A DNA stretch of 40,231 nt. Source: Wenzhouxiangella sp. (GTDB lineage: Bacteria > Pseudomonadota > Gammaproteobacteria > Xanthomonadales > Wenzhouxiangellaceae). The notes under the pieces were generated by a model that did no database searches, was not told the DNA's origin, and saw only the letters and a list, made by a program, of their open reading frames with translations. The stretch lies in the NCBI GenBank assembly GCA_007694055.1, contig RECK01000174.1:1-40231 (forward strand). Reading direction: 5' to 3'. Positions 1-40,231 of this stretch are shown here, piece after piece (position 1 is the first letter of the stretch; each line of letters starts with the position of its first letter). A program made the position numbers and the translations under genes.

Positions 1-2
1 TG

Positions 3-62
3 GTCGGCGATGCCCGCCAGCAAATGACCGCACTGGCCGACCAGTACCAGGTCGGTCTGTAG
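3..62 (+). CDS. C-terminal fragment of an unidentified CDS cut by the window edge (..VGDARQQMTALADQYQVGL*)
   Basis: Open frame from the window start to TAG at 60-62, directly before a terminator-like hairpin; too short to identify. Confidence 0.4.
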   Translation, partial: VGDARQQMTALADQYQVGL

Positions 63-71
63 CTCGGGAAT

Positions 72-101
72 AAAAAAGGCCCGGATCTTTCGATCCGGGC
101 C
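72..101 (-). terminator. Rho-independent terminator downstream of the phasin gene
   Basis: Inverted repeat GGCCCGGATC-TTTC-GATCCGGGCC with an A-run on + (T-run on -). Confidence 0.75.
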
Positions 102-167
102 AAGGTCGCAGCCTCGCAAGGGCAGAGGGAAGCCCAGGCTGCTTCGGGGTAGTCGTGTAAGGCCGGC

Positions 168-752
168 TCAGCTGGCCTTGGTTTCAGTCTTGCTTTCAGT
201 CTTGGCCGGGGCAGCCTTGGCCGGTGCCGGTTTGGCTGCTGCAGCTTCCTGCTTCTTGGCCAGATCGCCGACGCGCTTGTTCAGCTCGGCAACGCGCTTG
301 CTCAGCTCGTTGATCTCGTCGGAGGTCGGCACGCCCAGACGAGAGAGTGCACGGGCAACGCGCTGCTCGAAAACCTTTTCGAGCTTGTCCCAGTTGGCCT
401 GGGCCGATTCGCGCACCTTGCCAACCCGGCTTTCGACGTCGCCGCGGACTCCACCGACGGTGTCAGTGGCCATCTTGCGGCCCTTGTTCTCCAGCTTGGA
501 GCCCTCGGCCACCAGCTTTTCGAACAGCTTCGAGGATTCGCCAATCAGCTTGCTCCGGGTATCACCCAGTGCCTTGCTGCCTTGCTTGACGATCTTGCCG
601 CCTTCTTCCTGGGCCAGCGCAAAAGCGCCCAGTCCAGCCAACCAGATTTCGTGAGCGTAATCCTGAGCCTGATTGGCAGAGGACTGGCGGCTCGCGGTCT
701 TCTTGGTCACTTTTTTCTTGGCGACTTTTTTCTTGGCGGTTTTCTTGCTCAT
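168..752 (-). CDS. Phasin family (PHA granule-associated) protein with Lys-rich N-terminal tail
   Basis: ORF; phasin-like core (IWLAGLGAFALAQEEGGK..F..LVAEG); KKTAKKKVAKKKVTKKT N-terminus; Ala/Pro/Lys C-terminus. Confidence 0.85.
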   Translation of the reverse strand: MSKKTAKKKVAKKKVTKKTASRQSSANQAQDYAHEIWLAGLGAFALAQEEGGKIVKQGSKALGDTRSKLIGESSKLFEKLVAEGSKLENKGRKMATDTVGGVRGDVESRVGKVRESAQANWDKLEKVFEQRVARALSRLGVPTSDEINELSKRVAELNKRVGDLAKKQEAAAAKPAPAKAAPAKTESKTETKAS

Positions 753-848
753 GCTGTTTCTCCTGACTCAACGTCTACTGAATTAATGGGGCTGCGATCT
801 GCAGCTACGAGAGTTAAGATAGACCCAGGATCTAGAGCGGTCACACTA

Positions 849-1682
849 ATGATGGATACGAGCAACTGGGCAGCCTTCCCGCATGAAAACAAGGCTTTCG
901 ATTTTTCCGGTGCCAAGCTGGCCAAGGCCTGGCCAAAGCTGCACCGCGGCGACTGCGAACCCTTTCCGGACGCCGAACGCATCACCCTTCTGGACCCATC
1001 GAACAAGGATCCCGAGTCAGCCGCCGAGACGCTGGCCGACGCCTGGCGGGCCTACCATCGCGGTGACTTTGCAAGCGCCGTGAACCTCGGATCCAGCCTG
1101 GGCGCGCTGGGTCATGCCGTTACCAGCAAGGCCAGTGGCATCTATGCTGACTACCTGGAAGAAGACGACGAAACCAAGCTGGCAATCTATGAAACAGGCA
1201 TCGAGCAAGCAGAAGCCGCCCGCGAAGCCTTTCCGGACGATGCCAACGCCCACTACTTCCATGCCTTCCTGCTCGGCCGCTACAGTCAGTGCATATCGAT
1301 AGGCAAGGCGCTGGCCCAGGGTGTTGGCGGCCGGATAAAGGCGTCCCTTGAAAAAGCCCTCGAGCTGGCCCCGGATCATGCCGAGGCCTGGACCGCGATG
1401 GGGCTTTATCACGCCGAAATCATCGACAAGGTTGGCAAGCTGGTGGGATCGATGACCTATGGTGCAAGCGCCGACAAGGCCATGAAGTGCTTCGACAAGG
1501 CCCTCAGCCTGACGCCGGACGCACCCATCGCCAACCTTGAATATGGCAACGGCATTTATCTGCTCTACGGCGACAAGCGCCTGGACGACTCCAACGCCGC
1601 CTACGAGAAGGCGGCAGGAATGAAACCCATCGATGCCATGCAGCTGCTGGATATCGAGTACGCCAGGTCCTCGCTGGAGTAA
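849..1682 (+). CDS. TPR-repeat hypothetical protein
   Basis: Longest ORF opens at 582 but overlaps the phasin gene; ATG at 849/852 fits better. TPR-like units (KALELAPDHAEAWTAMGLYH; KALSLTPDAPIANLEYGNG). Confidence 0.7.
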   Translation: MMDTSNWAAFPHENKAFDFSGAKLAKAWPKLHRGDCEPFPDAERITLLDPSNKDPESAAETLADAWRAYHRGDFASAVNLGSSLGALGHAVTSKASGIYADYLEEDDETKLAIYETGIEQAEAAREAFPDDANAHYFHAFLLGRYSQCISIGKALAQGVGGRIKASLEKALELAPDHAEAWTAMGLYHAEIIDKVGKLVGSMTYGASADKAMKCFDKALSLTPDAPIANLEYGNGIYLLYGDKRLDDSNAAYEKAAGMKPIDAMQLLDIEYARSSLE

Positions 1683-1750
1683 ATCAGGTCGGGAATGACC
1701 CGGATATCACCGCTTGCGAGGGACAGGAACTGGACACAACGGGTCTATCC

Positions 1751-1793
1751 GAATCTTGCAAGATTCAGGAGCCTGTCGGAAGCAGAGGCTCCT
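1751..1793. repeat. 16-bp perfect palindrome (GAATCTTGCAAGATTC) followed by a 7-bp stem-loop (AGGAGCC..GGCTCCT)
   Basis: Read directly; lies just 3' of the TPR gene and next to repeat-family sequence. Confidence 0.6.
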
Positions 1794-1837
1794 TCATTCC
1801 AATCGTTGTAACGACTCGTTGCGGCCTGGATAAACGG

Positions 1838-1872
1838 GGCTGGAAGGGTGGAGGCCAGGTGCCGAGTGGTCG
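1838..1872 (+). repeat. Partial copy (arm) of the dispersed repeat family
   Basis: GGCTGGAAGGGTGGAGGCCAGGTGCCGAGTGG resembles 7354-7385 and 40194-40221. Confidence 0.55.
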
Positions 1873-1948
1873 CGAACGGGGTGGGTTCATGCCCATGCGC
1901 TTGGAGACAACACGAACATGGCCGCCGGGGACGTGGCCCCGGCCTACG

Positions 1949-2073
1949 CTGGTCAGGTCCGAGGAGGTTGGGAGATAAGGAAAACAATCGCAAGGCCCCG
2001 CCTTTCAGCCTCCTCCCCTCTCTCGCAACGGGCGGTATCTGGCCGCTCAAGGCCGGCTTCGCGACCTGACCAG
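1949..2073 (+). repeat. Dispersed intergenic repeat, MITE-like copy with perfect 11-bp terminal inverted repeats
   Basis: CTGGTCAGGTC (1949-1959) ... GACCTGACCAG (2063-2073); interior matches reverse complement of 16738-16805 (58/68 by eye) and contains the GGGCGGTATCTGGCCG core. Confidence 0.75.
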
Positions 2074-2086
2074 GATCGGGCCCGTA

Positions 2087-3562
2087 TTATTCCTCGCCGC
2101 CTTCAATCCACTGATGGACATCATCGACCATGTCGGGACTGACCCAGCCCTGCTGCGGACCAATCAGCATGGTCAGGTGCAGCAGGTTGTCGAATTCGAC
2201 ATGGAAATTCTGCATGACCTGGTCCGGATCCGGAACCAGCTTGTTATCGGTAATCAGGCCGCAGAACACCTGGCCCTCGTAGCTGATGATGCTGATACCC
2301 ATGCCCACCGACCCGGTCTGCGGCACCCAGAACATCATTTCCTTGATTGGCGCACCGGCCAGGTACAGCGTCTCCGTGGGCCCGGGCACGTTGGTGAGCA
2401 CGGTGCTGGCTTTGCGACTGAAAAGCTCCAGGGCGGGCTTCTGCAGCGCTGATGGGCCCATCCCCAGGGCCGCCAACAGACCCAGTGACATCACAGCCTG
2501 CTTGGACTGCTTGAGCTGATGCATGAACTCGGCTACCTGGTACAAGCGGGCCAACGGATTGGCCTCTGCTATCGGCAGATCGAGGAAAACCAATCCGAAG
2601 TGATTGCCGAGATCACGGGCGTGCTCCAGCGGCCTGAGGTTGACCGGAACCGTGGCCCGCATGGTCAGCTCCGAAGGATCATCTCCACACTCGACCAGGT
2701 AACGATGCAGGGCGCCGGTCATGACCGCGATCAGAACATCATTGACGGTGCAACCCAGCGCCTTGCCAACCGCCTTGACTTCTTCCAGCGGTATGGGCTC
2801 GGCCAGGGCGACCTTCTTGCGCACGCCGATCTGGCCCTTGAACCGGGACGGCGGATCATCTTCCAGCAGCAGGGCCGTGGCCAATTCGGTCATGATCTCA
2901 CCGGCACCGACTGCGTAGTCCTGGGCCAGGTGCGGTTCGCGAACCAGGTGGAGCGCCTCTTCCAGCACTTTGTGACTAATGTGCTGAACCGCGTCCAGGC
3001 CTTCCTTGGCCGGCGCCATCAGGCGTCGGAAAATATTGGACTCGGCGGCACGACGCTCTTTCCAGCGCTCCTGCGATACCAGGCGCTCGGAGGCCGCTGC
3101 ACTGCGCTCGGTCAGCGACAGCAACACCTGGACCAGGGCGATGCCGTCGGCATAGCAGTGGTGGATACGAGAAACGACGGCCGGCCCGTCCTTGTAATTC
3201 TCGACCAGGTGGAATTGCCACAGCGGCTTGGTCTTGTCCAGCGGCGTCGAGGCCAGCTCGGAGACGAACTCCTCCAACTCAGCCTTGCCTGCCGCACCCG
3301 GCAAGGCCGTGCGGCGCACGTGCGAGCTGATCTCGAAATTTTCGTCTTCCTCCCACCAGCAGCCCCGAACATGGTCGACCGCTTTTTGGCGGAAGCGCGG
3401 GAAGGCGAGGAAACGATTGCTGATGATGTCCTTGAAGTGCCCGAAATCAACCGGCTCGGAGAGCACGATAACTCCGGTAATCATCATCAGGTTGGTCGGC
3501 TGCTCCATGCGCAACCAGGCAGTATCGACCTTGGCGATCGGTTCACGACGAGCAGTGGACAC
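2087..3562 (-). CDS. Wax ester synthase / diacylglycerol acyltransferase (WS/DGAT)
   Basis: Full-length ORF; HHCYADG active-site motif (HHxxxDG); WS/DGAT-type N-terminus (DTAWLRMEQPTNLMMI). Confidence 0.92.
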   Translation of the reverse strand: MSTARREPIAKVDTAWLRMEQPTNLMMITGVIVLSEPVDFGHFKDIISNRFLAFPRFRQKAVDHVRGCWWEEDENFEISSHVRRTALPGAAGKAELEEFVSELASTPLDKTKPLWQFHLVENYKDGPAVVSRIHHCYADGIALVQVLLSLTERSAAASERLVSQERWKERRAAESNIFRRLMAPAKEGLDAVQHISHKVLEEALHLVREPHLAQDYAVGAGEIMTELATALLLEDDPPSRFKGQIGVRKKVALAEPIPLEEVKAVGKALGCTVNDVLIAVMTGALHRYLVECGDDPSELTMRATVPVNLRPLEHARDLGNHFGLVFLDLPIAEANPLARLYQVAEFMHQLKQSKQAVMSLGLLAALGMGPSALQKPALELFSRKASTVLTNVPGPTETLYLAGAPIKEMMFWVPQTGSVGMGISIISYEGQVFCGLITDNKLVPDPDQVMQNFHVEFDNLLHLTMLIGPQQGWVSPDMVDDVHQWIEGGEE

Positions 3563-3625
3563 GGGATGTATTCCTGAAAAGCCGACGGCAGCAGGCGCTG
3601 ATTCTCTCAGGCCTTGTCCGCGCGG

Positions 3626-4078
3626 TCAATGAACCTGACGCTGGGGCGCCTGTTCAGCCTGCTGGTTGACCAGGTCATAGGGCAAGCGTACCTGGTCTAG
3701 ACCGAACTGCTTGAAAACCGGCTGCAGATGATGATGCATCAGCGGATACAGCTGACGGGTCAGCGAGCCATGGTTTTGCGAAAACGTCTCGAAGCTCAGC
3801 GGCTCGCCATGGAACTGACGATAGACGGCCTGCATGACCAGCTCGATGGTAAAGAGCGGTTTGTCAGACGTCTCGGCTTCGCGGTGGCCACGGCACAGCA
3901 TGCGCGCGGTGACCTGAAATTGATGCGCGCCCTGATCGGTCGGCATTTCACGCGGCGTGAGTTTCAGTTCCACCTTGGCACTGAACTTTTGCTCCTGCGA
4001 CACGATCTCGATCAGATCGGCATTGAGCCGGGTGACCTGGGTGTGGGCGAGAGCAAACCGATCGAGAAGATTGATCAT
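3626..4078 (-). CDS. Hypothetical protein, possibly SecB-like
   Basis: ORF; beta-rich pattern (FSAKVELKL..FQVTARM..PLFTIELVMQAVY) then LYPL..HLQP reminiscent of SecB; weak similarity. Confidence 0.5.
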   Translation of the reverse strand: MINLLDRFALAHTQVTRLNADLIEIVSQEQKFSAKVELKLTPREMPTDQGAHQFQVTARMLCRGHREAETSDKPLFTIELVMQAVYRQFHGEPLSFETFSQNHGSLTRQLYPLMHHHLQPVFKQFGLDQVRLPYDLVNQQAEQAPQRQVH

Positions 4079-4172
4079 TCCGAGTTCCGATTACATCCAT
4101 TCTCTTTCAATGGCTGCCATGACCCCGGCTTTCAAGTCGGACGGATGAGACAAAAGCGCCCTTTATTCAGAC

Positions 4173-4213
4173 CTCGTCAGGTCCGCCGGCCAGATACCAC
4201 CGGGTGCGAGACT
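4173..4213 (-). repeat. Dispersed repeat family, short copy
   Basis: Minus strand GTCTCGCACCCGGTGGTATCTGGCCGGCGGACCTGACGAG; matches the right half of 1949-2073 including the end motif. Confidence 0.6.
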
Positions 4214-4226
4214 CGGATAGATCCGC

Positions 4227-4264
4227 AAAAAAAACCCGCACCTCCCTGACAGGAAGGTGCGGGT
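4227..4264 (-). terminator. Rho-independent terminator downstream of the penicillin acylase gene
   Basis: ACCCGCACCT..AGGTGCGGGT 10-bp stem with 8 A on + (T-run on -). Confidence 0.85.
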
Positions 4265-4293
4265 CGACGCCGGGACTTGCCCGGAGAATGGTG

Positions 4294-7182
4294 TTACTGG
4301 GGTGAGAAAGTAATTACCTGGGCAGCGGTGGCCTGGGCATCATCCTCACCGATATTCAGTGGCAGGTAGTCGTTGACCAGCCAGCGGCGCAGCTGGTTGG
4401 TGTACAGCGGGCTCAAGAAGATACCGCTGCGGCCACCCGGGATGATTTCCTCGGCCACCGGCCCGTCCGGCGTCAACTCCGCCACGTTGCGACGCGCAGC
4501 ACCGGCACCGAACATGAAGCTGTTAACGTTGCGACCACGAGCATTGTGGCTGGATGCATCGACGGCCTCGAAACCACCGGCACGTGCAATTCCTGGCAAT
4601 CCATCAACGGTCGGCGTAAAGCCACCGGCCGGCGGCACGTTGAACGGTGCGGTGTTGAGCGGATGGTCGAACTCGACGCGGTGCAACTTGCCCCAGCGGT
4701 AGTCGTTCTGGTCGGTGGAGTTGCCAAAGGCTGCGGCAAAAACATCCGAAGCCAGACGATCCAGGGTGCTTTGCAGCGATGCAAGCAAGACGATGTCACG
4801 GGCGTCAGCGGGGGCCAGATCCGGCATGCCGGGCACGTTGAAATAGGTCAGCCCGGAAGCGGCCTGCCCCTGGGTCAGCGGAAACAGCCGTAACTGATTG
4901 ACCAGGGCGCGCCAGGCCAGTTTTGATCCAGGCAGGGCATCGCCGAGACCAACCGCGGTCAGGGTCGCATCGATGGTGTTGGCAATGACCTCGCCGCGCC
5001 AGACACTGTAGATGGTGGCTGCCACGCTGGCAGAGACCTGGGCGGATGTCGGCACGCTGTTGCCGCTGGGGTCACCGCCCGGATCAAAACCACCCTCCAG
5101 ACCGGTAGGCGTAGAGAAATCCCAGGTGGCCAGGCGAGCCATGGCTTCCTGGATACGCTCATCGGCAGCCAGGGCGGCCAGGGCCGGATGCGCCTGTTCA
5201 TCAACAGCGTTACCGTAGGCTTGCAGCAGGAACGGCAGCAACAGTTCGGCGTCAAGCAGCTCGTTGTTGGCCTGCAAGGCCTTCATGTCGTCGATGGTGA
5301 CATCACCGCGGGCAACCAGATCCTGCAAAACGCGGTCAACCCGGCCCTGGCGCAGATCGGCATAGTTGGTATTCAGGTAGTAGATGCCGTTGCCGCCGGG
5401 ACGAAGCTGGCTGAGCGGGTTGCCGTCCAGGGTGGTCCCGACCGGGTCGTTGTTGGCGTTGGCCAGGTAGCCCCAGGGCGGATTGATGATCTGCGGCATT
5501 TCCTCGCGCGGAATGACGGCGTAGGGTGTGCCCTGTCCCGGTTGCGGCTGGTCAGCAATCAGCCACTCATGGTTGAGCGCCCCGCTGCCATCGCGGATGA
5601 ACCACGGCGGGCGACCGCCATCCGGCATCAGGTCGTTCTGCAGATCGGCCCGCAGGGGCATTTCGCCACCGATGAAATAGGCAATATTGCCGTCGACATC
5701 AGCGTACAGGAAGTTCTGCGAACCAAAGGAAAAGTTGGTCAAGCCGTCAACGAATTCGTCCAGGCTGCGAGCACGGCTCCAGGCGCGGAAGGTGGACAAC
5801 TCGAAGGTCGCTCCCCAGCCGGTGTACTGAACGGTCAAGGCGGTATCACCCATCAACTCGACGATCGGGCCATGGTTGCGCCGCGGGACGATAAAGGTAA
5901 TGCCGCCGGCATCGTAGCCAACATTGGCCCGGTTGACGTCGTCCATGACGCCGTTGCCGGGCGTGTTCAGGAAATAGGTCTGGAAGGCGTAGATGATGCG
6001 CTCCGGCTGACCCTTGTGCACGGTATGCGTCGGCAGGCCGAAGTTGTTGACCAGGATCGGATCCTGGAACACGTCGGTGACGTCAAGACGGTTGACCGTC
6101 GACCCCCAGCACAAGAAGTCGGTGCAAGCCTGGGCGTTGACCGGGGCACCCGGAAAGACGACGCCACTGACCGCCATGCCCTCGTCACGGATGACCAGGT
6201 TTTCGTTCATGAAGATCGGGGGAATGGTCAGACCGAGGTGAGGATCGTTGGCGAACAGAGGGTAACCGGATTCGGTGTGTTCACCGGAAACCGCCCACCA
6301 GTTGCTACCCAGGTCCAGACCCTGGTTGAGAATGGGCAAGCCTTCTACTCGCTCCATGTAGCGCCGGGCCAGCTCAATGGTGGTGTCGTCGAAACGGGCC
6401 ATGTTGTCAACCAGCGAGGTGTCGGCATCCAGGCCGGCAACACGACCGGCGTCCACACTGGCCAGGCCGGCCACGTCAACCTGCTCGACCTGTTCGGCCT
6501 CGGCGCCGGGGACGATGATGCCGATACGGTCGAAGAAGTCTGGAATACTGACACGACCGTCTACCGGGATACTGATGTTGAGGTCCTGCAGGAACAGCGC
6601 TGTGCCATCGAAGCCGACCGCATCACCGACCGCCTGGTAGGTGCCAATACGAATCGTGTTGTCGATGGCCGACAGGCTCTGGTCGAAAGACAGCTGGAAC
6701 GCCAGCAGCTTGCCAATCACCAGCGAATCAACCGGCGACCAGGGCTCGGCCGTGGTCAGTTCCAGGGCAGCGCCGTATTCCGGCGGCAGGGGATTGGTGG
6801 CGAGGAAATGGTTGACCCCGTCGCTGTAGGCTTTCAGCCACGCCTTTTCAGTTGCATCCAGGCGCGTGTAGGTGGACCAGGCCGCACGGCGCAGCCCCAG
6901 CGTACGCAGCTGAACATCGTTGGCCAGAGCCGCTTGCCCGACCAGCTCACCCAGCGTGCCGCTGGCCGCCCGGCGGAGAAAATCCATCTGGAAGAATCGA
7001 TCAGCCGCATGCAGGTAACCCTGCACGAAAGTGACATCGGCCTCGGTTTCGCCGACGATCGTCGGGATGCCATTGGCGTCGGTGTAGACCGTAACATCGG
7101 ATGCCAGTCGCGGCACCGAAACCTGGGCTTGTAGCGCAGCGGCGGCGCAAAGTCCGGCTGCAAGCAGTAAGAGTCGCCTCAT
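4294..7182 (-). CDS. Penicillin acylase family protein (Ntn hydrolase), secreted
   Basis: Signal peptide (MRRLLLLAAGLCAAAALQAQ); GSNWWAVSG nucleophile region; DPHLGL motif; NPPWGYLANANNDP. Confidence 0.92.
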   Translation of the reverse strand: MRRLLLLAAGLCAAAALQAQVSVPRLASDVTVYTDANGIPTIVGETEADVTFVQGYLHAADRFFQMDFLRRAASGTLGELVGQAALANDVQLRTLGLRRAAWSTYTRLDATEKAWLKAYSDGVNHFLATNPLPPEYGAALELTTAEPWSPVDSLVIGKLLAFQLSFDQSLSAIDNTIRIGTYQAVGDAVGFDGTALFLQDLNISIPVDGRVSIPDFFDRIGIIVPGAEAEQVEQVDVAGLASVDAGRVAGLDADTSLVDNMARFDDTTIELARRYMERVEGLPILNQGLDLGSNWWAVSGEHTESGYPLFANDPHLGLTIPPIFMNENLVIRDEGMAVSGVVFPGAPVNAQACTDFLCWGSTVNRLDVTDVFQDPILVNNFGLPTHTVHKGQPERIIYAFQTYFLNTPGNGVMDDVNRANVGYDAGGITFIVPRRNHGPIVELMGDTALTVQYTGWGATFELSTFRAWSRARSLDEFVDGLTNFSFGSQNFLYADVDGNIAYFIGGEMPLRADLQNDLMPDGGRPPWFIRDGSGALNHEWLIADQPQPGQGTPYAVIPREEMPQIINPPWGYLANANNDPVGTTLDGNPLSQLRPGGNGIYYLNTNYADLRQGRVDRVLQDLVARGDVTIDDMKALQANNELLDAELLLPFLLQAYGNAVDEQAHPALAALAADERIQEAMARLATWDFSTPTGLEGGFDPGGDPSGNSVPTSAQVSASVAATIYSVWRGEVIANTIDATLTAVGLGDALPGSKLAWRALVNQLRLFPLTQGQAASGLTYFNVPGMPDLAPADARDIVLLASLQSTLDRLASDVFAAAFGNSTDQNDYRWGKLHRVEFDHPLNTAPFNVPPAGGFTPTVDGLPGIARAGGFEAVDASSHNARGRNVNSFMFGAGAARRNVAELTPDGPVAEEIIPGGRSGIFLSPLYTNQLRRWLVNDYLPLNIGEDDAQATAAQVITFSPQ

Positions 7183-7349
7183 ATTGTAAATCCCCGTCGT
7201 TTTGGTTGTATGTACACTGGATTATGGCACAAGCATCCGCAGCCTGCGACATCAAAAAACAGGTCTATCCGAATATCCCTGTGCCTTGCAATCCCGTCAG
7301 GGGCAGAGGCAAGCTTCAACCTTTGCGGCAAATCCTGGCGGGTCAAAAA

Positions 7350-7421
7350 AGGAGTTTGGAAGCGTGGTGCCCAGGTGCCGGGCGGCCGGATACTACCCGG
7401 CGCATTCTCCACCCTTGCCGG
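7350..7421. repeat. Dispersed repeat family, palindromic copy (arm-core-arm)
   Basis: TTTGGAAGCGTGGTGCC..CGGCCGGATACTACCCGGCGC..TCCACCCTTGCC; reverse complement matches GGAAGGGTGGAGGAGGCACCGGGTGGTATCCGGCCG at 40196-40231. Confidence 0.65.
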
Positions 7422-7425
7422 TGGC

Positions 7426-8274
7426 CTACAGCTCGGTTCGCACGTCCAGCAACTCGGGGAAAAAAGTCAGATCCAGGGCCTGCCTGAGAAAGCCGACCCC
7501 GCTGGATCCTCCGGTGCCGCGCTTGAAACCGATGATCCGCTCCACGGTCTTGAGATGCCGGAAGCGCCAGAGCTGGAACGACTCTTCGACATCGACCAGG
7601 CGCTCGCACAGCGCGTACTCGTCCCAGTAATCATCGGTGTTGCGGTAAATGTTGACGAAAACAGGGACCAGCTCTGGCGTGCGTCGATGCGGAAGAGACC
7701 AGTCCCGATCGATCAGCTGCCCGGGAACCGCGTGACCCCGGCGATGCAGGTAGCGCAGGAACTCATCATAGATACTGGGCGATTCCAGCGCACCCTGCAG
7801 GCGATCACGGGCTGCGGGGTCGTGATCGAACAGCTTCAGCATCTGCCCGTTCTTGTTGCCGAGCAGGAATTCGACCAGGCGATACTGCCACGACTGAAAA
7901 CCGGAGGCATCACCCAGGCGATCGCGGAACTGGACATACTCGCTCGGCGTCAGGGTTTCCAGCACGGCCCACTGGTTGAACAACTGCTGCTGAACCAGTT
8001 TGACCCGGGCCAGAATCTTCATGCACGGCCCGGGATCATCGTCGGCCAGCTGGCGGATGGCCGCCTGTAATTCGTGGATCACCAGCTTGAACCAGAGCTC
8101 GCTGGTCTGGTGCTGGATAATGAACAGCAGCTCATCATGGTGGGGCGGGTCCGACAACGGATGCTGGGCGTCCAGCACGCGCTCGAGACATAGGTAGCCG
8201 GAATAATCCAGACGATCGGCAAGATCGGTACGTATGGTTTCTTCCAGCTGGCGCTGGTTATCGGAAGCTGACAT
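7426..8274 (-). CDS. kynA: Tryptophan 2,3-dioxygenase
   Basis: [43 protein letters not shown] family signature. Confidence 0.93.
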
Positions 8275-8310
8275 GAAGTTTTTAAGTCGTGATCAAGGCC
8301 CTCAAGGAGT

Positions 8311-8339
8311 TTAACCTCGATAGCCCGCCCGCGTATAAT
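8311..8339 (+). promoter_or_regulatory. Candidate sigma70 promoter of the pdh operon
   Basis: TTAACC - 17 nt - TATAAT (perfect -10) 83 nt upstream of the pdhA ATG. Confidence 0.6.
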
Positions 8340-8422
8340 GGCGGACTGTCCTGAAGCCAGCCAATCCAGAAGCCGGCGAGGGTTCGCAAATTCAAACAGA
8401 TTCAAAACGACGAGGTACCGAC

Positions 8423-9523
8423 ATGGCGCGGACAGTCGCCGCATTCAAGGTGGACCACTTCCAGTTCCTCGGTCAGGACGGCAAGCTGCTGGATGAGCAG
8501 CACGTGCCGGCCGTGGCCAGAGATTTCGATCGGCTGACCGATCTTTACCGGCTCATGACGCTGACCCGGTCCTTCGACAAGAAGGCCGTAGCACTTCAGC
8601 GCACAGGCAAGCTGGGCACGTATGCCTCCAGTCTCGGTCACGAGGCGGCCCATGTTTCGATCGGGGCAGCGATGCGCGAAGAGGACTGCCTGGCACCCAT
8701 GTACCGCGAATACGGCGCCCAGTTCTATCGCGGCGTCAAGATGTCGGAAGTACTGCTGTACTGGGGCGGCGACGAGCGCGGCAACGATTTCTCCAGCCCG
8801 CGACACGATTTCGCCTGGTGCGTTCCCATCGCCACCCAGTGCCTGCATGCCGCTGGTGCCGCGATGGCCTACAAGCTCAAAAACGAAGCCCGAGTCGCGG
8901 TATCCATCGTCGGTGACGGCGGTTCTTCCAAGGGCGATTTCCTCGAGGCGATCAACGCCGCCAGCGCCTGGAAACTGCCCCTGGTTCTGGTGATTGTCAA
9001 TAATCAGTGGGCCATCTCTGTTCCGCGCTCGAAGCAGAATACGGCCTCCACGCTGGCCCAGAAAGGCATAGCCGGCGGCCTGCCTAGTATCCAGGTTGAT
9101 GGCAATGACCTGATCGCCTGCCTCTGGGCGATGGAAAAGGCGGTTTCAGCCGCCCGCGCCGGCAAGGGTGCGTTCGTGATCGAAATGCTCACCTACCGCC
9201 TCAGCGATCACACCACCGCGGATGATGCGCGTCGGTACCGGCCGCAAGAGGAAGTCGACGAGGCCTGGGAAAAGGAACCGCTCAAGCGCCTGCGCGCCTA
9301 CCTGATGGACCAGGGCGCATGGGACGAGCAGCGCGAGCAGGAACTGCTGGCCGAATGCAGCCAGTTCGTTCAGCAGGCGGCCGATGAATACATCGACATC
9401 GTTCAGAACGATGCCCAGCCAGTCACCGCCATTTTCGACTACATGTACGAGGAGTTGCCGCACGACCTGGTCGAGCAGCGTGCCTACGCCGAGAAGTTCC
9501 CGGAAGACGGAGGCCACCACTGA
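8423..9523 (+). CDS. pdhA: Pyruvate dehydrogenase E1 component alpha subunit
   Basis: ThDP-binding GDGGSSKGDFLEAINAASAWKLPLVLVIVNNQWAIS; E1-alpha architecture. Confidence 0.92.
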   Translation: MARTVAAFKVDHFQFLGQDGKLLDEQHVPAVARDFDRLTDLYRLMTLTRSFDKKAVALQRTGKLGTYASSLGHEAAHVSIGAAMREEDCLAPMYREYGAQFYRGVKMSEVLLYWGGDERGNDFSSPRHDFAWCVPIATQCLHAAGAAMAYKLKNEARVAVSIVGDGGSSKGDFLEAINAASAWKLPLVLVIVNNQWAISVPRSKQNTASTLAQKGIAGGLPSIQVDGNDLIACLWAMEKAVSAARAGKGAFVIEMLTYRLSDHTTADDARRYRPQEEVDEAWEKEPLKRLRAYLMDQGAWDEQREQELLAECSQFVQQAADEYIDIVQNDAQPVTAIFDYMYEELPHDLVEQRAYAEKFPEDGGHH

Positions 9524-10503
9524 TGGCGAAGATTACCCTGATCGAAGGCGTGACCCTGGCCCTGGCCCGGGCCCTGGAGGAAGACTCCCGCGTGGTGGTC
9601 CTGGGCGAGGACGTTGGCGTCAATGGCGGCGTTTTTCGCGCTACCGCAGGACTGCAGCAGCGCTTCGGTGATGAGCGGGTTATCGACACTCCGCTGGCCG
9701 AGGTCATGATCGCCGGCATGAGTGTCGGCATGGCGACACAAGGCCTGAAGCCGGTTGCCGAGGCCCAGTTTTGCGGTTTCACCATGCCGATGATCGACCA
9801 CCTGATGTGCCACGCTGGCCGTATGCGCAACCGCACACGCGGCCGTCTGAGCTGCCCCATGGTTCTGCGCTTTCCCACCGGTGGTGGCATCCATGCCCCG
9901 GAGCACCATTCGGAAAGCCCGGAGGCGCTGTTTGCCCACATGCCCGGAATTCGCGTGGTCATGCCCTCCTCGCCGTCGCGGGCCTACGGCCTGTTGCTGG
10001 CGGCCATTCGCGACCCCGACCCGGTCATTTACATGGAGCCCAAGCGAATCTATCGCTGGCAGCGCGAAGAAGTGGAAGACGATGGTGAAGAACTGCCGCT
10101 GGACGTCTGCTTTACCCTGCGCGACGGCACGGACGTCACCCTGGTCACCTGGGGCGCCATGGTCAAGGAAACCCTGCAGGCGGCTGACCAGCTGGAGCAG
10201 AAGGGCATCAGCGCCGAGGTCATCGACGTGGCCACGCTCAGTCCGATTGACATGGATACGATCATCGAATCGGTCGAGCGCACCGGGCGCTGCGTGATCA
10301 TCCAGGAAGCGCCGAAACACTGCGGCGTGGCCAGCGAGATTGCTGCCAATCTGGCCGATACCGGCATCTGGAACCTGCACGCGCCGGTCAAGCGCGTTTG
10401 TGGGTACGATACCGTGATGCCGCTCTACCGCAATGAAATGAAGTACATGCCCAGCGTGGCTCGCATTCTGCACGCCGTCAACCAGGTACTGGAGGTCTCA
10501 TGA
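9523..10503 (+). CDS. pdhB: Pyruvate dehydrogenase E1 component beta subunit
   Basis: VVVLGEDVGVNGGVFRAT..DTPLAEVMIAGMSVGMA; TGATG overlap with pdhA. Confidence 0.93.
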   Translation: MAKITLIEGVTLALARALEEDSRVVVLGEDVGVNGGVFRATAGLQQRFGDERVIDTPLAEVMIAGMSVGMATQGLKPVAEAQFCGFTMPMIDHLMCHAGRMRNRTRGRLSCPMVLRFPTGGGIHAPEHHSESPEALFAHMPGIRVVMPSSPSRAYGLLLAAIRDPDPVIYMEPKRIYRWQREEVEDDGEELPLDVCFTLRDGTDVTLVTWGAMVKETLQAADQLEQKGISAEVIDVATLSPIDMDTIIESVERTGRCVIIQEAPKHCGVASEIAANLADTGIWNLHAPVKRVCGYDTVMPLYRNEMKYMPSVARILHAVNQVLEVS

Positions 10504-11972
10504 AAGTTTTCAATCTGCCGGATCTCGGTGAAGGATTGCCGGATGCCGAAATCGTCGAATGGCTGGTCAACGAGGGCGACCCGGTCGAGCTCGACCAGCC
10601 CATGGTGTCCATGGAAACGGCCAAGGCCGTGGTTGAGGTTCCCAGCCCCTACGCCGGACGAATCGTCAAGTTTCATGGCCGTGCCGGAGATGTCATCCAG
10701 ACCGGCGCACCGCTGTGCGAATTTGAAGTAGAAGGCGAAGCCGCCACGGACTCACAGGCGCCTGCACCGGCCGAAACAGCAGAGCCCGCTGCCACGGCAT
10801 CGAGCCCTGGCGACCATGACGACTGGTCTGCGGATACCTCAAGCGGCGCCGAGGAGGCAAGTGACGAAGGCGAAACCGCAGCCGAAAGCGCTGAGCCGGA
10901 GACTTTCGTTTCCGAGCCGGCACCGGCTGAAGCGCCGCCCGAACCGGCAGCCCCAGCCGCCGCGCCGGAGCCGACCAGCAGCACTGAGGAGCGCGAAGAT
11001 ACCGGGACTGTCGTTGGCAACGTACAAAGTTCCAATGAAGTGCTCAGTGAGCGCACAAGCAGCGTCGGCGGTGTCAAGGTAACGCCCGCCGTTCGGGCCA
11101 TGGCGCGCAAGCTCAAGGTCGATATCGCCCGGGTCAGACCGTCTGGCGCCGATGGTGTGGTGACCGTCCGTGATGTGCGCGAAGCAGCCGATCGCGGCAC
11201 CGCACCGGTCGAGGCCAGGGTAGCGGCCGCGCCCGAGCAGGTACCGACGGCCAGGCCCGAACAGCCTGCGCGGACTCAGGAAACAGCGCGCCAGGAAAGC
11301 GCCACGGCCGCATCCCCCGCACCTGCCGCCGCCTCCGGCGAGTGGGAGCCCGTGCGAGGCCCGCGCCGCACCATGGTCCGGGTAATGAGCGAAGCGCATC
11401 GACAGGTGGTTCCGACCACGCTGATGGACGATGCCGATATCCACGCCTGGCGGCCCGGTGAAGACATTACCGCCCGGCTGCTGCGCGCTCTCTGGGCCGG
11501 CGCAAAGGCCGAACCCGGTCTGAATGCGTGGTTCGACGGCGAGAAGAGCATGCGCATCGTGCACAAGCAGATGCATGTCGGCATGGCGGTCGATACCGCC
11601 GATGGTCTGTTTGTTGCCGCGTTGCGGAACGTGGACCAGGCCGATCACCAGCAGCTGCGCCATGAAATCAATCGTTTGCGCGAAAACACGGCAAACCGGT
11701 CGATTCCGCCGGAAGATCTCAAGGACTACACCATCGTGCTGTCCAACTTCGGCAAGTTTGCCGGCCGTTACGCCACGCCCGTGGTGACACCGCCCTGCGT
11801 GTCCATCGTGGCCGCCGGCGCGCTGCGTCACGAGGTCGTGCCGGTACTTGGCGGCATCGAGGTTCATCGCGTCATCCCGATTTCCCTGACCTTCGATCAC
11901 CGCGCCTGCACCGGCGGCGAAGCCGCGCGCTTCCTCAAGGCCATGCTAGAGGACCTGGCTCAAGCAGAATGA
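10500..11972 (+). CDS. pdhC: Dihydrolipoamide acetyltransferase (PDH E2)
   Basis: Lipoyl domain (METAKAVVEVPSP), Ala/Pro/Glu linkers, E3-binding domain (TPAVRAMARKLKVDIARVRPSGADGVVTVRDV), catalytic domain with DHR..G; ATGA overlap with pdhB. Confidence 0.92.
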   Translation: MKVFNLPDLGEGLPDAEIVEWLVNEGDPVELDQPMVSMETAKAVVEVPSPYAGRIVKFHGRAGDVIQTGAPLCEFEVEGEAATDSQAPAPAETAEPAATASSPGDHDDWSADTSSGAEEASDEGETAAESAEPETFVSEPAPAEAPPEPAAPAAAPEPTSSTEEREDTGTVVGNVQSSNEVLSERTSSVGGVKVTPAVRAMARKLKVDIARVRPSGADGVVTVRDVREAADRGTAPVEARVAAAPEQVPTARPEQPARTQETARQESATAASPAPAAASGEWEPVRGPRRTMVRVMSEAHRQVVPTTLMDDADIHAWRPGEDITARLLRALWAGAKAEPGLNAWFDGEKSMRIVHKQMHVGMAVDTADGLFVAALRNVDQADHQQLRHEINRLRENTANRSIPPEDLKDYTIVLSNFGKFAGRYATPVVTPPCVSIVAAGALRHEVVPVLGGIEVHRVIPISLTFDHRACTGGEAARFLKAMLEDLAQAE

Positions 11973-12421
11973 GCGCGCCGATTGCACCCAACATGATCAT
12001 CGGTGTGTGCGAGTGGGTGGCCTTGCCGGAACTGGGTATCGACCGGCTGCGCGCACGGGTTGATACTGGGGCGAAGTCCTGCGCCCTGCATGCCAGCGCC
12101 ATCCATCCTTTTGAGCGCGACGGCGTGGACTGGCTGGCCTTTCGCGTGCACCTCGATCATGTGGCTGCGGTAAGCGATGTGGATTGCGAATGCATGCTCA
12201 AGGGCACGCGGGTCGTACGCAGCAGCTCCGGTGAGGCCGAAAAGCGGTATACCATCCGCACCCCGATCATCATCGGCCACTCGCGCTGGCTGGTCGACAT
12301 CACGCTGAGCGATCGGCAGAAAATGCGCTACCGCATGCTGCTCGGTCGCAAGGCCATGGAAAACCATGCCCTGGTCTACCCCGCCAGGACCTTTTTGCAA
12401 GGCAAACCGCGCCTGGCCTAG
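11969..12421 (+). CDS. rimB: RimB-like retropepsin-fold protease ('ATP-dependent zinc protease' family)
   Basis: EWVALPELGIDRLRARVDTGAKSCALHA; ATGA overlap with pdhC; immediately upstream of rimK. Confidence 0.8.
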   Translation: MSAPIAPNMIIGVCEWVALPELGIDRLRARVDTGAKSCALHASAIHPFERDGVDWLAFRVHLDHVAAVSDVDCECMLKGTRVVRSSSGEAEKRYTIRTPIIIGHSRWLVDITLSDRQKMRYRMLLGRKAMENHALVYPARTFLQGKPRLA

Positions 12422-12440
12422 GCGCTTCAGGATTTAACCC

Positions 12441-13346
12441 ATGCGTATCGCCATTCTGTCCCGCAGCCGCAAGATCTATTCGACCAACAGACTGGTTGAG
12501 GCGGCCAAGTCGCGCGGCCACGACGTCGAGGTCGTGGATACGCTGCGCTGCTACATGAACATCGCCTCGCATCGTCCCACCATGCACTTCCGCGGTCAGC
12601 AACTGGATCCGTTTGATGCTGTCATTCCACGCATCGGTGCTTCGATTACCTTCTACGGTACTGCCGTACTGCGACAGTTCGAGATGATGGGCACTTTCCC
12701 GCTCAACGAGTCCGTGGCCGTCACCCGCTCCCGCGACAAGCTGCGTTCGCTGCAGCTGCTGGCGCGGCGGGGCATCGGCCTGCCGGTGACCGGCTTCGCC
12801 CGGGCCCCCGATGACATCGGCGACCTGATCGAAATGGTCGGTGGTGCACCACTGGTGGCCAAACTGCTGGAAGGCACCCAGGGTATCGGGGTTGTGCTTT
12901 GCGAAACCCGCAAGGCCGCCGAGAGCGTCGTCGAGGCCTTCATGGGCCTCAACGTGTCGATCATGGTGCAGGAGTACATCAAGGAGGCCGGTGGCGCCGA
13001 CATTCGCTGTTTTGTCGTTGGCGACAAGGTCGTCGCAGCGATCAAACGCCAGGCCAAGCCCGGCGAGTTCCGCAGCAACCTGCACCGCGGCGGTTCCGCG
13101 GAATTGATCAAGATCACGCCGCAAGAGCGCTCCGTGGCGGTGCGTTCGGCCCGCATCATGGGCCTTAACGTGGCCGGCGTCGACCTGCTGCGTTCCAACC
13201 ATGGCCCGCTGGTCATGGAGGTCAATTCTTCGCCCGGACTGGAGGGGATCGAAAAGGCGACCGGCAAGGACGTAGCCGGCATCATCATCGACTTCCTGGA
13301 AAAAAATGCCAAGAAAGACAAGACCAGGACCCGGGGCACCGGCTGA
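12441..13346 (+). CDS. rimK: Ribosomal protein S6 glutamate ligase (ATP-grasp)
   Basis: [25 protein letters not shown]-grasp [33 protein letters not shown]. Confidence 0.95.
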
Positions 13347-13444
13347 ACGACCGGCCATCGGAGCCTGTTCGCCTCGCCGCCAACCCGGCAAACCCGGCTG
13401 AATCCCGCTGGCTTCGCCGCGACTTGCCGACGTAGAATGCAGCC

Positions 13445-14053
13445 ATGGAACAGCTATCCGACCTGACTGCCCTGTCAGCCATCATGGCCGGTATTACACT
13501 CAGTGCCGCTGCTGGCCTGCGCGTTTTCCTGCCCATCCTCGCCCTGGGGATTTCGGTTCGCATGGGCTGGCTGGAGGTCGGTGAACAATTCGCCTGGCTG
13601 GCCTCTGAGCCGGTTCTGCTTATCGTTGGCATCGCCGCGCTGCTGGAGGCCGGGGCCTACTACGTTCCGCTGGTCGACAACCTGCTCGACATACTCGCCA
13701 CCCCTGCAGCCATTGGTGGCGGCACCGTCATTGTCGCCTCGCTGCTGCCGGAAATGAATGGACTTGCGCAATGGAGCTCGGCCCTGGCGCTGGGTGGCGG
13801 TTCAGCCGGTATCGTTCAAGGCGCCACCGTGGTCACGCGCGGCCTGTCGACCGCATCCAGCGGCGGGCTGGCCAATCCCCTGGTTTCCACCGGGGAGACC
13901 GCCGGCAGCCTGTTCGCCATCCTCATGGCCTTGCTCGTCCCCATCCTCTTCGGCATCCTGGTCATCATTGCCCTGTTCGCCATTCTGGTCTGGCTGGCCC
14001 GCTTTTTCCGCAAGCAGCGGAACCCGCCTGATCCGGATACCCGCCCTGCCTGA
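13445..14053 (+). CDS. DUF4126-like integral membrane protein
   Basis: Hydrophobic ORF; SAAAGLRVFLPILALGI N-terminus and C-terminal TM/basic tail. Confidence 0.65.
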   Translation: MEQLSDLTALSAIMAGITLSAAAGLRVFLPILALGISVRMGWLEVGEQFAWLASEPVLLIVGIAALLEAGAYYVPLVDNLLDILATPAAIGGGTVIVASLLPEMNGLAQWSSALALGGGSAGIVQGATVVTRGLSTASSGGLANPLVSTGETAGSLFAILMALLVPILFGILVIIALFAILVWLARFFRKQRNPPDPDTRPA

Positions 14054-14059
14054 TCGACC

Positions 14060-15310
14060 ATGAGCCCGATCGCACGCGGAAGCCTGCTGTTGGCAATCCT
14101 TGCGCTTGGGCTGGTCGCTCTGGCGCTGCTGGTGCTGCCGGATCAGCCCATGGTCGACGAGCATTTCCACCAGGGTCAGATCCATCTCTTCCTCGACGGC
14201 GAGTTCCGCATGGTGCCCGAAATCACGGTCACCCCTGGCTATCACCTGGTCATTGCCGGCCCGGCGGCCGTGTTCGGAACCCGGGATCTGCTGTACCTGC
14301 GTCTGATCAGTGCAGCCCTGGCCATGCTCACCGTCTTTCTGGCTTGGACGTGGTGGCTTCGCCAAGGCGCCGAAAGCCCCTTGTTGCGAAGCATGCAGAT
14401 CCTCGCCTGCCCGCTCTTGTGGCCTTTTTACGTGTTGCTGTATACCGACCTGCTGGCCCTGGTCGGCTTGCTGGCCGTTTTGTTGCTGGCCGATGCCGGC
14501 CGTTTCAGGATCGCGATGCTGTTTGGCCTGGCCACCCTGTTCGTCCGCCAGACCTCGGTCTTCTGGCTGGGTCTGATCTGGCTGATGGCGATGCACCAGG
14601 CCGGCCTGGGAGCGGCCATGTCGAGGCCTGTCGAGCTGTCCCGGCGCCTGGCCGGCGCGGGCAAGGCAATACGACCTGCATTGGCCCGGACCTGGCCGCT
14701 ACTGGTCCCGCTGCTGGCCTTCGTCCTGTTCGTCGTGGTCAATCGCGGGGTTGCCGTGGGCGACCGCCTGTCCCACCAGGTCGGCGGCGTTTACCCCAGT
14801 CAGATTTTTTTCATGCTGCTGGTATTGTGGCTGGTCTTGCTCCCGCTGCACCTGGCCAACCTGGGAAGAATCGCGGGCCTGTTGCGGTCACGCTTGTGGC
14901 TTGTGCCCGCGCTGGTCCTGCTCGGGGCAGCTTACATGTTCAGCTTCGAGGTCAGCCACCACTACAACCTGGGATTGCCCGAGTTTCACCTGCGCAATCG
15001 TGTGCTGGGCTGGCTCGACGGTGACTGGCGCTGGCGACTGTTCGCATTTCCGCTCATGGCCTGGGCCTTGCTGAGCGTCGCCTTGACGCCGCTGACCAGC
15101 AAAGCTGCACTGTGGCTGTTCCCGGTCACCGTGCTGGCCATGCTGCCGGCCGAACTCATTGAACAACGCTATTACATTCCGCCGCTGGTACTCTGGCTGC
15201 TGCTGAGGCAAGCGCAGTCCCGCGCAGTCGAGTGGACCTTGCTGACCTGGTTTGCCCTGCTCAGCACCCTGATCTTCGCCGCCGTTGCCTCAACCCGGTA
15301 CTTTCTCTGA
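14060..15310 (+). CDS. ALG10/DIE2-like alpha-1,2-glucosyltransferase, polytopic membrane protein
   Basis: MVDEHFHQGQ..ITVTPGYHLV, LFVRQTSVFWL and ELIEQRYYIPPLVLWLL correspond to conserved ALG10 segments. Confidence 0.75.
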   Translation: MSPIARGSLLLAILALGLVALALLVLPDQPMVDEHFHQGQIHLFLDGEFRMVPEITVTPGYHLVIAGPAAVFGTRDLLYLRLISAALAMLTVFLAWTWWLRQGAESPLLRSMQILACPLLWPFYVLLYTDLLALVGLLAVLLLADAGRFRIAMLFGLATLFVRQTSVFWLGLIWLMAMHQAGLGAAMSRPVELSRRLAGAGKAIRPALARTWPLLVPLLAFVLFVVVNRGVAVGDRLSHQVGGVYPSQIFFMLLVLWLVLLPLHLANLGRIAGLLRSRLWLVPALVLLGAAYMFSFEVSHHYNLGLPEFHLRNRVLGWLDGDWRWRLFAFPLMAWALLSVALTPLTSKAALWLFPVTVLAMLPAELIEQRYYIPPLVLWLLLRQAQSRAVEWTLLTWFALLSTLIFAAVASTRYFL

Positions 15311-15360
15311 CCGGCAACAGTCCCTGACGCGATCGTTGTTCTACCCTGCCCGGAAAACCT

Positions 15361-16461
15361 TCAGGCATCCTGCAGGCCCCAGTCATTTGGCACTTCACCG
15401 GCACCGGCGTGGGAACGAATCTCAAGACCCAGGTCATTGCGGGAGTCGGCATGCTCCAGGGCCTGTTCGGCAGTGATCTTGCCGTCCTTGTAGAGCTGGA
15501 ACAGCGACTGATCGAAAGTCTGCATGCCGTGCTGGCTGCCTTCTTTCATCGCGTCTTTCAAGCCGCTGATCTCGGACTTCAGAATAAGGTCGGCGACGAA
15601 TGGTGTGCGAATGAGCAGCTCGACGGCAGGCGCACGCTGATTGTCCAGGCTGGGCACCAGGCGCTGACTGATGATGGACTGAAGGTGCAGCGACAGATCG
15701 ACGAACAACTGCTGGTGAGCCGATTCCGGGAAGAAGTTGATGATCCGGTCCAGAGTCTGGTTCGCGTTGTTGGCGTGCAGGGTCGACAGACACAAATGAC
15801 CGGTTTCGGCATAGGCGATGGCATGCTGCATGGTTTCGCGATCGCGAATTTCCCCGATGAGAATCACGTCCGGCGCTTCGCGCATGGCGTTTTTCAGTGC
15901 TGCCTTGTAACTGTGTGTATCAAGGCCGACTTCTCGCTGATCGACAATGCATTTCTGGTGGCTATGCAGGAATTCGATCGGGTCTTCAATCGTGAGGATA
16001 TGGCCGCTGCGGGTTCTATTGCGATGGTCGATCATCGAGGCCAGCGTGGTCGACTTGCCAGAGCCGGTTGCGCCGACCACCAGTACCAGCCCGCGCGGCG
16101 CCATCACCAGTTCCTTCAGCTTCTGCGGCAGGTTCAGGTCTTCGATCGAGGGAATTTCGGACTTGATGTGGCGAATAACCATGGCCACGGAGCCGCGCTG
16201 GCGAAACACGTTGACCCTGAACCTTCCGATGCGGTCCAGGGCCAGCGCAATATTGAGCTCCATCTCGCGCTCGAACTCTGTACTTTGCTTGTCGGTGAGA
16301 ATGGAGAAGGCGAGCTGGCGGGTTTCCGCGGAACTGAGCCGGTGCTCACCGAGAAAACGCGTCTTGCCGTGGATCTTGATCCCGACCGGGGCACCGGCGC
16401 TGAAGAACAGGTCAGAAGCCTCATGCTTGACCATGGCCTGAAGATATTTATGCAACTCCAT
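15361..16461 (-). CDS. pilU: Type IV pilus twitching ATPase, PilU-like
   Basis: Walker A GATGSGKSTTLASMIDHRN; IEDPIEFLH; GEIRDRETM; TLHANNANQTLDRIINFFP. Confidence 0.88.
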   Translation of the reverse strand: MELHKYLQAMVKHEASDLFFSAGAPVGIKIHGKTRFLGEHRLSSAETRQLAFSILTDKQSTEFEREMELNIALALDRIGRFRVNVFRQRGSVAMVIRHIKSEIPSIEDLNLPQKLKELVMAPRGLVLVVGATGSGKSTTLASMIDHRNRTRSGHILTIEDPIEFLHSHQKCIVDQREVGLDTHSYKAALKNAMREAPDVILIGEIRDRETMQHAIAYAETGHLCLSTLHANNANQTLDRIINFFPESAHQQLFVDLSLHLQSIISQRLVPSLDNQRAPAVELLIRTPFVADLILKSEISGLKDAMKEGSQHGMQTFDQSLFQLYKDGKITAEQALEHADSRNDLGLEIRSHAGAGEVPNDWGLQDA

Positions 16462-16682
16462 TGGACTTACTTCCCACCTGTTTGAGTGACAAGTCTAGCC
16501 TACCCCACTGCCTGCCCCCTTACATTCATATTGGGAGAAAGTCGACCGCGCCTTTGCCGATGACCTGAACCAGGCCGCAAGCACCGGGGTCCAGAACCCG
16601 GCACGCGGCCATCTGTGCGCAGAAAACAGCCGGGGTTGCACGAGAATTTTCGCCTTGATTTGCACGGGCCATTTAGCCGCCT

Positions 16683-16805
16683 GGAGCCGGGAGCGCTTTT
16701 GCTTGTTGCCAGCTGGTGAAAAAGAGATTGGAAGGGTGGAGGAGGCTGAAAAGCGGGGCTTCGGAAGGGTTTTCCTTATCTTCCAACCTCCTCCTACCTG
16801 ACCAG
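16683..16805. repeat. Dispersed repeat family, long copy between pilU and ygfX
   Basis: 16683-16746 matches 40149-40212 at 60/64; 16738-16805 matches reverse complement of 1949-2016 at about 58/68. Confidence 0.85.
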
Positions 16806-17219
16806 TGACGAACGGGCAGTCTGGCGCAAGAAAACGGTCAGGCGTCGAAAGTCGTCGGTTTCCACCTGGCCTCGAAACAGGCCCAGACGGCTTGGGCCGG
16901 AACCTGTGGCCAGGAACCAGGGGCTGAGGAAAGACGAACCCGATGTGAGAATCCGATGCTCTATGCCGGCCCGATTGATCCCTTTCAGGGAATTCGAATG
17001 GATAATCAGCGCGCTCCAGCGAGGCCGGAGCAGCCGATCAACAGCGAACAGACCGTAAACCAAGGTCAGACCACTGGAAATGATCTTCAGACTGAGGGCC
17101 CAGCCACTGAGCCAGATGGATACCCCACCGGCAATCATGACAACAGCGACGAAAACTGCCGCTACCCGCGAGGGCCCAATATTGATTCGATTATCGGCTG
17201 TCGGGACGCAAGTCTTCAC
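16794..17219 (-). CDS. ygfX: YgfX/CptA-like inner-membrane protein (GTG start proposed)
   Basis: Two TM segments then WFLATGSGPSRLGLFRGQVETDDFRRLTVFLRQ; next to sdhE. Track ORF extends to 17354, but that would overlap most of sdhE. Confidence 0.6.
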   Translation of the reverse strand: MKTCVPTADNRINIGPSRVAAVFVAVVMIAGGVSIWLSGWALSLKIISSGLTLVYGLFAVDRLLRPRWSALIIHSNSLKGINRAGIEHRILTSGSSFLSPWFLATGSGPSRLGLFRGQVETDDFRRLTVFLRQTARSSLVR

Positions 17220-17463
17220 CGGCAGCCTGAACCTCACTGACGATACGACCAAGGCTCGCCGGCGGCGCCGTGCGACCGAGCAACCAATCCCACAGCTGAT
17301 CGTCTTCCTGATCGAGCAAGTCGGCAAAATCCTGTTGCAGTTCAGGATCCGCATCTGGCCAGCGTTTTGCCAGCCACGAGCTCAGCAACACATCTAGCTC
17401 GCGCATACCGCGGCGGCAACGCCAGCGCAGGCTGGCAGCCAAACGGGAGTCGTCCTGACTCAT
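17191..17463 (-). CDS. sdhE: FAD assembly factor SdhE
   Basis: 90 aa; RRGMRELDVLL motif; QEDDQLWDWLLGR; downstream of sdhB. Confidence 0.88.
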   Translation of the reverse strand: MSQDDSRLAASLRWRCRRGMRELDVLLSSWLAKRWPDADPELQQDFADLLDQEDDQLWDWLLGRTAPPASLGRIVSEVQAAGEDLRPDSR

Positions 17464-17491
17464 GTCACCATCCGTCTTTGGGCGCGTCTAC

Positions 17492-18277
17492 TCAGAGACT
17501 GCGCCGTGCCAGCATCATTTTCTTGATTTCCGCAATCGCCTTGGCCGGGTTCAGACCCTTGGGGCAGGTGCGGGTACAGTTCATGATGGTATGGCAGCGA
17601 TACAGCTTGAACGGATCTTCCAGGTCGTCCAGTCGTTCGCCTGTGGCTTCATCGCGCGAATCGACCAGCCAGCGATAGGCCTGAAGCAGAATGGCTGGGC
17701 CCAGGTAACGGTCGCCGTTCCACCAGTAGCTCGGACACGAAGTCGAGCAGCAGGCGCAAAGGATGCATTCATACAAGCCGTCCATGCGCTTGCGATCCTC
17801 GGGCGACTGCAGACGCTCCTTGTCAGGCGGCGCCGGACTCTGGGTCTGGATCCACGGCTTGATCGAGGCGTACTGGGCGTAAAAATGAGTCAGATCCGGC
17901 ACCAGGTCCTTGATTACCGGCATGTGCGGTAGCGGATAGATCTTGACATCGCCCTTGATATCGTCGATCGCCATGGTGCAGGCCAGCGTGTTGATGCCAT
18001 CAATATTGAAGGCACATGATCCGCAGATCCCTTCTCGGCAGGATCGCCTGAAAGTCAGCGTCGGATCAAGCTCGTTCTTGATCTTGACGACGGCGTCAAG
18101 CACCATCGGCCCACATTGATCCATGTCGACATCGTAGGAGTCAACGCGCGGATTCTCACCGCTGTCAGGATCGAATCGATAGATCCTGAAGGTCTTGACT
18201 CGCTTGGCGCCTTCGGGAGCGGGGAAGTGCTTCCCCTTGCCAATTCTCGAGTTTTTCGGGAGTCTGAACTGTGCCAT
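17492..18277 (-). CDS. sdhB: Succinate dehydrogenase iron-sulfur subunit
   Basis: [58 protein letters not shown]. Confidence 0.96.
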
Positions 18278-18327
18278 GGTCTGCTACTTGCCCTTCCTGT
18301 CCTGATTTCTGGTTAGCGGTGCCGGGA

Positions 18328-20121
18328 TCAGTAAGTCCTCGCCTTCAGCGGGACCACCTCAACATCGTCGCTCAGGGTGTACATGTGAACCGGCCGGTAG
18401 TCGATGCTCGTCTTGCCGGCCGGGTCCATCCAGATCAAAGTATGCTTGTGCCAGTTGTCATCATCTCGGTCCGGATAGTCTTCATGCGCGTGCGCGCCTC
18501 GACTCTCCTTCCGGTTCTCGGCCGAAATCATGGTGGTGACGGCGTTGCCGAGCAGGTTGCGCAGTTCCAGCGTTTCGACCAGGTCGGAATTCCAGACCAT
18601 GGAACGATCGCTGACCGAGACGTTGTCGAACGTGGCATTGACATCAGCGATGCGCTCGCAGCCCTGCTTCAAGGTGTCAGAGGTGCGGAACACGGCTGCG
18701 TCGGACTGCATCACCTGCTGCATGCGATCGCGAATGGCCGAGGTGGGCGTATCACCCGAAGCATGGCGCACTCGATCAAATTCGCCAACCAGGTTATCGA
18801 CAATATCCTTCGGCAAGGTTTTGTGCGACTGGCCCGGTTTGATCGTCTCGCCACAACGCTTGGAAACCGCGCGACCAAAGACAATCAGATCGAGCAGTGA
18901 ATTGGATCCAAGGCGGTTGGCCCCGTGCACGGAGACGCAGGCAGCTTCGCCGATTGCGTAGAGACCGGGCACGACGGAATCCGGGTCGCCGTCCTTGAGT
19001 GTCACCACTTCACCGTGATAATTGGTCGGAATGCCGCCCATGTTGTAGTGCACGGTAGGGAGGACCGGAATCGGCTCCTTGGTCACATCGACACCGGCGA
19101 AGATCTTGGCAGTCTCCGCGATCCCGGGAAGCCGCTCGTGAATCACATCACCGCCCAGGTGTTGCAAGTTCAGGTGAATATGGTCGTTCTTGCCCCCTAC
19201 CCCGCGACCTTCCCGGATCTCTATCGTCATCGACCGCGAAACCACGTCACGCGACGCCAGATCCTTCGCATTCGGCGCGTAACGCTCCATGAAGCGCTCG
19301 CCCTCGGAGTTGGTCAGGTAGCCCCCCTCGCCGCGAACACCTTCGGTAATCAGGCAGCCTGCTCCGTAGACGCCGGTGGGATGGAACTGAACGAACTCCA
19401 TGTCCTGCAACGGCAGGCCGGCGCGCAACACCATGCCGTTGCCATCACCCGTGCAGGTATGGGCAGACGTGCATGAGAAATAAGCCCGACCGTAACCACC
19501 CGTTGCCAGAATCACGGCGTGGGCCCGGAACTCGTGCAGTGTGCCGGTTGCCAGGTCCCAGGCCAGCACGCCGCGACAAACGCCATCGTCCATCAGCAGA
19601 TCGAGTGCGAAATACTCGATGAAAAACTGCGCTTCATGTTTCAGCGACTGCTGGTACAAGGTGTGCAGGATGGCGTGGCCGGTCCGATCGGCTGCCGCAC
19701 AGGTACGCTGGGCAGTGCCTTCTCCGAACCGCGTCGTCATGCCGCCAAAGGGGCGCTGGTAGATCTTGCCGTCTTCGGTACGTGAAAACGGCACGCCGAA
19801 ATGCTCCAGTTCGATGACCGAAGGGATTGCTTCTCGGCACATGTACTCGATGGCGTCCTGGTCACCGAGCCAGTCCGACCCCTTGATGGTGTCATACATG
19901 TGCCAGCGCCAGTCATCCTCGCCCATGTTGCCGAGCGCGGCACTCATGCCGCCCTGGGCCGCCACGGTGTGGGAGCGGGTCGGAAAGACCTTGCTGATGC
20001 AGGCGGTAGTCAGACCGGTCGCCGCCAGTCCCATCGTCGCGCGAAGGCCGGCGCCGCCGGCGCCGATAACCAGTACGTCGTACTCGTGTTTCGTGATTTC
20101 GTATGACTTGCTCAAGATCAA
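18328..20121 (-). CDS. sdhA: Succinate dehydrogenase flavoprotein subunit
   Basis: [32 protein letters not shown]-like segment ([12 protein letters not shown]). Confidence 0.97.
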
Positions 20122-20498
20122 ACTCCAAATGCCACTTTCAGAATGGCGATGACAGCCAGCAATCCACCAACAATAGCTGCCAGCTTGACCAGAATTTGTA
20201 GAGAAACTTCAGCGAATCGGCCATGAATGTAGTCTTCAATCACGACCTGAAGACCCAGTTTGCCGTGATACAGCGAAGTCACCACGAAAAGTATGGCCAT
20301 GGCCGCATTGAGTGGCCTGGCCAGCCATGCGGAGGCAGCGGCATGATCGGCGCCGACCAGCGAGGCCAGTGCGTAAACCAGCCAGACGGTCAGCAGGGCC
20401 AGCAAAATCGCGCTGAATCGCTGGGCCCACCAGTGTGACACGCCATCACCGGCGGCACCGTGGTTACGGGCGTTGGCCAATGGATTGCGAAGGTTCAT
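20118..20498 (-). CDS. sdhD: Succinate dehydrogenase hydrophobic anchor subunit
   Basis: [31 protein letters not shown]; 4-nt overlaps with sdhC and sdhA. Confidence 0.9.
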
Positions 20499-20872
20499 AG
20501 CAGGCCTCCCCAGATCGCGACGGTGAGAACGACTGACAGAATGACCACTGCCCACCCGGAAGCATAGGCGCCCCTGAGGTCGAGGAGCCAGCCGGCGTCC
20601 CAGAAAAGATGCCGGATGCCGTTCAACAAGTGATAGAACAGGCAGAAGCTCCAAATCGCCATGCCAAGCAGGCCAACCGGGTGGCTCAGTACCGCGATCA
20701 TCCGGTCGTAGCTTTCTGCGCCGCCGGCCAGTGCCAGCAGCCAGATCACCACTACCGCGGAGCCGACGCTGAGAACGATGCCGGTCAGCCGGTGTGATAT
20801 CGAGAGCACCGAGGTTAGCTGCGGTCGGTAGACCTGCAGGTGCGGAGAGAGCGGTCGGTTATCCGTCGCCAT
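20495..20872 (-). CDS. sdhC: Succinate dehydrogenase cytochrome b556 subunit
   Basis: RPLSPHLQVYRPQLTSVLSISHRLTGIVLS; HLLNGIRHLFWD. Confidence 0.95.
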   Translation of the reverse strand: MATDNRPLSPHLQVYRPQLTSVLSISHRLTGIVLSVGSAVVVIWLLALAGGAESYDRMIAVLSHPVGLLGMAIWSFCLFYHLLNGIRHLFWDAGWLLDLRGAYASGWAVVILSVVLTVAIWGGLL

Positions 20873-20901
20873 TGTTTTTCTCGCAGTCAGTTTTGATGAT
20901 G

Positions 20902-21069
20902 TCAAAAGTCGATGCAGCGACCGTTTTTCTCCCAATCGCCGTAACGCGTCGGCTCCAAACCCTCCTTGCGCCCACCGATCTCACGAGGGGCCTTGGCTGG
21001 CGCATGTGCATCGCTGGGTTCTTGTTTGGTGCCCGAGTCTGAACTCAAGCTGGTATTGTCGTCCGACAT
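20902..21069 (-). CDS. 55-aa DUF1674/SDHAF4-like protein (absent from supplied ORF track)
   Basis: My translation: MSDDNTSLSSDSGTKQEPSDAHAPAKAPREIGGRKEGLEPTRYGDWEKNGRCIDF*; C-terminal EPTRYGDWEKNGRCIDF is the family hallmark; directly upstream of sdhC. Confidence 0.85.
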   Translation of the reverse strand: MSDDNTSLSSDSGTKQEPSDAHAPAKAPREIGGRKEGLEPTRYGDWEKNGRCIDF

Positions 21070-21075
21070 ATTAGA

Positions 21076-21103
21076 ATTGTACCCCTTGGAGAAAGGATGT
21101 CAC
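21076..21103 (-). promoter_or_regulatory. Candidate sigma70 promoter of the SDH operon
   Basis: On -: GTGACA - 16 nt - TACAAT, six nt before the ATG at 21069. Confidence 0.5.
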
Positions 21104-21110
21104 AGTTGAA

Positions 21111-21935
21111 ATGATCAATACGTTCGATATTCCTTACCTATCTGGTCTGCGTATCGGCGGAACCGATGCGAGGCAATTCTGCCAAAGCCAGTTCACGTTC
21201 GACGTGAAGCAACTTAGCGAAGATCACTGGCAGCCTGGCGCCTGGTGCGACACCAAAGGCCGCTGCCTGGTGATCATTCTCGCAAGAGCTGATGAAAACC
21301 ATGTCGAGCTGGTCTGCCCGCGCAGTCAGCTCGCACAGCTTGACCGCTTGAAGATGTACTCGATCGGGCACAAGGTTGAGTTCGGCCGGGCCCTGCATGC
21401 ACGCGGCTGTTTTGGCGAAGCCCCGCAGCTCGCCAGGGTTCCCGGCTCACAGCCCCGCCGTCTGGAGCTTGCCGAGCAGCTGGCCGACGAAGACCCGGCC
21501 TCGGCTGAACGATGGCGGTTGGCCGACCTGGTGGCACCCCTGCCATGGCTGCAGCCATCCACCGCAGGCCGCCATTTGCCCCAGTTCCTGGGGCTGGAAG
21601 AGAATCAGGGCCTCAGCTACACCAAGGGCTGCTACCCGGGACAGGAGGTGGTCGCCCGCGTGCACTACCTCGGCAAGGTCAAACGCCACTTGCTCGGATT
21701 CATGATTCGAGTCCAGGACGGTGTGGCTCATGACCAGGCTCTAGCTCCCGCCACCAGGCTGGTTGACACGTCTATGGGCGAAGCCGGAGAAGTGCTTGAC
21801 TGCGTGCAGGGCGAGAACGGACTGATCGGTCTGGCCGTGTGCCCGATCGCCATTGAACCTGGCGTCACCTTGCTGGCTCAAGCAGATTCCGGGCACCTGC
21901 CCCTTGAGATGGCACTCCCGAAAAGTCTATGCTAG
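21111..21935 (+). CDS. ygfZ: YgfZ/GcvT-like folate-binding protein (Fe-S cluster/tRNA modification related)
   Basis: KGCYPGQEVVARVHYLGKVKRHL signature. Confidence 0.9.
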   Translation: MINTFDIPYLSGLRIGGTDARQFCQSQFTFDVKQLSEDHWQPGAWCDTKGRCLVIILARADENHVELVCPRSQLAQLDRLKMYSIGHKVEFGRALHARGCFGEAPQLARVPGSQPRRLELAEQLADEDPASAERWRLADLVAPLPWLQPSTAGRHLPQFLGLEENQGLSYTKGCYPGQEVVARVHYLGKVKRHLLGFMIRVQDGVAHDQALAPATRLVDTSMGEAGEVLDCVQGENGLIGLAVCPIAIEPGVTLLAQADSGHLPLEMALPKSLC

Positions 21936-21999
21936 TATCGCGAGAATAGCGAATTTTGCCAAAATTACAAACAATCAGAGAGTTAAAGGGGTAAGTTGA

Positions 22000-22947
22000 A
22001 TGAGAATCTCGATCAGACTACCGGCTTGCCTGGCAATCTTTCTGCTCGCGGCCGTCGCCTGGGCTCAGGATCCCGAACTGGAAACAGTCACCGAGGATGA
22101 ACAAGCTGCTCCGGCTGAAGTGGAGCAGCCCAGCGAAGAAGCTGTGCTGGCCGAAGTGGAACCAGCTCCAGAAGACGTCACTCCCGCCATCGCCGAAGAG
22201 CCGCTGGAGCCCCGAACCTACCAGATTCAGGTCCATCCCATTTTCATCCCGGAACAGGCTGAAAGTGTCTACAGCCCGCTGATCGCCTATCTCAACGCGG
22301 CAACTCCGCACACCTTCGAACTGCAGATCGCACGCGATTTCCATCGCTTCTGGCTGGATATGCGCCGCGGCGCCCAACCCGACCTGGTCTTGAAAGACGC
22401 GCACCTGATTTCCATGCGCATCAACCGCAACGGCTACACACCGCTGGTGAAAGCCAATGAACCCGGCACGTTCTCGCTGCTGACCTCCGGCATGAACATG
22501 GATGCGGAACTGTCCGACTTCGTCGGGCGTCCAGTGTCCAGCATGCCCGCGCCAAGCCTGGGCTACCTGATCCTGGCCAGCTGGTTCGATAACCCAATGC
22601 AGCAACCGGTCATCCAGTCGAATGCAAGCTCGTGGCTGGATGCGGTCGAAATCGTGTTCTCCATGGAAGCCGAGGCTGCCATTGTTCCGCACAACCTTGT
22701 CGCCCGTTACGTCAACATGGAAATCGTGCGCACATCGGAACCCTTTCCGCATGCGACCATCGCCGCAAGCCCGGAGGTTCCGCTGTCAGTTCAGCGCGAC
22801 ATCATCGACGCGCTGACCGTATTGCATGAAGACCCGGACCATTTCAATGCCCTGCATGAACTGGATATCGAGCAATTCGTGCCCGCCAGCGCCGAAGACT
22901 TCGACGGCCTGGACAGCTGGCTGGAGCAGGTTTTCACTTTTTTCTAG
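22000..22947 (+). CDS. Secreted PhnD-like periplasmic substrate-binding protein with acidic Ala/Glu/Pro linker
   Basis: Signal peptide; AEVEQPSEEAVLAEVEPAPEDV linker; IYSPLIAYLNA-like and FPHATIAASPEVPLSVQRDIIDAL features of PhnD-type SBPs. Confidence 0.6.
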   Translation: MRISIRLPACLAIFLLAAVAWAQDPELETVTEDEQAAPAEVEQPSEEAVLAEVEPAPEDVTPAIAEEPLEPRTYQIQVHPIFIPEQAESVYSPLIAYLNAATPHTFELQIARDFHRFWLDMRRGAQPDLVLKDAHLISMRINRNGYTPLVKANEPGTFSLLTSGMNMDAELSDFVGRPVSSMPAPSLGYLILASWFDNPMQQPVIQSNASSWLDAVEIVFSMEAEAAIVPHNLVARYVNMEIVRTSEPFPHATIAASPEVPLSVQRDIIDALTVLHEDPDHFNALHELDIEQFVPASAEDFDGLDSWLEQVFTFF

Positions 22948-22992
22948 GAACCTGACCGATTTGACCGATCGGTGTGAGGGTCGGGCGTTATC

Positions 22993-23808
22993 TTACCGAC
23001 GGGCAACGATGTAGCAAATCCAGCCGGCATCGGCATCCCCGCATTCGCTTGGCGAGTAGATTCCATCGCCCTCGCCGCTTTCCTCGTCGGTTCCTTCCCA
23101 GTAAATCGTGGCTGAACTGAACCCCGCCTCCAGCAACAGCTCCCGGATCTCGGGCAGCGTCCACAGCCGCCAGTGATACTCGAAAGCGCGTTCCATTTTT
23201 GAGCCGTCCGGAAACTCGAAATGGATCAGGCAGGTCATGTGATGGTGGATCGGGTCGAAGCTGGCCTGGTCCCAGACGTAGGTGAAGTCATCGTATTCGG
23301 TTCGCTCTTCGAGTTCACGATGGGCATCGTAACCACCGAAGGCATCCAGAAACAGGACGCCATCATCAACCAGCCCCGCCCGAACCCGCTCGAAGTAGCC
23401 ACGCAACGATGAGCGCGTGGTGAAAAGGTAATAGCTGAAGTTCATGGCCAGCACGGCGTCGACCCTGGCCGCATCCACAGTCAGCACGTTGTCTTGTTTC
23501 AATTCAACGCGCTGCTTTTGCGCAGTCGACAGTTCATTCACGTGATGACGGCGCCCCCAATCCAGCACCTCGCCGTCAAGATCAACGGCGATGGCCCGGT
23601 GATCAGGACCCGATCGCACCCAGGCGCAGGCAGTATTGGCAGTGCCACAGAAATCCTCGCGGATGAATTTCAGTGGTCGGCCGACCAGCTCGGCAAAGGT
23701 CTCGGAAACGAACTCCAGCTCGGTTTCCGTATCCTGAACACTGGCTTCGTAAAGCTCATGACGATCGGCCATGGTCGCCATGGCGTCTTTTTTTCGAGTT
23801 TTGGGCAT
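22993..23808 (-). CDS. Class I SAM-dependent methyltransferase
   Basis: FCGTANTACAWVRSGPDHRAIAVDLDGEVLDWGR; VDAVLAMNFSYYLF; GVLFLDAFGG. Confidence 0.8.
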   Translation of the reverse strand: MPKTRKKDAMATMADRHELYEASVQDTETELEFVSETFAELVGRPLKFIREDFCGTANTACAWVRSGPDHRAIAVDLDGEVLDWGRRHHVNELSTAQKQRVELKQDNVLTVDAARVDAVLAMNFSYYLFTTRSSLRGYFERVRAGLVDDGVLFLDAFGGYDAHRELEERTEYDDFTYVWDQASFDPIHHHMTCLIHFEFPDGSKMERAFEYHWRLWTLPEIRELLLEAGFSSATIYWEGTDEESGEGDGIYSPSECGDADAGWICYIVARR

Positions 23809-23834
23809 GGTGTCAAATTGTCATCATGGCTGTC

Positions 23835-24395
23835 TCAGCCACGCTGGCTGATCGCCGGCCAGGCAGAGCGCAGGTAAGTGAACATGGAAAGGATGGTCAG
23901 AATGGCCGCTGCAATCAGCAGCCAGCGACCGATTTCAAGCACGGGCAAGACACCCAGTGGCTCGCCGTAGAGCAGAAAACCGATGGCCACCATTTGCAGG
24001 ATGGTCTTGAACTTGCCGGTCCAGGCGACCTTGACCCGGGCCCCCTCCCCCAGCGCCGCCATCCATTCACGCAGCGCCGAAATGGTGATCTCACGACCAA
24101 TGATGGTTGCTGCCGCCAGAGCCAGAACAATTTCAGGATGCGCCTGAACGATGATGATCAGTGACACGCCTACCATCAGCTTGTCGGCAACCGGGTCGAG
24201 AAAGGCACCAAAGGTGCTGGTCATTCCATAGCGTCGAGCAACCCAGCCATCCAGCCAGTCCGTCAAACCGGCCAGTATGAAAATAACCACGGCCGCAATG
24301 TTCGCCCACGCCACCGGCAAGTAGAACACCACGACAAGCACCGGAATCATCACGATGCGCAGCAGGGTCAGGAGGGTCGGGATGGTCAGAGACAA
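23835..24395 (-). CDS. pgsA: CDP-diacylglycerol--glycerol-3-phosphate 3-phosphatidyltransferase
   Basis: CDP-OH-P motif GLTDWLDGWVARRYGMTSTFGAFLDPVADK. Confidence 0.95.
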   Translation of the reverse strand: MSLTIPTLLTLLRIVMIPVLVVVFYLPVAWANIAAVVIFILAGLTDWLDGWVARRYGMTSTFGAFLDPVADKLMVGVSLIIIVQAHPEIVLALAAATIIGREITISALREWMAALGEGARVKVAWTGKFKTILQMVAIGFLLYGEPLGVLPVLEIGRWLLIAAAILTILSMFTYLRSAWPAISQRG

Positions 24396-24462
24396 GAATG
24401 CTTACTCCACTTCGATACCCCATTATCCCGCAAACGCCACAGTCTTTGGCGATACTGGCCGA

Positions 24463-26289
24463 CTATCCGCCTTGTTTGGAGTTTTCGCGCAACTGTTCGA
24501 CGATGCGCTCGGCAAGGTTGGCGCTTATACCCGGCACCCGGGCCAACTCCTCAGAACTGGCTTTCAGTATCCCCTGCAAGCCACCGAAATGCTTGAGCAA
24601 GCGTTGTCGTCGCTGCGGTCCTACGCCGGCGATCTGCTCCAGTGGTGATGCCTGGGCACGCTTCTGGCGTCGCCTGCGATGCGCCTGGATCGCGAAACGA
24701 TGGGCTTCGTCACGGATCTGCTGGATGAGGTGGGAGGCCGGATGATGCGGGCCCGGTTTGACCTCGAAACCGTTGAGAATGAAGGTTTCATGACCGGCCC
24801 GGCGCGCCGGGCCCTTCGCCACCCCCATGATGGGAATCGCATCCAGGCCGAGCTCCTCGAGAACCTCCGCGGCCCGGTTGACCTGACCCTTGCCGCCGTC
24901 AATGACCAGCAGGTCGGGCAGTTCCGCACCTTCCTCGGCCAGGCGCTTGTAGCGCCTGCGCAAGGCCTGCGCCATCGCCGCGTAATCATCGCCGGGCTCG
25001 ATACCTTCGATGTTGTATTGCCGGTAAAGCGACTTGCATGCGCCATCGGTACCAAAAACGACGCAGGAACCTACCGTCTCGGTGCCCGAGATATGACTGA
25101 TATCGAAGCACTCCAGGCGTTCGGGCACGCTGTCGAGCTTGAGCAGTGCGGTCAGCTCGGCCAGGCCGCGCCCGACCTGGTCGCGATCGCCCAGGCGACG
25201 TCGCAAAGCATCTTCGGCATTGGTCAGCGCCATCTGCAACCACTTTGCCCGCTGCCCCCGAACACGCCAACCCAGGTGCACCCTGGCACCACGGCGACGG
25301 GCCAGGGCCTCCTTCCACAGGCCGGGCTGAGCCGGCGCACAGGACAGGATCAGGGCCGCCGGAGGAATTCGCTCGGCGTAGTATTGGCCGAGAAAGGCAC
25401 CCATGATCTCACCGTCATCGACCGACTCGGGCAGGTTGGCCGGAAAGAAGCAGCGCCCGCCGACATTGCGACCGTGGCGGAAAGAGACCACCTGCACTGC
25501 CGCCTGGCCGGAGGCGGTGCAAAGACCGATCACATCGAGGTCCTCGGCACCATCGGCCACGTACTGGCTGGCGCGCACCCGCTGCAGGCTTTGAATCTGG
25601 TCACGAAGCTGGGCTGCCTTTTCGAATTCCAGGCTGCTGCTGGCCGCCTGCATGCGCTCGCCCAACAATTCGATGACCGCCTCGTCCCGCCCTTTCAGAA
25701 ACTCGACCGCCGCCTTGACATCGCGGGCGTAGTCCGCTTCACTGACATAGCCCACGCAGGGCGCACTGCAGCGATTGATCTGGTATTGCAGGCAGGGCCG
25801 ATTGCGATTGGCGAACACGCTGTCCCGGCACTGGCGCAGGCCCAGCAGACGGTAGATCTGGTTGAGCGACTCACGCACGGCACCGGCGCTGGGAAACGGG
25901 CCGAAATACTGGCCAGCCTGCTTGCGCGAGCCCCGATAAAATCCGATCCGGGGAAAGGCATGGTCAGTATCCAGCTTGATCCAGGGATAGCTCTTGTCGT
26001 CGCGCAGATTGATATTGAACCGTGGCCGATGGGCCTTGATCCATTCGTTTTCCAGCAACAGGGCCTCAGCCTCGGTTCGGGTCAGGCTGACCTCCATGGC
26101 GGCAATCTTGCGCACCATCAAGTTGATCCGTGAGCCCTTGTCGCGGCGATCGAAGTAACTGCCGACCCGGCGCTTGAGATTGCGCGCCTTGCCCACGTAC
26201 AGGACCTGGCCTCGGTCATCGCGCATCAGGTAAACGCCAGGCCCGCTGGACAGCGAGCGTGCGAAGGCCCGCCCGTCGAATTCACTCAC
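24463..26289 (-). CDS. uvrC: Excinuclease ABC subunit C
   Basis: GPGVYLMRDDRGQVLYVGKARNLKRRVGSYF; ECFDISHISGTETVGSCVVF; C-terminal HhH. Confidence 0.97.
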   Translation of the reverse strand: MSEFDGRAFARSLSSGPGVYLMRDDRGQVLYVGKARNLKRRVGSYFDRRDKGSRINLMVRKIAAMEVSLTRTEAEALLLENEWIKAHRPRFNINLRDDKSYPWIKLDTDHAFPRIGFYRGSRKQAGQYFGPFPSAGAVRESLNQIYRLLGLRQCRDSVFANRNRPCLQYQINRCSAPCVGYVSEADYARDVKAAVEFLKGRDEAVIELLGERMQAASSSLEFEKAAQLRDQIQSLQRVRASQYVADGAEDLDVIGLCTASGQAAVQVVSFRHGRNVGGRCFFPANLPESVDDGEIMGAFLGQYYAERIPPAALILSCAPAQPGLWKEALARRRGARVHLGWRVRGQRAKWLQMALTNAEDALRRRLGDRDQVGRGLAELTALLKLDSVPERLECFDISHISGTETVGSCVVFGTDGACKSLYRQYNIEGIEPGDDYAAMAQALRRRYKRLAEEGAELPDLLVIDGGKGQVNRAAEVLEELGLDAIPIMGVAKGPARRAGHETFILNGFEVKPGPHHPASHLIQQIRDEAHRFAIQAHRRRRQKRAQASPLEQIAGVGPQRRQRLLKHFGGLQGILKASSEELARVPGISANLAERIVEQLRENSKQGG

Positions 26290-26759
26290 CGCGATCCATG
26301 CGCACCAGCCAGTTCCTCGATCAGCCGGCCGGCTGCTGTCTCAAGCATGTCAAGCACCCGCGTGAAGCCCTGGTCACCACCGTAATAGGGATCCGGCACT
26401 TCGAGAAGACCGTAGTCCGGGGCCAGGCTCATGACCAGTTCGACCCGGGCGGTCGCATTCGGCGGCGTCATCCGCTCAAGATCTTGGAGATTGCTGCGAT
26501 CCATGGCGAAAATTCGATCGAAGCGACGAAAATCGGCCACGGTCACCTGCCGCGCCCGCTCGCCGCTGATATCCATGCCCCAATCTTCGGCATGCCGAAT
26601 GGCGCGTGGATCCGGGGCCTTGCCAACGTGGTAGCCGAGTGTTCCGGCCGAATCGGTAAAGGCTTCGATACCGGCCTGCTTGAACTTGTAGTCAAACATG
26701 GCCTTGGCAGTCGGGCTGCGACAGATATTGCCCAGGCAGACAAACAGATAGGAATTCAT
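26286..26759 (-). CDS. Low-molecular-weight protein tyrosine phosphatase
   Basis: VCLGNICRSPTAKAMF (CX5R); DPYYGG. Confidence 0.95.
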   Translation of the reverse strand: MNSYLFVCLGNICRSPTAKAMFDYKFKQAGIEAFTDSAGTLGYHVGKAPDPRAIRHAEDWGMDISGERARQVTVADFRRFDRIFAMDRSNLQDLERMTPPNATARVELVMSLAPDYGLLEVPDPYYGGDQGFTRVLDMLETAAGRLIEELAGAHGSR

Positions 26760-26839
26760 GGCAACTTCACGACTTCAGGAATAATGATTTGCTTTTCGGG
26801 ACAACCAGCAGTTTCACCTGGCCAAATACTACCGCAGTT

Positions 26840-27592
26840 TCATGCCTGCCCGGTGAGAGCGGCCCGAAAGCGGGCAAGGTCCGCGGCCGTATCGATTCCG
26901 ACCGGGATCGGCGCGCAGGCACGGTCGGCAACGACACGCCAGCCAGCATCAAGTGCGCGCAGCTGCTCCAGTGATTCAAGCTGTTCCAGGGCGCTGGCCG
27001 GCAGCTCGGCCCAAGCCCTCAGGGCACAGACCCGGTAGGCGTAAAGGCCGACATGCCGGCAGGCCGTTTCGACCGGCCAGCCACCATCTCGCGGCCAGGG
27101 GATCGGGGCACGCGAGAAATAAAGCGCCCGCCCGTTTCGATCGGCCACCAGCTTGACGACATTCGGATCTCGCCACTGCGCCTCGTCGGCCAGCGGCTGC
27201 CATAACGTGGCCATGTCAGCCCGCTCATCCGCAGCCAGCAGCCCGGCAACCTGGCGCAGGCAGGCTGCCGGCATGGCCGGCTCATCGCCCTGCAGGTTGA
27301 CTACCGTTGCCGCAGCCTCCAGGCCCAGCTGAACAGCGGCTTCGGCCAGTCGGTCGGTACCCGAGCGGTGGCCCGGATCGGTCATGAGCACCTGGCCACC
27401 CGCGGCGTCAACGACATCGGCAATCTCACCGCTGTCGGTGGCCACCGTCACGCTCGCCGCCCCGCTCTCCAGCGCCTTGTCCAGGGTTCTAAGGATCATC
27501 GGGCGTCCGCCGAGATCAACCAGGGCCTTGCGGGCAAGACGGGTGGAGTCAAGACGAGCCGGGATGATGATGTGAAAATCCATGTCATTCAT
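26840..27592 (-). CDS. kdsB: 3-deoxy-manno-octulosonate cytidylyltransferase
   Basis: IIPARLDSTRLARKALVDLGGRPMI; NLQGDEP. Confidence 0.95.
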   Translation of the reverse strand: MNDMDFHIIIPARLDSTRLARKALVDLGGRPMILRTLDKALESGAASVTVATDSGEIADVVDAAGGQVLMTDPGHRSGTDRLAEAAVQLGLEAAATVVNLQGDEPAMPAACLRQVAGLLAADERADMATLWQPLADEAQWRDPNVVKLVADRNGRALYFSRAPIPWPRDGGWPVETACRHVGLYAYRVCALRAWAELPASALEQLESLEQLRALDAGWRVVADRACAPIPVGIDTAADLARFRAALTGQA

Positions 27593-28574
27593 GGCTGATG
27601 TTCCATTCAGTCAGGTGCCGCTCGATTGCGGTGCGAACCTGATCGGGCAAAGGCATACCCACTTCAAGCACGTGGATAGTTTGATCGCCGCCCATGCGAC
27701 GCAGCTTGACCGCATCCTTGGCCGTCACCACGACTGGCCCTTGCAGGTCGGCCAGGTCAGACGCGGAGAATGGATGATGATCGGGAAAGATACGGGGCCG
27801 TACGAGCATGCCCAGGTCAGTGAGGGTCTGGATAAAGCCCTGCGGATTGGCAATCCCGCACAGCGCCGTCACCGTCTGTCCTTGCAAGGCCTCGGGTTCC
27901 AGCCTGAAACTTCCGTCCAGGGCGGCCAGGCGCTCCGGTTTCAGGTCGACACGAACAGCACCGTCCACCGGATCGCCCGCGCCCTTGACCAGGACCAGGT
28001 CAACTTCCTGCAGGCGCTCGACCGGCTGACGCAATGGACCTGCCGGCAGCAGCCAGCCGTTCCCCAGCCCCCGTTGACCGTCAATCAGGCAAATCTCGAA
28101 GCTTCTCGCCAGGGCGGCATGCTGCAGACCGTCGTCGCTGAGTACCACGTCGGCACCTGCTTCCATGGCCGCGGCCAGGGCCTCGGCGCGTCGCCGGCAG
28201 ATCCACACCGGAACCCCGGTGGACTCGGCAATCAGTACCGGCTCGTCGCCAAACCGGGCCGGGTCGGCCGGGTCTGTCACCCGCAGCGGCGAGTTACCTT
28301 CGCGTCCGCCGTAGCCGCGGCTGATCACGGCCACACGACGACCGGTCGCGGTCAGGTATCGAGCCAGCGCAATAACCAGGGGCGTCTTGCCGCCACCGCC
28401 AACGGTCAGGTTGCCGACCACGATTACTGGTGCCGGGGGTTTCAGGCGAGGTCGCTGGAAACGATGTTGAGCCAGCGCGCGAAAGGACGCGGCCATCAGG
28501 CGATAGGGCAAGGGCGGGCGCTGGCGCTCGTACCACATACGATTGAAATGAGCCTCGATACGCGCACGCAGCAT
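27585..28574 (-). CDS. lpxK: Tetraacyldisaccharide 4'-kinase
   Basis: [49 protein letters not shown]; start trimmed from 28703 because the longer ORF overlaps msbA. Confidence 0.95.
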
Positions 28575-28578
28575 GGGT

Positions 28579-30336
28579 TCAAGGCGCTGCCGGCGCATCC
28601 TGGAGCTGGAGTTTGTGGAGGTGGTGATAGAGACCGTCGGGTCTTGCCAGCAAGGCTTCATGACTGCCGATCTCGCGAACCCGACCCTGGTCCAACACCA
28701 CAACCTGGTCGGCCTTGCGCACCGTGGCCAGTCGGTGCGCGATCACCAGCGTCGTGCGGTTAGTCATCAACGCTTCCAGAGCGGCCTGAACGGCACGCTC
28801 GGACTCGGCGTCAAGGGCCGAAGTCGCCTCGTCCAGAATCAGGATGGGTGCGTCCTTGAGCAAGGCCCGGGCAATGGCCAGGCGCTGGCGCTGGCCGCCG
28901 GACAGCAGCGCCCCATCCTCTCCGATCGAGGTATCAAATCCTTGCGGCAAACGTTCGATGAATTCCAGGGCATGGGCCTGGCGTGCAGCCTCGACGATAT
29001 GCTCCCGGCTGATATCACCCGGCACGCCATAGGCGATATTGCCGGCCACGGTGTCGTTGAACAGCACCACATCCTGGCTCACCAGGGCGACCTGGCGCCG
29101 CAGCGCCGACAGGCGAAACTCGGCGATATCCTCACCATCAACCAGGATTTGACCATGGTCTGGCAAGTGAAATCGCGGCAACAACTTGACCAGGGTGCTC
29201 TTGCCCGACCCCGAGCGACCGACCAGGGCCGTCACGCTGCCGGCTGGGACCGTCAGGTCGATGTCAGTCAGCGCCGGCTGGTCTGTATTGGGGTACTTGA
29301 AACAGATGGACCGAAACTCGATTCGACCCTGGACACGCCCGGGATCATGCGTACCGAGATCCGGCTCGGCAGGGGCATCCAGGACGCGGAAAATGCTGTC
29401 GGCTGCGGCCAGACCCTTCTCGATGACCGCATGCATCTTGGTCAAGCGTTTCAACGGTGGAATACAGGCAACCATTGCCGCCAGCACGGACATGAAGATA
29501 CCTGCAGTGACCTCGGCACGCATGAAATCGCTGGCCGCAATAACCAGCAACAGGATCACGGCCAGGCCGGCAGCCAGCTGAATCATGGATGATGACACCA
29601 GCTGGGTTGCCGTCAGCTTCAGGTGCAAGCGTCGATTGCTTTCGTTGATCTCGGAAAAAGCGGCCCGCTCGCGCGCCTGGCCGCCAAAAATCTTGACCAC
29701 CTCGTGGCCGTCGACGGCCTCCTCGGTCACGTGCGTGACATCACCCATGGAGTCCTGAATATGACCGGAAATGCGCCGGAAACGGCGCGAGATGACGGTC
29801 ACGACCAGGGCGATGACCGGAACCAGCAGGAGCATGGTCAGGGTCAGACGCCAGGACTGGATGATCATGACGGTTACCAGGGCAACGACGGTCAGGGCAT
29901 CACGCACCGAGCCGATCAGCGCCGTGGTTGCCGCCTGGGCTACCTGCTCTGCGTTGTAGGTTACCCGCGAGATCATCTGGCCTGAAGATTCACGATCGAA
30001 ATGACTCGCCGGCAGTTCGAGGTAGCGTGCAAACAGATCACCGCGCAGGTCGGCGATCAGTCGTCGTCCCACCCACTCCATGCCGAATACGCCGCCAAAA
30101 TTGCCAACGATTCGCAACACAACCGCGGCCAGTACCAGTCCCGGAAGCCACAGGCTGAAAGTGGGGTCCGGGGCGGCAATGGTTTCATCAACCAGCGGCT
30201 TGAGGAGGTAGAAGAACAGGCCCTGCCCGGCCGCATCCAGGGCCACCGCTGCCAGCGCCAGGCCGAAGATCAGGCGATGGCGAACGACGTAGGCCAGCAG
30301 ACGCCGGTAGAGACCTGCGCCGGACGTCGCCGTCAC
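28579..30336 (-). CDS. msbA: Lipid A export ATP-binding/permease
   Basis: ABC exporter; GRSGSGKSTLVKLLPRF; LSGGQRQRLAIARALLKDAPILILDEATSALD; upstream of lpxK. Confidence 0.95.
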   Translation of the reverse strand: MTATSGAGLYRRLLAYVVRHRLIFGLALAAVALDAAGQGLFFYLLKPLVDETIAAPDPTFSLWLPGLVLAAVVLRIVGNFGGVFGMEWVGRRLIADLRGDLFARYLELPASHFDRESSGQMISRVTYNAEQVAQAATTALIGSVRDALTVVALVTVMIIQSWRLTLTMLLLVPVIALVVTVISRRFRRISGHIQDSMGDVTHVTEEAVDGHEVVKIFGGQARERAAFSEINESNRRLHLKLTATQLVSSSMIQLAAGLAVILLLVIAASDFMRAEVTAGIFMSVLAAMVACIPPLKRLTKMHAVIEKGLAAADSIFRVLDAPAEPDLGTHDPGRVQGRIEFRSICFKYPNTDQPALTDIDLTVPAGSVTALVGRSGSGKSTLVKLLPRFHLPDHGQILVDGEDIAEFRLSALRRQVALVSQDVVLFNDTVAGNIAYGVPGDISREHIVEAARQAHALEFIERLPQGFDTSIGEDGALLSGGQRQRLAIARALLKDAPILILDEATSALDAESERAVQAALEALMTNRTTLVIAHRLATVRKADQVVVLDQGRVREIGSHEALLARPDGLYHHLHKLQLQDAPAAP

Positions 30337-30758
30337 TGGCCGTCTCCGCCCTCTTCCACGGCGGCGATGGTCAGGCGTCGGATCCCCTCGGCCGCAGCCG
30401 CGTCCAGTGCCCTGACCACGAGCCGATGCGGGGCCTCGCCATCGGCCCGAATGACCAGGGTCGCATCCGGGCTTTCCGCGAATCGCTGGACCAGGGCGGC
30501 CTGCAAGGTGGCCCGACGATCGTCGGCCAGCATCTGGTCATCGATGAACAGGCGTCCATCATCAGTGATGACCAGCTCGATTACTGACGGCAGGGTCTCC
30601 ATTTCGGCCGTGGATGCCTCGGGCAGATCCAGGCGCAGCAGCGCATGACGCTCGAAGGTGGTCGAGACCATGAAAAAGATCAGCAGCAGGAACACCACAT
30701 CGATCAACGAGGTCAGGTTGATTTCGGGTTCTTCGCGCTCTTCTTCGTAGATCTTCAT
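30333..30758 (-). CDS. exbD: ExbD/TolR family biopolymer transporter
   Basis: EPEINLTSLIDVVFLLLIFFMVSTTF. Confidence 0.93.
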   Translation of the reverse strand: MKIYEEEREEPEINLTSLIDVVFLLLIFFMVSTTFERHALLRLDLPEASTAEMETLPSVIELVITDDGRLFIDDQMLADDRRATLQAALVQRFAESPDATLVIRADGEAPHRLVVRALDAAAAEGIRRLTIAAVEEGGDGQ

Positions 30759-30763
30759 GGGTT

Positions 30764-31384
30764 TCAGACCGGGCGACGTCGACCGCCGCGCTCTATGGCC
30801 TGCATGAGCATCAGGGCCTGTTGCTCCATCTGGACCACGTAGCTGCGCACCAGGCCACGAAAATAGCGGTAGAAGAAATAGGCTGGAATGGCCACGGTCA
30901 GACCCGCTGCCGTGGTGATCAGCGCCTCGGAAATTCCGCCGGCCAGCTCGTTCGGGTCACCGACGCCATGCACCATGATGGCGCTGAAGACCTTGATCAT
31001 GCCGACCACGGTACCCAGCAGACCCAGCAAAGGCGTGATGCCGGCTATGGTGCCCAGCGTATTGAGGAAACGCTCCAGTTCATGGACGACATGGCGACCG
31101 GTGTCTTCGACCGCTTCCTTGATGATTTCCCGCGAACGATCACGATTGTCCAGGGCAGCCGCAAGGATGCGTCCCATGGGTGATGAACGACGCAGTTGCT
31201 CGATATGCTTGGCATCGAGTTCATGCTGCACTGCCCATTGACGCACCTGGGCCGGAACCGCGGCCGGCATTACCCGACCGCCGCGCAGGGCCAGGAAACG
31301 CTCGATCACGATGGCCAGGGCCAGGATTGAACAGAGGATGATGGGCACCATCAACCAGCCGCCTGCAATCACGATTTCCAGCAT
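30764..31384 (-). CDS. exbB: MotA/TolQ/ExbB proton channel family protein
   Basis: GTIAGITPLLGLLGTVVGMIKVF; GISEALITTAAGLTVAIPAYFFYR. Confidence 0.93.
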   Translation of the reverse strand: MLEIVIAGGWLMVPIILCSILALAIVIERFLALRGGRVMPAAVPAQVRQWAVQHELDAKHIEQLRRSSPMGRILAAALDNRDRSREIIKEAVEDTGRHVVHELERFLNTLGTIAGITPLLGLLGTVVGMIKVFSAIMVHGVGDPNELAGGISEALITTAAGLTVAIPAYFFYRYFRGLVRSYVVQMEQQALMLMQAIERGGRRRPV

Positions 31385-31429
31385 AAGACCCGCGGAGTGT
31401 AGTCACGAAACAACCTCGAATGATAACCG

Positions 31430-31475
31430 GGTTGGGATGTGGAAGTAGCACCGGGCGGTATCCGGCCGCTCATGG
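31430..31475 (+). repeat. Dispersed repeat family, copy between comEC and exbB
   Basis: GGGATGTGGAAGTAGCACCGGGCGGTATCCGGCCGCTCATGGC; GCACCGGGYGGTATCCGGCCG shared with 40211-40231. Confidence 0.7.
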
Positions 31476-33758
31476 CGAGGACTCACAGCCTTGCCCACGC
31501 CGCCAGAAGCGCGGCTGGCGTCCAGCCTGGGTCAATAGTCGTGGTTCAGCACCGGGCTGCATGGTGACGGTAATCGCACCGCACCAGGCGGTACTGACCA
31601 GGCGGGCCTCAATCGCGTTCAAGCGATCGGCCAGCTCCGGGTGGGGCCGGCCGGAGCGATCGACCGCCGAAACCGAGGCCAGGGCCAGGCGGGGGCCCAG
31701 CCGGGCCAGGAATTCGGCACTGCCGGCGCGCCGATGACCACTGGCCGAAAGCACCAGGACATCGGCCTGCAAGTCTTCATTCTCCAGCAACAGCCGCGCC
31801 TCGACGGACTGATCAATACCACCGGTCAGCAACAGCGAACCACCGGGACCTGAAACATGCAGGACGCAGGCGCTGTTTCCGCCCAGGTCCGGCAAACCCG
31901 GAGAAGGATGCAGGAAGCGGAACTGCCATGAACCGCTGTGCCATTCTGCGCCGCTCTGGCAAGGCTGACCCACGACCCCGTGTGCGCTGAAAACGGCCAG
32001 TCCGGGGTCTGACAAGTCCAGTGTGCCAAGACCGCCGGCGTGAGCGCGATGTCCATGCGACACCACCAGGCGGTCCAGCGAATCAGCCCCGAGCGCATTC
32101 AACAGGCCAGGCAAAGTGCGTCCAAGCGCGTCGTTGCCCTCACCGTCACCCGGGCCCGTGTCATAAAGCAGCACCTCGTCCGCTGTTCGCACCAGCACCG
32201 CCAGGCCACTGCCCACGTCCATGACGGTCATCTCCAGCGCATCGGGCTCGAGCGCGGGCAGCCGCGGCCACAGCAGCGGCACAATAAGGGCAAGGCCCAG
32301 CCAACGCCCCGGCCAGCCGCGCGGAGCAATCAGCCACAGGGCACCCACCAGCGCCAGGCTGACGGTCAGAAGGCCTGCGCCCGGAACCTGGCGATAACCC
32401 AGATCCAGCCCATCAAGCACATCCAGAACCCGCAGCAACCAGATCAGCCCGGTTTCAGTCAGCCACAGCGTCCAGGTCGCCGGCAGGTCAAGCATGATCA
32501 GAACCACACTGAGCAGAAGAGACGGCAGAATCAGCAGCCCAACCAGGGGAATGGCGACCAGGTTGGCCGGAAACGCCACCGGCACCAGGTGCTGGAATAC
32601 ACCTACGTTGAGCGGCAGCATGCCGATCGCAATGACGACCTGGGCCCGGAACAGGCCGGCCAGCCAGCCCGACGAGCCGCCATCGGCAACCGGGCGCCAG
32701 GCAAACGCCCAGATCAGCACGGCAACCGCGGCAAAGGACAGCCAGAAACCGCTGGCCAGCGGGGCCAGCGGGTCAAGCAGCAGAATAAACGCAAAAGCCA
32801 CGACCAGGGCATGGGCCGGCTGCAGACCGCGCCGCAGCAGCAGCGCACCGGCAGCCACAACCAGCATGATCAGGGCACGTTGAGTGGGCAAGGTCCAGCC
32901 AGCCAGGAAACCATAGCCGGTGGCGGCGAGCAGCGCGCAGAACAGGGCCAGGCGACGACGATCCAGGCGCGAACTGGCCAGCACTAGCGGAGCCAGCAGC
33001 CAGCCGCCGACCACTGCGGCCAGGCCGGCCACCATGCCGACATGCAGGCCCGAGATGGCCAGCAGATGCGCGGTACCGGTTCGCCTCAGGCGCTCACTCA
33101 ACTCGGCATCCATGCCGGCGCGATCGGCCAGGGCCAGCGCCCGGGTCAGGGCCGCCGCCCGGTGATAGCGGGTTTCGGCCTGCAACACTTCGCTCAGGTA
33201 CTGGCGTTGGCGATCGACCCGGCCACGCCAGCGCGACTGTCCCAGCGCACGGGGCACGTCGACAACACTGGCCAGCCCCCCGATCCGCAATGCGACCAGG
33301 TGTCGATGGAGGTCGAAGCCGCCGGGATTGAGTCGACCGTGCGGCGGATCCAGGCGCAGCGGCAGCTCCCAGCGCTGCCCCGGACGAACATACTCTGTTG
33401 GTCGATACCAGCTCACCTGCAGGCGAGCGGGCAGGCCATCAGCCTGACCGCGATCAGGAATGAACAGGAAACGAACGCGCTGGCCACGGTATTCCGGCAA
33501 ACCGACCACGGTGCCATTGACCGTCAAGCGGGTACCGGCATCAGCCGGCTCCCAGCTGCGTTCCTGCTCCAGGCCGGCCTGAAACAGGAACCACCCGGCC
33601 CCGACAACTATCAACCCAAGCTGGCGCAGCGGCGGAAAGCACAGGCACGGCAACACTATAAGCAGGACAACCAGGCTCCAGCCCGGCGGCGGCAGCGTTG
33701 GGGTCAGCGTGGCCAGCAGGACTCCGACAGCAAAGCTGAACGGCAGTCGCCAGTCCAC
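31470..33758 (-). CDS. comEC: DNA internalization-related competence protein ComEC/Rec2
   Basis: HLLAISGLHVGMVAG; C-terminal metallo-beta-lactamase-like domain (MDVGSGLAVLVRT, SHGHRAHAGGL). Confidence 0.93.
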   Translation of the reverse strand: MDWRLPFSFAVGVLLATLTPTLPPPGWSLVVLLIVLPCLCFPPLRQLGLIVVGAGWFLFQAGLEQERSWEPADAGTRLTVNGTVVGLPEYRGQRVRFLFIPDRGQADGLPARLQVSWYRPTEYVRPGQRWELPLRLDPPHGRLNPGGFDLHRHLVALRIGGLASVVDVPRALGQSRWRGRVDRQRQYLSEVLQAETRYHRAAALTRALALADRAGMDAELSERLRRTGTAHLLAISGLHVGMVAGLAAVVGGWLLAPLVLASSRLDRRRLALFCALLAATGYGFLAGWTLPTQRALIMLVVAAGALLLRRGLQPAHALVVAFAFILLLDPLAPLASGFWLSFAAVAVLIWAFAWRPVADGGSSGWLAGLFRAQVVIAIGMLPLNVGVFQHLVPVAFPANLVAIPLVGLLILPSLLLSVVLIMLDLPATWTLWLTETGLIWLLRVLDVLDGLDLGYRQVPGAGLLTVSLALVGALWLIAPRGWPGRWLGLALIVPLLWPRLPALEPDALEMTVMDVGSGLAVLVRTADEVLLYDTGPGDGEGNDALGRTLPGLLNALGADSLDRLVVSHGHRAHAGGLGTLDLSDPGLAVFSAHGVVGQPCQSGAEWHSGSWQFRFLHPSPGLPDLGGNSACVLHVSGPGGSLLLTGGIDQSVEARLLLENEDLQADVLVLSASGHRRAGSAEFLARLGPRLALASVSAVDRSGRPHPELADRLNAIEARLVSTAWCGAITVTMQPGAEPRLLTQAGRQPRFWRRGQGCESSP

Positions 33759-33766
33759 GCTGCTGC

Positions 33767-34453
33767 TCAGTCGATGGGGTTCAGCAGGCCGCCGGTCATC
33801 TCCAGGCGGCGATCCAGGCGCCGCGCCAGGCGCGGATCGTGCGTCACCAGGACGATGGAGGTTTGCAGCTCCTGGTTGAGCTCCAGCATGAGATCGTAGA
33901 CCGAAGCCGCATTGCGCTCGTCCAGGTTGCCGGTCGGTTCATCGCCCAGCACGCAGGCCGGACGGTTGATCAGCGCCCGGGCGACAGCCGCCCGCTGGCG
34001 TTCCCCGCCGGACAGCTCCCCCGGCTTGTGGTTCAGGCGCTGGCCCAGGCCCACGCGCTCAAGCAGCGCTTCGGCTGCGGCCCGGGCGGCATCGGCCTTG
34101 TCGCCGCGGATCAACAGGGGCATGGCAACATTTTCCAGCGCCGTGAACTCCGGCAGGAGATGATGAAACTGGTAGATGAAACCCAGCGAGCGGTTGCGAA
34201 TTCGCGCCCGGCTGCGTTCGTCACCTGCCGCCATATCCTGGCCTTCAATCTCCACCACGCCTTCACTGGGCTTGTCAAGACCGCCAAGTATGTGCAAAAG
34301 CGTGCTTTTGCCGACCCCGGAGGCGCCCAGAATCGCGACCCGCTCGCCCCGCATCACATCGAAATCGACGCCGCGCAAAACATGCAGAACGGCCTGGCCC
34401 TGAACAAAGTGACGAACCAGTCCACGGCAGCGGACCACCGGTTGATCATTCAT
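33767..34453 (-). CDS. lolD: Lipoprotein-releasing system ATP-binding protein
   Basis: [55 protein letters not shown]; start trimmed from 34543. Confidence 0.95.
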
Positions 34454-35693
34454 AGCGCAAGGCCTCCACCGGCTCGGTCCGGGCCGCCCGCCAGGCCGGA
34501 TAAATCGTCGACAGCAAGGACAAGCCCAGGGCAACCAGGGCAAAACGGGTCACGTCACTCACACGCAGCTCCGATGGCAGATCAGAGATGTAGTAGACCT
34601 CTGCGGAAAGAAACTCGATACTCAACAATCGCTCGACCGCGGCCACGACGCTTTCCACGTTCAAGGCCAGGATGATGCCCAGAATCACACCAAGACCCGT
34701 CCCGATGATGCCGATCAAGGAACCCTGGATCATGAAGATCCCCATGATCCGGCGCGGCCCAAGCCCCATGGTCTTGAGAATCGCGATGTCGGCCTGCTTG
34801 TCCGTGACCACCATGACCAGGGTAGAAATGATGTTGAATGCAGCGACCGCGATAATCAGGGACAGGATGATGAACATCACCGTTTTCTCGGTCTGAACGG
34901 CACGGAAAAAGTTGGCATGCTGCTGGGTCCAGTCCCGGACCCGGTAAAAGCCTGGCAACTCCGCACTCAATTCACGCGCGACGCGCTGAGCGCGCATCAT
35001 GTCGGTCAGCTTGAGGCGAATTCCACCGATATTGTCTTCCAGCCGGAACAGACGCTGGGCATCCTGGTAGTGAATCACGGCCAGGGCGGTGTCATATTCA
35101 TGCACGCCTGCCTCGAAAAGACCGCCAACCACGAAGCGCCGCACCTGGGGCACGACCCCGGCCGGAGTCGCCCGGATCTCGGGTGCGAAAATGGTAATCG
35201 AATCGCCGGGGCCCACACCCAGGCGATTGGCCAGGCCCACACCCAGCAGCACCTGCCACTGACCGGGCACCAGGTCGTCCAGCGCACCACGCACCATCAG
35301 CTCATGAATATCGGAAACCTGCGGCTCGCTGACCGGGTCCACCCCGCGCACCAGCGCGCCGGAAGTACGGGAACCGGCCCTGAGCATGGTTTCCTGTTCC
35401 ACGAAAGGGGCTGCCCCCAGCACCTCGGGGTGCTGGCGCGCCTGTGTGATCACCGACTGCCATTCCGGAAAACGACCGTCGGTGCTCTGAATGGTGGCAT
35501 GCGAAATCATGCCAAGTATTCGTTCGCGCAGTTCGCGCTCGAAACCATTCATGACACTGATGACGGTAATCAGCGTCATCACGCCCAGGGCGATTCCCGC
35601 CATGGAGATCAGCGAAATGAACGAAATGAAGTGGTTCCGGCGCTTGGCGCGCAGGTAGCGCAGGCCGACGAACAGGGTCAGTGGCTGGTACAT
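34446..35693 (-). CDS. lolC: Lipoprotein-releasing system transmembrane protein LolC/LolE
   Basis: [53 protein letters not shown]. Confidence 0.93.
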
Positions 35694-35712
35694 GATGGGC
35701 TTTTCCTATCCT

Positions 35713-36675
35713 TCAACGCTGAGCGCGATCGACAGCCGTCGGCTGGCCTCGGAGATGGTCGAGCAGCCGACCAAGTTCGTCGGGCAAGGGGGCGCTGAAA
35801 ACATGGTCCTCTGGCCAACGCAGACGCAGGTAATGGGCGTGCAGAAACAGTCGTTTCAGACCTGCCGGCGCCAACTGTGCATCATACAGGTCATCGCCGG
35901 CCACCGGATGTCCAAGGTGGCGAGCATGGGCACGGATCTGGTGGGTGCGACCCGTTTCGATAACGACTTCCACGAAAGTGTAGCCGGCCAGCCTTTCCAG
36001 GCAGCGAAACACCGATACCGCCGGCTGACCATCGTCAGCCACGATGATTTGCCGCTGACCACTACCATCGCGGATCTTCTTCAATGGCGCATCAACGCGA
36101 ATCCGGTCTTCGGCCAGTTCCCCGCGCAGCAGGGCAAGGTAACGCTTGTCGACCTCGCGCGCCGCAAACGCGCGTTGCATGGCAACCACGGCCTGATGAT
36201 GGCAGGCCAGCAAGAGCAGACCACTGGTCGGCCGATCCAGCCGATGCACCGGTTTCCAGTCGGCATCCATGGCCTGCACTGCATCCATGAGCCCATAGCT
36301 CAGCCCGGAGCCACCGTGAACCGCGAGACCGGCCGGCTTGTCGAGAACGACCATGTCGCTGTCGCGATACAGGATACGTCGCCTGATCTCGTCGACCAAC
36401 CCATCCGGCACCTGGCCGCGCCTGGGTGCTTCGGTCGCGACCGGGGGAATTCGGACCTCGTCACCCGCGTGCAGCTTTTTCATTGGCTTGGCCCGCGAGC
36501 CATTGACCCGCACCTGCCCGGTCCGCACCAGGCGATAAACCAGGCTGCGCGGCACGCCATCCAGCTGCCCGATGAGAAAATTGTCCAGCCGCTGGCCTGC
36601 CCGGTCGGCTGCCACGGTGACGTGCTGAACCTTGCGGCCACCACCATGATCAACCATTGAGCGCTCCGGCGCCAA
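35713..36675 (-). CDS. rluC: Ribosomal large subunit pseudouridine synthase C
   Basis: S4-like N-terminus; VHRLDRPTSGLLLLA; GRTHQIRAHARHLGHPVAGDDLYD. Confidence 0.92.
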   Translation of the reverse strand: MAPERSMVDHGGGRKVQHVTVAADRAGQRLDNFLIGQLDGVPRSLVYRLVRTGQVRVNGSRAKPMKKLHAGDEVRIPPVATEAPRRGQVPDGLVDEIRRRILYRDSDMVVLDKPAGLAVHGGSGLSYGLMDAVQAMDADWKPVHRLDRPTSGLLLLACHHQAVVAMQRAFAAREVDKRYLALLRGELAEDRIRVDAPLKKIRDGSGQRQIIVADDGQPAVSVFRCLERLAGYTFVEVVIETGRTHQIRAHARHLGHPVAGDDLYDAQLAPAGLKRLFLHAHYLRLRWPEDHVFSAPLPDELGRLLDHLRGQPTAVDRAQR

Positions 36676-36731
36676 GTATTGGAAAAGTGACCGTCATGAA
36701 CAAGGTTTTAAACCTGAGTTTTCGGTGATAG

Positions 36732-37396
36732 TATAGTGCGGTTCGGGAATATCCAGGCTCATGGGCTGCTCGGCTGCTTGGCAACGATTGGTATTGCCAG
36801 GCTTGGCGCCCTGTTCTGGCCCGATTTTCCTGCGGTCGGCCAAGCATTCTGCCACAGTCTGCACAGCGCCGACGGTTGTGACAAGTCGACCACGGGTTCC
36901 GTTCCCGGCCATTTTCTGGCCAGCGACGGGACACCCCGACAACGTGTTGTAACGCGCAAGCCCAGCCCTGATGGCTGATTCTGCGCTGAAAAGATGAACG
37001 GGTCGCAGGGACCCCGCTCACCGAATCCTGGGCGCGATGCGCATCCAGGCCACGGTTAACGACCCGCGATCCATAGCAGGCCGGCAGCAGTCAAGCAGGC
37101 CGGATATTCAACAAAAATGACGCGCTCCCGGTACGCGATCAAGATTTGAAGCCGGGTATGGATGCCAGAAGGTGGTCGACACTTCAATTTGAGGTCGGCC
37201 ATCGCGACAATAGACCAGGCCTAAGGCGTGCGGATACGCCCGCAAGCCAGTAGCCGAGCTACCCGTAGCCGGCACTGCCAACTTGGCCAACAGCCATGGT
37301 CTACAGTCACAAGCCCGCAGCGCTGCGACTGGTGCATGCGCTGGCATCCTCGCCAGGCCTGAAATCAGGGCTCGGGGCGCGAGAGGATCATCAACA
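36732..37396 (+). promoter_or_regulatory. Long candidate rne leader with a possible -10 (TATAGT) at its 5' end and several stem-loops
   Basis: About 660 nt without a convincing CDS; hairpins e.g. CTTGGCAA..TTGCCAGG (36777-36801), GGCCATTTTCTGGCC (36907-36921). Confidence 0.4.
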
Positions 37397-39937
37397 ATGA
37401 AACGCATGCTGATCAACGCGACCCAGCCGGAAGAGGTTCGTGTCGCGATCGCCGATGGCCAGTCTTTGCTGGACCTCGACATCGAAGTTCCTGCCCAGGA
37501 ACAGAAAAAGTCCAACATTTACAAAGGTCGAATCACTCGGGTTGAACCCAGCCTTGATGCCTGCTTCGTCGAATTCGGATCTGAGCGACACGGATTCCTG
37601 TCGCTGAAGGAAATCAGCCGGGAATATTTCAGCGAGGAAGCCCAGAAACAGCTCGATTCCGGCAACCGGGTGGAAATCAAGGATGCGGTCAAAGCCGGCC
37701 AGGAAATCATCATCCAGGTCGACAAGGAAGAACGTGGCACCAAGGGTGCCGCGCTGACAACTTTCATCAGCCTGGCCGGACGCTACCTGGTGCTGATGCC
37801 AAACAACCCCCGCGCCGGCGGCGTTTCCAGGCAGATTTCCCGCGACGATCGCAAGGAACTGCTCGACACCCTGAAGAAAATCGAGGTGCCGGAGGGTATG
37901 GGGCTTATCGTTCGCACAGCCGGCGTCGGTCGCGAACAGGAAGATCTGCAGTGGGACCTGGATTATCTGACCCAACTGTGGAGCGCAATTCAGGAAGCTG
38001 CCGGTTCGCGCAAGGCCCCTTTCCTCGTCTACCAGGAAAGCAAGCTCATCATTCGTGCGCTCAGAGATTACCTGCGCGAAGATATCGGCGAGATCCTCAT
38101 CGACGACGAGCAGGTGTTCGAGGATGCGCGGGAATTCATGCAGCAGGTGATGCCACACAACCTGCGCAAGCTAAAGATTTATCGTGATCCCATCCCGCTG
38201 TTTTCACGCTACCAGATCGAGAGCCAGATCGAATCGGCATTTGCCCGGGAAGTACGACTGCCCTCCGGCGGCGCCGTGGTCATCGACCATACCGAGGCGC
38301 TGCTTTCCATCGACATCAACTCCGCCCGGGCCACCAAGGGCGCCGATATCGAAGAAACCGCGCTGCAGACCAACCTCGAAGCGGCCGAGGAAATTGCCCG
38401 GCAACTACGGATACGGGATCTGGGCGGACTGATCGTCATCGACTTCATCGACATGATGAGCAAGGATGCCCAGCGCCAGGTCGAAACCCAGCTGCGCGAG
38501 GCCATGCGAATGGACAAGGCACGGGTTCAGATCGGACGCATTTCCCGCTTTGGCCTGCTGGAAATGTCGCGCCAGCGTCTGCGGCCGTCGCTGGGCGAAT
38601 CCAGCTACATCACCTGCCCGCGCTGCGATGGTCACGGGTCGATCCGCTCGATCGAGTCCCTGGCCCTGGCCATCCTGCGGCTGGCCGAAGAAGAAGCGAT
38701 GAAAGACCACACCGCGAGAGTCATCGTGCAGGCTCCGGTCAGCGTGGCGAACTTCCTGCTCAACGAAAAGCGAACCGCGCTGGCCGAAATTGAGCAACGC
38801 AACAGACTTCCGCTAACCGTGGTCGCCAATGACGACCTGGAAACCCCCCGCTTCGAGATCCAGCGTCTGCGATCCAGCGAAAACGCGGATGAGCCCAGTT
38901 ACGCCCTTTCGATCAGCTCCGATACGGATAGCCAGGGGGGCTACCAGCGCAACGATGTACAGCAGGCTCCCCCCAAGCCACCGGCCCAGGCCGCTGTCTC
39001 GGGCGTCCGGCCATCCACGCCTGCGCCGGAGCGCAAGAAACCGAAGCGCAGCCTGATCGACAGGATCAAGGCTTTCTTTGCCGCCATTTTTGGCACAAGC
39101 GACGCGCCGACAAAAAGCAAGCCGAAGCGCGACGAATCACACCCCTCCCGCAAGGGCCAGTTTTCTCGTGATCACCACCGCAAGCGGGTCAAGTCCGATA
39201 CCGAGGAGGCCGGCGACAGCCCGACGCGGAGCGGCCCTGCCCCTGCGCGAAAAAAGAAGAAAAAGTCCCGACGCAAGCCCGGTGACGACAGTGAACGCCA
39301 GGACACTCCGCGTCCGACAAGCGGCACGGGTAGCGACGGCGATGACGACAAGCGCCCGAAGAAGAAGAAGCGTCGCCGGCGCGGTGGCAAGAAGCGACGG
39401 ACGGCGCGCGGTGACGCTGAAAATAGCGGCAACAGTTCTGAATCTCAGCAACAGCCTTCGGCCGGAAACCAGGAGCAGGGCTCTGGCTCAGCCCCCAGGG
39501 AGGGTAGTGAAGACAAGCCCAAAAACCCGGATCGAGGCGGCCAACAACAAGCTGCGCCAACAGGTGGACAGGCACAAGGATCCGACAAGCCGGCTGAAAG
39601 CGCTAAACCGGAAGCCGATACCAGGGCAGCACCTGGCGGCAATGCCGATGCAGAGAAAAAGCCTTCGGCCAGAAATGAAAAACCGCGATCGGATACCAGA
39701 AGCGACAGCGACAAGGCAGCCCCCGGCAATGAGAAGAATCCTTCGGCTGTACCTGACTCACCACCAGCCAGGCCTGCCGGCAAGGCAGAGAAAAGCGGAG
39801 AGTCACCCCGTGAAACTGCCAAACAACCTGCGGCAAGCAAGCAGGACGGTGAGACTGCGAAGGGTAGCGAACAAGCCCCTCGTGCTGTCAAGGAAGATAG
39901 TGGAATCTACCGTCTGACCGACGAAAAGAAATCCTGA
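37397..39937 (+). CDS. rne: Ribonuclease E
   Basis: [18 protein letters not shown] start; S1-domain [22 protein letters not shown]; Zn-link TCPRCDGHG; basic disordered C-terminus; start trimmed from 37283. Confidence 0.96.
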
Positions 39938-39971
39938 GCCGGATCTTTCTGGCTCTTTGGGGCAAATGGTA

Positions 39972-40004
39972 TTGACCCGGCAATCAGATAGGTTGCCGGG
40001 TCAA
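39972..40004. repeat. Perfect 12-bp inverted repeat 3' of rne
   Basis: TTGACCCGGCAA - 9 nt - TTGCCGGGTCAA. Confidence 0.75.
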
Positions 40005-40148
40005 AAAGGTTTATATCCGGATCCCGCAAACCCCTGATTGCACGAAAGGCACTGAGTACGCCGAGCCGGGCATGCGCTTTCTTTGTGCAGAAAAGTAGGG
40101 GCAGCTGCAAAGCTTTGTACTGTGGCTTGAGTGCGGTTTCGGCTGTCT

Positions 40149-40231
40149 GAAGCCGGGAGCGCTTTTGCTTGCTGCAAGCTGATGAAAAAGAGATTGGAAG
40201 GGTGGAGGAGGCACCGGGTGGTATCCGGCCG
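40149..40231 (+). repeat. Dispersed repeat family, copy truncated by the window end
   Basis: 60/64 identity to 16683-16746, then GCACCGGGTGGTATCCGGCCG core. Confidence 0.85.

Follow-up and report, generated by a model that had tools for sequence, protein, structure and literature searches.

Hairpin-forming intergenic repeats of a Wenzhouxiangella genome are fragments of one non-coding miniature transposable element, very probably of ISL3 type

The window analysed here, a stretch of 40,231 nucleotides from a contig of Wenzhouxiangella sp. (RECK01000174.1), carries six copies or relics of a hairpin-forming repeat (Table 1), all of them positioned between predicted genes or at gene ends. The copy at 1741-2060 has a TPR-domain open-reading frame (ORF) on one side and a WS/DGAT gene on the other, and the other copies lie near ORFs matching penicillin-amidase, tryptophan-dioxygenase, ComEC-like and RNase E/G proteins. 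The relic at 31449-31476 runs into the ComEC-like ORF (31470-33758, minus strand) at its stop codon, and an ORF at 16794-17354 shares its 3′ end with the copy that stops at 16805. The relic at 4187-4224 directly adjoins a hairpin that resembles an intrinsic terminator and carries a run of A (4227-4264). The internally deleted copy at 16592-16805 shows a 9-bp overlap at its A/D junction, and the copy at 40009-40231 is interrupted by the contig end. An earlier note on this DNA had placed related sequence at six sites in the window, and all six do carry it; the extents given there for several copies were too short. The copies placed at 1949-2073, 7350-7421 and 40149-40231 reach further, to terminal repeats at 1741-1761, 7261 and 40009 respectively, and the first of them stops at about 2060.

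Table 1 Copies of the element in the window, parts of the element, and target duplications
Feature	Position, length or location	Strand	Details
Left-truncated MITE copy	1741-2060	-	Block alignment; terminal repeat with at most 1 mismatch to right-end consensus
Parts of copy 1741-2060			Right terminal repeat 1741-1761; right arm F 1741-1869; E1 with GTAG-tagged palindrome 1869-1948; hairpin D 1949-2016; end of C 2020-2054
Short relic	4187-4224	+	End of C 4187-4211 joined to degenerate right terminal repeat 4204-4224 (3 mismatches)
Old degenerate copy	7261-7416	-	Right terminal repeat 7261-7281 (5 mismatches)
Parts of copy 7261-7416			Inner end of F 7348-7387; start of C 7383-7403; end of left arm to about 7416
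Internally deleted copy without terminal repeats	16592-16805	+	A positions 53-206 (16592-16745) joined to D (16737-16805)
Relic	31430-31476	+	End of left arm and first 28 bases of palindrome C (31449-31476)
Left end of copy	40009-40231	+	Left terminal repeat 40009-40029; A 40011-40211; start of C 40212-40231
Left arm A	206 bp		Terminates in sub-terminal repeat GAGATTGGAAGGGTGGAGGAGG
Palindrome C	About 218 bp
Hairpin D	About 70 bp
E1 or E2	Between D and F		E1 starts with GTAG-tagged palindrome; E2 is a hairpin
Right arm F	126 bp
Target duplication	Own genome, contig C177		AAATAAAT, 8/8
Target duplication	Own genome, contig C22		GAAAAATG, 8/8
Target duplication	Own genome, contig C229		CTATTTTA/CTATTTGA, 7/8
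Target duplication	Own genome, contig C198		TGGTTGAT/TGATTGAT, 7/8
Target duplication	Relative G009		CGAAAAAA, 8/8
Target duplication	Relative G014		CAGAATAT, 8/8

The layout of a single element was recognised by comparing many copies together with their flanks. It is bounded by 21-bp terminal inverted repeats and runs internally from left arm A through palindrome C, hairpin D and either E1 or E2 to right arm F, the inner part being a set of nested palindromes in which a sub-terminal inverted repeat, AAAAAGAGATTGGAAGGGTGGAGG, surrounds hairpins C, D and E2. In the draft genome (4.15 Mb, 459 contigs), the left terminal repeat GGTTATATCCGGATCCCGCAA was matched 59 times and the right one, read inward as GGGTCTATCCGAATCTCGCAA, 86 times with at most three mismatches, compared to 0 in reversed controls; both counts are approximate, as a few places fit both patterns, and exclude copies that lack ends. 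The interior motif CGGGYGGTATCYGGCCG gave 77 matches with at most one mismatch against 1 in the reversed control, and 94 against 11 with at most two mismatches, so the search of the host genome for further copies, proposed in the earlier note, revealed a large family. The genome holds at least about 86 copies. Those bearing both ends span ~ 204 to 820 bp, compared to the usual MITE length of under 500 bp. The family is multicopy, non-coding and without a transposase; the longest ORF overlapping a complete 820-bp copy has 110 amino acids and lies amid overlapping ORFs on both strands, and a coding origin of palindrome C was rejected, since most copies have stop codons in the majority of frames. 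When folded, the complete 820-nt copy pairs along its whole length, from one terminal repeat to the other, with C, D and E2 enclosed (z = -5.6, 20 shuffles), and a 350-bp copy reaches z = -2.9.

The apparent mosaic structure of the repeats was examined by block analysis on a sample of about 0.88 Mb, whose contigs were selected mainly for carrying the repeat. Among the 103 clusters of blocks found, 83 combined two or more different blocks in a single orientation. The order A-C1-C2-D-E-F was kept in 79 of these, and the remaining four appear to be copies adjoining or nested in one another. A block in inverted orientation was also present in 11 clusters, which reflects partly the resemblance between left and right ends and partly, it seems, adjoining copies. 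Overlaps between blocks at the junctions were mostly negative owing to the way the block boundaries were set; a few junctions overlapped by 4-9 bp. The variety of copies is thus mostly the product of internal deletion within one colinear element, and the module shuffling proposed in the earlier note holds for a single exchange, that of E1 for E2. E1 occurred in 33 clusters and E2 in 8, never together, and E1 is probably the replacement because E2 is the arrangement in the relatives G009 and G014; E1 was hardly seen in the relatives' copies. The two interior modules described in that note are real sequences that turn out to be neighbouring parts of the same element, CACCGGGYGGTATCYGGCCG being an arm of palindrome C and GGAAAAC..GCCCCGC.TTTCAG the adjacent hairpin D, while the shared GGAAGGGTGGAGGAGG arm is its second, sub-terminal inverted repeat. 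Deletions, possibly via slippage across palindromes, would have given many of the shorter "mosaic" copies, and the GTAG-tagged palindrome would have taken the place of E2 in many others. Internal deletion in a palindrome-rich element can thereby mimic module shuffling.

The flanks of the element bear the marks of transposition. The 8 bases adjoining the ends are 76% A+T, compared to 42% in the next 8 and a background of 38% (65 ends), and 8-bp target duplications, matched by eye, were found in the element's own genome and in two relatives (Table 1). A clear duplication was absent from about 5 of the 9 own-genome copies with both ends, for which recombination between copies could be the cause. 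Insertion into the T-tracts of intrinsic terminators, hinted at by a few flanks (4224 in the window, L151 and L131), was rejected as a rule, as the flanks overall are only generally A/T-rich; the element would insert into A/T-rich stretches between genes. A further repeat located between genes, approximately GGAACCACCGAAGACACCGAAAGCACCGAAAA together with its inverse, recurs and is found next to several copies of the element (flanks L097, L099, L188, L115 and L201; L095 7276-7432).

A candidate for the partner that moved the element was found in Wenzhouxiangella sp. XN79A (G050), where a 1,426-bp insertion sequence with matching ends occurs 11 times, all copies being identical. It encodes a transposase of 432 amino acids that matches Pfam DDE_Tnp_ISL3 at 7e-69 and the NCBIfam ISL3 family transposase at 3e-88. 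Its right end is identical to that of the MITE over 21 bp, its left end differs at two positions, and its flanks are likewise A/T-rich; over the left 36 bp of the MITE, 31 of 36 positions match the end of the insertion sequence, as counted by eye. Unlike the MITE, it carries a transposase gene, and the homology between the two is limited to the ends. XN79A contigs break at the ends of the insertion sequence, which masks its target duplications, and no MITE copies were seen in that genome. Partial copies of the insertion sequence occur in relatives G018, G019, G012 and G063. Within G019, an ISL3 element with matching ends (G019:C1:1517094-1520365; L205 3095-6366) appears by eye to be interrupted by IS200-like and IS4-like transposase ORFs. 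An intact ISL3 transposase was not found in the element's own genome, a draft of 459 contigs that could miss one; an ISL3 relic of 73-84 amino acids on contig C14 was rejected as the partner, since its ends do not match.

Taken together, the scattered hairpin repeats are fragments of one non-coding, non-autonomous transposable element, a MITE and not a REP family, and its assignment to the ISL3 type is very likely. The element would have been moved by an ISL3-family transposase that, supplied in trans, bound its outer 21-bp repeats. Because the element's own genome retains only an ISL3 relic without such ends, we infer from the sequences that this enzyme acted in trans and was later lost, or was missed by the assembly. 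With the transposase source absent from the assembly, the family is probably a fossil or near-fossil in this genome, while in XN79A the related insertion sequence appears to have been active until recently.

The ISL3 assignment is in line with known systems. The ISL3 element ISPpu12a produces 8-bp repeats (PMC4133298). In Microcystis aeruginosa, a 187-bp ISL3-type MITE with 8-nt direct repeats (PMC11448079) has ends matching an ISL3 insertion sequence and a stem-loop, and its mobilisation in trans has been proposed; in contrast to the present element it is short, has the end sequence GGCTCTTCG, and is not described as having a nested hairpin core. The 179-bp ISMac21-related MITE of Methanosarcina acetivorans (PMC3852290) has likewise been assigned an ISL3 partner, but is short, archaeal and present in few copies. 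TIMEs, the mosaic miniature elements derived from Tn3 (PMC4133298), are also non-autonomous and thought to be mobilised in trans, but have Tn3-type ends and 5-6 bp target duplications. The element described here is therefore new as a family and unusually large and elaborate, while its kind is already known from ISL3-type MITEs elsewhere. Intergenic "mosaic" repeats that had been unexplained become one transposon family with a named type of partner. The family was found at many contig ends of the draft and for this reason probably helps explain the fragmentation of the assembly.

The earlier note had grouped the repeats as REP/MITE-type, and it is the MITE half of that label that stands, given the terminal inverted repeats, the 8-bp target duplications, the many copies and the small size of any ORF in the longest copy. 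A REP or BIME family spread by a RAYT (Y1) transposase appears extremely improbable. The genome does contain one Y1_Tnp gene, E1 opens with GTAG followed by a palindrome, a tag shared with a known REP superfamily (PMC3733652), and GTAG palindromes also exist outside the element, in a 58-bp tandem array on contig C99 and at two sites on the RAYT contig. However, Y1 transposition is not known to make 21-bp terminal repeats or 8-bp target duplications, E1 is missing from the copies that bear E2 and scarce among relatives, and the 2.2-kb locus of the RAYT gene contains no copy of the element, so this single gene was rejected as the partner. The repeat unit is 0.2-0.8 kb with terminal repeats and not a tagged palindrome of 20-40 bp; the GTAG palindrome is a component of some copies, within sub-part E1, and not the whole element as in the tagged REPs. 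The array on C99 (G000:C99:6582-7044; L278 2583-3045) consists of eight 58-bp units of the GTAG-tagged palindrome GTAGGCCGGGCCCACGCGCCCGG at a contig end, with two further units upstream on the same contig (L278 404-524). The RAYT-like Y1 transposase gene on G000:C234 (L093 1456-1968) is followed by short G+C-rich repeats near the contig end.

Maintenance of the element as a structured regulatory RNA or transcript-end element, as opposed to selfish DNA, would account for the conserved shape of palindrome C and for the position of several window copies near gene 3′ ends, and we consider it very unlikely. Palindrome C is nearly constant in length at 217-220 nt, with one copy at 212, across the own genome, G014, G009, G012 and G022, while its sequence diverges. 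In its 31-bp stem, 95.5% of cells are standard pairs (21 copies, five genomes), with eight pairs changed on both sides; these account for 44 cells compared to 16.8 ± 3.5 in shuffles, none of 500 shuffles reaching as high, and after a shift of one to three columns no more than 2 such cells remain. The copies are related by descent, so the cells are not independent events and the counts are inflated. As template-switch correction can also keep palindromes without selection, the compensatory changes show maintained palindromy and not necessarily function. Against a regulatory role, deletion and decay of copies have proceeded freely, shuffled versions of the truncated window copy fold about as well as the copy itself (z = -0.6), and the Rfam comparison suggested in the earlier note matched no known family (window at gathering score, five loci up to E = 1).

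The ISL3-type MITE may itself contain a separate layer, since the core can exist without the outer ends: G014 carries about 18 cores in unrelated flanks, with only three matches to ISL3-type ends, and a terminal repeat common to these flanks was not found. One reading, which would extend the main explanation without displacing it, is that the inner core, AAAAAGAGATTGGAAGGGTGGAGG around C, D and E2, is an independent mobile or REP-like element that ISL3-type arms captured or surrounded. The G014 cores share common inner boundaries, the hairpin at the right end of the core, GGGCAAGGCGACTCGKCGCCC, has 40 matches in G014, some in tandem at 32-36 bp, and in the own genome some copies begin or end at the same inner points (about position 180 of the left arm and about 40 of the right arm). 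On the other hand, neither a target duplication nor a transposase was found for the core alone, nearly all own-genome copies with outer parts preserved bear ISL3-type ends, and the inner boundaries could be recurrent deletion points, and we therefore regard this origin as possible but on the unlikely side. The stronger proposal, that the triple-hairpin core is itself mobile, conserved in length and pairing across Wenzhouxiangella, spreading without ISL3-type ends in G014 and riding inside ISL3-type arms elsewhere, is rather doubtful; if true, core and arms together would be a nested, two-layer mobile repeat. A conserved hairpin core occurring both with and without ISL3-type ends offers a testable case of a repeat riding on a repeat. 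The G014 hairpin GGGCAAGGCGACTCGKCGCCC also occurs alone, or in tandem at the spacing given above, in a REP-like manner. A second, different MITE-like palindrome with ends AGGAACCTCTGAATAACTCC lies inside a copy of the element at G014:C160 (L172 within 1501-2366).
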